In this document: piece by piece, positions 1 through 39,029 of the stretch | How the letters are laid out: each line of letters begins with the position of its first letter | How positions within the stretch are numbered: position 1 is the stretch's first letter | NCBI GenBank assembly: GCA_022705575.1 | Contig: JAKJED010000006.1 | Location: forward strand, 1 to 39,029 | Reading direction: 5' to 3' | Source of the DNA: Patescibacteria group bacterium | GTDB lineage: Bacteria > Patescibacteriota > Minisyncoccia > RBG-13-40-8-A | Length of the DNA: 39,029 nt | Notes under the pieces: generated by a model | What the model was told of the DNA's origin: nothing | Databases searched by the model: none | Seen by the model: the letters and a program-made list of their open reading frames with translations, nothing else | Translations under genes and position numbers: made by a program

Positions 1-19
1 TAATAGCGCTTATATGCAC

Positions 20-712
20 CTATTCTAATACTAATTCTCTCATGCTACCTATTTCCATTTCTTTCAGCCACTTATTTATGCTTTGTTTATATTTTTCTTC
101 CCCGCCAAATATATCTAATAATAATTTCCTATCTGTTACTGAAGGAAAATTTTTGATATTCGAATAATCCATATGACTAGACCACCTATATTGATTTAAA
201 AAATTTATTGCCTTGTTATAATTATTTAATTTTCTCTCTCGCCATTCTGGAAATTCAAGATCCAATGGATTAAGATGAATATAATATGGAAGATTTAAGA
301 AGTGATTCGATTTGCTTACTAAAATTGCCTTATAGCGACTCTCAAAAAGAGTGCCCTTGCGTTTATGTTTTTGATTAAAATATTTCGCATAAGCCATATT
401 CAGTTTCTTCATAAATTTCGGAATCCCGTTTTCTGTTGAAGGACTCAATAATAAATGATAATGATTGGGCATTAGACAAAAAGCGTGAATATTCGCCAAT
501 AACTTTCTTAGTTCTCGTTTAATATGTGGACTTGCGATGTCCACATATTTATTCTGACTTTCAAATTTTTCAAGATTATAATGAGTCGTATAAACTACTT
601 TCTGATTATTAAGAACAAATAAATTATGAATAAACCTAAAATAATCTCCTTTATCAAGAAATATTTTCCGCTTGTCTACTCCTCTACTTAGTACATGATA
701 AATTTCACTCAT
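20..712 (-). CDS. REP-associated (IS200-like, Y1/HUH) tyrosine transposase
   Basis: Single-strand DNA transposase/nickase of the Y1 family (TnpA_REP type). The HUH motif is visible as MPNHYHLLL (His84 and His86) and the catalytic Tyr is expected in YIHLNP (about residue 143). FESRYKA is the usual conserved stretch between them. At 230 aa it has a normal length. I start at the Met of MSEIYHVLSRG rather than three codons upstream, because the second copy near 30 kb begins MAEIYHIL. The C-terminus is very similar to that copy (PSVTDRKLLLDIFGGEEKY shared). Residues about 55-64 are encoded by a perfect hairpin that recurs upstream of the gene. The 3' end is close to the window edge, so a left flanking hairpin cannot be seen. 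It appears intact. Confidence 0.9.
   Translation of the reverse strand: MSEIYHVLSRGVDKRKIFLDKGDYFRFIHNLFVLNNQKVVYTTHYNLEKFESQNKYVDIASPHIKRELRKLLANIHAFCLMPNHYHLLLSPSTENGIPKFMKKLNMAYAKYFNQKHKRKGTLFESRYKAILVSKSNHFLNLPYYIHLNPLDLEFPEWRERKLNNYNKAINFLNQYRWSSHMDYSNIKNFPSVTDRKLLLDIFGGEEKYKQSINKWLKEMEIGSMRELVLE
521..549. repeat. Hairpin inside the transposase coding sequence
   Basis: Perfect 11-bp inverted repeat (arms 521-531 and 539-549, core GTGGAC/GTCCAC) with a 7-nt loop TTGCGAT. It is translated in frame as roughly YVDIASPHI within the transposase, just before the HUH strand. The 19-nt core occurs again in inverted orientation at 745-763, between this gene and the upstream glycosyltransferase. 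Confidence 0.85.
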
Positions 713-744
713 ATTGTACATATTGTAAATTGTTAACTAAATTG

Positions 745-763
745 GTGGACATCGCAAGTCCAC
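745..763. repeat. Flanking REP-like hairpin of the first transposase
   Basis: GTGGAC-ATCGCAA-GTCCAC hairpin (6-bp stem, 7-nt loop), the exact reverse complement of the 19-nt core inside the transposase gene. It lies about 30 bp upstream of the transposase start and 3 bp past the stop codon of the glycosyltransferase, so it probably marks one end of the mobile unit. Confidence 0.8.
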
Positions 764-766
764 ATA

Positions 767-1876
767 TTATAATTTATTAAATTCTTTCCAATATTTATCA
801 ATAAAATCTTTTATCTTTTGTTTAAAGTTTTCTTTATCAAATTTTAGAGCGTGCTGATAAATGATTTTGGAATTAAATTTAGATGCATCAAAACTCTTAA
901 CCGCCTCCACTAATGACTCAACCGTCTGCTCCTCAAAAAACATGCCAGTTTTACCCCCTATAACACTTTCTAACGCACCTCCGCCCTTATAAGCTATAAC
1001 CGGCCTCCCGCAAGCCATTGCCTCTAAAGCGACAATACCAAAGTCTTCCTCTTGAGGGAAAATTAACGCCTGACATTCTTGATAATATTTTTTAAGTTCT
1101 TCGTTGTTTTTTTCTCCCAAAAATTCAATATTCCAATTCGCCATTTTTTTAAGTTTTTTCATTTCTGGACCACTGCCGATAATTTTTAGCGGCAATTCTA
1201 ATTTGTTGAATGCCTCAATCGCCATATCAAATCTTTTGTATGGTAAAAGTCGACCAACCATTAAGAAGTAGGGTTTTTCGTTTTCAACAAATTCAACCAC
1301 TCCAAAATTTTTAATATTTACAGGAGGATAAATTACTTCCGCTTCTTGTTTATAATATTTTTTTATTCTTTGCGCTACAAATTGAGAATTACAAATAAAC
1401 TTATCAACCCGATACGCCGCTTCTCTATCCCATAATCTCAAATAATTCATAAAAATTGGTACAAAAAATTTCGCAAATTTTTTCATACTAAATTCACGAA
1501 TATATTTATGACTATCGTCCCAAGCATATCGAATCGGCGTATGACAATAACAAATATGCAACGTATTCGGACGCGTAATTACTCCTTTACCGAAAGCTGC
1601 TGAATCGGAAAGTACTAAATCATAATCAGATAAATCTAATTTTTCAACGGCTAACGGCATTAAAGGCGGAAATAATCTATGATGTTTTTTAATAAATGGT
1701 ATTTTTTGCAAAAAAGAAGTTTTAATTTTTTTATTCGAAAAAAATTTATCAACTATTTTTTTATCATAAAGAATAGTGTAAATTGGCGCATTCGGAAAAA
1801 TCTCCAAAAACGCTTCCAACACTTTTTCCGCTCCTCCATACTGATTTAAATAATCGTGTACCAATGCTACGCGCAT
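767..1876 (-). CDS. Glycosyltransferase family 4 (GT-B, mannosyltransferase-like)
   Basis: Retaining GT-B glycosyltransferase, cytoplasmic or at the inner membrane face, probably adding a sugar to a lipid-linked surface polysaccharide. The N-terminus MRVALVHDYLNQYGGAEKVL is the typical acceptor-domain start (GGAE). The donor half has GRLLPYKRFDMAIEAF and the E-x7-E signature in EDFGIVALEAMACG followed by RPVIAYKGGG. I choose the Met at 1876 (369 aa) rather than an upstream in-frame codon that would overlap the previous gene; the stop of the upstream sugar transferase is 4 bp before it, so the two form an operon. No clear Shine-Dalgarno. The substrate cannot be told from sequence. Confidence 0.85.
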   Translation of the reverse strand: MRVALVHDYLNQYGGAEKVLEAFLEIFPNAPIYTILYDKKIVDKFFSNKKIKTSFLQKIPFIKKHHRLFPPLMPLAVEKLDLSDYDLVLSDSAAFGKGVITRPNTLHICYCHTPIRYAWDDSHKYIREFSMKKFAKFFVPIFMNYLRLWDREAAYRVDKFICNSQFVAQRIKKYYKQEAEVIYPPVNIKNFGVVEFVENEKPYFLMVGRLLPYKRFDMAIEAFNKLELPLKIIGSGPEMKKLKKMANWNIEFLGEKNNEELKKYYQECQALIFPQEEDFGIVALEAMACGRPVIAYKGGGALESVIGGKTGMFFEEQTVESLVEAVKSFDASKFNSKIIYQHALKFDKENFKQKIKDFIDKYWKEFNKL

Positions 1877-1880
1877 AAAT

Positions 1881-3275
1881 TTAACAAGCTGATTTATCTT
1901 TAAACGCAAAAATTATTGTTTTAATTAAAATATAGATATCTTTTAATAACGTCCAATTTTCAATATAATAAGTATCTAATTTCACTTCTTCCTCAAATGG
2001 CAAATCCGAACTCCCGCTGATTTGCGCCATACCGGTTATCCCCGGCTTAACCAATAAAACTTTTTTATGATGTTTTTCATATTTAGCGATTTCATCGGGT
2101 TGATGCGGTCTTGGACCAATTAAACTCATTTCTCCCTTTAAAACATTAATTAATTGTGGCAATTCATCAATTCTTGTTTTGCGTAAAACCTTGCCGATTT
2201 TTGTAACCCGTGGATCGTTTTTCATTTTAAACAACGGTCCATCTCCTCTTTCATTTTTATCCATTAAATCTTTTTTCAGCGCCTCGGCATTTTTAATCAT
2301 TGAACGAAATTTATAAAGTCCGAATTCTTGTTTTTGACTAATTCTTTTTAATTTTACAAAAACCGTCCCTTCGGAATCTAATTTAATAACAATTGCAATG
2401 ATTAAAAATAGCGGCGACAAAACAATTAAACCAAAAACTGAACCAAAAATATCAACCCATCTTTTTAAAATTCTTCCCCAACCGTCAAGCGGGGTTCTTT
2501 TTATCTCAATCAGTGGTACGCCATCAAAAGTATTCAACTCCACATTAGCCGTATGTGTCTGAAAAAGATTTGGTACAAATTTAAAATCAATTCTTTGTTC
2601 TTCACAAAAATTCAAAAGCTCCAAAACACCCACTCTATCATAATCTGGACTTGCCAAAATAACTTCGTCAATCTGCAATTCGTTATTTAAAAGAAAATTT
2701 TTTATTTCGCCAATTTTAAGTTCAAAAAATATTTTTATTATCCGATAACCCAAATCTGGATTTTTTTTAATTTCTTCAATAACTTTATTGCTTAATTTGT
2801 CTTCACCAATAATCGCAACATTTTTTGTTCCAAAATTATATTTACCAACCATAAATCTTTGCAATTTTTTAATAAAAAAGCGTCCAAAACCAACAAAAAT
2901 TATCGATAAAATCCAAGCAACCAAAAGAATAAACCTGGAATCAAACAACGCCTGATTAAAAAAAATATAAAGAATAACCATTAATAATGTTGCTGAAATC
3001 GCCACGATAATTTGTAAAAATTCTTTAAATAATTTTTTCTGAACGCTAATATTATAGAGGCCGGACACGACAAAAACCAAAACGCCCAAAAACGAAACCG
3101 CCAAAACGAAAAATGAATATTTTTCAAACGGCAAATTTAAAGAAAAAAGTACCGGTCTCCATTTGGCAACCAGTGGACTTACACGTAAAAAATAAGCCGA
3201 AATTCCAGCCAAAACAAACATTAAAAAATCAACCGGCACAAGTAAAGCGCTAAATATAAGTTTAGATCTTTTCAT
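1881..3275 (-). CDS. Polyprenyl-phosphate sugar-1-phosphate transferase (WbaP/WcaJ-like)
   Basis: Integral membrane enzyme that starts a glycan by moving a sugar-1-phosphate from a nucleotide sugar to undecaprenyl phosphate. The 464-aa protein has four hydrophobic N-terminal segments (roughly residues 8-135), a soluble Rossmann-like middle domain (about 145-255), one more membrane segment (about 270-298) and the C-terminal bacterial sugar transferase domain. Signature pieces are KFRSMIKNAE and DELPQLINVLKGEMSLIGPRP. Full length for the family. It is followed at once by the GT4 gene, which fits a surface polysaccharide operon. Upstream lies the rnpB terminator, so transcription must start in the short 3276-3314 interval or read through. 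Confidence 0.9.
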   Translation of the reverse strand: MKRSKLIFSALLVPVDFLMFVLAGISAYFLRVSPLVAKWRPVLFSLNLPFEKYSFFVLAVSFLGVLVFVVSGLYNISVQKKLFKEFLQIIVAISATLLMVILYIFFNQALFDSRFILLVAWILSIIFVGFGRFFIKKLQRFMVGKYNFGTKNVAIIGEDKLSNKVIEEIKKNPDLGYRIIKIFFELKIGEIKNFLLNNELQIDEVILASPDYDRVGVLELLNFCEEQRIDFKFVPNLFQTHTANVELNTFDGVPLIEIKRTPLDGWGRILKRWVDIFGSVFGLIVLSPLFLIIAIVIKLDSEGTVFVKLKRISQKQEFGLYKFRSMIKNAEALKKDLMDKNERGDGPLFKMKNDPRVTKIGKVLRKTRIDELPQLINVLKGEMSLIGPRPHQPDEIAKYEKHHKKVLLVKPGITGMAQISGSSDLPFEEEVKLDTYYIENWTLLKDIYILIKTIIFAFKDKSAC

Positions 3276-3314
3276 TAATTTTAATGATAACCTTTAATAG
3301 ATTAAATTTCAATA

Positions 3315-3356
3315 CCAAAATAATTAACCCCGCAAATGCGGGGTTAATTATTTTGG
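3315..3356 (-). terminator. Intrinsic terminator after rnpB
   Basis: Nearly perfect long palindrome: AATTAACCCCGC, loop AAAT, GCGGGGTTAATT, extended by CCAAAA/TTTTGG arms, so a T-run follows the stem in the minus direction. It sits exactly at the 3' end of RNase P RNA. Confidence 0.85.
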
Positions 3357-3721
3357 GCAAACAATAAGCCGAATTCTGTAATCCCGCTGAACGGGACCGA
3401 TGATCATTTATCTGATCTCGACATTACTGTCGGATTCAAGCGAACTACCGTTTCACTAACAAAAATCATAAACATTTTTATTAGATACTTGTTCTTGCAC
3501 CTACCTAGAAATTTAGCCCCAACGCTCTTACGAGGTCGGGGTCCCTGACTTTTACGTCGGGACCGTTTCACTCTCCGATTTTCATCGGAGCATCGTCACT
3601 GTTCGCATCCCTATCCTTACGGACGACGGGTGTTACCCGCTAGGCTTCTGCTCTATTTTATTAAAGCAAGTGTTCGGACTTTCCTCTCCGATTAAAATCG
3701 GAGCGATCATCTTGTTTGCCC
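3355..3721 (-). ncRNA. rnpB: RNase P RNA, bacterial type A
   Basis: Catalytic RNA that matures tRNA 5' ends. On the minus strand it contains the conserved 5' element GAGGAAAGTCCGAACAC (after hairpin P3) and the 3' element ACAGAATTCGGCTTAT. P1 is formed by GGGCAAACA at the 5' end pairing with TGTTTGCCC at the 3' end. The P3 hairpin (3686-3703) and a P12-like hairpin (3573-3590) share an identical 7-bp stem, CTCCGAT/ATCGGAG. A GGTCCC...GGGACC hairpin fits P13. About 367 nt, a usual size. It is followed by a strong terminator and lies between an RNase HI gene and the polysaccharide genes. Confidence 0.95.
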
Positions 3722-3727
3722 GATTAT

Positions 3728-3745
3728 ATGTGATTATAATCACAT
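3728..3745. promoter_or_regulatory. 18-bp perfect palindrome before rnpB
   Basis: ATGTGATTATAATCACAT is a perfect palindrome just upstream of the RNase P RNA 5' end and contains a TATAAT hexamer. It could be a protein operator, part of an rnpB-proximal promoter, or a small hairpin in the 5' leader. Sequence alone does not decide. Confidence 0.4.
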
Positions 3746-3772
3746 TTCATTATGATAAAAATCCACAAAAAT

Positions 3773-3801
3773 ATAATACTAAATTAAAATCAATATGTCA
3801 A
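3773..3801 (-). promoter_or_regulatory. Candidate sigma-70 promoter for rnpB
   Basis: On the minus strand TTGACA (3801-3796), 17-bp spacer, TATTAT (3778-3773). Predicted start near 3766, about 45 nt before mature RNase P RNA. The -35 box overlaps the stop codon of the RNase HI gene, so rnpB would be transcribed independently of it. Confidence 0.6.
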
Positions 3802-4244
3802 ATGCCGGGCAAGCTCTTTGATTCTTTTTCTTTTGAATCTAAAGCTTGATTTACAAGCTTATCGGCGTCAAAATTTTTATGCCTTGGTATGTGTATAAAT
3901 TCAACCCTATTAAAATCAATTTTTAAATTCCAAACTTTTAAAAATAGCTGTTCGATTTTTCTATCTAAAATTTTATATTTACCATTCATCTGTTTGGCGA
4001 GAAACTCACTATCGGTTCTAATTTCAACATCCATTATTTTGGCCTTTTTCCCGCCAAATAAAAGTTTTGCTTTTTGCAAAGCAAAAATTACTGCTTCATA
4101 TTCTGCTTCGTTATTTGTAGCGCGACCAATTTTTTCTCCATATTCTTTAATTACTTTTCCTTTTTCGTCACAAAAAACAACTCCGATTCCTGCTGGTCCC
4201 GGATTTCCTCTACTCCCGCCATCTGTATAAATAATAATCTTCAT
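3798..4244 (-). CDS. Ribonuclease HI family protein
   Basis: Cleaves RNA in RNA:DNA hybrids. The 148-aa protein shows the RNase H fold with its acidic metal-binding residues: YTDGGSRGNPGPAG near the N-terminus, E in NNEAEYEAV, D in RTDSEFLAKQ and D in HKNFDADKL. The sequence style (GGSRGNPGPAG, KQMNGKYK) is that of the archaeal-like/YpdQ RNase HI branch rather than E. coli RnhA. It follows recJ by 32 bp on the same strand, a plausible pairing for RNA primer removal and repair. A 32-bp repeat precedes the start codon. Its stop codon overlaps the rnpB promoter. Confidence 0.88.
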   Translation of the reverse strand: MKIIIYTDGGSRGNPGPAGIGVVFCDEKGKVIKEYGEKIGRATNNEAEYEAVIFALQKAKLLFGGKKAKIMDVEIRTDSEFLAKQMNGKYKILDRKIEQLFLKVWNLKIDFNRVEFIHIPRHKNFDADKLVNQALDSKEKESKSLPGI

Positions 4245-4252
4245 AATTTCTA

Positions 4253-4284
4253 ATTATTCTAATTAACCTAATTATTCTAAACTT
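4253..4284. repeat. 32-bp dispersed repeat, copy 1 (before the RNase HI gene)
   Basis: Reading the minus strand, AAGTTTAGAATAATTAGG and onward matches 27656-27687 (plus strand) in 31 of 32 bases. In both places the repeat lies directly before a start codon and in the same orientation relative to it (RNase HI here, rpmB there). It overlaps the recJ stop codon here. It contains TAGAAT, which could act as a -10. Confidence 0.6.
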
Positions 4285-5977
4285 TTTTAAAATCAATAAT
4301 TTTTAATTGTAATTCTTTGGTGCCGTTCCATTCATTCGAAAGCATTTCAAAAACAATATTGATTTTATCCCCTAACTCTATTTTATCACAAGAATCAACC
4401 AGATTAAAACCGATTGCATTAATTTTTTTAACACTATCGCCCGTTTCTTTTTCCAGCAATAATTTTAAATGATTTTCTTTCGAACCAACATTTCTCATGC
4501 CAATAATTTTTAAATCTTTTAATAAAAATAATGGCATAGAATTTTTTTCTCCGAACGGTTCAAATTTGGCTATTTCATCAAATGTTTTCCAATTTAAATC
4601 ATCAATATCTATTTCTGCATTAATGTCTAAAAATTCGACCATATCTTCTTTTTTAAGTTTTCGCTCCGCAAATTTTTCTAACGCATTTTTTACTTTTTCT
4701 AAATTGCCTATATCTACTCTGAATGCTGCGGCAAACGGATGCCCCCCATATTCTTCCAACAAATTTTTACAATTATTAAGCGCATCAATAATATTAAATC
4801 CGGCAATTCCACCCCTGGCAGAACAAACCGCATGATTTTTGGAAATTTGACAAACAAAAGCTGGTTTCCAAAATTCATCCCGTAATCTTTGAGCAACCAG
4901 TCCGACAATTCCTGATGTCCATGTTTCATCTCCCTCAAAAACTATTTTATTTCTACAATTATTTTTTGCTTTTTTTCGCGCTTCGTTCATTATTCTTTCC
5001 ATTTGTCTTTGCCTCTCTTGATTACGATTTTCTAATTTTTGCGCCAATTCTTCGGCCTCGGACTTGTCTTTTGTTAATAATAACCTGAAAGCAACTGTGC
5101 CATGGTCAATGCGCGAAGCAGCATTAATTCTTGGTCCCAACATAAAACCAACCATATGTGTTGTTGGTTTGCCGATTATACGCGCTTTTTCCATTAAAAC
5201 ATTAAGTCCTAATCTTTTTGTTTGAGAAAGAACGATCAAACCATATTTTACCAAAGTTCTGTTTTCTCCAAGTAATTTCATCGAATCTGTTACAGTTGAA
5301 ATTGCTACTAAATCTAAAAGCCACTTTTCCCAAGACACAGGAAATCCCTGAATAATACGCACCGCTTGTAATAATTTAAACGCCACTCCTGCTCCGGACA
5401 ATTCTTTAAACGGATATTTGCATTTTTTTTGTTTAGGATTAATAATTGCATATGCCTTAGGAAGATTTTTAAGCACCTGATGATGATCAATAATAATTAC
5501 ATCTATTCTTAATTTATTTGCTAATTTTACTTCTTCGACATCAGTAATTCCGCAATCAACAGTCAAAATAAGTTTTATGCCCTGTTGTGCGATTTGTTCG
5601 ACTGCTTTCAAATTCAAACCATATCCTTCAGTATTCCTATCGGGAATATAAACTTCTGGTTTAATGCCATATACCGCTAATATTTCATAAAGAATAATTC
5701 CTCCACAAATCCCGTCTGCGTCATAATCGGCAAAAATAGCGACTTTTTCATTATTTTTTGATGCTTTTTCAATTCTTTTTATCGTTTTTTTCACGTCTTT
5801 CAACAAAAATGGATTATGTAAATCTTGTTCATAATCAGGACTAAAAAATTCATCAATCACTTTTTGGGTCGTAAGTTTTCTATCCCAAAGCAATTGAAGT
5901 GTTAATTTTGAAAATTCCGGAAATTTTTCTAAAAATTTTTCCGGTGCTTTTTTGTTTATTTTCCAAACTTTTTTCAC
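4277..5977 (-). CDS. recJ: Single-stranded-DNA-specific exonuclease RecJ
   Basis: 5'-3' single-strand DNA exonuclease for recombination and mismatch or base-excision repair. DHH-superfamily motifs are clear: motif I FADYDADG (residues 82-89), motif II around VDCGI (140-144), motif III IDHH (163-166). The DHHA1 domain carries GGHPFAAAFRV (about 410-420) and an OB-like C-terminal part follows. At 566 aa it matches the bacterial RecJ core. It is 24 bp downstream of pgk on the same strand and probably co-transcribed with tpiA-pgk. It ends in TAG inside the 32-bp repeat. Confidence 0.95.
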   Translation of the reverse strand: MKKVWKINKKAPEKFLEKFPEFSKLTLQLLWDRKLTTQKVIDEFFSPDYEQDLHNPFLLKDVKKTIKRIEKASKNNEKVAIFADYDADGICGGIILYEILAVYGIKPEVYIPDRNTEGYGLNLKAVEQIAQQGIKLILTVDCGITDVEEVKLANKLRIDVIIIDHHQVLKNLPKAYAIINPKQKKCKYPFKELSGAGVAFKLLQAVRIIQGFPVSWEKWLLDLVAISTVTDSMKLLGENRTLVKYGLIVLSQTKRLGLNVLMEKARIIGKPTTHMVGFMLGPRINAASRIDHGTVAFRLLLTKDKSEAEELAQKLENRNQERQRQMERIMNEARKKAKNNCRNKIVFEGDETWTSGIVGLVAQRLRDEFWKPAFVCQISKNHAVCSARGGIAGFNIIDALNNCKNLLEEYGGHPFAAAFRVDIGNLEKVKNALEKFAERKLKKEDMVEFLDINAEIDIDDLNWKTFDEIAKFEPFGEKNSMPLFLLKDLKIIGMRNVGSKENHLKLLLEKETGDSVKKINAIGFNLVDSCDKIELGDKINIVFEMLSNEWNGTKELQLKIIDFKKV

Positions 5978-6001
5978 AAATTAATATTTTTCACCTAGTA
6001 T

Positions 6002-7162
6002 TTATTCTCGAAGGGCTTCTATTCCCGGCAAAGTGCCTTCGCTCAAATAGTCCAACATTGCTCCTCCGCCCGTAGATACCCAATTAAAAATTTCTTTTTT
6101 ACCAATCTCGTTTATAAAAGCATTTGTATCCCCTCCGCCAACAACTGCATAAATCCCGCCTTTGTCAATTACGCCTATTAATTCTTTTGATGCTCTATCA
6201 AATGGTTTTTGTCCGATTAATCCCAAAGGTCCATTCCAAACCACCATTTTTGATTTTAAAATTATGTCATTGAATAGATGAATTGTTTTCGGACCAATAT
6301 CCAATGCTTTTTCAAACCACTGCAATGATCCGACATCACGATAAATAACGTTTTTCCCGTCCCAAATTCCTAAATCGATTGGCAGAAATAGTTTGTGATT
6401 TTTCAAATTTATTTTTTTAACCTCACCAAATGATTCTTTATCAATTTTTGATTCCCCCATCGCAATGCCTTGACTGGCAAAAATTGTGTTTGCCAATGCT
6501 CCGCCAATTAAAACCTTGTCCGCAATTTTTAAAAATTTGTTAATCACTTTTATTTTGGTTTCAATTTTTGCTCCGCCAATAATTGCCACTAACGGTTTCA
6601 TTGGTTTCTTAAGAATTTTATCCAATTCTTCAATTTCTTTTTCTAATAAAAACCCCGCCACCGAAGGCAAAAACTGCGGAATCCCGACAATTGAAGCGTG
6701 TTTTCTATGCGAAACAGCAAAAGATTCATTGATATAAATATCTCCCAATTCAGCTATTTTTTTAGCAAATTCCTGATCGTTTTGCTCCTCTTGCTTCCAA
6801 AATCTGATATTCTCTAAAAGCAAAATATCGCCAAACTTCATCTTTTTAATTTTTTCTTTTACTTTTACACCGAAAATTTCGCTTGAAAATAATATTTTTT
6901 TATTCAATAATTTTCCCAATTCTCCAACAATCGACTTTAAAGACAACTTTTTATCTTTTTTGCCATTTGGACGACCCGTGTGTGAAATCAAAATAATTTT
7001 CGCCTTTTGTTTTATTAAATATTCAAATGTAGACAAACAACCTTTAATTCTACTATTATCGACAATGTTTAATTTATCATCCATCGGAACATCAAAATCA
7101 ACGCGTACCAATACGCGTTTATTTTTAACATCAACATTCTTTAATGTTTTAATTTTCGACAT
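6002..7162 (-). CDS. pgk: Phosphoglycerate kinase
   Basis: Glycolytic enzyme making ATP and 3-phosphoglycerate from 1,3-bisphosphoglycerate in the cytosol. Visible motifs: VLVRVDFDVPM at the N-terminus (usual form RVDFNVP), SHTGRPNGK, VVWNGPLG and the nucleotide-binding GGGDTNAF with VSTGGGAMLDYLSEGTLPG near the C-terminus. 386 aa, slightly shorter than the usual 390-400. The start overlaps the 3' end of tpiA by 14 bp, so the two are translationally linked. In CPR genomes the lower half of glycolysis is a common remnant for ATP production. Confidence 0.97.
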   Translation of the reverse strand: MSKIKTLKNVDVKNKRVLVRVDFDVPMDDKLNIVDNSRIKGCLSTFEYLIKQKAKIILISHTGRPNGKKDKKLSLKSIVGELGKLLNKKILFSSEIFGVKVKEKIKKMKFGDILLLENIRFWKQEEQNDQEFAKKIAELGDIYINESFAVSHRKHASIVGIPQFLPSVAGFLLEKEIEELDKILKKPMKPLVAIIGGAKIETKIKVINKFLKIADKVLIGGALANTIFASQGIAMGESKIDKESFGEVKKINLKNHKLFLPIDLGIWDGKNVIYRDVGSLQWFEKALDIGPKTIHLFNDIILKSKMVVWNGPLGLIGQKPFDRASKELIGVIDKGGIYAVVGGGDTNAFINEIGKKEIFNWVSTGGGAMLDYLSEGTLPGIEALRE

Positions 7163-7856
7163 TATTAATCAAATTTACAAATTCATCTGCTATTAAGCTC
7201 GCCCCTCCGACCAATACACCTTCGTATCCGACATTCAAATAATTATTAATAATTTCATTATTAACGCTTCCACCATAAATAATTTTTCCGACAAATTTTT
7301 GTTTGATAAACCCCAATATGTCTTTAGCATGTTCCGGAGAACAAATTTCTCCTCCATTGGTACTAATTGCCCAAACCGGCTCATAGGCAATAATCAAATT
7401 TTCAATTTTCAATTTACAATTTTCAATATCCTTCAAATCTTCTTTTAACTGTCTCCTAATTACTTCCTGTGCATTTTCTCCTTTATTCTCGCCGATACAT
7501 AAAATTACAGTTAATCCCGCGTTTAAAGCTGCTTTTATTTTTTTATTTATCATTTCATCGGTTTCATTAAATTTATCTCTTCTTTCCGAATGACCGATAA
7601 TTACATAATCAATACCAACATCCTTAAGCATCTTGGGACCGATTTCGCCGGTGTACGGCCCTTTTTCTTCCCAAAAACAATTCTGAGCGCACTTTTTAAC
7701 ATTTTTTAAAAGTGGTAGCCAAATAAACGGCGCGGCAATTAAAACTTCTGTTTTTTTTGTTTTTATAGCCGCTTTTTTAATGCCTTTATAAAGTTTTTTT
7801 GCTTCTTGAATGGTAGAAGGATTACATTTCCAATTAGCTATAATTATTTTTTTCAT
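7149..7856 (-). CDS. tpiA: Triosephosphate isomerase
   Basis: Interconverts dihydroxyacetone phosphate and glyceraldehyde-3-phosphate. TIM-barrel signatures: IIANWKCNP with the catalytic Lys, IGHSERR with the catalytic His, AYEPVWAISTNGG with the catalytic Glu, and the phosphate-binding YGGSVN and VGGASL. 235 aa, a little shorter than the usual 250. First gene of a tpiA-pgk-recJ run; the 100 bp upstream separate it from the pilin gene and hold no obvious consensus promoter. Confidence 0.96.
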   Translation of the reverse strand: MKKIIIANWKCNPSTIQEAKKLYKGIKKAAIKTKKTEVLIAAPFIWLPLLKNVKKCAQNCFWEEKGPYTGEIGPKMLKDVGIDYVIIGHSERRDKFNETDEMINKKIKAALNAGLTVILCIGENKGENAQEVIRRQLKEDLKDIENCKLKIENLIIAYEPVWAISTNGGEICSPEHAKDILGFIKQKFVGKIIYGGSVNNEIINNYLNVGYEGVLVGGASLIADEFVNLINNVEN

Positions 7857-7956
7857 AAAATTACTTTTTTACCTCGTTAATCACTGAAAGCGGTTTTGCC
7901 AAGATAATTAATCGCAATTAATAATTTATTCCTCATATAATTTGAATCTAACGACT

Positions 7957-8457
7957 TTAATTTTCTAATGCGTAATTTTTACCATAATGAGTATATGTTC
8001 CATTATCTCCAATTCCATTACAAGTTGTCTGTATAAAAGCAATATCTTCAGCGCTAGGATTTTCCAAAGTAGCAGATATAGCATAATCCTGAGAATAATT
8101 ACAGGTATAGATCATATAACCACGCGCTCCTTGCACCGGATCAAAGGTCAATGGCTGACTTAAAAAACCTTCATCATAAAGCACTCTGGTCACTGCCAAT
8201 GGATACGTTGTTCCGTTTTCGTAACTTAACAATCCTTGTCCATTACCACCCCATCCACCACCAGAAACCTTATAAGTTCCGTATGCGCTATAATACATTT
8301 CTAAAGCGATTTGAATTGTTAAAAGATCGGATTTTCTTTTTGTGTCTCTTGCTTTAATTCTTGCAGAATTTAAATTTACCAAAACTATGGTTGCCAATAA
8401 ACCGATTATGGCAACAACCACCAATAATTCAATAAGTGTAAATCCCTTTTTATACAT
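7957..8457 (-). CDS. Type IV pilin-like (prepilin) protein
   Basis: Class III signal: a short basic leader MYKKG then FTLIELLVVVAIIGLLATIVLVNL, with prepilin peptidase expected to cut at G|F and Glu at mature position 5. The rest is a long alpha-helix (ARIKARDTKRKSDLLTIQIALEMYY) and a globular domain rich in Gly, Tyr and Asn with two Cys (TCNYSQDY and TTCNG) that could form a disulfide loop. 166 aa. It is separated from the uridylyltransferase stop by only 3 bp, so it is probably co-transcribed with it. A major or minor pilin or a pseudopilin for DNA uptake or attachment are all possible; ComEC in this window makes DNA uptake plausible. Confidence 0.88.
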   Translation of the reverse strand: MYKKGFTLIELLVVVAIIGLLATIVLVNLNSARIKARDTKRKSDLLTIQIALEMYYSAYGTYKVSGGGWGGNGQGLLSYENGTTYPLAVTRVLYDEGFLSQPLTFDPVQGARGYMIYTCNYSQDYAISATLENPSAEDIAFIQTTCNGIGDNGTYTHYGKNYALEN

Positions 8458-8460
8458 AGC

Positions 8461-9468
8461 TTAATGAATATATTTTTTCAAAAATTCCGCCACTTCTTCG
8501 GGTTTTATGGTTAAAACTTCCACGCCCGTGCCAAGTTCCAGCCCAGCCCAAGTATTTGTTTTGGGCAGGATTTCAATATGCCAATGATAATAATCGTGTT
8601 TTTTTTCATCGCACGGCGCAGTATGAATAAAAAAGTTATAATTAGGATTTTTTAATCCTTTATATAAACCGTACAGCGCTTTTTGTAATGCTTCTGCTAA
8701 ATATTTTTTTTCTGTTTCGTTTATTTTTTCAAAATTTGGCTGATGTTGCTTAGGATAAATTCTTAATTCAAAATTTACTCTCGGAACAAATGGAGCAAAA
8801 ACCACAAAATATTTGTTCTGAAAAATAACCCTTTTTTCTTCTTTTTCCCAATTAATCATTTCGCAATGTGCACATTTTTTATTTCTAACATAATATTTTT
8901 CCGTATCTTCTATGCTTCTACGCACGTCTGCGGGCAAAATCGGCACAGCGATTAATTGAGAATGTGGATGCGGAATACTTGCTCCAGCTTCTTTACCGTG
9001 ATTATGAAATATAAAAATATAATTTACAAACTTATGATTCATTAAAGCAAGATATCTTTCTTGATATGCTTTAATTACTTCTTCAACTTTTTCTATCGGC
9101 ATTATTGCTAAATGTTTTTTGTGATCTCTGGTAATGACAATCTCATGAAAACCATTTCCTTGCATTACATTATACGGACCTTCTTTATATATCTCAAAAG
9201 AATTTCCCGGAATCAACATTGGATATTTATTTTTTATAACCTGCAAACTCCATTTTTTTTCATTACCGTAAATTAACAATGGTTCTTCGTGGCCTGTTGC
9301 TTGTGGATTTTCAAAAGGACAGTCAGAGATTTTCTGCTCAAATCTTTCTTTATGTTTTTTGATAAAAAGATGGGGTCTTTTCGCGCGTCCTATCGCAACA
9401 ATCATCCAATCATCACTAATAATATCTTGCCTTAATTCCGAACTATAATTTGTTTTATTTTTTTTCAT
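8461..9468 (-). CDS. GalT-like nucleotidyltransferase (galactose-1-phosphate uridylyltransferase family)
   Basis: HIT-superfamily transferase that moves a nucleotidyl group between a nucleotide sugar and a sugar phosphate. The active-site motif is HPHSQ (residues 167-171). A second His motif HWHIEILP begins at 295. Zinc-site Cys are C50 (CPFENP) and C199/C202 (CAHC). The first residues DIISDDWMIVAIGRAKRP fit the family. HPHSQ instead of the classical GalT HPHGQ is closer to the ADP-glucose phosphorylase type, so the exact substrate is open. Start overlaps the 3' end of the upstream family 2 glycosyltransferase by 14 bp, suggesting a shared nucleotide-sugar role. Confidence 0.85.
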   Translation of the reverse strand: MKKNKTNYSSELRQDIISDDWMIVAIGRAKRPHLFIKKHKERFEQKISDCPFENPQATGHEEPLLIYGNEKKWSLQVIKNKYPMLIPGNSFEIYKEGPYNVMQGNGFHEIVITRDHKKHLAIMPIEKVEEVIKAYQERYLALMNHKFVNYIFIFHNHGKEAGASIPHPHSQLIAVPILPADVRRSIEDTEKYYVRNKKCAHCEMINWEKEEKRVIFQNKYFVVFAPFVPRVNFELRIYPKQHQPNFEKINETEKKYLAEALQKALYGLYKGLKNPNYNFFIHTAPCDEKKHDYYHWHIEILPKTNTWAGLELGTGVEVLTIKPEEVAEFLKKYIH

Positions 9469-10198
9469 TTAATTTATATTTGTTGGTTAAAAGATTGTAT
9501 TTTATTATTATTAAATCCATAAATGTTTTAAAATACGAACCTAATTTTACCTTGCTTTCTCCTGGGTTGTGCCAATCAACTGGCATTTCTTTAATTTTAA
9601 AATTCATTTTTTGAGCCAATGCCAAAATTTCAAAATCAAATCCCCAACGCGTTAGGGTTTGTTTTGGAAATATGGCTTCTGCCGATTTCTGATTAAATAA
9701 TTTAAATCCTCTTTGCGTATCTTTGATTTTCCAAAGCCCCGCCACAAAACGAATAATGTATTTCGCTAAATGCCCTAACCAACGACGATACCATTGCGCC
9801 TGTTCATTAATTTTGGCTCCCGTAATTTCAATTGAGCCAATAATTATGTCGTTGTTTACTGTTTCCGGCCAAAATGAATCTAAATGATCAATCTTGGTAG
9901 AATTATCAGCATCCATAAACAATCTATATTCTCCTCTTGCTTCAAGCATGCCCTGCCGAGTTACATATCCTTTGCCGTGATTTTCTTTGTTGTCTATCAA
10001 ACGCAAATTTTTAATCAACTCTCCGGTTTTATCCACAACTTCCGCAGTGTTGTCCTTTGATCCATCGTTTACAACTATAATTTCATAAAAGTAACTTTGT
10101 TTTGACAAATATCTGTCCAAATCTAAAAGTGTAATCGCAATTCTTTTTGCTTCATTATACGCCGGAATCACTATTGATAAATGTATTTTATTTTCCAT
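9455..10198 (-). CDS. Family 2 glycosyltransferase (polyprenyl-phosphate sugar synthase, ALG5/GtrB-like)
   Basis: GT-A glycosyltransferase likely making a polyprenyl-phosphate sugar. Motifs: SIVIPAYNEAKRI, VVNDGSKDNT, the DXD equivalent MDADNST, and DTQRGFKLF followed by TRWGFDFEILALA, which is typical of dolichol-phosphate glucosyltransferase-like proteins. 247 aa with no C-terminal membrane domain, unlike GtrB. The start codon lies 6 bp after a TATAAT box, so the message may be leaderless. It heads a three-gene run with the GalT-like gene and the pilin-like gene. Confidence 0.85.
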   Translation of the reverse strand: MENKIHLSIVIPAYNEAKRIAITLLDLDRYLSKQSYFYEIIVVNDGSKDNTAEVVDKTGELIKNLRLIDNKENHGKGYVTRQGMLEARGEYRLFMDADNSTKIDHLDSFWPETVNNDIIIGSIEITGAKINEQAQWYRRWLGHLAKYIIRFVAGLWKIKDTQRGFKLFNQKSAEAIFPKQTLTRWGFDFEILALAQKMNFKIKEMPVDWHNPGESKVKLGSYFKTFMDLIIIKYNLLTNKYKLNEKK

Positions 10199-10204
10199 AT
10201 TTAA

Positions 10205-10210
10205 ATTATA
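10205..10210 (-). promoter_or_regulatory. -10 box placed for a leaderless transcript
   Basis: TATAAT with an upstream TGG (TG-N extended -10) ends 6 bp before the ATG of the glycosyltransferase, so initiation about 7 bp downstream would fall on the A of ATG. No good -35; the region upstream is the T-run of a terminator. Confidence 0.5.
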
Positions 10211-10225
10211 CCATAATTTCTAAAT

Positions 10226-10253
10226 AAAAAAACGGGCGTCCCGAAGGACGCCC
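10226..10253 (-). terminator. Intrinsic terminator at the end of the ribosomal superoperon
   Basis: GGGCGTCC-TTCG-GGACGCCC hairpin (8 bp, UUCG tetraloop in the minus strand) followed by G and seven T. It lies between map and the next operon. Confidence 0.93.
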
Positions 10254-10278
10254 TGAGAAAGATCTAAATGTACTATGT
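10226..10278 (-). ncRNA. Candidate short RNA (promoter straight into terminator)
   Basis: A consensus promoter (10313-10285) predicts a start near 10278. The only thing downstream is about 25 nt of single-stranded leader and the UUCG-capped terminator, giving a transcript of roughly 53 nt. No ORF fits. It may be a small RNA, or a leader whose terminator controls read-through into the glycosyltransferase operon. Confidence 0.35.
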
Positions 10279-10284
10279 GTTATA

Positions 10285-10313
10285 ATTATACACCCATTCG
10301 TCTATTTTGTCAA
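10285..10313 (-). promoter_or_regulatory. Full-consensus sigma-70 promoter at the 3' end of map
   Basis: Minus strand TTGACA (10313-10308), 17-bp spacer, TATAAT (10290-10285). All twelve consensus bases match. The -35 box is made from the last codons of map. Confidence 0.75.
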
Positions 10314-11045
10314 TACTCTACAACCTTTCTTTGTAATCGCGACAGTGTGCTCAAAATGCGCGGAAATGGAGCGGTCTTTGGATAAAAACGCGAATCCGTC
10401 TTTGGCGCGTTCAACCTCATAACTGCCAACAATATTCATCGGCTCAATTGCGATTACCATTCCCGGTTTTAACACAATTCCTGTTGCTTTTTCGCCATAA
10501 TTCAACACTTCCGGCTCTTCATGCACTTTTTTACCGATTCCGTGCCCAACCAAATCACGAATCACATTAAACCCGTTTTTTTCAACATAACTTTGAATGG
10601 CAAATCCAATATCCCCTAATCTGTTTCCTGGCTTACATTGTTTAATTGCCAATTCCAAAGATTTTTCAGTAACGTCAATTAATTTTTGAAATTTTTTATC
10701 AATTTTTCCAATTCCAATCGTAATTGCCATGTCGGTACAATAATTTTTATAATTAATTCCCAAATCTAAGGTCAATAAATCTCCTTCTTTTAGTTTTCTG
10801 TCATTAGGAATTGCGTGCACCACCTCCTCATTAACTGAGGCACACAATACTGCGGGATAATTATTAAAACCTTTAAACGCCGGTTTTGCGCCATATCGAA
10901 AAATAAGGTCTTCTGCGACCTTATCTAGTTCCTTGGTAGTGGTTCCGATTTTGGCATGTTTTGCAACTTCTTTAATTATTTTTGCCAAAATCTTCCCGCC
11001 TTCCGCCATTATTTCAATTTCTTTTTCAGTGTATAAATTTATCAT
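10302..11045 (-). CDS. map: Methionine aminopeptidase type I
   Basis: Removes the initiator Met from new proteins; a cytosolic dimetal enzyme. Metal ligands visible: D in LTLDLGINYK, D in YCTDMAITIG, H in GHGIGKKVHEEP, E in AIEPMNIV and E in FEHTVAI. 247 aa, usual for the short type Ia form. The ATG overlaps the TGA stop of adk (ATGA), the classical secY-adk-map order. It is the last gene of the ribosomal superoperon, followed by a strong terminator. Confidence 0.97.
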   Translation of the reverse strand: MINLYTEKEIEIMAEGGKILAKIIKEVAKHAKIGTTTKELDKVAEDLIFRYGAKPAFKGFNNYPAVLCASVNEEVVHAIPNDRKLKEGDLLTLDLGINYKNYCTDMAITIGIGKIDKKFQKLIDVTEKSLELAIKQCKPGNRLGDIGFAIQSYVEKNGFNVIRDLVGHGIGKKVHEEPEVLNYGEKATGIVLKPGMVIAIEPMNIVGSYEVERAKDGFAFLSKDRSISAHFEHTVAITKKGCRVLTK

Positions 11046-11698
11046 TTAATTTTTGCTAAAATATCTTTAAAAACTTTTTCAATCGGCTGTTCGCCGTTAA
11101 TTTCAATCAAGCGTTTTTGTTGTTTATAATAATTTATTGATTTACTGGTTTGGTTTTTATATTCCTCTAATCTTTTTTTTATTGATTTTATATTGTCATC
11201 AATCCTAGTTATTAATCTTCCCTCGCAAGCATCACATTTTTTAAGTTCCTTGTATTTTCCAATCCATGGAATTAATTTCTTACAATTTTTACACTGTCTT
11301 CTTTTGGTTAAACGGTCAAAAGATTCCTTTGCAGAAATTTTAATTAAAATAATCTTTGTGTTTTTTAATTCATACCAATTCAACGCTTCGTCAATAAGAA
11401 TTGCTTCATAAATTATTCTTGTCCAACCATCAAAAACAAATCCTTTAACTTTTTGTTTTTTATTTTTTTCTATTTCTTCTCCAAAAACTTTAATTATTAC
11501 AAAACTTGGCACCAACCCACCTCCATTAATTATATTGGCTATTTTTTTTCCAGTAAAATCATTTATCTTAATATGCCCCCTAAGAATATCTCCCGAACCA
11601 ACATATTTCAAGCTAAATTTATCAGCAAGTAATTTTGCCTGCGTCCCCTTTCCGCATCCTGGCGGACCAATTAAAATAAAATTTAATGGTTTTTTCAT
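11042..11698 (-). CDS. adk: Adenylate kinase with zinc-type LID
   Basis: Converts AMP + ATP to 2 ADP. P-loop GPPGCGKGT near the N-terminus, DGWTR in the place of the usual DGFPR, and a LID domain with a four-Cys zinc site (CKNCKKL ... CDACEG). 218 aa. I start at MKKPLNFIL (11698): an upstream in-frame Met at 11749 would only translate a palindromic repeat that lies between secY and adk. TGA stop overlaps the map start. It sits in the common secY-adk-map arrangement. Confidence 0.94.
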   Translation of the reverse strand: MKKPLNFILIGPPGCGKGTQAKLLADKFSLKYVGSGDILRGHIKINDFTGKKIANIINGGGLVPSFVIIKVFGEEIEKNKKQKVKGFVFDGWTRIIYEAILIDEALNWYELKNTKIILIKISAKESFDRLTKRRQCKNCKKLIPWIGKYKELKKCDACEGRLITRIDDNIKSIKKRLEEYKNQTSKSINYYKQQKRLIEINGEQPIEKVFKDILAKIK

Positions 11699-11703
11699 AA
11701 TCC

Positions 11704-11763
11704 TTTCCCGACGTTCTGATTTTACATCAGAAGTCGAGACCCCAACCATTTTATGCGTCGGGG
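11704..11763. repeat. Palindromic repeat family, copy A (between secY and adk)
   Basis: Outer stem CCCGACG (11707-11713) with CGTCGGG (11756-11762); directly inside it a hairpin TTCTGAT-tttac-ATCAGAA (11714-11732), then GTCGAGACCCCAACC. Its flanks align with 14040-14100 inside rpsE: CTTTCCCGAC-N-TTCT is shared on the left, and about 22 of 32 bases match on the right, with only transitions as differences. Confidence 0.7.
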
Positions 11764-11779
11764 CATAATCATTTTTAAA

Positions 11780-13057
11780 TTAAAAACCTTCGTAGTCTCT
11801 CATGGTTAATTGTCCCTCAACTTGCTTCACTGTTTCCAAAACAACAGAAACCACAATTAAAACCGCTGTGCCACCAATAGTCATAGAAGCTATGCCTGTC
11901 GCTCCTTGAATAATTGACGGCAATACTGCGATTACACCCAAAAACAATGCCCCGACTAAAGTAATTTTATTTAAAACATGAGAAATAAACGAGGCAGTGT
12001 TCTCACCCGGTCTGATACCGGGAACAAATCCGCCATTTTTTTGAATATTTTCCGAAATTGCTTTTGGATCAAAAGTAACTGATGTGTAAAAAAAGGTAAA
12101 CGCCACAACCAAAACAAAATAAACAACCGCATAAAAAACAGGGTCTTGAAATATGTTGCCAATTGATGTAGCAATTTTAGCAATTGTCGGATTTGCGGAC
12201 ACAGAAAAGAATTTTGCAATCATTCCCGGAAAAAGCATAATTGATAACGCAAAAATAATCGGAATAACCCCTGCTTGATTAACTTTCAGTGGCAAGTAAG
12301 TCGAAAATCCGCCATATACCCTTCTCCCTCTAATTCTTTTAGCATAAGCAACCGGAATTTTTCTTTGTGCTTCATTAATTAAAACAACGCCAATAATTAC
12401 TAATACTGCAACAACTAAAAAACTGATATACGATGGAATCTGTGAAGGATTGTAGGTAGCAATCAATTGCTGAATCGAAGAAGGAATTCTACCAATAATA
12501 CCGGCAAAAATTAAAATTGAAACACCGTTGCCAATTCCCTTTTCCGAAATAAGTTCACCTATCCACATTAAAAACACTGCGCCAGCCGTCACAATTGCAA
12601 TAACCGTAAACATTTGAAAGGCGGATAAAGGATTAATTATTTGTTGGCTGATTAAAAGTGTCATCATTGCATATCCCTGCATCGCTGCCAAAGGAACAGT
12701 TAAGATTCTTCCATATTGATTAAATTTTTTCTGTCCCTCCGTACCCGATTCGTGATACATTTCTTTTAATTTTGGAAAGATCATCGTTAAAAGCTGTAAA
12801 ATAATCGTAGATGTAATATATGGTCCCAATCCCAACATTCCAATAGAAAAATTCTGCATTGCGCCTCCGGTAAAAATATTAATCAATCCAAAGAGCTGAT
12901 TTCCCTGAAAAAATCCTCGGAGTTTTTCAGTATTAATTCCGGGTACCGGAATATTGGAAACTAAACTAAAAATCATCAATAAACCTAAAACAAATAATAT
13001 TTTGTTTCTTAGTTCTTTGACTTTAAAAAGTTGTGCTATTTTTTCAAACCACTTCAT
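11780..13057 (-). CDS. secY: Preprotein translocase subunit SecY
   Basis: Protein-conducting channel of the Sec translocon in the cytoplasmic membrane. 425 aa with about ten hydrophobic segments. Family features: NIPVPGIN plug region, GIGPYI-like MLGLGPYITSTIILQLL, SEKGIGNGVSILIFAGI, and the cytoplasmic loop RIRGRRVYGG with LPLKVNQAGVIPIIFA. C-terminus EGQLTMRDYEGF. Located after rplO in the normal spc order, 30 bp downstream. Confidence 0.97.
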   Translation of the reverse strand: MKWFEKIAQLFKVKELRNKILFVLGLLMIFSLVSNIPVPGINTEKLRGFFQGNQLFGLINIFTGGAMQNFSIGMLGLGPYITSTIILQLLTMIFPKLKEMYHESGTEGQKKFNQYGRILTVPLAAMQGYAMMTLLISQQIINPLSAFQMFTVIAIVTAGAVFLMWIGELISEKGIGNGVSILIFAGIIGRIPSSIQQLIATYNPSQIPSYISFLVVAVLVIIGVVLINEAQRKIPVAYAKRIRGRRVYGGFSTYLPLKVNQAGVIPIIFALSIMLFPGMIAKFFSVSANPTIAKIATSIGNIFQDPVFYAVVYFVLVVAFTFFYTSVTFDPKAISENIQKNGGFVPGIRPGENTASFISHVLNKITLVGALFLGVIAVLPSIIQGATGIASMTIGGTAVLIVVSVVLETVKQVEGQLTMRDYEGF

Positions 13058-13086
13058 AAAATTTTTTTAATTTCTAATTGACTTGA

Positions 13087-13497
13087 TTAGCCCAACACTT
13101 TTTTGGCGCTAGCTGACATTTTGCAATTTTCTACTTTAAGTTTTTTTGTAAGCTTGCCATCACCTAAAATTTTCACTATCGGTATCCTGTTATTAAGTTT
13201 AACAATCAATCCTTTTTCTATCAATGTCTCCGGACTTACAATATCTCCATTTTTAAATTTTTCATCCAAATCTTTTAAATTTACTATCTGCGGTTTTATT
13301 CTGAAAGATTTAAAATCGTATCCCCTTTTTTTGGGAATTTTTTTTACAATCTCACGAAGTTCCGGTCTTAATTTTCTTCCTGCTCGCGATAATTGACCCT
13401 TTGCTCCTTTTCCAGAAAAAGTTCCTCGTTTACCTCCACGGCCAATACGTTTTTTGCTTCGATTAATATTTTTTGGTTTTATTTGATGTAATTGCAT
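13087..13497 (-). CDS. rplO: 50S ribosomal protein L15
   Basis: uL15. N-terminal Gly/Arg-rich stretch RIGRGGKRGTFSGKGAKGQ is diagnostic; the C-terminal half (IVNLKDLDEKF ... GLIVKLNNRIPIVKILGDGKLTKKL) fits. 136 aa. It follows rpsE by only 11 bp; in most bacteria rpmD (uL30) would stand between them but here it is absent. Confidence 0.95.
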   Translation of the reverse strand: MQLHQIKPKNINRSKKRIGRGGKRGTFSGKGAKGQLSRAGRKLRPELREIVKKIPKKRGYDFKSFRIKPQIVNLKDLDEKFKNGDIVSPETLIEKGLIVKLNNRIPIVKILGDGKLTKKLKVENCKMSASAKKVLG

Positions 13498-13508
13498 AAA
13501 TTATATTC

Positions 13509-14147
13509 TTATGATAATTTTTTCAATGCTTCGATCGCTGCTTGGGCATTATTCAGTTTATTGGTTGTTCTGCCGATAATTTTTGAAACCACGTTTTCAA
13601 TTCCGGCCAAATTACAAATTATACGCACCGCTCCTCCGGCAATAATTCCTCTACCTTCCTGCGCCGGCTTTAACATTACTTTCGCTGCGCCGAATTTTGC
13701 TTCTACCATTTGAGAAATTGATTTGTTTTCAGTAATCGGAATTTCAATTAAGGCTTTTTTTGCCTGATTGACCGCTTTATCAACAGCAATAGTTACATCT
13801 GCTCCTTTAGCCACGCCAACACCAACCTTACCTTTTTTATTGCCAATAACAACCATTGCCCTAAAATTAAATCTTCTCCCTCCGGCAACCATTCTTGCGG
13901 TTCTTCTGATGTCTAAAAGTTTTTGTTCGAATTCCGATTTTTCTTCTTTCTTGCCATCGCGTCTTCTGCCATCACGTCCGCCTCCTCTGCCTTGTCCGCC
14001 CCTGCCAGTTTTTTTGTCAAATCTATCTGTTTTTATTTCTTTCCCGACATTCTCCGTCGCAGACGGAGCAGTCGGAACCTCGACCGCTTCATGCGTCAAG
14101 ATTGTTGTATTTGTTTCTATTTCCTCTTTTTTTGTATCTTCTTCCAT
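13509..14147 (-). CDS. rpsE: 30S ribosomal protein S5 with palindrome-encoded N-terminal segment
   Basis: uS5, decoding fidelity and translocation. The core begins near EFEQKLLDIRRTARMV and contains GGRRFNFRAMVVIGNKKGKVGVGVAKG, all diagnostic. 212 aa, longer than the usual ~165 because of an N-terminal tail. The tail has an acidic start, a segment LTHEAVEVPTAPSATENVGK (residues 17-36) encoded by palindromic repeat copy B, and a Gly/Arg stretch GRGGQGRGGGRDGRRR. The repeat is in frame and free of stops. Sits between rplR and rplO. Confidence 0.95.
   Translation of the reverse strand: MEEDTKKEEIETNTTILTHEAVEVPTAPSATENVGKEIKTDRFDKKTGRGGQGRGGGRDGRRRDGKKEEKSEFEQKLLDIRRTARMVAGGRRFNFRAMVVIGNKKGKVGVGVAKGADVTIAVDKAVNQAKKALIEIPITENKSISQMVEAKFGAAKVMLKPAQEGRGIIAGGAVRIICNLAGIENVVSKIIGRTTNKLNNAQAAIEALKKLS
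14040..14100. repeat. Palindromic repeat family, copy B (inside rpsE)
   Basis: CTTTCCCGAC-A-TTCT, hairpin CTCCGTC-gca-GACGGAG (14052-14068), then CAGTCGGAACCTCGACC and ATGCGTC. CCGAC (14044-14048) also pairs with GTCGG (14071-14075). It aligns with 11704-11763 over both flanks while the hairpin sequence itself differs but stays paired. Translated as part of the S5 N-terminal tail. Confidence 0.7.
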
Positions 14148-14162
14148 AGATTGTTTTTATTT

Positions 14163-14510
14163 TTAAAATTTTAATCCTCCTTCACGAGCCCCTTCGGCCA
14201 ATGATTTTACTCTGCCATGATATTTATATCCCGCCCTGTCAAAAATAATTTTTTCGATTTTCTTTTCAAACGCTTTTTTAGCAATTAATTTTCCAACCTC
14301 GACAGCCAATTCTGTTTTTTTGCCTTTTTTCTTAATATCTTTATCTTTTACGCTAATTATGGTTGCTCTTTTTTCATCATCAATAAGCTGAACATAAATA
14401 TGTTTATTGCTTCTGAAAACGCAAAGTCGCGGAATTTCTTTTGTTCCTATAATTTTTGCTGTAATTCGTTTATGTCTTGTCTCTCTTTTTGTTTTTTTGC
14501 CTAATTTCAT
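14163..14510 (-). CDS. rplR: 50S ribosomal protein L18
   Basis: uL18, 5S rRNA binding in the central protuberance. KRETRHKRITAKIIG, PRLCVFRSNKHIYVQLIDDE and FDRAGYKYHGRVKSLAEGAREGGLKF are the standard signatures. 115 aa, normal length. Standard place between rplF and rpsE. Confidence 0.96.
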   Translation of the reverse strand: MKLGKKTKRETRHKRITAKIIGTKEIPRLCVFRSNKHIYVQLIDDEKRATIISVKDKDIKKKGKKTELAVEVGKLIAKKAFEKKIEKIIFDRAGYKYHGRVKSLAEGAREGGLKF

Positions 14511-14540
14511 AAAATTATATAATTTCTAACTTAAGTTTAA

Positions 14541-15086
14541 TTACCCTCCCGCGCTTACGGCTTTCTTGCCATCTTTTCTTCTGATTATTTCGTTATCGTA
14601 TCTGATTCCTTTGCCTTTGTATGGCTCTGGTTTTTTCTGAATTCTAATATTCGCCGCAGTTTGTCCAACAACCTGCTTGTCTGCTCCGGAAACAATGATT
14701 GTATTTTTTTCTATTTTAAATTCAATACCTTTTGGCGCTTCAATTTCTACGGGATGAGAAAACCCTAAACTTAAAATTAATTTATTCCCATTCAAAGCTA
14801 CTTTATATCCGATTCCTTCAATTACTAATTTCTTTTGAAACCCATCGTGAACCCCTTGTATCATATTATTAATTAATGCTCTAAAGGTTCCCCATAACGC
14901 CGAACTTTTTTTTGTTTTTTGCGATTCCTGAATTACAATAACCTTATCTTTTATTTCAACTTTAATTTCCGGAACCAATTTTTGCGCCAATTCTCCTTTT
15001 TTGCCTTTGACAATTATTAAATCGCCATCGACTCTTACTTCGACTCCCAAAGGAATAACTATTGGTTGTTTACCTATTCTTGACAT
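14541..15086 (-). CDS. rplF: 50S ribosomal protein L6
   Basis: uL6. MSRIGKQPIVIPLGVEV start, GTFRALINNMIQGVHDGF in the first repeat domain, KPEPYKGKGIRYDNEIIRRKDGKK at the end, all typical. 181 aa, full length. Between rpsH and rplR. Confidence 0.97.
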   Translation of the reverse strand: MSRIGKQPIVIPLGVEVRVDGDLIIVKGKKGELAQKLVPEIKVEIKDKVIVIQESQKTKKSSALWGTFRALINNMIQGVHDGFQKKLVIEGIGYKVALNGNKLILSLGFSHPVEIEAPKGIEFKIEKNTIIVSGADKQVVGQTAANIRIQKKPEPYKGKGIRYDNEIIRRKDGKKAVSAGG

Positions 15087-15104
15087 AAATTTTATAAATT
15101 CAAA

Positions 15105-15506
15105 TTAAAAAACCCGACATATAATTTCTCCCCCCACTCCTTTTTTTCTTGCTTCTTTATCGGTCATAAATCCCAAAGAGGTAGTCAAAATAATCAAACC
15201 ACGACCTTGAGAAAAATTAATTAATTCTTTTTTAGTGGCATAAATTCTCTGTCCCGACCTACTGATTCTTAAAAGTCCTTGAATTTTTGGCACAGTATTT
15301 CTTGCATCTTTATACTTTAAATTAACTTCAATCTCTTTTTTACTTCCTTTGCCTGATTCTTTAATATCTCCGATATAACCTTCTTTATTTAAAATATTTA
15401 CTAATTCAAGTTTAATTTTTGAATACGCAAAACTTACGGTTTTATGTCCAACCGCTTGAGCGTTTCTTATACGTGTTAACATGTCTGATATTGGATCTAT
15501 ATTCAT
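15105..15506 (-). CDS. rpsH: 30S ribosomal protein S8
   Basis: uS8, binds the central domain of 16S rRNA. DPISDMLTRIRNAQ start and the C-terminal STSLG-type motif as TTSLGFMTDKEARKKGVGGE. 133 aa. Between the zinc-type S14 gene and rplF. Confidence 0.97.
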   Translation of the reverse strand: MNIDPISDMLTRIRNAQAVGHKTVSFAYSKIKLELVNILNKEGYIGDIKESGKGSKKEIEVNLKYKDARNTVPKIQGLLRISRSGQRIYATKKELINFSQGRGLIILTTSLGFMTDKEARKKGVGGEIICRVF

Positions 15507-15518
15507 ATATTTCTTTGT

Positions 15519-15704
15519 TTACCAACTTGATTTTTTAATTCCCGGAAGTTCGCCATTGTTAGCTAATTCCCTAAAACAAATACGACATAATCCGAATTTT
15601 CTCATAAAACCGTGTCTTCTGCCACATTTAAAACAACGATTAACTTTTCGTGTTGAAAATTTTGGTTTCTTTTTTGATTTTGCGATATCTGATATTTTAG
15701 CCAT
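15519..15704 (-). CDS. rpsN: 30S ribosomal protein S14, zinc-binding short form
   Basis: uS14 type Z. 61 aa with [23 protein letters not shown], i.e. two CxxC pairs that bind zinc. 4 bp downstream of rplE. The short zinc form is normal for this position in many phyla. Confidence 0.96.
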
Positions 15705-15708
15705 ATGT

Positions 15709-16248
15709 TTATTTTATGGGAAAACCCATTAATTTATATAATTCAAGCGCTTCCTCTCTATTTTCGGCGCGGACCACTATTGTTATTTCTAATCCGAAAA
15801 TTCTTCTAATGTCATCTTGTGAAATTTCCGGAAAAATCAAGTGTTCTTTAACACCAATATTTAAATTGCCGTTTTTATCAACCGATTTCGAATTTAGACC
15901 TCTGAAATCTCTTGTTCTGGGAAGAACAACATTTATTAAGCGAAAAAGAAAATCATACATTCTTTTTTTTCTAAGTGTCACCTTAAGTCCTAGTGGCATT
16001 CCTTCTCTAATTTTAAAAGCAGCAATTGCTTTTTTGGCTAAAGTTACCAACGGTTGCTGTCCAGTAATTAAAGTGATGTCTTTCGCAATCGACTCTTGTG
16101 CTTTTTCATCTTTTGAGACAACAGTGCTGCCAATACCAACATTAACCACAACTTTCTCTATTTTTGGCATAGAAAAATCATTCTTGTGTTTAAACTTCTG
16201 TTTCATTTGAGGAATGACTTCCTTTTTATATTTTTCTTGTAATGTCAT
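15709..16248 (-). CDS. rplE: 50S ribosomal protein L5
   Basis: uL5, binds 5S rRNA. Signatures [37 protein letters not shown] and [20 protein letters not shown]. 179 aa, full length. Standard order after rplX. Confidence 0.97.
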
Positions 16249-16296
16249 ATTTGTATTTTCGCTTTATGGGCGAGTATTTATAGGCTGACCTGTTTA

Positions 16297-16602
16297 TTAT
16301 ATTTCTTGACCACATTTTTTACAAAGTCTTATTTTGCCATTTTCTAATAATTTCTGCCCAATTCTTGTCGGCTTTTTACATTTTGGACAAACAATCTGCA
16401 CATTAGAAATATTTATTGCCCGCGGAACTTCAACTTTTTGACCCCTTTCTCCCTGTTTCTTCGGTTTGACATGTTTTTTAACAATATTTAAATTTTCAAC
16501 AATAATCTTGTTGATTTTCGGAAAAACTTCTGTTACTTTACCGTTTTTTCCTTTGTCTTTACCTGTGATTATTTTGACCGTATCTCCTGATTTTATTTTC
16601 AT
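16297..16602 (-). CDS. rplX: 50S ribosomal protein L24 with C-terminal zinc ribbon
   Basis: uL24, assembly initiator. KOW motif KSGDTVKIITGKDKGKNGKV at the N-terminus. The C-terminal third has CPKCKKPTRIG and CKKCGQEI, two CxxC pairs able to bind zinc. 101 aa. Between rplN and rplE. Confidence 0.95.
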   Translation of the reverse strand: MKIKSGDTVKIITGKDKGKNGKVTEVFPKINKIIVENLNIVKKHVKPKKQGERGQKVEVPRAINISNVQIVCPKCKKPTRIGQKLLENGKIRLCKKCGQEI

Positions 16603-16626
16603 ATTTTTATGAGAAAGTTTAACTTT

Positions 16627-16992
16627 CTACAATACTTCTGGGGCTAATGAAATTATTCTATCAAAACCCTTGTCTTTTAACTCTCTGGCAACAGGACCGA
16701 AAATCCTGTTTCCTTTTGGCTCATCGCCGGTTAAAATAACTGCCGCATTATCATCAAACCTAATATAACTACCGTCTTTTCTGCGTAGCGCTTTTTTTTG
16801 TCTGACAATTACAGCCCTGACTATTTCTTTTCTTTTAACTATTTTTCTTGGTTCGGCAAGTTTAACCGAAGCAATTATAATATCGCCAATTTGGGCATAT
16901 CTTTTTCTTGTTGCTCCTAAAATTTTAAAAACCCGGATTGCTTTTGCTCCTGTGTTATCAGCTACTTCTAAATTTGTTCCAACTTGTATCAT
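16627..16992 (-). CDS. rplN: 50S ribosomal protein L14
   Basis: uL14, subunit interface. [20 protein letters not shown] start, [12 protein letters not shown], and C-terminal [17 protein letters not shown] with ISLAPEVL. 121 aa, normal. Confidence 0.97.
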
Positions 16993-17033
16993 ATTAATAC
17001 TACAATCTTGAACTTTTGACTTTTAATTTTAAT

Positions 17034-17288
17034 TTACTCTACAACTATCCATTTCTTCCCCTTACTGATTGGTTTACATTCTTGAATCGTTATTTTATCT
17101 CCGATATGGTATTTGTTTTCTGAATCATGCACCTTGTATTTCTTCGAAACATTGTATCTTTTTCTATATTTCGGATGTTCTTTGATTCTTTCAATCAAAA
17201 CTACAATGGTTTTATCCATTTTGTCCGAAACAACCTTGCCTTTTAATGTTTTTTTCAGCCAATGGCTGATATTCTCATTTTTGCTCAT
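17034..17288 (-). CDS. rpsQ: 30S ribosomal protein S17
   Basis: uS17. LKGKVVSDKMDKTIVV followed by HPKYRKRYNVSKKYKVHD and GDKITIQECKPISKGKKW. 84 aa. Its start overlaps the 3' end of rpmC by 14 bp. Confidence 0.96.
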   Translation of the reverse strand: MSKNENISHWLKKTLKGKVVSDKMDKTIVVLIERIKEHPKYRKRYNVSKKYKVHDSENKYHIGDKITIQECKPISKGKKWIVVE

Positions 17289-17466
17289 ATTGTTTTAAAA
17301 GCGTTAATATTCTTGCAATATTTCTTCTTGTTCTATGAATTTCATTGATGTTTTTAACCTTTCCTCCAACCAGATTAAATCTTAATTCTCTAAGATCGTC
17401 TCTTAAATGATTAAGAGTTATATTTAATTCTTTTTCTGTTTTTTGACGAAGTTCGGCTATTTTCAT
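17275..17466 (-). CDS. rpmC: 50S ribosomal protein L29
   Basis: uL29, next to the peptide exit tunnel. 63 aa helical hairpin protein; ELRQKTEKELNITLNHLRDD and the C-terminal NINEIHRTRRNIARILTLL are typical. 2 bp after rplP. Confidence 0.95.
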   Translation of the reverse strand: MKIAELRQKTEKELNITLNHLRDDLRELRFNLVGGKVKNINEIHRTRRNIARILTLLKQYEQK

Positions 17467-17468
17467 AA

Positions 17469-17876
17469 TTAACTTTTAATAAATTTTGTTTTAATCGGAA
17501 GTTTATGAGCCGCTAAGCGCATTGCTTCTCGTGCAATTTTTTCGGCAACACCGTCAATTTCAAAAAGAATTCTCCCCGGCTTGATTGGACAAGCATAATA
17601 TTCTACGCTCCCCTTTCCTCCGCCCATAGGCACCTCTTGACCTTTCTGGGTCACGGGCTTATCGGGAAAAATCCTAATCCATAACTTCCCGCCCTTTTGA
17701 AGATGATGCGTGATTGTGCGTCTGGCTGATTCAATCTGCTTATCGGTTATCCATTTTGTGCCCTCTGCTTTTAATCCATACATTCCAAAACAAAGCTCTG
17801 TACCGGCCTTAGCTAAACCCGTTGATCTTCTTCTGCCCTTATGCCATTTTCGATGTTTTACTTTTTTTGGCTGCAT
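17469..17876 (-). CDS. rplP: 50S ribosomal protein L16
   Basis: uL16, near the peptidyl transferase centre. [18 protein letters not shown] start, [40 protein letters not shown] and [10 protein letters not shown]. 135 aa, normal. Confidence 0.97.
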
Positions 17877-17916
17877 AATATTTTTTCAATAATTTATTTC
17901 TGTTTATTTTTTATAA

Positions 17917-18564
17917 TTATTCGAATATTTCGCCTCTGTTAACCCAAATTTTTATTCCAATTATTCCGTAAATCGTATGCGCATTTATCTGTGCATAGTC
18001 AATATTAGCTCGAATTGTTTGAAGTGGCAAACTACCTTTTTTAAGCCATTCCTCTCTTGCCATTTCTGATCCATTTAAACGTCCGGAAACGAATATTTTA
18101 ATTCCTTTTACTTCTGAATTTTGTGAAACTTTTTCAATCATTTGCTTTATTACCCTTCTGAATGGCATTCTTCTTTCTAATTGTTCGGCAATCGCCTGAC
18201 CAATAATTCTTGCCTGAATTTCAGCTTTTTTTATTTCTTCAACATCAATCTTTATATCAATCCCTTTGATTTTTTCTTTAAAAATTTTAGAAATAATCCG
18301 TCTTTTTAGCTCTTGAATACCCGTACCTCCGCGCCCAATAATAATTCCCGGCTTTCCAGCCCTAATAATTATGTGTATTGTATTAGTTGATCGCTTAATA
18401 ATTACTTCATTAATTGCTCCATTTTTTAATTCTTTTTTAATAAATGTGCGAATCTTAAAATCTTGCTCCAAATTTGCTTTGTAGTTTTTCTTTCCATACC
18501 ATTGCGACTGCCAATCTTCAATGCCTTTTGTTCTAAAAATTTTAGGATGTACTCTATGTGACAT
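17917..18564 (-). CDS. rpsC: 30S ribosomal protein S3
   Basis: uS3, mRNA entry channel. KH domain with GIIIGRGGTGIQELKRRI, then EQLERRMPFRRVIKQM and the C-terminal GIKIFVSGRLNGSEMAR. 215 aa, normal. Between rplV and rplP. Confidence 0.97.
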   Translation of the reverse strand: MSHRVHPKIFRTKGIEDWQSQWYGKKNYKANLEQDFKIRTFIKKELKNGAINEVIIKRSTNTIHIIIRAGKPGIIIGRGGTGIQELKRRIISKIFKEKIKGIDIKIDVEEIKKAEIQARIIGQAIAEQLERRMPFRRVIKQMIEKVSQNSEVKGIKIFVSGRLNGSEMAREEWLKKGSLPLQTIRANIDYAQINAHTIYGIIGIKIWVNRGEIFE

Positions 18565-18569
18565 AATTT

Positions 18570-19118
18570 TTAAATAGATTTTCTTCTAAAAATTCTTTTT
18601 GCCCAATTTTGCTTTTTGGGTTTTAAAACGATATCTTTTTTTGTATTATAGTTTGCTTTTATCGAATCTTTTGTTTCTCTTTTTTCTGTTTCCATCTCGG
18701 GTTCTTGCTTTTTTTCTTTGTCTAAATCTTTGAATTGTGATAAATCTGTCTGCTTGCGCAAGCTTATATCGGGAATCTTCACCCCTTTTTTAATGCCCAG
18801 CGTTATAACAATGTGACTTGTTCTTTTTAAAATAGGATATGCTCTGCCGCGCGACATTGGACGATATCTTTTATATGGCACGCCTTCATTCACAATTATT
18901 TCTTTAATAAATAAATTTTCTTTATCAATATTAAAATTACTTTTGGCGTTTGCTACAGCTGATTTTAATAATTTCAAAACCGGATCTGATGCTCTGCGAG
19001 ACACAAATTTTAACTGAGCTTCGGCTTCTCGTATTTCTTTACCCCTAATCAAATCAACCACAGATCTGACTTTTCTTGGAGCAATTCTTAAATAGTTTAA
19101 TTTGGCTTTTATTTCCAT
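18570..19118 (-). CDS. rplV: 50S ribosomal protein L22 with charged C-terminal extension
   Basis: uL22, exit tunnel wall. RIAPRKVRSVVDLIRGK at the start and YKRYRPMSRGRAYPILKRTSHIVITL in the tunnel hairpin. 182 aa against the usual ~110. The extra ~65 residues are a Lys/Glu/Gln-rich, low-complexity tail (KDLDEKKQEPEMETEK region) ending in KQNWAKRIFRRKSI. Such tails are frequent in CPR L22. Confidence 0.95.
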   Translation of the reverse strand: MEIKAKLNYLRIAPRKVRSVVDLIRGKEIREAEAQLKFVSRRASDPVLKLLKSAVANAKSNFNIDKENLFIKEIIVNEGVPYKRYRPMSRGRAYPILKRTSHIVITLGIKKGVKIPDISLRKQTDLSQFKDLDKEKKQEPEMETEKRETKDSIKANYNTKKDIVLKPKKQNWAKRIFRRKSI

Positions 19119-19130
19119 AAATTCAATAAA

Positions 19131-19460
19131 TTATTTGTTCGCTGGCTTGGTAGGAATTACTACGGGCGCAGCAACCCCTGCTCCTTTTTCAATTTCTTTC
19201 TGCATTTTTCCTCCATGACGAATAAATTTTTTGGTTGGCGAAAATTCTCCCAATTTATGCCCTACCATTTCTTCGGTTATAAAAACCGCAATATGATCTT
19301 TTCCATTATGTACGCCAAAGGTAAATCCAACCATTTCCGGAGTTATTGTACAACTCCTAGACCATGTTTTGATCACGGATTTTTCTCCGGTTTTCATTTT
19401 TCTTACTCTCTCAATTAATTTTTTGTCCACCCACGGACCCTTTTTTAAGCTTCTTGGCAT
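19131..19460 (-). CDS. rpsS: 30S ribosomal protein S19
   Basis: uS19, 30S head. [19 protein letters not shown] start, [36 protein letters not shown]. 109 aa including a short C-terminal tail. The start at 19460 follows the rplB stop by 4 bp; the longer frame running back to 19628 lies within rplB and is not used. Confidence 0.95.
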
Positions 19461-19464
19461 AAAT

Positions 19465-20307
19465 TTATTTTCGTTTTTTATGAATTCTTGTTTGAAGAAT
19501 AAACCTGTCAGAATATTTTTTATTTTTTCTTGTTTTAACCCCAAATGCCTGTTTGCCCCAAGGAGTTTTGGGACCTCTGCGCAAACCAATCGGCGCCCTA
19601 CCTTCACCTCCACCGTGAGGATGATCAACCGGATTCATTGCTGTGCCACGAACCCTCGGCCTCACTCCTTTCCAACGCATTCTTCCTGCTTTTCCCAAAT
19701 TAGTAAATACATGTTCCGGATTACTTAATGTTCCAATTGTCGCCATACAATCAGCTAAAATCATTCTTATTTCTGTAGAGGGCATTGTCAGGTGTGCATA
19801 CCTTCCTTCATTAGCGGTAACCTGCGCGCTAGAACCAGCAGAATGCACAATTTTACCTCCTTGTCCCGGAATTAACTCAATATCATGCACAAAAGTCCCT
19901 ACAGGAATATTTTTTAAACACATTCTATTTCCCGGCTTTAATGCAGTCTTTTCCGATGTGATAATTTCATCTCCAACTTTTGTGTCTTGCGGAGCTAAAA
20001 TATATTTCTTTTCTCCATCAGCATAACAAACTAAAGCAATAAAAGTTGTTCGATTTGGATCATATTCTATGGTTTTAATTTTTGCCGGAATATCAAATTT
20101 ATTTCTATTAAAATCTATAATCCTGAATAACTTTTTATGACCACCGCCTTGGTGTCTAACAGTGATTCTTCCTTTTCGATTTCGTCCTGATTGTTTTTTA
20201 AACGACAAAAGCAAAGATTTCTCCGGCTTATTCCCCGATAAAAATTTTTTGTATTCTATGCCTATTCTTGCTCTTTGTCCCGAACTGGTCGGGTTATAAT
20301 GTTTCAT
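19465..20307 (-). CDS. rplB: 50S ribosomal protein L2
   Basis: uL2, peptidyl transferase support. [60 protein letters not shown] and [24 protein letters not shown]. The critical His of the C-terminal HPHGG is present. 280 aa, full length. Confidence 0.98.
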
Positions 20308-20312
20308 AAATC

Positions 20313-20732
20313 TTAATGTGGCAAAATTTCAATTTTATGTCCTTTTTCTAATGTTACAATTGCTTTTTTATAACCAGATTTTTTGCCTTTTTTGCCTTTT
20401 AATAATTTTATTTTTGTATTGATATTAATAATATTAATATTTTTTACGACTACACCGTAAAAATTAGAAATTGCTTTTTTAATTTCTGATTTGTTGGCGC
20501 TTTTATAAATTTTAAAAATATATTTTCCGTCTTCAGATAAATTAGTAGACTTCTCGCTAATATGCGGTTCTTTTAAGAGCTTAAATGCCAATCCCTCTCT
20601 TTTTTTGGGAGGCATTTTAGATTCTTTTTTTTCTTCTATTGCCGGTTTGGTTATTGTTTTCGATTTGGTTTTTGCAACAACAGGCCTCTTTGAAGCAACA
20701 GATTTTTTCTTTAAAAAACTAAATATTGCCAT
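20313..20732 (-). CDS. rplW: 50S ribosomal protein L23 with N-terminal extension
   Basis: uL23, exit-tunnel docking site for trigger factor and SRP. The core begins at AFKLLKEPHISEKSTNL and ends with KAIVTLEKGHKIEIL. I start at MAIFSFLKKKSV (20732), giving 139 aa with a ~45-residue Lys/Ala/Pro-rich N-terminal tail; the first Met overlaps the rplD end by 14 bp. An alternative internal start at MPPKKREGLAFKL would give a standard-length protein. Confidence 0.9.
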   Translation of the reverse strand: MAIFSFLKKKSVASKRPVVAKTKSKTITKPAIEEKKESKMPPKKREGLAFKLLKEPHISEKSTNLSEDGKYIFKIYKSANKSEIKKAISNFYGVVVKNINIININTKIKLLKGKKGKKSGYKKAIVTLEKGHKIEILPH

Positions 20733-21354
20733 AGGTCTTTTCAATAACTTTAATTGATTCTTTATCCAATAACAAATATCTAAACGACAACAAATCCAAT
20801 ACATTCAAACTGTCCGCTAATATTGTCTTTACATTGTTAATATTTCGAGAAGCGATTGCAATATTTTCGTTTTTCTGCGGAATTGTTATTAAAATACTGT
20901 CTTGTTTTTTGTTAAAAATATTTGATAATATTTTTGATATTAATTTTGTTTTCGGCTCGGAAATCATTAGATTGTCAACAACAATCAATTCTTTATCCCG
21001 CACCTTAGAAGTCAAAACCATAAACAAGGCTTTTTGTTTTATTTTTTTGTTTATTTTTTTAGAAAAATCTTCTTCATTCCTTGGTCCAAAGGTTATCCCG
21101 CCTCCACGCCACAACGGAGAACGAATTGATCCGTGTCTTGCGCGCCCTGTTCCTTTTTGACGCCATGGTTTTTTGCCCCCGCCTTTTACATCGCTTCGAT
21201 TTTTGGTATGGGCTAAATTTTGACGACTATTTGTTATCTGCACATTGACAACTTGATAAATTACATCTTCATTAATTTTAATATTAAAAATCTTTTCCGG
21301 CAATTCAATCGTTCCGGTTTTTTCTCCTTGCAAATTATATAAATCCGTTTTCAT
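20719..21354 (-). CDS. rplD: 50S ribosomal protein L4
   Basis: uL4. HTKNRSDVKGGGKKPWRQKGTGRARHGS region is diagnostic, followed by PLWRGGGITFGPR. 211 aa from the ATG at 21354; a TTG at 21363 overlapping the rplC TGA would add three residues. No Shine-Dalgarno before either. Confidence 0.95.
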   Translation of the reverse strand: MKTDLYNLQGEKTGTIELPEKIFNIKINEDVIYQVVNVQITNSRQNLAHTKNRSDVKGGGKKPWRQKGTGRARHGSIRSPLWRGGGITFGPRNEEDFSKKINKKIKQKALFMVLTSKVRDKELIVVDNLMISEPKTKLISKILSNIFNKKQDSILITIPQKNENIAIASRNINNVKTILADSLNVLDLLSFRYLLLDKESIKVIEKTYGNI

Positions 21355-21359
21355 AATAA

Positions 21360-21953
21360 TCAAACTGTTTGTATTTCTATTAATCCATTATTCGGACCCG
21401 GCACTGCGCCCGAAACAGCCAATAAATTATTTTCCGTATCTACAACCATAATTTTTAAATTTTTAACGGTATTTCTAGCAACACCCATATGACCAGCCAT
21501 TCGCATACCCTTAATAACTCTTTCCGGGAAACTACAACCAATTGAACCCGGCTTTCTTAAGTCATGCGGATGTCCGTGCGAAGCCGGAGCCCCTTTAAAT
21601 CCGTGCCTTTTTACTACTCCTTGAAATCCGCGCCCCTTGGAAATTCCTGAAATCTTGACTTTTTCTCCTTCAACAAATTTAGCAACATCAATTTTATCGC
21701 CAATCTTATATTCTGCCATGTCGCCAATAAATTCTTTTAAAAATTTGTATTCTTTTCCTTTTCGTGTCTTAGTAACTTTTTCTGCCTTAAGCGCACTGCA
21801 TCCAATTTGAATCGCCGTATAACCATCTTTTTCCTTTGTTTTGATTTGAGTAACAAAACAAGGACCAGCTTCGATAACTGTAACTGGCGTTACATTTCCA
21901 TTTTTATCATATATTTGAGTCATTCCGACTTTTTTCCCAAGAATGAACTTCAT
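21360..21953 (-). CDS. rplC: 50S ribosomal protein L3
   Basis: uL3. LGKKVGMTQIYDKNGNVTPV start, SKGRGFQGVVKRHGFKG, GSIGCSFPERVIKGMRMAGHMG. 197 aa, normal. Separated from rpsJ by 147 bp holding a hairpin, which is unusual inside the S10 operon. Confidence 0.97.
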   Translation of the reverse strand: MKFILGKKVGMTQIYDKNGNVTPVTVIEAGPCFVTQIKTKEKDGYTAIQIGCSALKAEKVTKTRKGKEYKFLKEFIGDMAEYKIGDKIDVAKFVEGEKVKISGISKGRGFQGVVKRHGFKGAPASHGHPHDLRKPGSIGCSFPERVIKGMRMAGHMGVARNTVKNLKIMVVDTENNLLAVSGAVPGPNNGLIEIQTV

Positions 21954-21976
21954 AATCTTAATCTAAATTTCTAATG

Positions 21977-22002
21977 AAAAATACCGGCTGCCCGGTATTT
22001 TT
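21977..22002 (-). terminator. Hairpin between rpsJ and rplC (terminator or attenuator)
   Basis: ATACCGG-CTGC-CCGGTAT (7-bp stem) extended by AAAA/TTTT, so on the minus strand a short T-run follows the stem. Placed in the 147-bp gap inside the S10 operon, it may partly terminate or attenuate transcription of rplC onward. The rest of the gap shows nothing clear. Confidence 0.55.
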
Positions 22003-22100
22003 TACATGGCTAGCTGATATTTTTTTGCTAAATAATATATTTCAAATACAAATTCATAACGAATTATTTTATAAATTCGCAAAAATAAACAACTTGTAAA

Positions 22101-22445
22101 TTACATTTTAATTTCAATATCGACTCCTGCGGGCAAATTCAAATTCATCAACGCATCAATAATTCTCGGAACAGGATTAAAAATATCTATTACGCGTTTA
22201 TGAGTTCTCATTTCAAATTGCTCTCGCGCATTTTTATGCACAAAAGTTGAACGATTTACTGTATATTTTTGAATATGAGTTGGCAAAGGAATTGGTCCAA
22301 CAACTTCAGCGCCATATCTTTCAGCAGTTTCAATAATCTGTTTTGCTGACTGATCAACAATTTTGTGATCAAACGCTTTAATTTTAATTCTGAGACGCTG
22401 TTTTCCCTCTTCTAGAACTCCAACTTCTTTCTTTTTTCCCGCCAT
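22101..22445 (-). CDS. rpsJ: 30S ribosomal protein S10
   Basis: uS10 (NusE), also a transcription antitermination factor. [42 protein letters not shown] and the end [20 protein letters not shown]. 114 aa, with about 15 extra N-terminal residues. A 21-bp hairpin ends 12 bp before its start codon. Confidence 0.96.
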
Positions 22446-22457
22446 AACAATATGATT

Positions 22458-22504
22458 TAAAATAATTTTAATCCCGATGAGTAATCGGGATTAAAATTAT
22501 TTTA
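22458..22504 (-). terminator. Long hairpin between tuf and rpsJ
   Basis: Perfect 21-bp stem (arms 22458-22478 and 22484-22504) with a 5-nt loop. The core is ATCCCGAT/ATCGGGAT and the outer part is AT-rich, supplying T-runs. It covers the tuf stop codon and ends 12 bp before the rpsJ ATG. It could terminate after tuf or control rpsJ translation. Confidence 0.7.
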
Positions 22505-23693
22505 TAATTTTAGTAACAAATCCAGCTCCTACTGTTTTACCGCCTTCTCTGATAGCAAATTTTTGCTTTTCTTCTAATGCAACCGGAGCAATAAGTTTAA
22601 CTATAATTTTTGCATTGTCTCCGGGCATAATCATTTCAACGCCTTCTGCCAAAGACACAACATCTCCTGTAACATCAGTGGTTCTGATATAAAATTGCGG
22701 TTTGTATCCTTTAAAGAATGGGGTGTGTCTACCTCCTTCTTCTTTGGACAAAATATACGCTTCTGCTTCAAATTCACTATGAGGAGTAACTGAACCCGTC
22801 TTAGCAATAACTTGTCCTCTTTCAACATCCTCTTTCTTTAATCCTCTTAAAAGAATACCTGCGTTATCTCCTGCCATTCCTTCGTCTAATGATTTATTAA
22901 ACATTTCAATTCCAGTTACAACTGTTTTTTGGGTTGGTTTTAATCCTACAACCTCAATTTCATCATTAACTTTAATCATGCCTCTTTCAATTTTTCCTGT
23001 AACTACTGTTCCGCGCCCTTCAATCGAGAAAATATCTTCTATCGGCATCAAAAATGGTTTATCGGTTTCTCGCTTTGGCTCGGGGATATATTCATCCAAT
23101 GCTTTTGCAAGTTCAAAAATACATTTCGCGTCTTCTGAGTTTGAATCATTAGATTCTAACGCTTTCAACGCAGAACCTCTGATAAACGGAGTTTTATCGC
23201 CTGGATAATTATATTTGGTTAAAAGTTCTCTCACTTCCGCCTCAACTAAATCAATAAGTTCCGGATCATCTACCTGATCAACCTTATTTAAGAAAACAAC
23301 AATATTCGGCACACCAACCTGCCCAGCCAAAAGAATGTGTTCTCTGGTTTGAGGCATTGGACCATCGGCTGCTGATACGACCAAAATCGCACCATCCATT
23401 TGAGCTGCGCCAGTAATCATGTTTTTGATATAATCAGCATGACCCGGAGCATCAATATGCGCATAATGTCTTTTTTCTGTTTCGTATTCAACATGCGCCA
23501 ATGCAATAGTAATACCGCGCTCTCTTTCTTCTGGAGCGGCATCAATTTCATTAACGCTTTTCTTGGAAACATTGCTACCCTTAAGACCTAATTGTTTTAA
23601 AATAGCTGCAGTCAAAGTAGTTTTTCCATGATCGACATGACCAATTGTTCCTACATTGACATGCGGTTTTGTTCTTTCAAATTTTCCTGCCAT
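22497..23693 (-). CDS. tuf: Elongation factor Tu
   Basis: Delivers aminoacyl-tRNA to the ribosome. G1 [11 protein letters not shown]2 RGITI, G3 DAPGH, G4 NKVD, and the C-terminal domain ending [17 protein letters not shown]. 398 aa, normal. Note [16 protein letters not shown], with few changes from the consensus. The stop codon lies within the long hairpin. A 211-bp gap with hairpins separates it from fusA. Confidence 0.98.
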
Positions 23694-23707
23694 ATATTTA
23701 TATACTT

Positions 23708-23830
23708 AAATTTCTATCAATTTCGAGAGCGTAGTCACGTCTGACGCAACATAGCGGGTATATTTCATAAGCGAAGCGAATATATTTCTATAGAAATTTG
23801 CTTCGCAAAATTAGTTCCGCTTCGCGGAAC
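23708..23830. repeat. Hairpin cluster in the fusA-tuf gap
   Basis: Three nested or adjacent inverted repeats: AAATTTCTAT (23708-23717) with ATAGAAATTT (23790-23799); GCGAAGC (23771-23777) with GCTTCGC (23800-23806); GTTCCGC-ttc-GCGGAAC (23814-23830). No ORF. GC-rich stems in an AT-rich gap suggest a small non-coding mobile repeat rather than a simple terminator. The remaining ~75 bp toward fusA show nothing clear. Confidence 0.65.
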
Positions 23831-23904
23831 GAAATTAGGTAGAAATAAAATTATTATTTAATTATTTTAAGTTTAACTGATTATTAATAATCAGTCAAGC
23901 GTTA

Positions 23905-26010
23905 TTACTTTTTTCTGCCTTCAATTATGGCCTGGGCCACATTTTTCGGCGTTTCTTCATAGTGAGAAAATTCCATTGTAAAATTTCCTCTACCCTGAGT
24001 CGTTGATCTTAATCCGGTTGCATAACCGAACATTTCCGATAAAGGAACTTTTGCATCAATAACTTTTACATTCGGACGATCGTCTATTTTTTCGATTCTC
24101 GCTCTTTTACTGTTTAAATTCCCGGTAACGTCTCCTAAAAATTCCTGAGGAATAATCACCTCTAATTTCATAATTGGTTCAAGTAAAACTAAGTCCGCTT
24201 TTTTGGCTGCTTCCTGCAGAGCAAACGATCCGGCCATTTTAAATGCTGCTTCCGAAGAATCAACTTCGTGATATGAACCATCGTATAAAGTAACTTTTGC
24301 ATCTACAAACGGATAACCCGCCAAAACACCTCTGTCCATTGCTTCTTTTATTCCTTTTTTAATTGCCGGAATATATTCCGCCGGAATAACTCCTCCCTTA
24401 ATTTCGTCAACAAATTCAAAACCTTTTCCTCTTTCCAACGGTTCAATTTTAATTAAAACATGTCCATATTGTCCACGTCCGCCCGATTGTCTGATATATT
24501 TTCCTTCTGCTTCCGCGATTTTTTTAATTGTTTCTTTATAAGCAACTTGTGGTCTGCCGATATTAGTTTCAACTTTAAATTCTCTTTTCATTCTATCAAC
24601 AATAATCTCTAAATGCAATTCACCCATTCCCGCAATTATTGTTTGATTTGTTTCTTCGTTAGTTTTAATTCTAAAAGTAGGATCTTCATCGGTTAATCTT
24701 TTTAGCGCTATACCCATTTTTTCCTGATCAGCCTTTGTTTTTGGTTCAATGCTCATTTCAATAACAGGCTCCATAAACTGAATTTGTTCCAACAAAATAG
24801 GATGATTTTCATCGCAAAATGTATGACTGGTTTTAACATCTTTTAAGCCCACTGCCGCAGCAATTTCTCCAGCATAAACCGTCTCCACCTCTTCTCTTTT
24901 ATCTGCTTGTAAGCGCACAATTCTTCCCAATCTTTCTTTTTTATTAAGCGTTGAGTTGTAAATATATGAACCTGCAGAAACTGTTCCAGAATATACCCTA
25001 AAAAAAGTTAATTGACCAACAAAGGGATCGCTTTGTAATTTAAATGCAAGCGCTGAAAACGGCTCTTCATCAGATGAGTGCCTTACAATCTCTTCACCTG
25101 TTTTCGGATCAATGCCTTTAACCGGCGGGATATCCAATGGACTCGGTAAATAATCAACAACCGCGTCCAAAACCAATTGCACTCCTTTATTTTTTAAAGC
25201 CGAACCAGTAAAAACCGGAAAAATTTTATTGGCAATCACTGCTTTGCGTAAAATAATTTTAAAATCATCAACAGAAATTTCTTTCCCTTCAAAATATTGA
25301 TTCATTAAATTTTCATCTTCGCTAACAATTTTTTCAATCAGTTCTTTTCTGTATTTTTTAGCTTCTTCAAGATATTCAGCCGGAATTTCTTTTTCTGTAA
25401 CACTATTTCCTTTTTCTCCTTCAAAATAATATGCTTTCATTTTCAAAAGATCAATAACCCCTTCGTGATTTTCTTCTAATCCAATCGGGATTTGCATTCT
25501 TACCGCATTTTTGTTTAAACGATTTAAAATTGATTGATAAGATTTTTCAAATGACGCTCCGGTTCTATCTAATTTATTAATAAAACACAATCGTGGAACG
25601 TTTTCTTCATCAGCATAACGCCAATTTGTTTCAGATTGCGGTTCCACTCCGGCAACCCCATCAAAAACAACAACTGCTCCATCTAAAACATGGAGCGATC
25701 TTTTAACTTCGGCCGTAAAATCAATATGTCCCGGAGTGTCAATAATATTAAAACGAACTTTTTTTGAAATATCTGAAATCGGCATATAAGTTGGATTCCA
25801 AAAACAAGTAATTGCAGCAGCAGTAATTGTAATGCCACGCTCTCTTTCTTGTTCCATCCAATCAGTAACTGTTTCTCCTTCGTGCACTTCTCCTATTTTA
25901 TGAGTTACGCCAGTATAATATAAAACTCTTTCTGATGTGGTTGTTTTTCCGGCATCAATATGGGCAATAATCCCAAAATTTCTAACTTTTTCCAAAGAAT
26001 AATCTCTCAT
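23905..26010 (-). CDS. fusA: Elongation factor G
   Basis: Translocation GTPase. [28 protein letters not shown] start, G2 [10 protein letters not shown]3 DTPGHIDF, G4 NKLD, and domain IV/V motifs [10 protein letters not shown] and [22 protein letters not shown]. 701 aa. I start at 26010, 7 bp after the rpsG stop, not at an upstream Met inside rpsG. Confidence 0.98.
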
Positions 26011-26017
26011 ATATTTT

Positions 26018-26512
26018 TTACCAAGCAAAATGTGCGAAAGCACGATTGGCCTCTGCTACGCGGTGCGTTTCTTCTTTCTTTTTTACAGCTTCGCCAGTGT
26101 TATTATAAGCATTTATTAATTCTTGAGCCAATTTTTTTGCCATATCCTTTCCTTTTCCTTTTCTCGCCGCACCTATAATCCAACGCATTGATAATGCTTC
26201 TTTTCTTTTGCCTTTTACTTCATAAGGGACTTGATAATTTGCCCCTCCGACTCTTCGAGATTTAACTTCTAAAAGTGGCGACGTATTCTTTATTGCTTGT
26301 TCAAATATTTCTAAATATGACACTTCTTGTCTGCCCGCAGACAAATCTTTTTTTAATTCTTTTGCCGCTAATTCCATTGCAGTATAAAAAATATCTTGAG
26401 CAATTGATTTTTTACCCTTTAACATTAAATTATTTATAAATTTAGAAATTAAAATACTTCCGTATTTCGGATCTGGATTTAATTCAATTTTTGTTGCTTG
26501 TTTTCTGCGCAT
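26018..26512 (-). CDS. rpsG: 30S ribosomal protein S7
   Basis: uS7, 30S head organiser. Signatures [42 protein letters not shown] and the C-terminal [16 protein letters not shown]. 164 aa, slightly longer than usual. The extra residues centre on [11 protein letters not shown], encoded by a small perfect hairpin at 26327-26344. Confidence 0.97.
26327..26344. repeat. Small hairpin inside rpsG
   Basis: TTGTCTG-CCCG-CAGACAA, 7-bp stem and 4-nt loop, encoding about residues 57-62 of S7 in a region where the family is usually shorter by several residues. Similar small GC-rich palindromes are frequent in parcubacterial genomes. Confidence 0.5.
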
Positions 26513-26517
26513 AAATT

Positions 26518-26943
26518 TTAAGTTTTCTTGACTCCTGAACTTTTTTTAGCTCCATATTTTGATCTTTGTTGTTTTCTCCCTTCAACTCCAGCAGTATCCA
26601 ACACTCCCCTAACAACATGATATCGAATACCGGGCAAATCTTTTACTCTACCACCACGAAGCACAACCACAGAGTGCTCTTGCAAATTATGACCTTCGCC
26701 CGGAATATAGGCGGTTACCTCCATTTGATTAGTTAATCGCACTCTCGCGACTTTGCGTAATGCTGAATTTGGTTTTTTGGGAGTAGTTGTAAAAACTTTC
26801 AAACAGACGCCTCGTTTAAACGGAGAAAAACTTTTTGTCGGTCTATTTTTTTTTATGTTAAAACCGCGCCTTAAAGCTGGCGTTTTAGTTTTTGCACTCA
26901 AATCCTTTCTTGAACGTTTAATTAATTGATGTATTGTCGGCAT
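26518..26943 (-). CDS. rpsL: 30S ribosomal protein S12
   Basis: uS12, decoding centre. [15 protein letters not shown] start, [36 protein letters not shown] and [18 protein letters not shown]. 141 aa. The start at 26943 is the family start; the upstream frame to 27000 would lie in the mRNA leader. First gene of the str operon, with its own promoter and a structured leader. Confidence 0.97.
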
Positions 26944-26952
26944 AAATTTATT

Positions 26953-26990
26953 TAGCTGAGTATATAAAAAAACTCTCCCAGCTACGAGTT
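26953..26990 (-). promoter_or_regulatory. Attenuator-like leader of rpsL
   Basis: Two mutually exclusive RNA hairpins can form. One is AACUC/GAGUU (26990-26986 with 26975-26971) followed by a run of U, terminator-like. The other pairs UAGCUGGG (26984-26977) with CUCAGCUA (26960-26953), breaking the first. The layout resembles an autogenous ribosomal-protein leader. Confidence 0.45.
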
Positions 26991-26996
26991 GTTTTA

Positions 26997-27025
26997 ACAA
27001 TAGCGTTGAAAAATTATTTTGTCAA
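26997..27025 (-). promoter_or_regulatory. Promoter of the str-S10-spc superoperon
   Basis: Minus strand TTGACA (27025-27020), exactly 17 bp, TATTGT (27002-26997). Predicted start near 26990, leaving a leader of about 47 nt before rpsL. Confidence 0.75.
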
Positions 27026-27037
27026 ATTTTTATTTGT

Positions 27038-27631
27038 TTATACTCCTCTTCCCGCAAAAATCACATAAATAAAACTTGCAATATAGGGCAAAATCGTAAT
27101 TGCTATTGCGAGAGCAATAAACATTCCGATAAACGATTTGCTTAATTTTTCTTCTAGTTGTGGAAATTTGTTTAATAATAGCTTTGACCCGTCAAGCGGA
27201 GGCATGGGAATTAAATTAAACAATGCTAAAAATATATTAATATAAGCGATAAAACTAAACGGCGAATTTAAAAAAGGAAAAATATTAAATCTAATCAATA
27301 ATCCTAAAATTAAAGCAATAAATAAATTTGACGCTGGTCCGGCCAAAGAAACCCAAACCAATCCTGTTTTTTGATTTTTGAAATTATAAGGATTTATTGG
27401 TACTGGTTTCGCCCAACCAATAAAACCATTAACGAAAAATAAAAAAAACAATGGGATAATCACTGTGCCATATAGATCCAAATGAGGAATCGGATTTAAA
27501 GTTAATCTTCCCATTTCTTTAGCAGTATGATCTCCCTGCACATATGCGGCCCACGCATGACAATATTCGTGAATAATAGAAGAAAAAACTATAATAATAT
27601 AAATAAATATTTTTGTTTCAATTGATGACAT
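27038..27631 (-). CDS. Site-2 protease family membrane metalloprotease (M50)
   Basis: Intramembrane or membrane-bound zinc protease. HEYCH (residues about 21-25) is the HExxH zinc site inside the first membrane helix, and NLIPMPPLDGSKLL carries the third ligand Asp in the usual N-x-P-x-x-P-L-D-G motif. GPASNLFIAL is another family mark. 197 aa with about five hydrophobic segments and no PDZ domain, so it is the minimal form (SREBP-like/YwhC type). It lies just upstream of the rpsL promoter. Its substrate is unknown. Confidence 0.88.
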   Translation of the reverse strand: MSSIETKIFIYIIIVFSSIIHEYCHAWAAYVQGDHTAKEMGRLTLNPIPHLDLYGTVIIPLFFLFFVNGFIGWAKPVPINPYNFKNQKTGLVWVSLAGPASNLFIALILGLLIRFNIFPFLNSPFSFIAYINIFLALFNLIPMPPLDGSKLLLNKFPQLEEKLSKSFIGMFIALAIAITILPYIASFIYVIFAGRGV

Positions 27632-27655
27632 TTGCTAAATTTTAAATTTTATGGT

Positions 27656-27687
27656 AAGTTTAGAATAATTAGGTTAATTAGATTAAT
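27656..27687. repeat. 32-bp dispersed repeat, copy 2 (before rpmB)
   Basis: Matches 4253-4284 (opposite strand) in 31 of 32 bases. Ends 11 bp before the rpmB start codon. No other sequence in the 67-bp gap between the divergent M50 gene and rpmB looks like a promoter, so this repeat may carry it. Confidence 0.6.
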
Positions 27688-27698
27688 TTTTTTATTTT

Positions 27699-27887
27699 AT
27701 GTCACGAACCTGTTCCCTTTGCGGGAAAACATCTATAATGACTGTAGCACGAAAAAAGCTTAGAAGCAAATACAATCCAACATGCAAATCCAGAAAATAT
27801 CCGAATTTGCAATGGACTACTTTGGCTAATGGAAAAAGAATAAAAGCCTGCACAAAGTGTATTAAAAAAATCGGAAAAAAGAAATAA
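27699..27887 (+). CDS. rpmB: 50S ribosomal protein L28
   Basis: bL28. MSRTCSLCGKTSIM start and the RKYPNLQWTTLANGKRIKACTKC ending fit the family. 62 aa. Cys5/Cys8 and Cys51/Cys54 form two CxxC pairs, a zinc-type L28. It is on the plus strand, divergent from the M50 gene, and is followed 4 bp later by tRNA-Pro, with which it probably shares a transcript. Confidence 0.93.
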   Translation: MSRTCSLCGKTSIMTVARKKLRSKYNPTCKSRKYPNLQWTTLANGKRIKACTKCIKKIGKKK

Positions 27888-27891
27888 ACCA

Positions 27892-27962
27892 CGGGCTGTA
27901 GTATAGCGGTAGTACGCGCCCATGGGGTGGGTGTAGCCCGGGTTCAATTCCCGGCAGCCCGA
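27892..27962 (+). tRNA. tRNA-Pro (anticodon GGG)
   Basis: 71 nt cloverleaf: acceptor CGGGCTG/CAGCCCG, D stem GTAT/GTAC, anticodon stem CGCCC/GGGTG with loop ATGGGGT (anticodon GGG), T stem CCGGG/CCCGG with loop TTCAATT, discriminator A. CCA is not encoded. 4 bp after rpmB. Confidence 0.95.
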
Positions 27963-27976
27963 TCCCAATAAAAAAC

Positions 27977-28005
27977 ACAATCTTTACGGATTGTATTTTT
28001 TATTT
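27977..28005 (+). terminator. Intrinsic terminator of rpmB-tRNA-Pro
   Basis: ACAATC-tttacg-GATTGT stem followed by ATTTTTTATTT. Located 14 bp after the tRNA. Confidence 0.75.
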
Positions 28006-28017
28006 CCGTTCTTATTT

Positions 28018-28317
28018 TTATTCTTTTTTATCTAATTTATCCAATTTAAGATATTTGAATCCGTAATAAACAACTAGGGCAACGATTAGAAAATCAATGG
28101 CAATCGAGACGAAATGTCCGAAAGTTATATGCGCTGAACCAATACGTAGATATAGATTGGAAAGGTCGCCGATTTTTCCCAAAAAAATTCCCACAATCGG
28201 ATTGATAATGTCTTCCACCAACGCACTGACGACCTTGGATACCGCCCCGCCGAGCACAAACCCAATCGCCAATCCCACAACTCCCTGTTTTCGTATAAAC
28301 TCGATAAAATCTTTCAT
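28018..28317 (-). CDS. mscL: Large-conductance mechanosensitive channel MscL
   Basis: Pressure-release channel in the cytoplasmic membrane. MKDFIEFIRKQGVVGLAIGFVLGGAVSKVVSALVEDIINP is the N-terminal helix and TM1; a second hydrophobic helix FVSIAIDFLIVALVVYYGFKYL is TM2. 99 aa, shorter than the usual ~130 because the periplasmic loop and C-terminal helix are reduced. TATAAT lies 6 bp before the ATG. Monocistronic. Confidence 0.93.
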   Translation of the reverse strand: MKDFIEFIRKQGVVGLAIGFVLGGAVSKVVSALVEDIINPIVGIFLGKIGDLSNLYLRIGSAHITFGHFVSIAIDFLIVALVVYYGFKYLKLDKLDKKE

Positions 28318-28323
28318 ATTTTT

Positions 28324-28329
28324 ATTATA
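28324..28329 (-). promoter_or_regulatory. -10 box placed for a leaderless mscL transcript
   Basis: TATAAT on the minus strand, 6 bp (AAAAAT) before the ATG of mscL. No strong -35. Confidence 0.45.
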
Positions 28330-28378
28330 AATTATTTACACTTTAATTTTACCTCTACCACAAATTAGAAGCAAGAGT

Positions 28379-29233
28379 TTATTTTTTTATTATTCTTTCT
28401 CCGTCGGTTAAGAGTTGGATATTGCCTTCTATGCCGGTTTGAAGAACAATTAAATTTTTTAATCTATCTAAAACTTCTTGATGTGGATGACCATATTTAT
28501 TGTCCTTGCCAACTTCAATTACTGCCATAATTGCGTTTACGGCTTTTAAAAATGCTTCACTGGTCGAGGTCTTGCTTCCGTGGTGCGCGATTTTTATAAC
28601 ATCAGCGGTTAAATTAACCTTTTCTTTAATCAATTTATTTTCCACGCTTTTTTCAATGTCCCCCGTCAACAATAGCTCAAAATTTTTATAAACCAATTTT
28701 GAAACAATTGAACTATTATTGTTGTCAGATAATTTTTGATTTTTAAGATTTTCAAACGGATATAAAATATTTAAATTTATACCATCGCCAAAATCTATTT
28801 TTTCCCCCTGATACGCAATTTTAATTGGAATATTTTTATTTTTAATCAAATTTATAAATTCTTGATACTGTGCCGTATCTCTAATTGTGCCGGTAAATAC
28901 TATTTCGCCGACATTATATCTTTTTAAAACTTCAATTAAACCATTTATATGATCTTGCTCGGGATGGGTTAATAAAACAATATCAATATAGTGGTCGTAA
29001 AAATTCATTACTCTGCCCAATTTTTCCAATATACTCGCATCCGGACCGCCATCAATTAACATTTGCTGTTTATTTAAACTTTCAATAAAAATCGCATCTC
29101 CCTGTCCCACGTCTAAAAAATTTATTTCTAAAAATTTATTTGGTGTTGATTCTTGAAAAACAAAGATCCAAACGACTATCGTAATCACTAACAATCCCAA
29201 CAAAATTTTTCCTTGATATTTTCTAATCAACAT
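28379..29233 (-). CDS. Metallo-beta-lactamase-fold protein (ComEC C-terminal-like)
   Basis: One N-terminal membrane anchor (about residues 9-25) then an MBL-fold domain: FLDVGQGDAIFIE, the metal motif LLTHPEQDHING, and IKIAHHGSKTSTSEAF, ending GHPHQEVLDRL. FLDVGQGD and AHHGS are hallmarks of the extracellular nuclease-like domain of ComEC. 284 aa. In this genome ComEC is split: this ORF holds the MBL domain and 30209-31564 the membrane competence domain. A role in turning imported DNA into single strands is likely. A small ORF and a transposase lie between the two parts. Confidence 0.85.
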   Translation of the reverse strand: MLIRKYQGKILLGLLVITIVVWIFVFQESTPNKFLEINFLDVGQGDAIFIESLNKQQMLIDGGPDASILEKLGRVMNFYDHYIDIVLLTHPEQDHINGLIEVLKRYNVGEIVFTGTIRDTAQYQEFINLIKNKNIPIKIAYQGEKIDFGDGINLNILYPFENLKNQKLSDNNNSSIVSKLVYKNFELLLTGDIEKSVENKLIKEKVNLTADVIKIAHHGSKTSTSEAFLKAVNAIMAVIEVGKDNKYGHPHQEVLDRLKNLIVLQTGIEGNIQLLTDGERIIKK

Positions 29234-29258
29234 GTTAATTTATAATTAGGAGAAAAAA

Positions 29259-29417
29259 ATGAAAAAAATTATTTATGTGCCCGATGTTCCTTTGTCGTTT
29301 TTTAAAATTTGCCTACAAGAGGCCAAAATGAGAAAAGATGACCATACGGTTACATTCCTTACGAGATTTATCAAAACTGAACAACAAAGAGAGAGGAGGA
29401 GAAAAAAAGGGCTTTAA
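29259..29417 (+). CDS. Small basic orphan protein with strong Shine-Dalgarno
   Basis: 52 aa, begins MKKIIYVPDVPLSFFKI, ends in a Lys/Arg-rich tail (RERRRKKGL). AGGAG lies 6 bp before the ATG, unlike most genes here, and an intrinsic terminator follows the stop at once. It is on the plus strand between two minus-strand genes. I do not recognise a family. The SD and terminator argue that it is real; a regulatory or nucleic-acid-binding role is only a guess from its charge. Confidence 0.6.
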   Translation: MKKIIYVPDVPLSFFKICLQEAKMRKDDHTVTFLTRFIKTEQQRERRRKKGL

Positions 29418-29469
29418 TTATATAACCCGAGGTCCGAGCAAAAACGCTACGGACCTTTTTGTTATATAA
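29418..29469 (+). terminator. Intrinsic terminator of the 52-aa ORF
   Basis: AGGTCCG (29430-29436) pairs with CGGACCT (29450-29456), followed by TTTTT. Outer arms TTATATAAC and GTTATATAA (29418-29426, 29461-29469) pair as well. Confidence 0.8.
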
Positions 29470-29479
29470 TTATAATTAT

Positions 29480-29510
29480 AAATATTTGGTCCTTGAAGGA
29501 CCAAATATTT
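29480..29510. repeat. Flanking REP-like hairpin of the second transposase, 3' side
   Basis: Perfect 31-nt palindrome around a central G: AAATATTTGGTCCTT-G-AAGGACC and on. It abuts the transposase stop codon. The same hairpin, inverted, is at 30218-30246, and its core is inside the gene at 30017-30029. Confidence 0.85.
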
Positions 29511-30197
29511 TTATTCTAAAATCAACTCTCTTATATCGCCTACTTCCATCTCTTTTAGCCATTTATTTATGCTCTGTTCGTATTTCTCTTCTCCACCGAA
29601 TATATCTAATAATAATTTTCTATCCGTAACTGACGGAAAATTCTTTTTACCACAATAATCTAAATGACTAGACCATCTATAATTATTCAAATACTCTATT
29701 GCGTTATTATAATTTTTTAACTTTCTTTCTCTCCATTCTGGAAATTTAATATCCAATGGATTTAAATGAACATAATACGGAAGATTAAGAAAATGATTAG
29801 ACTTGCTAATCAAAATTGATCTATAACGACCCTCAAAAATAGTTCCTTTACGATTATATTTTTTATTATAATATCGAACATAACCAGCGCCGAGTTTTTG
29901 CATAAATTTTATAATTCCTCCTTCTTTCATTTCACTTATTAGTAAATGATAATGGTTTGGCATCAAACAAAACGCATGAATATTAACTAATAATTTTCTC
30001 GGCTTTTAAAATTTTGGTCCTTCAAGGACGTAAGATTGATTTTTAATTTTTTGATTAAAATAATACGATAACGTATTAACAAGGCCTTCATTATTAAATT
30101 CAAATAAATCATGAATAAATCTAAAATAATCTTTATCATCTAAAAATATTTTTCTTTTATCCGTAGATCTATTCAAAATATGATAAATTTCTGCCAT
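29511..30197 (-). pseudogene. REP-associated tyrosine transposase interrupted by one in-frame stop
   Basis: Second Y1/HUH transposase, about 70% alike the first copy by eye. The reading frame is continuous from MAEIYHILNRSTDKRK (30197) to the end, except for one TAA at 30006-30008. The stop comes just after the internal hairpin (SYVLEGPKF-stop-KPRKLL), before HUH MPNHYHLLI and YVHLNP. Without readthrough the first product is 63 aa and lacks the active site; a restart at the TTG at 29966 would miss part of the fold. It may be a recent pseudogene or a sequencing error. It sits between the two halves of the ComEC system. Confidence 0.85.
30017..30029. repeat. Hairpin core inside the second transposase
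   Basis: GTCCTTCAAGGAC, the core of the flanking 31-nt palindrome, in frame in the coding sequence (peptide VLEG) at the position equivalent to the hairpin in the first transposase. Confidence 0.75.
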
Positions 30198-30208
30198 ATA
30201 TTATAATT

Positions 30209-31564
30209 CTAACTCATAATATTTGGTCCTTCAAGGACCAAATATTTATTTCTATTTTGATAACGACTATATAGGCCAATAATTCCAACCAATAAAATAT
30301 AATATCCAATTGCCCACAACCAATGCACGTTAGAAATTTGTTTTGACGCCCAAGGGATTTTGGCAAACCAATCAATAATACGCAAAACATAAGTTGTACC
30401 AAGGTATGCAGGCCACAATAAAATTTTTCCAATCCAAATAGAAATCATTGCTCCCCCAATAAAAATTATGCCGATAATTGTCAATAAGGTTATAAATGGA
30501 ACAATTAAAACATTAACAATTGGCGAAATAAAAGAAATTCTTCCAAAATTATAAATTAAAACCCCCAAAACCGCTATTTGCGCGGAAATTGTAGTGGTAA
30601 TAATCTGCAAAAAATTATTAATTTGCTCTTTTTTAAGAATCTTCTCTAAAATTCTGTCAAAAATCGGCTTGATATAAATTAATCCCAAAACCGCCAAAAA
30701 TGACAATTGAAATCCGATATCATATCTTAATAACAACGGATTAAATATAAGCATTATTGCGCCGGCAAAAACCATAATTCTGGTAATATTGCCAAGTCGT
30801 CCAATTTTTTTCGCGTAGAGCAGAATTATGCCCATAATACCGGCGCGCACTGCTGAAGCAGGCGCGCCGACCATGAAAATAAACGCAATAATCAGCATTA
30901 CCGTAATCCAAAATGCCTGCTTACGCCAAAATCCCAATCCAATTAAAAATATCATCACAATATTTGAAATGATTACAATATTCATTCCAGAAATCGCGGC
31001 AATATGACTAGTACCAGTAATACTTAAATTATTTTTAATTTCCTCGGAAAATATCTGTTTATTGCCTAAAATTATTCCCTCTAAAATTGATGCTTCGGGA
31101 AACGGCATAATTGTTTCAATTTTATCTGTAATTTTATTTTTAAATTTTAAAATAGCAGAAAATATTTTATTGCCTTGATTTTCATCTATTAGTTCAATTT
31201 TTGGATAATACATTACATAATAAATTTTATCTTTGGCTAAATATTGTTTGTAATTAAAATCTTCAAAAACAATTGGAAATTGTAATTTACCTTCAATCTT
31301 TAAAACATCTCCATAATTATATTTCGGATAATTTGGCGCAGTAATCAAAATTTTACCAGTATCGGTGTTTATCGTTATCTGCATACTGCTACTTTTAATA
31401 ATCGGTTCTTTAATAATTTTACCAAAAAGCTCCATATTCTTTTCAGAAAGAGGAGCTTGCCCCGCCATAGACAGGGTTCTTTTTTCTAATATTTTTGGTG
31501 AAACAAAAAATACCGTGATTATAAAAATCAAACAAATTATCAAAAATATGTTTGAAGTTTTCAT
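30209..31564 (-). CDS. comEC: ComEC/Rec2 membrane competence protein (channel part)
   Basis: DNA-uptake channel in the cytoplasmic membrane. 451 aa with an N-terminal membrane anchor, an OB-like extracellular domain (about 35-125) and the Competence domain with many hydrophobic helices. Motif GTSHIAAISGMNIVII and the GAPASAVRAGIMGII segment are diagnostic. The MBL domain is a separate ORF (28379-29233). The last residues KYLVLEGPNIMS are encoded by the flanking transposon hairpin, so the native C-terminus was probably replaced. TATAAT 6 bp before ATG suggests a leaderless message. Confidence 0.9.
   Translation of the reverse strand: MKTSNIFLIICLIFIITVFFVSPKILEKRTLSMAGQAPLSEKNMELFGKIIKEPIIKSSSMQITINTDTGKILITAPNYPKYNYGDVLKIEGKLQFPIVFEDFNYKQYLAKDKIYYVMYYPKIELIDENQGNKIFSAILKFKNKITDKIETIMPFPEASILEGIILGNKQIFSEEIKNNLSITGTSHIAAISGMNIVIISNIVMIFLIGLGFWRKQAFWITVMLIIAFIFMVGAPASAVRAGIMGIILLYAKKIGRLGNITRIMVFAGAIMLIFNPLLLRYDIGFQLSFLAVLGLIYIKPIFDRILEKILKKEQINNFLQIITTTISAQIAVLGVLIYNFGRISFISPIVNVLIVPFITLLTIIGIIFIGGAMISIWIGKILLWPAYLGTTYVLRIIDWFAKIPWASKQISNVHWLWAIGYYILLVGIIGLYSRYQNRNKYLVLEGPNIMS
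30218..30246. repeat. Flanking REP-like hairpin of the second transposase, 5' side
   Basis: Perfect 29-nt palindrome, core GGTCCTTCAAGGACC, inverted relative to 29480-29510. It overlaps the 3' end of comEC and is translated there as roughly KYLVLEGPN. Confidence 0.85.
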
Positions 31565-31570
31565 AGTTTA

Positions 31571-31576
31571 ATTATA
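31571..31576 (-). promoter_or_regulatory. -10 box placed for a leaderless comEC transcript
   Basis: TATAAT on the minus strand, 6 bp (TAAACT) before the comEC ATG. The terminator of the upstream small gene sits immediately before it. Confidence 0.5.
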
Positions 31577-31583
31577 ACAAAAT

Positions 31584-31607
31584 AAAAAACGGAGGATTAC
31601 TCCTCCG
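31584..31607 (-). terminator. Intrinsic terminator overlapping the stop of the zinc-finger ORF
   Basis: CGGAGGA-gtaa-TCCTCCG followed by TTTTTT on the minus strand. The TAA stop codon is in the hairpin loop. Confidence 0.88.
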
Positions 31608-31770
31608 CACGGTCGTCTCCGTTGTAGGCGCGGTCGAACTCTGACTGTTCCGCATGTCCACTTTGTTTTTTTGATCTCGTTCGTATCGAACCACAATTCC
31701 AACAGGTTTCGCGGCACAATCCATTTCGACATCCGCATTTACGACAAACCCACGTTTTAACTTTTTTCAT
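31597..31770 (-). CDS. Small Cys-rich zinc-finger protein (RanBP2-like pattern)
   Basis: 57 aa. WVCRKCGCRNGLCRETCWNC has seven Cys in the first 26 residues, with W-x-C-x2-C ... N ... C-x2-C-like spacing as in RanBP2-type or zinc-ribbon fingers; the second half is hydrophilic and acidic (SEFDRAYNGDDRAEE). GGAGGA lies 6 bp before the ATG, and a terminator overlaps the stop. Base composition is clearly more GC-rich than its neighbours. Family not recognised; zinc binding and nucleic-acid contact are inferred from the pattern only. Confidence 0.7.
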   Translation of the reverse strand: MKKVKTWVCRKCGCRNGLCRETCWNCGSIRTRSKKQSGHAEQSEFDRAYNGDDRAEE

Positions 31771-31814
31771 GTACATTCCTCCTCATTTTTAATATACTCC
31801 ATTTTAAATTAAAG

Positions 31815-32549
31815 TCAAATTCGCAATTCTACTTTATTAATATATTTCTCCAAGATTTTTTTAAATTCCTTTAGAGTATCATCCCAATACGGAACAATTT
31901 TTTCAAATTCTTTGTTTAAAACATTCTGATTTCTAAACTGCTGTAAAACATATTTTTTCACTCCTTTCAGCCATTTGCCGATTTTTTCAATATCCTGTCT
32001 CTCTACTATCCCCGGCACAACCGTTGTCCGAAATTCATAATTAATTCCAGATTTTTTTATTAATTCAACACTTTTTTTCACCCTGTTAAATATCTCACTC
32101 TGACGAGATCCCGCTACGCGGGATTTAACAGGGTAAATATTCCCCCTAACTACCTGTTCATACTTTTCCGGGCTCGTCTTAATATCCATAGCTATAAAAT
32201 TTAATAATTTTTCCTCAATTAGTCTTTCCAACATTTCAGGATTATTGCCATTTGTATCTAATTTTATGGAAAAATTTAAATCTCTAATTTTTTTTATAAA
32301 TTCCGGCAAATCAGCATTTATTGTCGGCTCTCCTCCGGTAATACAAATTCCATCAATCAAGCTTTGTTTAGTTTTTAAAAACTTGAAAAATTCCGTTTCT
32401 GAAATTTCTTCCTCGTCTTTTTTGATATTAACCAAACTAGGATTATGACAAAATCCACATTTAAAATTGCAGCCAGATAAAAATACTGTCGCTGCAATTT
32501 TATTCGGATAATCAACGAGAGTTAATTTTTGCAAACCCCCAATTTTCAT
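31815..32549 (-). CDS. nrdG: Anaerobic ribonucleotide reductase activating enzyme (radical SAM) with palindrome-encoded insert
   Basis: Uses a 4Fe-4S cluster and SAM to create the glycyl radical on NrdD. CNFKCGFC (C27, C31, C34) is the radical SAM CxxxCxxC; ITGGEPT is the SAM-binding GGE motif. 244 aa. Residues about 139-157 (YPVKSRVAGSRQSEIFNR) are encoded by a 55-bp palindromic element and have no counterpart that I recall in relatives, which pass directly from KYEQVV to the helix VKKSVELIKKSG. Reading frame is kept. 4 bp after nrdD. Confidence 0.9.
   Translation of the reverse strand: MKIGGLQKLTLVDYPNKIAATVFLSGCNFKCGFCHNPSLVNIKKDEEEISETEFFKFLKTKQSLIDGICITGGEPTINADLPEFIKKIRDLNFSIKLDTNGNNPEMLERLIEEKLLNFIAMDIKTSPEKYEQVVRGNIYPVKSRVAGSRQSEIFNRVKKSVELIKKSGINYEFRTTVVPGIVERQDIEKIGKWLKGVKKYVLQQFRNQNVLNKEFEKIVPYWDDTLKEFKKILEKYINKVELRI
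32080..32134. repeat. 55-bp three-way-junction palindrome inside nrdG
   Basis: Outer stem of 12 bp (32080-32091 with 32123-32134, ACCCTGTTAAAT/ATTTAACAGGGT). Filling it exactly, with no unpaired joining bases, are two hairpins: ATCTC/GAGAT (32092-32109) and CCCGC-tac-GCGGG (32110-32122). In frame and without stops in nrdG. Confidence 0.85.
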
Positions 32550-32553
32550 GTTT

Positions 32554-34653
32554 TTAAATTTTTAATTTAAATTCTTTTCTTTCTCTGAATTCTTGTTGTT
32601 TTCCTCTGTTCCATTGAGTAATCGGTCTGATATAGCCGACAATTCTTGAATAAACCTCGCATGGTTGCTCAATAATACATTGGGGACAAGTAAAATGTTC
32701 TCCTGAAATATAACCATGCGTCGGACAAATGCTGAATGTCGGAGTAATAGTAAAATATGGCAAATGAAACTTGGTAAATACTTTTTTAATTAATTTTTTT
32801 ACTGTTTCGTTATCAGAAATTTTTTCGCCAATAAATCCGTGCAAAACCGTCCCGCCAGTATATTTGGTCTGTAAGGCGTCCTGTATTTTTATTGCTTCAA
32901 ATAAGTCATCGGTATAATCAACCGGCAACTGCGTTGAATTGGTATAATATGATTCACCATTACCAGCAGTAATAATATCAGGATATTTTTTTCTGTCCAT
33001 TTTTGCTAAACGATACGAAGTACCCTCTCCCGGCGACGCTTCTAAATTATACATATTCCCGGTTGTTTCTTGATAATTTTTCATTCTTTCACGCATAAAT
33101 TCCAATATTTCAATTGCAAATTTTCTCCCTCCGGGACTGGCGATATCTTTTTTCATAAAATTTAAAAGTGCTTCATTCATACCAATCAACCCAATGGTTG
33201 AAAAATGGTTTCCCCAATAACTACCACGCATTTTTTTTACGCCCTCCAAATAAAATTTTGCATAAGGATATAATCCTTTTTCAGTAAAAGTTTCTATGGT
33301 TTTTCTTTTTATTTCCAAGGAATCTTTTGCCAAATCCATTAATTGTTTCAAGCGATTGATAAATTGTTCTTTGGTTTTAGAAAGATAACCAATTCTTGGC
33401 ATATTAATTGTTACCACACCAATCGAACCAGTAAGTGGCGAAGCGCCAAACAATCCTCCTCCTCTTTTATATAATTCTCGATTATCAAGACGTAAACGAC
33501 AACACATTGATCTTGCATCCTCCGGACTCATCTCGCTATTGATAAAATTAGCAAAATATGGAATTCCATATTTTGCCGTCATTTCCCAAACCGAATCTAA
33601 TACTGGGTTGTTCCATTGAAAATTTTTCGTGATATTATATGTCGGAATCGGAAAAGTGAAAACCCTTCCGGTTGCATCTCCTTCCGCCATAAGTTCGGCA
33701 AATGCTTTATTTAACAAATCCATTTCTGTCTGAAATTCTTTGTAAGTTTCTTTCTGCGGTTTCCCACCAATAATTACAGGATTATCTTTCATATTATTCG
33801 GAACCACTAAGTCCATAGTGATGTTTGTAAACGGCGTCTGAAATCCTACGCGTGTCGGGACATTACACCCAAACAAAAATTCCTGCAAACACTGTTTAAC
33901 TTGTTTATAGTCAAGATTGTCGTAACGAATAAAGGGAGCTAACAATGTATCGAAATTAGAGAATGCTTCTGCTCCTGCTGTTTCGCCTTGCAATGTATAG
34001 AAAAAATTTACAATATGATTTAATGCTGTACGAAAATGCTTTGCTGGTTTTGTTTCAATTTTCCCAGAAACACCTTTAAATCCTTTTATTAATAAATCTG
34101 TCAAATCCCATCCACAACAATATGGCGCAAGATAACCCAAATCATGAATATGAAAATCTCCAGATTGTACTGCTTCGCGTATTTCTTGAGGATAAACTTT
34201 ATTCAACCAATAAATTTTTGTGATTGAACTTGAAGTATAGTCATGAAGCCCCTGTAAAGAATAATTCATATTACTGTTTTCGTGTACTTGCCAATCAAGT
34301 TCTTCAACATAACTGCTTACCATGTCTACCGTTTCTTTGGTTGCTTGTTCAATTTCTCGAATTTTTCTTCGTTGTTCGCGATATAAAATATATGAACGTG
34401 CGGTTTCAGCATAATCAGCAAGAATTAAAACTTCTTCAACTAAATCCTGAATTTCTTCTACTGTGGGAATATAATTTTTTTTAAATCTTTTATTTAAAAA
34501 AACTATCGCCTTATCAGATAGTTTTTTGGCAACGCCTCGCCCCCCTTCATTGGTGGCCGTTAATGCTTTAAAAATCGCTTCGGTAATTTTTTCCTGATTA
34601 AAATCAACAATTCTTCCGTCTCTTTTTTTTATTTGCGTAAATTTATTTTTCAT
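32554..34653 (-). CDS. nrdD: Anaerobic ribonucleoside-triphosphate reductase (class III)
   Basis: Makes dNTPs from NTPs without oxygen. N-terminal ATP-cone (KRDGRIVDFNQEKITEAIFKA to ARSYILYREQRRKIRE, about residues 8-100) for allosteric control, the large catalytic barrel, a C-terminal zinc site (CPTHGYISGEHFTCPQC) and the glycyl radical region RIVGY (Gly673) with QWNRGKQQEF. 699 aa, full length. I use the ATG at 34653; a TTG two codons upstream is possible. Paired with nrdG. A sigma-70-like promoter overlaps the ftsZ terminator upstream. Indicates an anaerobic or facultative lifestyle. Confidence 0.96.
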   Translation of the reverse strand: MKNKFTQIKKRDGRIVDFNQEKITEAIFKALTATNEGGRGVAKKLSDKAIVFLNKRFKKNYIPTVEEIQDLVEEVLILADYAETARSYILYREQRRKIREIEQATKETVDMVSSYVEELDWQVHENSNMNYSLQGLHDYTSSSITKIYWLNKVYPQEIREAVQSGDFHIHDLGYLAPYCCGWDLTDLLIKGFKGVSGKIETKPAKHFRTALNHIVNFFYTLQGETAGAEAFSNFDTLLAPFIRYDNLDYKQVKQCLQEFLFGCNVPTRVGFQTPFTNITMDLVVPNNMKDNPVIIGGKPQKETYKEFQTEMDLLNKAFAELMAEGDATGRVFTFPIPTYNITKNFQWNNPVLDSVWEMTAKYGIPYFANFINSEMSPEDARSMCCRLRLDNRELYKRGGGLFGASPLTGSIGVVTINMPRIGYLSKTKEQFINRLKQLMDLAKDSLEIKRKTIETFTEKGLYPYAKFYLEGVKKMRGSYWGNHFSTIGLIGMNEALLNFMKKDIASPGGRKFAIEILEFMRERMKNYQETTGNMYNLEASPGEGTSYRLAKMDRKKYPDIITAGNGESYYTNSTQLPVDYTDDLFEAIKIQDALQTKYTGGTVLHGFIGEKISDNETVKKLIKKVFTKFHLPYFTITPTFSICPTHGYISGEHFTCPQCIIEQPCEVYSRIVGYIRPITQWNRGKQQEFRERKEFKLKI

Positions 34654-34741
34654 AATCAATACTTAATAAACGACATAAAATATTATTATAGCTTTTTAAA
34701 AATTAAAAAATAAAAAATGATTCAATATTTAATTTTAAACA

Positions 34742-34770
34742 ATTTTAAAAACCAGGTCAACTAATGTCAA
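34742..34770 (-). promoter_or_regulatory. Candidate nrdD promoter overlapping the ftsZ terminator
   Basis: Minus strand TTGACA (34770-34765), 17 bp, TAAAAT (34747-34742), giving a start near 34735 and a leader of about 80 nt. The -35 is in the terminator stem and the -10 is right after its T-run. No NrdR box recognised in the leader. Confidence 0.5.
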
Positions 34771-34774
34771 CCTG
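34746..34774 (-). terminator. Intrinsic terminator after ftsZ
   Basis: CAGGT-UGAC-auua-GUUG-ACCUG on the minus strand, 9 bp with two G-U pairs, then G and TTTTT. The rest of the 152-bp gap is AT-rich with no ORF. Confidence 0.65.
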
Positions 34775-34811
34775 TTTTCAAAAACATGTCTGCTTATTAA
34801 AATTTATAAAT

Positions 34812-35963
34812 CTATTTCCCTTTTTTACGAATGAAAGTGGGTATATCCCATTCGTCATCATTATCATCTGCCAATGGACTTTTATATGTTGTCTGATTGT
34901 TGTCTTTTTTGGTGTCCCGACTAACTACTTTTTTTCTTTCAATTTCCATAACCGGCGCTACGGTTTCCGATTCCAAAACTAATTGATTTGAATTATAACT
35001 GCTCCCGTTGTGACTAAACCCTGTTGCAATAACAGTAATTTTTATTTCTCCTTTTTTAATTTTATCATCAATTACTGCGCCAAAAATAACTTTTGCGTCT
35101 TTATCTGCCGATTCAGTAATAACTTTTGCCGCTTCCGCAACTTCAATCATCCCCAAATCCGAACCACCGGTAACATTAAATAAAACTCCTTTTGCTCCTT
35201 CAATAGAAAATTCCAATAACGGAGAACTAATTGCCGCTTTTGCTGCTTCAATTGCCCTATCTTCGCCAGTTGAACGCCCGATACCCATAATTGCCGGACC
35301 AGAATTTTCCATAATTGTTTTAATGTCCGCAAAATCAAGATTAACAATACCCGGATAAATAATCAAATCTGAAATCCCCTGCACCGCCTGCCTTAAAACA
35401 TCATCAACAATCCCAAACGCATTTAAAAGAGAAATTTTTTTATCAATAACGCTTAAAAGTCGATCGTTGGGAATAACTATAATTGTGTCTACTTTTTGTT
35501 TCAGTTCTGTCAATGCGTCTTCAGCAATTTTCATTCTTTGTGTGCCCTCAAATGAAAAAGGTTTAGTAACAACGGCTACAGTTAATGCTCCCGTCTCTTT
35601 GGCAAGTTCTGCCACAATAGACGAGGCGCCCGAACCAGTACCTCCGCCCAAGCCACAGGTTATAAAAACCATATCTGAACCGCGAAGTGTTTGCTGAATT
35701 TCTTCTTTGTTTTCTTCTGCTGCGCGTTTACCAATTTCCGGATTCATTCCTGCGCCCATTCCACGAGTCAAAGCTTTTCCAATATGAATTTTGTGTTGCG
35801 CTTTATTATTATGTAGCGCCTGCACATCAGTATTAATCGCAACAAAATCAACGCCTTTGATTCCGCAAGACATCATTCGACTAATGGCATTCCCTCCGCT
35901 TCCACCAACGCCCACAACTTTAATGCGAGCAAATGTTTCAATTTCTGGTTTAATTTGAGGCAT
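34812..35963 (-). CDS. ftsZ: Cell division protein FtsZ
   Basis: Tubulin-like GTPase that forms the division ring. VVGVGGSGGNAISRM, NTDVQAL, and the tubulin signature GGGTGSG (residues 106-112). The T7 loop NLDFADIKTIM is present. The C-terminal tail ends DEWDIPTFIRKKGK, the FtsA-binding peptide. 383 aa, normal. 39 bp downstream of ftsA. Confidence 0.98.
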   Translation of the reverse strand: MPQIKPEIETFARIKVVGVGGSGGNAISRMMSCGIKGVDFVAINTDVQALHNNKAQHKIHIGKALTRGMGAGMNPEIGKRAAEENKEEIQQTLRGSDMVFITCGLGGGTGSGASSIVAELAKETGALTVAVVTKPFSFEGTQRMKIAEDALTELKQKVDTIIVIPNDRLLSVIDKKISLLNAFGIVDDVLRQAVQGISDLIIYPGIVNLDFADIKTIMENSGPAIMGIGRSTGEDRAIEAAKAAISSPLLEFSIEGAKGVLFNVTGGSDLGMIEVAEAAKVITESADKDAKVIFGAVIDDKIKKGEIKITVIATGFSHNGSSYNSNQLVLESETVAPVMEIERKKVVSRDTKKDNNQTTYKSPLADDNDDEWDIPTFIRKKGK

Positions 35964-36002
35964 ATATTTGTAAATCTATCCTATCGCTAAAATATTTTTT
36001 AG

Positions 36003-37229
36003 TCAATACGGATTAAAAGTTCTTAAAATTTTTCTAAAAAATCCAATTGCTCTTTTCGGAGAAGAAACAACTGATGTGTGATTTTCCGATGCATACTTTA
36101 TTAATCCCACCGCAGTAGCAAACGCAGGATCATCAACTTTATCAATTAATCCGTCTATATCCTGCGAACATCCAATTTGAACATTTAATTTTAATTTATT
36201 TTTAGCCGCATCAATAATTCCCGGAATTTTTGAACCTCCGCCGATTAACACAACCCCCGAAGGCAATTTTCTTTCTTTGCCGATTTTTCTTAGTTCTCTA
36301 TTTACCAATTCAAAAATTTCATCTATTCTTGCTTCAATTATTTTCGACATTTCTTTACGATTTACTACCCCTTCCTCGCTTTCATCTATTTTCGATAAAT
36401 CAATTACGTCTTTCTTGTTGACTTCTTCTGGTATACAATTTCCGTAGGCAATCTTAATTTTTTCCGCAACTTCCGGACTTGTCTGAAGTCCAATTGCTAT
36501 ATCATATGTAATATGCGCCGAACCAATTGGAAGAATTTGAACATCTAATAATTTTCCTTCTTCATAAATAGCCATACCGGTGGTTCCGGCCCCCAGATCT
36601 AAAACCAAAACTCCTAATTCTTTCTGTTTTTTAGATAGTACTGCACTTGCTCCGGCTAAAATATTTAAAACTAATGCTTCTGGTTCAATTTTATTCAAAG
36701 TTAAACATTTTCTTAGATTTTTCAAATGTTGCGCCTGACCCTCGATGATTAAAGTATCAACTTCCAATCTTACACCGTTCATTCCTCTTGGGTCTTGAAT
36801 TCCTTCTTGTCCATCAAGATTAAATTCCCTTTGAATAACATCTAATATTTCTTTATTCGGACCCAATGAAACTGCTGACGCATTATTTGCCGCCCGCACA
36901 ACATCATCATCTGAAACCTCTTCGTCTGCACGAGATACAGCGGCAATACCTTTGCTGTTTTTTGCCTTGATATGACTTCCTCCAACAGCGACATACGCTT
37001 TATCAATTGAATTCCCGATCATTCGTTCGGCCTGTTCAACAGATTTTTTAATACTTTTTGTCATTTCTTCGATATCAACAACAACCCCCTTTCTCATTCC
37101 AAAAGAGACACTTTCACCAATTCCGATTATTTTTAACTTCGCGTCTTCTTTTAATCTCATAGAAGCCGCCACTGTTCTTACTCTGCTTGTGCCGACATCC
37201 AAGCCGACTATAATTTGATTTCTTGCCAT
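36003..37229 (-). CDS. ftsA: Cell division protein FtsA
   Basis: Actin-like membrane tether of the FtsZ ring. IIVGLDVGTSRVRTV (phosphate 1), VAVGGSHIKAKNSKG in the 1C domain, VLDLGAGTTGMAIYEEGKL (phosphate 2) and GVVLIGGGSKIPGI (adenosine motif). The C-terminus is short and amphipathic (IGFFRKILRTFNPY), a likely membrane-targeting helix. 408 aa from MARNQIIVG; a Met four codons upstream is also possible, and both have GGAGG-like sequence in front. Standard ftsA-ftsZ pair. Confidence 0.95.
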   Translation of the reverse strand: MARNQIIVGLDVGTSRVRTVAASMRLKEDAKLKIIGIGESVSFGMRKGVVVDIEEMTKSIKKSVEQAERMIGNSIDKAYVAVGGSHIKAKNSKGIAAVSRADEEVSDDDVVRAANNASAVSLGPNKEILDVIQREFNLDGQEGIQDPRGMNGVRLEVDTLIIEGQAQHLKNLRKCLTLNKIEPEALVLNILAGASAVLSKKQKELGVLVLDLGAGTTGMAIYEEGKLLDVQILPIGSAHITYDIAIGLQTSPEVAEKIKIAYGNCIPEEVNKKDVIDLSKIDESEEGVVNRKEMSKIIEARIDEIFELVNRELRKIGKERKLPSGVVLIGGGSKIPGIIDAAKNKLKLNVQIGCSQDIDGLIDKVDDPAFATAVGLIKYASENHTSVVSSPKRAIGFFRKILRTFNPY

Positions 37230-37277
37230 ATTCCTCCTCATTTACTCCTACCAAATTTCGCTTTAAACAAATTCATT

Positions 37278-37730
37278 CTACGAAATTTTAAAAAAGGGGT
37301 AAAATTTTAATTCTTTTAAAATTTTATTCTGTTTTTTAAACATTTTATCTCTCATTTTTTTTGTTTCGTCATCATATCCCGCTAAATGCAGTATACCATG
37401 AAGCAATAATATTCCCAATTCTTCTTTCAGTAAGTGATTTAATTCTTTTGCTTGCTTTTTGGCTTGATTTAAACAAATAATAATTTCTCCCTGACCACCA
37501 AATTGAAGACCATAATCAAATGTTAAAACATCGGTCATATAATTATGTTTTTTATATTGCTTATTCAAAATAACCATTTTTTTTTCATCAACAATCGCTA
37601 CGCTTAATTCTGAAAATTTCTTTAAAATTTTCGTCTCAAACTTGTCGAAGGATAAAATTTTTTTTGCAAATTTCTCTAAAAACTTCAAATCAATCTTGTC
37701 TTTTGTTGAATTATTTATTTCAATTTTCAT
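37278..37730 (-). CDS. ybeY: Endoribonuclease YbeY (16S rRNA maturation) with altered metal ligand
   Basis: Metal-dependent RNase for 16S rRNA 3'-end processing and ribosome quality control. The family motif is visible as HGILHLAGYDD (residues 111-121): His111 and His115 are kept but the third ligand, normally His in GYDH, is Asp121. YMTDVLTFDYG is the other conserved part. 150 aa. I start at 37730, where ATG overlaps the TAA stop of the upstream Cys-rich gene (TAATG), so the two are translationally coupled. Upstream of ftsA. Confidence 0.92.
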   Translation of the reverse strand: MKIEINNSTKDKIDLKFLEKFAKKILSFDKFETKILKKFSELSVAIVDEKKMVILNKQYKKHNYMTDVLTFDYGLQFGGQGEIIICLNQAKKQAKELNHLLKEELGILLLHGILHLAGYDDETKKMRDKMFKKQNKILKELKFYPFFKIS

Positions 37731-38029
37731 TATTGTTCGCAATCTTGCGGACAAGTTATTTTTGTTTCCGCGCAAGGACAGCCAACCGCTGAACAAACAA
37801 TTTCTTGACAGGTTCCATCTCCGCATTTATCAACACAATTTCTTAACAATTCCGGACATTCAGCAAATTTACAATTTGGTCCAGTGCGTCCAACATATGA
37901 ACTATCGGGACATTGTTTCATCTCCATTGTGCACACTTTATTTTCAGCTTTATGATCAATAACAGCATACCAAATCCAGGACACAATAATTAATACCACC
38001 AATATTGCTAAAATAATTAATAATATTTT
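37711..38029. repeat. Direct repeat, copy 1 (period 1000 bp)
   Basis: Identical to 38711-39029 except 37903 T versus 38903 C. It begins inside ybeY (first 20 nt of that gene) and covers the Cys-rich gene. The second copy runs off the window. Confidence 0.95.
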
Positions 38030-38035
38030 TTTCAT
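37730..38035 (-). CDS. Small membrane-anchored Cys-rich protein, copy 1
   Basis: 101 aa. One N-terminal membrane segment (about residues 4-27, LLIILAILVVLIIVSWIWY) then an outside domain with 12 Cys in about 68 residues. Two submotifs: QCPDSSYVGRTGPNCKFAECP, and CGDGTCQE ... CPCAETKITCPQDC, the latter of the CGDGxC...CPxDC type seen in many secreted disulfide-rich repeats. I recognise the first submotif as recurrent in Patescibacteria proteins but know no function. Start overlaps the previous gene by ATGA and its stop overlaps the ybeY start. Confidence 0.75.
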   Translation of the reverse strand: MKKILLIILAILVVLIIVSWIWYAVIDHKAENKVCTMEMKQCPDSSYVGRTGPNCKFAECPELLRNCVDKCGDGTCQEIVCSAVGCPCAETKITCPQDCEQ

Positions 38036-38367
38036 ATATTTGCGGCGTAATTGAACGCTAAAAAGTAATTATTAAAATTTACATCGGTTGATTTATAAAC
38101 ATTATCAAAATAGAAATAATCAGCCAAAAATTCTCGCAATCTCAATAATTCATTTAATCTATATTTTTGTTGATTTTTCTTATCTTGAATTGTTAAGTCC
38201 AACAGCTCTAATGCTCTATCGACCGCCATCATACTATATTCTTTGTTTCTTTCGCGCCAATTAATCGCTCTGATTACCTCACTACCAACATTTGCCATTT
38301 GCTGAAAAAAATTAAATTCGTTCCATCTGCCATTTGCCAATTCTTTGTGTTGGTAATTTAGATTCAT
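38032..38367 (-). CDS. Conserved-looking small helical protein
   Basis: 111 aa, predicted all-helical: YQHKELANGRWNEFNFFQQM, then RERNKEYSMMAVDRALELLDLTI, then RLNELLRLREFLADYFYF. No signal or membrane segment. Proteins with this pattern (GRWNE...FFxQMANVGSEV...RAINW) are frequent in CPR genomes and are called hypothetical. It is linked by ATGA overlaps to the DUF5674-like gene before it and to the Cys-rich gene after it. It may form a pair with the first; a toxin-antitoxin or RNA-related role is only a guess. Confidence 0.75.
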   Translation of the reverse strand: MNLNYQHKELANGRWNEFNFFQQMANVGSEVIRAINWRERNKEYSMMAVDRALELLDLTIQDKKNQQKYRLNELLRLREFLADYFYFDNVYKSTDVNFNNYFLAFNYAANI

Positions 38368-38708
38368 ACTTTTACAAATTTATTTATAATTTGAATTATT
38401 TTTTCTTGTATTTGCTTATTTTCTACGCCACGCGTTCGACAATCCAATAACGGTTTCAGGTTTATCATTGAATCAAACTCAATCCAATTATCTTGACCAA
38501 ACATTTCGGGATAAATGTTTATACCCCAAGTATTTTCATATTTTGAACCACTTTCAATCAGTACCCCTTGCTCATCCGAATGTAATTCTCCGCCCACAAC
38601 TATAATTTCTCTTTCTACATCAACAACCACCTTAACCAAACCCCCAAACATTTTTTTGGACATCTCTTTCAATTCATCGATTGTAATTTTGTCTTCAACA
38701 ATTTTCAT
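38364..38708 (-). CDS. DUF5674-like small protein
   Basis: 114 aa, soluble alpha/beta. KKMFGGLVKVVVDVEREIIVVGGELHSDEQ, GSKYENTWGINIYPEMFG and EFDSMINLKPLLDCRTRGVEN match my memory of the DUF5674 family, of unknown function. The TGA stop overlaps the ATG of the helical gene. Its start lies 2 bp from the edge of the 1000-bp repeat unit, next to a leftover copy of the ybeY start. Confidence 0.7.
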   Translation of the reverse strand: MKIVEDKITIDELKEMSKKMFGGLVKVVVDVEREIIVVGGELHSDEQGVLIESGSKYENTWGINIYPEMFGQDNWIEFDSMINLKPLLDCRTRGVENKQIQEKIIQIINKFVKV

Positions 38709-38710
38709 GT

Positions 38711-39029
38711 TTATTTATTTCAATTTTCATTATTGTTCGCAATCTTGCGGACAAGTTATTTTTGTTTCCGCGCAAGGACAGCCAACCGCTGAACAAACAA
38801 TTTCTTGACAGGTTCCATCTCCGCATTTATCAACACAATTTCTTAACAATTCCGGACATTCAGCAAATTTACAATTTGGTCCAGTGCGTCCAACATATGA
38901 ACCATCGGGACATTGTTTCATCTCCATTGTGCACACTTTATTTTCAGCTTTATGATCAATAACAGCATACCAAATCCAGGACACAATAATTAATACCACC
39001 AATATTGCTAAAATAATTAATAATATTTT
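38711..39029. repeat. Direct repeat, copy 2 (truncated by window end)
   Basis: 319 bp identical to 37711-38029 with one difference (38903). It carries the first 20 nt of ybeY as a dead fragment followed by a second Cys-rich gene. Confidence 0.95.
38730..39029 (-). CDS. Small membrane-anchored Cys-rich protein, copy 2 (start beyond window)
   Basis: Second copy of the 101-aa protein, with Gly in place of Ser in QCPDGSYVGRTG. All 12 Cys are kept. The start codon would be at about 39035, six bases past the edge. No intact ybeY follows; only its first few codons do. Confidence 0.75.
   Translation of the reverse strand, partial: KILLIILAILVVLIIVSWIWYAVIDHKAENKVCTMEMKQCPDGSYVGRTGPNCKFAECPELLRNCVDKCGDGTCQEIVCSAVGCPCAETKITCPQDCEQ

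Follow-up and report, generated by a model that had tools for sequence, protein, structure and literature searches.

The gene at the start of this window (the whole analysed stretch of 39,029 nucleotides) raises the question of why a transposase should carry, within its own coding sequence, the hairpin that also stands in its flank. The gene (20..721, minus strand), here called copy 1, encodes a 233-aa Y1 (HUH, single tyrosine) transposase with the motifs MPNHYH, LFES and YYIHLNP, and its product matches the Pfam family Y1_Tnp in a profile search (E-value 8e-12). It contains an internal hairpin (520..551, core 526-544) and is preceded, about 20 nt before the ATG, by an upstream hairpin in its 5' flank (738..769, core 745-763) that is inverted relative to the internal one; both are assigned to the minus strand. 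An earlier note on this DNA had described the two cores as exact reverse complements of 19 nt, the inner one lying within an 11-bp stem and being translated in frame ahead of the HUH strand, and all of this held. The 19-mer GTGGACTTGCGATGTCCAC occurs at 526-544 on the plus strand and at 745-763 on the minus strand with 0 mismatches, and the 32-nt inverted pair 520-551/738-769 is complementary at 30 of 32 nt (94%). With its 11-bp stem, the internal hairpin folds far better than shuffled sequences (z of -6.9 and -6.4 on the two strands), and its in-frame translation, YVDIASPHI, falls in the loop before the HUH strand, 33 nt ahead of the HUH-strand codons. The upstream hairpin has a 6-bp stem and a z of about -3 against shuffles; the hairpin loop is asymmetric. 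The downstream flank of copy 1 is unreadable because the contig begins 19 nt past the stop codon.

The window gene is a RAYT/TnpAREP-like Y1 transposase. Its AlphaFold model (pLDDT 88.9) has as its best PDB match 4er8, the E. coli TnpAREP with its REP hairpin (E-value 4.7e-4, probability 1.00). The NCBIfam model REP_Tyr_transpos recognizes the protein with an E-value of 5e-12 but a score of 45.9 bits against a cut-off of 80. Among 60 homologues, residues N86, H87, H89, Y147 and N151 are invariant and P152 is nearly so, and the HuH and Y---NP tyrosine motifs of the TnpAREP/RAYT group (TnpAY1 class 2) are both present (MPNHYH, YYIHLNP). As in that group, the flanking hairpins are also found elsewhere in the genome, although the dispersed copies are few. 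The GT[AG]G foot of canonical REPs is absent: this motif or its complement occurs in 7 of 74 hairpin 29-mers, compared with 24 in shuffled sequences. The transposases of IS200/IS605 (subclass 1.1) share the HUH Y1 chemistry and hairpin ends but have a Y---Q motif where the window protein has YIHLNP, and the copies in the window's genome are divergent rather than near-identical. E. coli rayT (subclass 2.2, PDB 4er8) resembles the present family in fold and in its flanking repeated hairpins. No internal copy was found in it, the best CDS/flank match score being 9, although an 84-nt REP stretch is common to its two flanks.

The same genome encodes two further Y1 transposases. Copy 2 (29511..30197, minus strand) shares 74% identity with copy 1 across 179 retained columns, and the tree places the two as strongly supported sisters. 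Its internal hairpin TACGTCCTTGAAGGACCAA (30014..30032, minus strand) occupies the same slot as in copy 1 with a different sequence. The hairpin TTGGTCCTTGAAGGACCAA is found both upstream (30223..30241, minus strand) and, inverted, downstream (29486..29504, plus strand), and the internal version differs from it by two changes at the left foot. Between copies 1 and 2, 10 of 21 core positions differ, yet each core matches its own flank. Other hairpins of the family (L083, L023) share the left foot AATCTTACG of the copy 2 internal hairpin, directly next to which stands the new core; in one by-eye reading of the sequence, this junction looks like overwriting. Copy 2 may be broken, since an in-frame TAA (30006-30008) follows just past its internal hairpin. 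The third gene, more distant and located on contig 44, has the hairpin TACGGAGGACNGTCCTCCGTA in exact copies upstream, inside and downstream. Each of the three Y1 genes in this genome thus has an internal hairpin that equals those in its own flanks, and the three sequences differ. Contig 39 of the same genome additionally contains, at 5183-5287 (L097), a 35-aa fragment that matches the transposase C-terminus only.

Homologues of the window gene were sought more widely. We took 80 homologous loci from public genomes, and a phylum survey detected relatives in 124 of 379 genomes; in all, 146 distinct homologous genes were analysed, two tandem-gene artefacts having been removed before matches were counted. 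A palindromic CDS segment matching the gene's own flanks was identified in 84 of the 146, as opposed to 2 of 581 mismatched CDS/flank pairs. The match score between a CDS and its own flank reached at least 18 in 74% of 77 homologues and in 1 of 228 mismatched pairs. In a blind test, palindromes were sought in the coding sequences without use of the flanks (arm score of at least nine), and a match was defined as 15/19 or better; the CDS palindromes of 53 of 65 genes matched their own flanks, whereas the control with the flanks of other genes gave 9 of 194. Most of the unmatched palindromes in this test lie at odd places and a few are in the slot, for example in L121, L082 and L081, the last of which had no upstream flank for comparison. 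The mismatched-pair and blind controls rule out chance as the cause of the match between internal and flanking hairpins. The earlier note would have abandoned its idea had the internal segments of most homologues been unrelated to their flanks, an outcome that the 84 matching genes do not bear out.

The stronger expectation, that the segment before MPNHYH always equals the gene's own flanking hairpin, survived in part. It describes most homologues of the close clade (internal hairpin in 54 of 77 members), with the hairpin located either there or in another loop. It does not extend to 37 genes in which the upstream and downstream hairpins match and an internal copy was not detected; in 62 of the 146 homologues, no palindromic CDS match to the gene's own flanks was detected. 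Because those 37 genes keep flanking hairpins without an internal copy, the latter is not obligatory; it is either dispensable or bound to particular clades.

Where an internal hairpin is present, it occupies one of a few places. The slot before the HUH strand (S1) holds 59 of the 84, a slot between the tyrosine helix and the YRWSS motif (S2) holds 13, a C-terminal slot 8, and the remaining 4 are elsewhere; counted against the catalytic motifs, 2 of the 84 lie between HuH and Y and 13 after Y. In the copy 1 model, S1 is a lower-confidence loop (pLDDT 62-71) leading from the first long helix to the HUH strand. Outside the gene, the median distance from the end of the upstream hairpin to the start codon is 20 nt, and that from the stop codon to the beginning of the downstream hairpin is 7 nt. 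Both are present in 55 of the 66 genes that have an internal hairpin and readable flanks, and the relative orientations of the hairpins are mixed. The codon phase of the internal hairpin varies between slots and also within S1, and the resulting peptides are therefore unrelated. Since several loops are used, in different codon phases and with no conservation of the peptide, the constraint acts on the nucleic acid and not on the peptide. In one homologue, L102, a single internal slot before the HUH strand contains two adjoining hairpin copies, GGAAGCTCAGCTTCC and GGAAGCTGAGCTTCC.

The internal copies are as well preserved as the flanking ones. In the 55 genes with all three copies, stem pairing is 0.93 for the internal, 0.92 for the upstream and 0.93 for the downstream hairpin; odd-one-out positions number 13, 30 and 26, respectively, in a comparison slightly biased toward the internal copy, which served as the query for locating the flank copies. 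Stem positions are paired in about 0.9 of copies even though the letters vary, compared with 0.3-0.5 at most positions when arms are dealt across copies. For genes whose proteins share more than 60% identity, the mean difference in the internal core is 7.6 of 21 nt, and 93% of the differing core positions are matched in both genes' own flanks, a figure that is circular on its own because the genes were selected for having a match. The blind test, which removes this circularity only partly, and the sister pair of the window are stronger evidence than this co-update figure. The loop before HUH has a median length of 36 aa both with and without the hairpin, and because it is no longer with the hairpin than without, its sequence seems to have been replaced in place; a simple extra insertion was set aside on the same grounds. 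A decaying scar was set aside in view of the intact stems and of the co-update with the flanks. The earlier suggestion that the internal copy is a scar of self-insertion is therefore disfavoured: the copy has not decayed, it turns over together with the flanks, and it has not lengthened the loop. The other two suggestions of the earlier note, a self-tag and a cis-regulatory cleavage site, are candidate readings. Because the inside and outside copies change together, the internal hairpin has the appearance of a recognition site under maintenance rather than of an accident or an old scar.

The explanation that we prefer, with a probability of roughly 0.58, is that a cognate hairpin occupies three sites per transcription unit and is kept matched at these sites by concerted evolution, probably via the transposase. 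One site lies about 20 nt before the start codon, one in the codons of a protein loop (most often the loop that precedes the HUH strand) and one about 7 nt past the stop codon, and the three copies stay near-identical while their sequence turns over fast among relatives. The transposase would bind the hairpins in single-stranded DNA, for instance that of the lagging strand; recognition of its own hairpin in this form is a reasonable inference because the TnpAREP fold has been solved with a REP hairpin (4er8) and the protein retains its catalytic motifs. Cutting and rejoining by the enzyme, or conversion among hairpins, might then copy one hairpin onto another, so that a change in one would spread to the others and the internal site would be renewed in place with the reading frame kept. 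On rare occasions, the hairpin may be copied into a tolerated loop of another gene. Point mutation combined with selection could give the same concerted pattern, in which case copying driven by the transposase would not be needed. A putative dedicated role of the internal site (autoregulation, self-limitation or binding of the own copy) fits its enrichment in the transposase gene.

Such a role is the core of the rival that survives best, which we regard as a tentative possibility: the internal hairpin may be a selected cis-regulatory site where the transposase binds the transcript or gene that encodes it, or which it cuts in single-stranded DNA, thereby limiting its own synthesis or being tethered to its own copy. 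Its incidence in the transposase gene is very high (54/77 in the close clade), as opposed to inspected dispersed copies, which lie mostly outside genes (3/23 inside); internal copies are no less intact than flanking ones; all three hairpins hug the ORF, probably within one mRNA; and the paralogues in the window's genome each come with a hairpin of their own. However, many genes keep the flanking hairpins and lack the internal copy, and the variable position in the gene suits a specific translational mechanism poorly. A related proposal, which we hold to be conceivable though rather improbable, is that the in-gene hairpin is an address tag by which the protein recognizes its own DNA or mRNA and so restricts its action, or its shutting down of an element, to its own copy; tag and flanks would then co-evolve, leading to mutually exclusive identities of the elements within a genome.

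The count of genome hairpins of the same type, proposed in the earlier note, was made by a pattern search of five genomes and found that dispersed copies are few, roughly 0 to 20 in each genome. In the complete Wolfebacteria genome, the three transposase sites account for every occurrence of the hairpin except one match with 3 mismatches. The Omnitrophota genome has 23 matches; none of the 12 inspected dispersed ones lies in a recognizable gene, and among the inspected matches the sole hit to a recognizable gene is that to the transposase's own. Such genomes are in general mostly coding. Across all of those searched, 3 of 23 inspected dispersed copies are inside genes. Two of these are in the window's genome, where both dispersed copies of the contig-44 hairpin are in frame in essential genes. 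One, in isoleucyl-tRNA synthetase (ileS; contig 18: 25868-25888; L189 1501-1521), is translated as YGGQSSVHL in a loop of the same length as in the nearest relatives. The other, near the N-terminus of SecA (contig 7: 28137-28157; L188 1501-1521), is translated as NYGGQSSVIL, and sequence comparison suggests that this region is about five residues longer than in Thermotoga SecA. In the Nealsonbacteria genome, one of the two dispersed copies of the hairpin of transposase L057 is in frame in murD (NIRERFSYV; L213 1501-1523).

Copies of this kind speak for a second rival, namely that REP-like hairpins enter any permissive loop in frame, the transposase gene included, and have no further meaning. 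We consider this improbable. Besides the in-frame copies in secA, ileS and murD, it is favoured by the location of S1 in a low-confidence loop (pLDDT 62-71) and by the precedent of subclass 2.4, in which internal REPs were read as tolerated insertions by Quentin et al. 2018 (PMC6006769). Against it, incidence in the transposase gene is far above that in other genes, loops with a hairpin are not longer than those without, and the internal copies are not decaying and keep up with the changing flanks. In-frame palindromes are also known from Rickettsia palindromic elements and REPs, short palindromes that occur inside housekeeping genes (Di Nocera et al. 2013, PMC3733652). The hairpins in secA, ileS and murD are similar to these, but the present palindrome is linked to one particular transposase next to it and also occurs within the gene of that transposase. 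A third rival, that the hairpin-encoded peptide is itself the functional part, forming a loop that confers specificity for the very hairpin from which it is translated, gains something from the commonest slot being just ahead of the catalytic HUH strand and from the peptide changing with the hairpin, but it is very improbable and was set aside, as the peptides from different slots and codon phases are unrelated (for example, SIEVRLQY in S1 and YRGSTSI in S2), many members have no internal hairpin, and E. coli rayT has no internal copy.

The earlier note knew of no such hairpin within a coding sequence, and in this it has to be corrected. In Quentin et al. 2018 (PMC6006769), in-frame REPs within tnpAREP genes were reported for another subclass, 2.4, as unique to it, generally located between HuH and Y, and the subclass was described as abundant in Cyanobacteria and Bacteroidetes. 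The genes of subclass 2.4 (Bertels group 4) as presented there and those of the present family are alike in being hairpin-flanked Y1 class 2 genes with in-frame hairpins in their own CDS (84 of 146 homologues here) and in variable loops. They differ in the main slot, which is before HuH in the present family, in the missing GT[AG]G foot, in the hosts, which here are mostly the tiny, uncultured Patescibacteria, and in the motifs. Instead of the NH[IFV]H, WQ and YIxNNP of subclass 2.4, the close clade has NH[YFIV]H, F[EQ] and YIHLNP or YIHTNP. These correspond to the motifs of subclass 2.1 (NHVH/NH[YF]H, W[EQ]/FQ, YIELNP/Y[IV]HLNP), to which the family can be assigned by motif only; TnpAY1 subclass 2.1, or TIRYT, is also similar in length according to Table 1 of that report (PMC6006769). 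In contrast to subclass 2.1, near whose genes the same paper found no REP-like hairpins, most genes of the present family are flanked by hairpins. A literature search confined to openly available journal papers found no published description for Patescibacteria.

Compared with the subclass 2.4 report, the identity of the internal hairpin with the gene's own flanks and its concerted turnover were additionally tested here in the present family. The results speak against internal hairpins being confined to a single subclass and no more than tolerated, and the same palindromes are shown to occur in frame within essential genes. From the gene itself one can read more than 80 naturally occurring combinations of a single-strand DNA transposase and its hairpin. 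These combinations make it possible to test how RAYT proteins co-evolve with the hairpins that they recognize, and they offer potentially orthogonal enzyme/hairpin pairs.

Two further observations concern individual homologues. L014 and L020 are sisters, of which L020 has an intact internal hairpin; the coding sequence of L014 contains a weak internal likeness, CATCAGGTGAAGGACATAT, that matches its own flank at 16/19 positions and is possibly a decayed copy. Locus L086 contains two closely similar Y1 transposase genes in tandem.

Follow-up and report, generated by a model that had tools for sequence, protein, structure and literature searches.

A putatively mobile double-hairpin element lies in frame in the ribosomal protein S5 gene of a Patescibacteria bacterium and recurs in other essential genes

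The rpsE gene of a Patescibacteria group bacterium, located in the 39,029-nucleotide stretch of DNA analysed here (hereafter the window), contains in the part encoding the N-terminal tail of ribosomal protein S5 a palindromic double hairpin that belongs to a dispersed, multi-copy family (Table 1). This segment is probably an in-frame insertion of a non-autonomous mobile element. From the features described below, we infer that the family is mobile, that it would most likely spread as single-stranded DNA folded into a hairpin, on which an enzyme able to recognise such hairpins would act in trans, targets reading ...AG^CT... being preferred, and that the insertion in S5 was neutral. Because none of the reading frames through the conserved stems contains a stop codon, copies that keep the reading frame would persist within genes where the protein has loops, hinges or disordered tails, such as that of S5.

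Table 1. Element copies, their hosts and RAYT-like genes in the window
Feature	Position	Strand	Remarks
Double-hairpin element in frame in rpsE	14042..14101	(-)	S5 N-terminal tail, residues ILTHEAVEVPTAPSATENVGK
rpsE, ribosomal protein S5, 212 aa	13509..14147	(-)	probable insertion host
Second element copy	11706..11763	(-)	secY-adk spacer
Third element copy	3517..3562	(-)	element-like P13-P14 of RNase P RNA
RNase P RNA gene (class A)	3350..3722	(-)	hosts the third copy
Y1 (HUH) RAYT-like transposase gene	20..721	(-)	carries another palindrome of its own, both within the ORF and flanking it; not linked to the element
Second RAYT-like gene, frame-broken	29511..30199	(-)	flanking palindromes TATTTGGTCCTT-N-AAGGACCAAATA; not linked to the element

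The initial annotation had recognised a palindromic repeat inside rpsE and a copy of it upstream of adk, and both are real and located where it placed them. Their extent had to be redrawn: the two copies stand, but each consists of two abutting hairpins, and the stretch taken for a right flank is the hairpin other than the one first recognised, which gives the spans listed in Table 1. On the S5-coding strand, the rpsE copy reads TCTTGACGCATGAAGCGGTCGAGG-TTCCGACTGCTCCGTCTGCGACGGAGAATGTCGGGA and its second hairpin contains a nested inner hairpin, CTCCGTC-TGC-GACGGAG; in the adk-spacer copy, the terminal GTCGGGA directly adjoins AAGGATT-ATG of adk. As had been noted, the inner hairpins of the two copies differ in sequence and keep their pairing, and the seven mismatches in the so-called right flank are all transitions. 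This last pattern arises from the stem of the hairpin that had been taken for a right flank: compared with CCCCGAC/GTCGGGG, this stem in the rpsE copy differs by a single C-G to T-A change plus G-T wobbles, and the transitions between the copies correspond to G-U or compensatory changes in it. Pairwise alignment of the rpsE and adk-spacer regions gave a score of 44, and in a control against the window a shorter query scored 40 versus a best score of 38 among 60 shuffled queries; since this alignment taken alone is modest evidence, the larger family decides. A DNA similarity search with the rpsE copy alone matched only itself because the loops differ, and a search of plasmids returned conserved ribosomal-protein matches only.

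Elements of the family are composed of two abutting inverted units, YYCCGAC-G-[variable but paired loop]-GTCGGRR, arranged head-to-head. Each hairpin has a stem of 7 bp (YYCCGAC/GTCGGRR), a G bulged next to it, and a variable loop that pairs with itself and whose length ranges across the family from 3 to about 30 nt. The bulged G follows the stem in 244 of 268 units (91%), and the loop is paired beside the bulge in 220 of the 268, versus 63 after shuffling, while 189 of the 268 loops are distinct and copies within one genome almost never have common loops. In the rpsE copy, the long inner hairpin occupies the position that is taken in other copies by a nested smaller unit (CTCCGAC..GTCGGAG at loci L062 and L094, TTCCGAC..GTCGGAA at L041, and another at L064). 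Covariation was assessed on 192 elements whose choice ignored pairing at the three outer positions: Watson-Crick pairs account for 90.6% of cases at outer pair 1, versus 50.5% expected if the two sides were independent (Fisher p 7e-65), and for 94.0% at outer pair 2, versus 74.2% (Fisher p 3e-40); the copies are not independent events, so these p-values overstate certainty, but the effect is still large. Together with the inner pairing, this covariation bears out the earlier proposal that selection acts at the level of structure. Concerning the molecule under constraint, RNA or folded single-stranded DNA, the occurrence of copies in protein genes, tRNA genes and spacers favours DNA; G-U pairs in some copies leave open a constraint at the RNA level. 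The flanks are also biased, with A at position -2 in 63% and G at position -1 in 49% of cases (both ends pooled) and a preference for CT in the outer 3' flank.

The suspicion that the repeat belongs to a dispersed family proved correct. When at most two mismatches are allowed, the junction pattern GTCGGGRYCCCGAC occurs at 8 places in the bacterium's own genome, versus 0 for a reversed-pattern control, and a covariance model built from 29 copies gave 17 strand-wise matches in this 0.66-Mb genome, corresponding to about nine sites, in genes and in spacers, of which one is the third copy in the window. The rpsE and adk copies were part of the training set, making their own scores partly circular, and the RNase P RNA copy was not. 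Four copies lie in frame in rpsE, gatB (..NDPLVPTVVGIPTEVGKPNINIC..), dnaG (..GRIFESAPTQLGRGSDYYVGGKYVNTPET..) and one further gene without assignment; outside protein genes, copies are located in the RNase P RNA gene, in the spacers that precede adk and rplJ, and in one adjacent to rplK.

Scanning 84,980 species genomes with a strict pattern led to the detection of at least 118 stretches. Among the 80 loci listed, 62 come from genomes named as Patescibacteria, 8 from Omnitrophota (two of them in the complete genome of Velamenicoccus archaeovorus), 9 from MAGs labelled 'bacterium' and 1 from a Methylomirabilis MAG. The strict form is present in 11 of 379 genomes sampled evenly across the phylum. 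With the covariance model, up to about 30 sites were detected in other Patescibacteria and zero in many genomes, and 2 of the 6 genomes of the bacterium's own family have no match; the element is most abundant in the G243- and G244-like lineages and in Velamenicoccus archaeovorus. The strict pattern matched none of 2.9 million viral contigs, on which ground carriage by phages was rejected. No earlier description of the family was found in the literature searched, which included only a minority of subscription journals.

In the rpsE product, the S5 domain defined by Pfam starts only at residue 73, so that the segment of 21 residues falls within the tail. It is absent from 35 related S5 proteins, five from the same family and 30 from the order or class; in the closest relative, which is 85% identical from residue 61 onward, the tail is just about 25 residues long. 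With this absence and the further copies in the genome, neither of the two findings that the initial annotation had named as refuting its reading was obtained. The absence also makes it very likely that the segment was inserted into a variable tail, as judged from sequence comparison with genomes of the same family or more distant, none of the same genus. The proteins identified by Pfam as hosts of other copies include PolA, LigA (two cases), RNase R, a FAD-linked oxidase, EF-G, SerRS, PheT, a TPP enzyme, a Pif1-like helicase, MurB, SecA, GatB, DnaG and L7/L12. The element corresponds to extra residues when GatB and LigA are compared with their solved homologues (3h0l and 2owo, respectively), and in EF-G the extra residues lie between TCFW and NIIDTPGH by comparison with 1dar. 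The hinge of L7/L12 received two separate insertions, in different families and with different elements (L029 and L321). At the start of rplL in one of these loci (L029, ~1640-1690, genome G003), the N-terminus of L7/L12 from a relative has the peptide SAEASAG, whose coding sequence reads alike on both strands and which may be another palindromic insertion. The length of the element is divisible by three in 28 of 42 copies inside genes versus 38 of 72 between genes, which is a trend only. A role of the element as a terminator was rejected because many copies lie inside genes.

Copies also occur in or near RNA genes. In RNase P RNA, the element-like sequence corresponds to P13-P14; a relative (G001) has the same form with the same loops, which match the usual GUAA-type, and in another lineage (L064) a different, nested element is present at P13-P14, near position 3664 of the minus strand of that locus. 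The loci compared for this region also include L263 (1347-1700). P13-P14 could thus be either a target or a source of the element. The strict elements are enriched upstream of tRNA genes: 20 of 121 lie within 120 nt upstream of such a gene, versus 1.2 expected (about 17-fold), and 4 of 121 lie downstream, versus 1.3 expected. Most of the tRNA-linked elements are located within a truncated extra tRNA 5' end, usually after nucleotide 10 (..TAG^CTCAG..), followed some 12-32 nt further on by the intact copy of the same tRNA (truncated 5' ends were observed at L028, L034, L043, L050, L078, L082, L088, L113, L114, L149 and L150). Direct repeats between the two flanks were detected at 36 of 266 ends, versus 1 of 264 controls, mainly at tRNA genes. 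For single-strand transposition of the IS200/IS605 type, in which a Y1 enzyme cuts and rejoins the folded strand, the expectation would be a clean insertion that leaves the target unduplicated; the observations are mixed, with no target duplication in most copies but duplication at these 36 ends, where it may be that only duplicated tRNA sites survive. At tRNA sites, either an insertion survives only if a duplication has rescued it, or the insertion and the duplication arise together in one event.

Several known systems resemble the element. TnpA-REP recognises GTAG together with stem bulges and cleaves at CT (PMC8266576), and intragenic REPs in housekeeping genes, as well as repeat families without a dedicated transposase, have already been described (PMC3733652). 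The element has in common with REPs and REPINs its short hairpin pairs in inverted, head-to-head orientation, its irregular stem and its dispersed, sometimes intragenic, distribution; the AG of its flank and the CT beyond its other end likewise echo the REP foot and the CT cleavage site. This likeness raises the possibility that the element is a true REPIN, mobilised by the RAYT (Y1 HUH) transposases of the genome itself, which encodes three of them, two in the window. We consider this unlikely. GTAG is present at only 14 of 242 element ends, only the AG being common; the loops are hypervariable, the hairpins are not separated by a spacer and the stem sequence is different. None of the RAYT genes examined is flanked by the element: those of the genome are each flanked by a perfect palindrome of another sequence, which in two of the three cases is also present inside the ORF, and CCCGAC hairpins are absent from all Patescibacteria RAYT loci examined. 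The element and Y1 transposases do not co-occur either: a Y1 transposase is encoded by 8 of the 14 genomes that bear the element and by 13 of the 27 that are poor in it, and no Y1 match was obtained in G132, G165 and G244, three near-complete genomes rich in the element. The RAYTs of the genome are thus not supported as the mobilising enzyme, and neither the RAYT loci nor the Y1 co-occurrence analysis revealed a cognate enzyme. Concerning the RAYT-like genes themselves, the second one in the window is broken across reading frames and has a decayed appearance; the GGTCCTTNAAGGACC palindrome recurs within and around it. Perfect flanking palindromes, which differ from gene to gene and are repeated inside several ORFs, are a feature of Patescibacteria RAYT-like genes (window 20-764; L031 1201-1990; L190, L193, L196 and L205).

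With Rickettsia palindromic elements (RPE) and CGTC REPs, the element shares the presence of in-frame palindromes in housekeeping proteins and of no known transposase. In CGTC REPs, the stem is 8-9 bp long and begins with A-T pairs, the loop measures 4-5 nt and there is a CCA tail (PMC3733652). In contrast, the stems of the element start with YYCC and carry a bulged G, its loops reach about 30 nt, its outer 3' flank prefers CT in place of a CGTC tag and CCA tail, and its hosts are Patescibacteria and Omnitrophota. The family thus appears to work like a REP dimer or a Rickettsia palindromic element, and its sequence matches neither; as the way of working is common but the GTAG tag, a cognate RAYT and the CGTC features are absent, we placed it under neither. 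Integron attC sites are folded single-stranded hairpins that are recognised by their structure and present extrahelical bases and variable terminal loops. The element resembles them in its hairpin structure, extrahelical base and variable loops, but consists of two abutting hairpins, and no cassettes were seen.

The near invariance of the stems, combined with loops that differ at every locus, even within one genome, could also be explained if the element were a functional site maintained by selection, for protein binding, segregation, DNA uptake or RNA processing, and not mobile. The enrichment upstream of tRNA genes and the occurrence in P13-P14 of RNase P RNA would fit such a site. Its distribution is however patchy, many genomes lacking it altogether, the S5 site is not common to relatives, and the copies within protein domains, like those within extra tRNA copies, resemble the products of insertion, all of which make this explanation improbable. 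Finally, although the S5 tails of relatives vary in length and composition, it is hardly credible that the S5 segment is an ordinary low-complexity tail resembling the repeat by chance, given that it encodes the family signature VPT...VG, that its junction is among the 8 matching places in the genome, that TTCCCGACRTTC occurs twice in the window versus 0.00 expected (100 dinucleotide shuffles) and that the family model gives it 31.5 bits (E 4e-6 in the window, a partly circular score).

Insertion of a non-autonomous mobile element therefore remains our preferred reading of the rpsE segment. The rarity of common loops between copies of the same genome counts against it, unlike what is found for ordinary copy-and-paste repeats. 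In a more speculative version, which we propose only tentatively, the mobile family would be defined by structure alone, the 7-bp stem and bulged G being fixed and the loops remade at nearly every copy as new palindromes, sometimes as nested units. Duplication coupled to insertion would then restore the target and spare tRNA genes, the enzyme would not be a RAYT, and the family could have originated from P13-P14 of RNase P RNA or repeatedly replaced it.

Among the Patescibacteria and Omnitrophota are organisms whose genomes are very small, and such genomes are believed to contain little spare DNA. The presence of a seemingly mobile repeat inside ribosomal proteins, EF-G, DNA ligase, DNA polymerase I, SecA, RNase P RNA and extra tRNA copies suggests that the reach of selfish repeats in minimal genomes extends into essential genes. 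Such copies could provide natural insertion maps indicating where essential proteins tolerate added residues. They might also mark exchange between two phyla that are only distantly related, and they give a direct starting point in the search for a hairpin-recognising enzyme.

Near-identical neighbouring copies of the element were observed at two loci, 364 nt apart in L277 (1209-1272 and 1573-1636) and 142 nt apart in L295 (1225-1273 and 1367-1415), which point to local tandem duplication.

Follow-up and report, generated by a model that had tools for sequence, protein, structure and literature searches.

Transposase Genes and Palindromes in the Window

The window, which is the whole 39,029-nucleotide stretch of DNA from a Patescibacteria group bacterium that was analyzed here, contains two homologous genes for Y1 transposases, referred to as copy 1 and copy 2, together with palindromes situated upstream (U), inside (I) and downstream (D) of the genes. 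The relevant features are as follows.

20-721, minus strand: Y1 transposase gene copy 1, 233 amino acids, intact
368-427, minus strand: helix αB of copy 1 (predicted), residues 99-118, containing M109 and K113
521-549: internal palindrome of copy 1 (site A), GTGGACATCGCAAGTCCAC
740-768: upstream palindrome (U) of copy 1, GTGGACATCGCAAGTCCAC
29480-29510: downstream palindrome (D) of copy 2, AAATATTTGGTCCTTGAAGGACCAAATATTT, directly 3' of the stop codon
29511-30197, minus strand: Y1 (HUH and Tyr) transposase gene copy 2, RAYT-like, with one in-frame TAA
29874-29888, minus strand: codons of copy 2 equivalent to copy 1 residues 109 (Ala) and 113 (Arg) in helix αB, which covary with palindrome pairs ±3 and ±4
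30006-30008, minus strand: in-frame TAA of copy 2, lying three codons beyond its internal palindrome (position taken from the sequence)
30013-30033: internal palindrome of copy 2 (site A), with a perfect core at 30017-30029
30218-30246: upstream palindrome (U) of copy 2, AATATTTGGTCCTTCAAGGACCAAATATT, also within the 3' end of the adjacent comEC-like frame

A first-pass annotation had placed a hairpin on both sides of copy 2 and its core inside the gene, and these coordinates (29480-29510, 30218-30246 and 30017-30029) proved to be right; the internal core is GTCCTTCAAGGAC (a 15-mer with one mismatch). One correction concerns the integrity of the gene, the reading frame of copy 2 being interrupted at 30006-30008. 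With this in-frame stop just beyond the internal palindrome, copy 2 is probably a decaying gene. For copy 1, no downstream palindrome was present in contig C39, the end of which overlaps the start of the window and in which this region was checked.

Three further observations were made in the window. The comEC-like frame at 30209-31564 ends in codons supplied by the U palindrome of copy 2 (YLVLEGPNIMS), and the C terminus of this gene has therefore probably been altered by the element. A separate terminator-like hairpin (aggtccg...cggacctttttg), in which GGTCC also occurs, lies just past the D palindrome at 29430-29460. Two near-identical short frames (MKKILLIILAILVVLIIVSWIWYAVIDHKAENKVC...) at 37730-38035 and 38730-39002, ∼1 kb apart, represent a recent duplication.

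The proteins encoded by copies 1 and 2 are 69% identical, in agreement with the earlier estimate of about 70%. Their hairpins had been called unrelated; they are indeed different, but not entirely unrelated, since one scaffold is common to all of the palindromes, consisting mostly of T-A at ±10, G-C at ±6, A-T at ±5 and T-A at ±2. A third homologue in the same genome (copy 3, contig C44, 43% identical) has the palindrome TACGGAGGACWGTCCTCCGTA upstream, inside and downstream. The same palindrome is found in frame within two host genes of this genome (G000).

L228:1501-1521 (G000, contig C7): TACGGAGGACWGTCCTCCGTA within secA
L229:1501-1521 (G000, contig C18): TACGGAGGACWGTCCTCCGTA within ileS

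In both genes it is translated as YGGQSSV, as it is in the copy 3 transposase gene itself, and at this point SecA and IleS are 5 and 2 residues longer, respectively, than their best relatives in the PDB. The palindromes can thus enter other genes. Palindromes of the copy 2 type also occur on contigs C36 (L278:855-869) and C18 (L010:1501), where the right-hand sequence is shared and the left-hand sequence is different. An IS481-like transposase gene (named by eye) is apparently split between C36 and C3 (L008:1501) at palindromes, which suggests rearrangement, or assembly joining, at these sites.

Distribution and Position of the Internal Palindrome

The survey set comprised 182 non-redundant homologous genes across Patescibacteria, drawn from two sources. 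Apart from those used in the disjoint-pair tests described below, the genes are not phylogenetically independent, and most of the genomes are MAGs. An exact match of at least 15 nt between the interior of a gene and its own flank was found for 127 of the 182 genes, against 13 of 728 for the flanks of other loci; therefore, the internal palindrome is not a product of chance. The three-palindrome design is general: it recurs in homologues across Patescibacteria, with a palindrome particular to each of them. In another genus of the family, for example, a homologue carries ATGTAGGACATNNNATGTCCTACAT three times.

Most internal copies in the exact-match set (113 of 127) were located at site A, just before the HUH motif and 45-105 nt ahead of the codon for its histidine, and 12 were located at a second site, site B, after the Tyr motif and 210-230 nt beyond the same histidine codon. 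Under relaxed criteria an internal copy was recognized in 143 of the 182 genes (128 at site A, 13 at site B and 2 elsewhere), leaving 39 with none. Copies were recognizable at both A and B in nine genes, with two complete ones in L147. A and B are thus two preferred sites, and the internal position, which had been called conserved, is not unique, since some genes use the second site or both.

In the AlphaFold model (mean pLDDT 89.7), site A falls within a low-confidence loop (residues 40-70, pLDDT ∼60). Each of the three reading frames is represented among the site A palindromes (78, 15 and 12 genes), from which it follows that the DNA is conserved rather than the peptide. Matches at site A were distributed bimodally, being either at least 14/17 or near background, with few intermediate stages of decay. 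A simple extra insertion in the loop was ruled out, as the A and B loops are no longer when a palindrome is present. Many of the 39 genes without a recognizable internal copy have clear flanking palindromes, and some of them hold diverged internal copies. Given that no internal copy could be detected in 39/182 genes, it is evidently losable or unneeded in some cases and not indispensable.

Palindrome Anatomy and Element Layout

The center of the U palindrome lies 30 nt before the start codon (interquartile range 25-36) and that of the D palindrome 16 nt after the stop codon (12-23); both were present at 123 of the 142 loci with an internal copy. Position-wise identities for the I-U, I-D and U-D comparisons followed one curve, at approximately 0.9 or above out to ±10, except for 0.85 at ±7, falling to ∼0.45-0.7 at ±11 to ±14 and to background beyond ±14. 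The sequence logos of U, I and D agree (AANNTATCGAGGTCSGACCTCGATANNTT) and are near-identical in extent. The three palindromes are equivalent members of one set. Each has a single central base that flips freely, and at ±4 Watson-Crick pairs made up 96%, all four types occurring. No fixed orientation of the palindrome was found; orientation was random, that of the internal copy included, and U and D were inverted with respect to each other at 66 loci and in the same orientation at 56.

The transposase's own palindrome occurred at a density of 1.62/kb inside the gene, compared with 0.06/kb in neighboring DNA more than 130 nt from the gene ends. In a complete genome of 984 kb, U, I and D were the only occurrences of the L058 palindrome, and in a genome of 923 kb assembled as one contig the L214 pattern had just two occurrences, both in the element. 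In G000, 3 to 10 places per palindrome were found even with 2-3 mismatches allowed. None of the 27 readable control genes, which belong to other Y1 subfamilies of the same class, had a credible internal copy (0/27); L262, with a 20-nt match, was set aside because its frame seems to be extended into non-homologous upstream DNA. There was likewise no internal copy in Escherichia coli rayT.

Relationship to Known Transposase Families

Copy 1 matched PF01797 with 45.8 bits and the 3' part of copy 2 with 24.8 bits, against a gathering cut-off of 23. The HUH histidine is present in 181 of the 182 proteins, and Tyr-147 is invariant. In one gene (L016:1459-2169, genome G002) the HUH motif has been lost (PDYYC), and the internal and upstream palindromes are decayed yet still alike. 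A search of the PDB by sequence gave no match, whereas the fold search with Foldseek gave matches that include 2xm3 and 4er8. No confirmed relatives were found on viral contigs, and hits on plasmids were distant (<45% identity).

The RAYT/TnpA_REP proteins and their REPtrons (Nunvar 2010, PMC2817692; Quentin 2018, PMC6006769; Corneloup 2021, PMC8266576) resemble the present system in the Y1 HUH fold (4er8 being among the best matches), in the palindromes flanking the gene and in palindrome contacts, inferred here, through a conserved DNA-binding helix (α3 in TnpA_Ec). Of the marks of a RAYT, a palindrome on both sides of the gene was met (the 123/142 loci above; copy 1 has U only), but others were not. 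The score against the RAYT/TnpA_REP equivalog NF047646 (45.9 bits) was below the required 80; the GT[AG]G tetranucleotide stood at the hairpin foot in 22/528 cases, compared with 17 and 34 for control patterns; the flanking palindromes did not form a consistently inverted pair (66 against 56); and high-copy dispersed REPs or BIMEs were lacking, with only 3 and 2 places in the two single-contig genomes. The internal copy is a further difference. A classical REPtron was ruled out, as there is no GTAG.

By eye against the published table, and without a tree, the proteins resemble TnpA_Y1 subclass 2.1 (PMC6006769) in their NH[YF]H, Y[IV]HLNP and SS motifs and in a length of ∼238 amino acids. In that study no REP-like sequence was found in the vicinity of a subclass 2.1 gene, whereas palindromes are very common here, both outside and inside the genes. 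TIRYTs and TIRtrons (Di Nocera 2013, PMC3733652) are likewise tyrosine transposases with non-REP inverted-repeat flanks, some of them self-complementary, but their GGGGWSAS motif was absent here (0/528) and an internal copy is not described for them. The TnpA proteins of IS200/IS605 elements (IS608, ISDra2) share the catalytic fold (2xm3, 2vjv) and hairpin recognition; they differ in that the present protein is longer, has palindromes at both ends and inside its gene, and is not encoded by multiple near-identical copies, the three genes of the genome being only 43-69% alike. Rickettsia palindromic elements and intragenic REPs (PMC3733652) are comparable as in-frame palindromic DNA in host genes (here secA and ileS), but the palindrome described here matches a specific transposase and sits in the gene of that transposase. 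A transposase gene containing its own palindrome was unreported in the literature searched, which did not include the survey of domesticated transposases that Bertels and colleagues published in 2017.

Concerted Change of Internal and Flanking Palindromes

The first-pass annotation had proposed that a correlation between internal and flanking hairpins across homologues would support a coupled system. This comparison was strongly positive. Between-locus distances measured with the internal copies and with the flanks were correlated with r ∼0.94, and an internal copy differed from its own flank at ∼0.7 of 17 nt, compared with 5-8 of 17 nt from the flank of another locus at 50-80% protein identity. 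Among closely related loci, 14 disjoint pairs with proteins 70-81% identical had swapped palindromes. L159 and L160, which are 81% identical, differ from each other by two-arm changes that, small deviations aside, are the same at U, at B and at D. The suggestion of specificity switching or a coevolving internal tag is supported, specificity switching also from the protein side, where residues of helix αB change along with the palindromes, as described below.

Covariation of Helix αB with the Palindrome

The alignment columns best explaining palindrome differences, with the two loops excluded, were 113, 109, 112, 108, 127, 122, 129 and 105 (observed value 2.54; permutations reached at most 1.83). 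These columns lie on one face of the predicted helix αB (residues 99-118) and in the segment that follows the helix, and residues 105, 109, 112, 113 and 129 follow the palindrome base by base. Residue 113 was associated with pair ±4 (Asn with A in 34/42 cases, Met with G in 36/36, Lys with C in 25/30 and Gly with G in 13/13) and residue 109 with pair ±3 (Thr with G in 68/68). In 65 disjoint nearest-neighbor pairs, all 16 switches at ±4 were accompanied by a change at residue 113 (p = 4.8e-8) and 12 of 13 switches at ±3 by a change at residue 109 (p = 7.6e-7), values that hold after correction for ∼1900 tests. The exchange of Asn and Met with that of A and G occurred in seven separate pairs. 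Loop residues such as Ser-64 also score, trivially, because the palindrome encodes them.

The proteins of the window's genome fit this code, with residues 109/113 and pairs ±3/±4 corresponding as follows: M109/K113 with mismatch/C, A109/R113 with C/C and T109/G113 with G/G. On held-out genes without an internal copy the code was partly predictive (16/27 at ±4 and 18/27 at ±3, with Lys-113 and C in 13/14).

The conserved DNA-binding helix α3 of E. coli TnpA_REP, which includes Lys-82, contacts the REP hairpin (PMC8266576). In our reading, for which no superposition was computed, αB may be the equivalent of α3. Because residues of αB covary with it, the palindrome is, on sequence evidence alone, almost certainly the recognition site of the encoded protein, and the internal copy is retained in that capacity. 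Since the copies change together and with αB, the internal copy is almost certainly a site for binding of the protein and not a peptide motif.

Discussion

The system may be described as a RAYT-like Y1 module in which a putative recognition palindrome of ∼21-29 bp lies upstream, downstream and once, sometimes twice, in a hypervariable coding loop. By inference, the palindrome would have come into the gene as a mobile element of ∼21 bp (7 codons) that leaves the frame unchanged, as in secA and ileS, and would have been retained because a target located inside the gene serves a purpose in cis. Negative feedback would be the most likely purpose: by binding, and possibly nicking, the hairpin of its own gene, the protein would limit its own expression or activity; any change in specificity would then have to be matched at all copies, giving coordinated switching. 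This reading is favored because the site is retained when specificity switches, whatever its frame, orientation or loop, and because few stages of decay are seen. As a whole, without expression, binding or cleavage data, the explanation that a cognate palindrome is kept in the transposase gene for feedback in cis is put forward with no more than an even chance of being correct. That the gene must contain the palindrome that its protein reads, for feedback or self-targeting in cis, such that flanks, internal copy and αB are forced to switch together, remains tentative, with doubt slightly outweighing belief. Against feedback in cis, 39 of the 182 homologues lack a recognizable internal copy, autoregulation could already be provided by the U palindrome close to the start codon, the internal copy has no fixed orientation, and copy 2 of the window is interrupted; moreover, the concerted change could stem from copying (conversion) rather than from selection.

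Functionless copying by the transposase is a serious rival, albeit one that we consider rather unlikely. Here, the transposase would move the palindrome, with its own gene as the commonest victim and loops A and B as merely permissive sites, and transposase-driven hairpin exchange would keep all of the copies alike. The in-frame palindromes in secA and ileS are consistent with such insertion, and the changes in both arms of all copies of L159 and L160 at once are what copying would give; the freely flipping central base, and the location of sites A and B between conserved elements, point the same way. However, insertion is not rampant in the two single-contig genomes, which have no copies outside the element. 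The contrast between 0.06/kb beyond 130 nt and 1.62/kb in the gene, the scarcity of intermediate decay and the fact that sequence flanking the internal copy is not co-copied also weigh against it.

A different role for the internal palindrome, as a third end of the element, appears improbable. The U-I and I-D segments would then be separately excisable or mobile, and U-I excision would switch the gene off. There is one natural example of an I-D unit, L099/L170 (L099:1485-2031), where the stop codon of a neighboring gene, which we take from its C-terminal sequence to be glmS, is immediately followed by the internal palindrome, then by the transposase gene without its N-terminal third (the remaining two thirds being the C-terminal part) and by D. 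This was the only such case in 182 genes, it is also explained by simple U × I recombination, and distance correlations gave no signal of shuffling between N- and C-terminal parts. Cleavage at REP hairpins is nonetheless known for RAYTs (PMC8266576).

It is very doubtful that the protein carries the mRNA hairpin, or the corresponding DNA, as a self-encoded guide, with base pairing setting the target and a hairpin swap reprogramming specificity. The agreement of the internal hairpin with the flanks, and the swapped specificities of close proteins, would be accommodated by such a guide, but the tracking of bases by residues 105, 109, 112, 113 and 129 is expected of direct reading by protein and makes a nucleic acid guide unlikely, and the orientation is not fixed. 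Conservation of a loop peptide with the palindrome as by-product, for which similar peptides within one frame (EVGLP, EVQPQ) might be cited, can be discounted almost entirely, being contradicted by the unrelated peptides of the three site A frames (EVGLR, GRSPSSP, AKSDFAK), by the use of another site in the same family and by the occurrence of all four Watson-Crick pair types at ±4.

Whichever role the internal copy has, its presence raises the question of why a DNA-cutting enzyme would retain its own target within its own gene. Joint change in the specificity of REP palindromes and their transposases has been proposed before and is unresolved. As most of the genes carry the cognate site, protein and site can be paired unambiguously in more than 100 genes. 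On the evidence of these alignments, flanks, internal copy and DNA-reading helix change together when the palindrome changes, which appears to expose a readable recognition code, and this yields a residue-to-base code that can be tested at the bench, for example Asn-A, Met-G and Lys-C at residue 113 and Thr-G at residue 109.

Follow-up and report, generated by a model that had tools for sequence, protein, structure and literature searches.

A dispersed family of three-way-junction palindromes, one of them in frame in nrdG, and a GIY-YIG nuclease cassette as its probable parent

Palindromic elements have long been known from Rickettsia (Rickettsia palindromic elements, RPEs), and we know of no enzyme dedicated to their mobility. 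They are structured, about 100–150 bp long with CGTC at one end, and lie in frame in unrelated protein genes, where they are predicted to add residues to the translated protein (PMC10969869, PMC3733652). Bacterial REP palindromes are presumed to be moved by RAYTs (PMC3733652); these short palindromes are thought to be mobilized in trans by a gene with the same ends. MITEs of bacterial insertion sequences are short and non-autonomous, and have terminal inverted repeats in common with an autonomous element. A small nuclease gene is tied to a short structured in-gene insert in free-standing GIY-YIG homing cassettes and in the T4 gene 60 system; the bypassed insert of gene 60 is linked to a homing endonuclease, and short inserts are also bypassed in Magnusiomyces mitochondria (PMC5009743). 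Two GIY-YIG nucleases cut branched DNA close to its branch points: Slx1 accepts branched DNAs of every kind (PMC6902002), and ANKLE1 is branched-DNA specific and has been mapped on three-way junctions (PMC7610144). Both are repair enzymes outside mobile elements.

The stretch analyzed here, referred to as the window, comprises 39,029 nt of contig JAKJED010000006.1 from a Patescibacteria group bacterium. Its nrdG gene contains a perfect three-way junction without joining bases (Table 1). The original prediction of a 55-bp junction, with a 12-bp stem and two hairpins, was exact in both coordinates and architecture. RNA folding of the 55-base palindrome gives −27.1 kcal/mol (z = −5.64), and none of 200 shuffles is equally good; on the coding (minus) strand, where a G·U pair lengthens the outer stem, the value is −30.4 kcal/mol. 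A junction scan (outer stem at least 10, arms at least 4, no joining bases) returned the nrdG palindrome as its single match in the window, and no zero-joint three-way junction was found in 20 first-order resampled windows. Other repeats in the window are an exact 300-nt direct repeat near the contig end (37711–38010 and 38711–39010, 1 kb apart), which duplicates most of a small lipoprotein-like ORF, and a 33-nt inverted near-identical pair (97%; 4252–4284 and 27656–27688, 23 kb apart), possibly another small repeat family.

Table 1. Features of the nrdG palindrome and its host gene (window coordinates)
Feature	Position	Strand	Remarks
Three-way-junction palindrome	32080..32134	.	Outer stem of 12 bp, two arms of 5 bp, no joining bases
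Outer stem strand 1, ACCCTGTTAAAT, family terminal repeat	32080..32091	+	Exact in at least 122 distinct elements and in GIY-YIG cassettes
Inner arm ATCTC-ACTCTGAC-GAGAT	32092..32109	+	Arm sequence varies freely between copies, pairing kept
Inner arm CCCGC-TAC-GCGGG	32110..32122	+	Same arm, other loop, in the G004 nrdG copy
Outer stem strand 2, ATTTAACAGGGT	32123..32134	+	
Extended 15-bp outer stem TTTACCC...GGGTGAA, one G·U	32077..32137	-	TTTA/TGAA is the family's polar end signature
Element-encoded peptide YPVKSRVAGSRQSEIFNRV, NrdG residues 139–157	32079..32135	-	
Host gene nrdG2, radical-SAM anaerobic RNR activase	31815..32549	-	Frame kept

The host gene adjoins nrdD and encodes an NrdG2 protein (TIGR02495, E = 8e-68) in which 19 residues, Y139 to V157, derive from the palindrome. 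Alignment of the window protein with 15 relatives shows that the segment is missing from most of them; it is thus not conserved as protein in distant NrdG. Compared with the nearest relative, which has a native LNKI at the position of the element's terminal FNRV, the net gain is 14 columns at the site and 12 residues overall. It falls short of 19 because a native stretch of about 5 residues was replaced. The frame is unchanged, as had been claimed, and the gain of about 18 residues claimed with it was slightly too high. In an AlphaFold2 model (mean pLDDT 90) the insert forms a loop between helices 127–134 and 152–166, with pLDDT below 50 at residues 140–146, in line with the surface location that was expected. 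On our best reading, the element is tolerated in NrdG as a surface loop.

The NrdG of a genome from the same family but another genus (G004:C11, L256, locus start) also carries the element, with an identical right border (FNRVKKSVE). The two copies have one arm in common (CCCGC..GCGGG), whereas the second arm is unrelated and the left border different. In a poorly resolved NrdG tree the two proteins are sisters in 0% of 200 bootstrap trees. The pattern may stem from repeated insertion at the same site or from a single insertion followed by losses.

Placement was examined for 110 copies with enough flanking sequence. Thirteen lie inside genes, that is, within reading frames of at least 120 aa; 32 lie at gene ends or starts, and 65 elsewhere. 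All 13 intragenic copies preserve the frame, with cores of 41, 44, 50, 53 or 56 that are invariably 2 mod 3 in length and stop-free in frame, compared with 50 of 113 copies outside genes whose core length is 2 mod 3; since frame detection favors in-frame cases, this comparison is taken as supportive and not as a test. The encoded peptides read xPVK[SC]...FNRV in 11 copies and TLLN...YLTG in two. Besides NrdG, Pfam matches confirm TsaE and a class I tRNA synthetase among the hosts, and by eye further hosts look like KsgA, ThiI and dTDP-rhamnose reductase. One locus (L058:155-3913) encodes a tRNA synthetase of 1252 aa that matches a leucyl editing domain and, within it, a NUDIX domain; the gene also contains an in-frame palindrome. 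The proposed parallel with the in-frame insertions of RPEs is therefore borne out by 12 intragenic copies beyond that in nrdG.

The same copies bear on whether the nrdG insert is removed from the RNA, or skipped by the ribosome in a byp-like manner, so that NrdG is left unchanged. The bypassed inserts of T4 gene 60 and Magnusiomyces mitochondria offer a precedent (PMC5009743). Bypass implies a frame that is not kept through the insert, however, and here the insert is open and a multiple of three in every one of the 13 genes, although ORF detection favors such cases. AlphaFold2, moreover, fits the insert as a loop. Removal or bypass thus appears very improbable, and translation through the element, as predicted for RPEs, is preferred.

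Copies of the element are not restricted to nrdG. A second one in the same genome lies on contig C33 between rpsP and khpA, with one mismatch in the outer stem; the inventory of this genome is two short copies and one longer cassette. In all, at least 122 distinct short elements have the outer stem CCCTGTTAAAT/ATTTAACAGGG at their ends. They are about 30–60 bp long and come from Patescibacteria, Omnitrophota, Desulfobacterales, Cloacimonadota, Bacteroidota and other groups. The exact pattern CCCTGTTAAATN{8,38}ATTTAACAGGG is present in 9 of 379 genomes of the phylum and its reversed control in none, and a scan of about 85,000 genomes yielded at least 113 matching stretches. Most genomes with matches are metagenome-assembled, and lone odd phyla may reflect contamination. 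There are from one to dozens of copies per genome, and up to 108 half-sites compared with 0–2 for the reversed control. The palindrome therefore recurs as DNA both in its own genome and in others. Copies occur in CPR genomes, to which the original proposal referred, but the element is not confined to them.

Zero-joint three-way junctions are formed by 87 of the 100 elements with an interior of at least 20 nt, each called at p ≤ 0.05 against shuffles of its own interior. When 89 elements are aligned outward from the junction, the two arms occur in 83 and 79 distinct versions. Over the first five pairs of either arm, pairing is Watson–Crick in 92–100% of elements, figures somewhat inflated because the arms were selected for pairing, compared with about 30–56% for shuffled partners. 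Invariance of the outer stem is built in part into the search, but a degenerate search still recovers co-varied stems. This family of tiny dispersed elements is large and apparently undescribed: in the open-licence literature we found no description of the terminal sequence, or of such palindromic elements or MITEs in CPR bacteria, and matches to the terminal sequence were to primers and unrelated genes only, though a description may exist elsewhere. Flanking direct repeats are enriched (10.6% versus 0.8% at a score of at least 8), with variable offsets and an imperfect control; no fixed offset emerged that would mark a target-site duplication.

Some variants of the short form deserve mention. 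A Desulfobacterales genome (G399; L198–L215) contains a uniform 48-bp subfamily, GATTTACCCTGTTAAAT[CGGC..GCCG][TCTCGC..GCGAGA]ATTTAACGGGGCAGGGG, and also an 83-bp subfamily; the clade-A nuclease described below was not found in this genome. In copies from Nomurabacteria and other metagenome-assembled genomes (L146, L108, L162, L149, L073), additional imperfect inverted flanks, CGARTATA..TATAYTCG, lie outside the usual ends. These copies are perhaps a longer version of the element.

Could the palindrome be a conserved functional RNA or regulatory hairpin, such as a terminator, attenuator or processing site, and no mobile element at all? The strong RNA fold, the G·U pair on one strand and the position of 32 of 110 copies at the start or end of a gene would be compatible with such a role. 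But no Rfam family fits, the search giving only a sub-threshold microRNA match (E = 0.2), and a regulatory hairpin would hardly be expected in frame in 13 genes, in one to dozens of copies per genome, or in many phyla with invariant ends and unrelated arms. This explanation is scarcely credible, and the features cited against it fit a mobile element better.

A candidate for the autonomous form of the element is found in the same genome. On contig C11, TTTACCCTGTTAAAT...ATTTAACAGGGTGAA enclose a gene for an 84-aa GIY-YIG protein (PF01541; L010:1779-2033); cassettes of this kind are 280–290 bp long and hold one small GIY-YIG nuclease gene. Related nucleases elsewhere are bounded by the same or co-varied ends, the right end encoding a C-terminal LTG and the stop codon. 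The cassette itself folds as a zero-joint three-way junction whose two arm loops are taken up by the nuclease gene; L168, for example, runs outer stem, AATTTTAAATT..AATTTAAAATT, AAGATTTGAG..CTCAAATCTT, outer stem. Nine cassettes form zero-joint junctions with 20–29 arm pairs, compared with a shuffle maximum of 15 (0 of 200 shuffles in each case), and L239 and L243 have the same arms with 1–2 joining bases in an unconstrained fold. The arms co-vary between cassettes (L168 versus L171, L173 and L240). The nucleases of these eleven cassettes are monophyletic (clade A, with one member in this genome; support 89/95, 97% of bootstraps). In group B (three related cassettes) and clade C the ends are present and the arms unconvincing. 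A sister GIY-YIG clade (L244, L246, L247, L249, L250), whose proteins end in KRFLxLTG, has co-varied ends CCCCGTTAGAG/CTCTAACGGGG and unconvincing arm pairing; in G100, G094 and G108 the same ends bound short palindromes.

The invariant residues of the nuclease, Y5, Y16, G18, R26 and E62, correspond to the catalytic Y, Y-x-G, R and E. Its model (pLDDT 92) adopts the GIY-YIG fold and matches, in the PDB, UPF0213 and then Slx1 ahead of I-TevI; a sequence profile ranks these relatives in a similar order. Judged from the model, Slx1 is the closest characterized fold relative, with weak Foldseek E-values of 0.01–0.1; sequence identity to the Slx1, ANKLE1 and UPF0213 group of proteins is about 20–30%. 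Carriage by phages or plasmids was considered and rejected. Viral contigs are nearly devoid of the element, which was seen in one IMG/VR contig, and no relatives of the nuclease were found in phages (E ≤ 1e-12) or plasmids (E ≤ 1e-15).

Short and long forms have the polar end signature TTTA...TGAA in common, and their end variants match within single genomes. In G336 a CCCTGTGAAAT cassette occurs with two palindromes, both of the GTGAAAT type; in G215 the cassette is of the CCCAG..CGGGG form, and the palindromes repeat its mismatched pair. In a degenerate end search of 379 genomes, palindromes were present in five of the six genomes with clade-A cassettes and in 26 of the 373 others (Fisher p = 1.5e-5), where two of the co-occurrence genomes, G156 and G215, belong to one family and are not fully independent. 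At the level of sequence, then, the parent link is based on shared ends, a common junction fold, matched end variants, co-occurrence and dispersal of the short form, and the clade-A GIY-YIG cassette is the probable autonomous parent of the short palindromes. Most genomes with palindromes have no clade-A cassette in their assemblies (for example G117, G320, G337 and the Desulfobacterales G398–G400), so another enzyme may mobilize the palindromes, or they may be relics. A different autonomous partner was sought near unpaired ends in G396, G398, G399 and G400; these were mostly diverged palindromes, some of them mateless, and the 317-bp candidate L233 in G396 turned out to be a normal coding gene.

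The relationship could have arisen the other way round. A GIY-YIG homing gene might have invaded an existing palindromic repeat, its homing target or ancestor, and the repeat might have spread by template switching or gene conversion without the nuclease. Homing endonucleases are associated with small in-gene inserts, as in T4 gene 60 (PMC5009743), the palindromes are more widely spread than the cassettes, and snap-back replication could yield arms that change yet stay paired. However, the clade is monophyletic and has its arm strands and stop codon within the reading frame, which points to prolonged co-evolution, and the end variants of palindrome and cassette match within the same genome. 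We regard such an invasion as unlikely, and favor descent of the short form from the cassette.

A further possibility is that the palindromes are REPIN-like and are moved by a RAYT (Y1 HUH transposase) or another enzyme of the IS200/IS605 type, the GIY-YIG gene being a mere passenger in one copy. Two RAYT-like Y1 transposase genes lie in the window (20–721 and 29511–30200, the second apparently broken), RAYTs are the presumed movers of REP palindromes (PMC3733652), and many palindrome genomes have no cassette. Yet the RAYT genes of the window are bracketed by unrelated palindromes of their own (GTGGACTTGCGATGTCCAC; TTTGGTCCTTGAAGGACCAAA), and the element has neither a terminal GTAG nor a CGTC tag. 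What the element does match, in terminal repeats, junction fold and end variants alike, is the GIY-YIG cassettes, and a nuclease gene built into the fold across a whole clade is no chance passenger. Mobilization by a RAYT is accordingly quite improbable.

The nrdG palindrome is probably a MITE-like, non-autonomous copy of a mobile GIY-YIG cassette whose junction is recognized by shape, tolerated within its host gene; the mobility and the cutting are what we infer. In the scheme we consider most likely, the element would adopt the three-way junction, by extrusion or exposure, when its DNA is single-stranded or supercoiled. The nuclease may then bind its own extruded element at the conserved outer stem and the branch point and cut near the junction or the target, and a copy could be laid down at the new site through break repair or replication. 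Shape-based recognition would explain the combination of invariant ends with arms that are free but paired: because the junction shape and not the arm sequence is recognized, arms could drift or be rewritten as long as they pair. The nrdG insertion may have been retained for three reasons: its length is divisible by three, its PVK...FNRV frame contains no stop, and it lies in a surface loop ahead of a helix.

The element falls outside the RPE and REP families, since the terminal CGTC and GTAG tags are missing. Like RPEs it is inserted in frame (13 cases), but at about 30–60 bp it is shorter than the 100–150 bp of RPEs, and it differs further in its CCCTGTTAAAT-type ends (TTTACCC/GGGTGAA), its zero-joint junction, its presence in many phyla and its candidate autonomous partner. 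In contrast to REP and REPIN sequences, its partner is a GIY-YIG nuclease and no Y1 HUH transposase; among the RAYTs of the window, none with the same palindrome was found. Resemblance to MITEs is closer: the elements are short, non-coding and bounded by terminal inverted repeats, are dispersed in multiple copies per genome, and have ends in common with a cassette that is putatively autonomous. Unlike MITEs, however, they have a candidate autonomous element without a transposase, no fixed target duplication was found, and their interior is conserved in fold but not in sequence. The T4 gene 60 system differs in that here nuclease gene and insert have terminal repeats and a junction fold in common, and the insert is predicted to be read through in frame.

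It is possible, if somewhat doubtful, that these elements constitute a new class, in which a lone GIY-YIG nuclease, with neither transposase nor recombinase, recognizes the DNA three-way junction of its own element. Shape would then be the substrate, and junction-only derivatives of 30–60 bp would cross phyla and add in-frame peptides to conserved proteins. The family supplies a candidate mobility enzyme, a structural rule (three helices and no joining bases) and natural end variants, which make the link between enzyme and substrate testable in vitro. For annotation, segments of the form xPVKS...FNRV[KN] should be masked as element-derived, being no feature of a protein family. If the proposal is confirmed, a branched-DNA nuclease would drive a mobile element, and that element would supply new peptide segments to conserved proteins in bacteria with reduced genomes.
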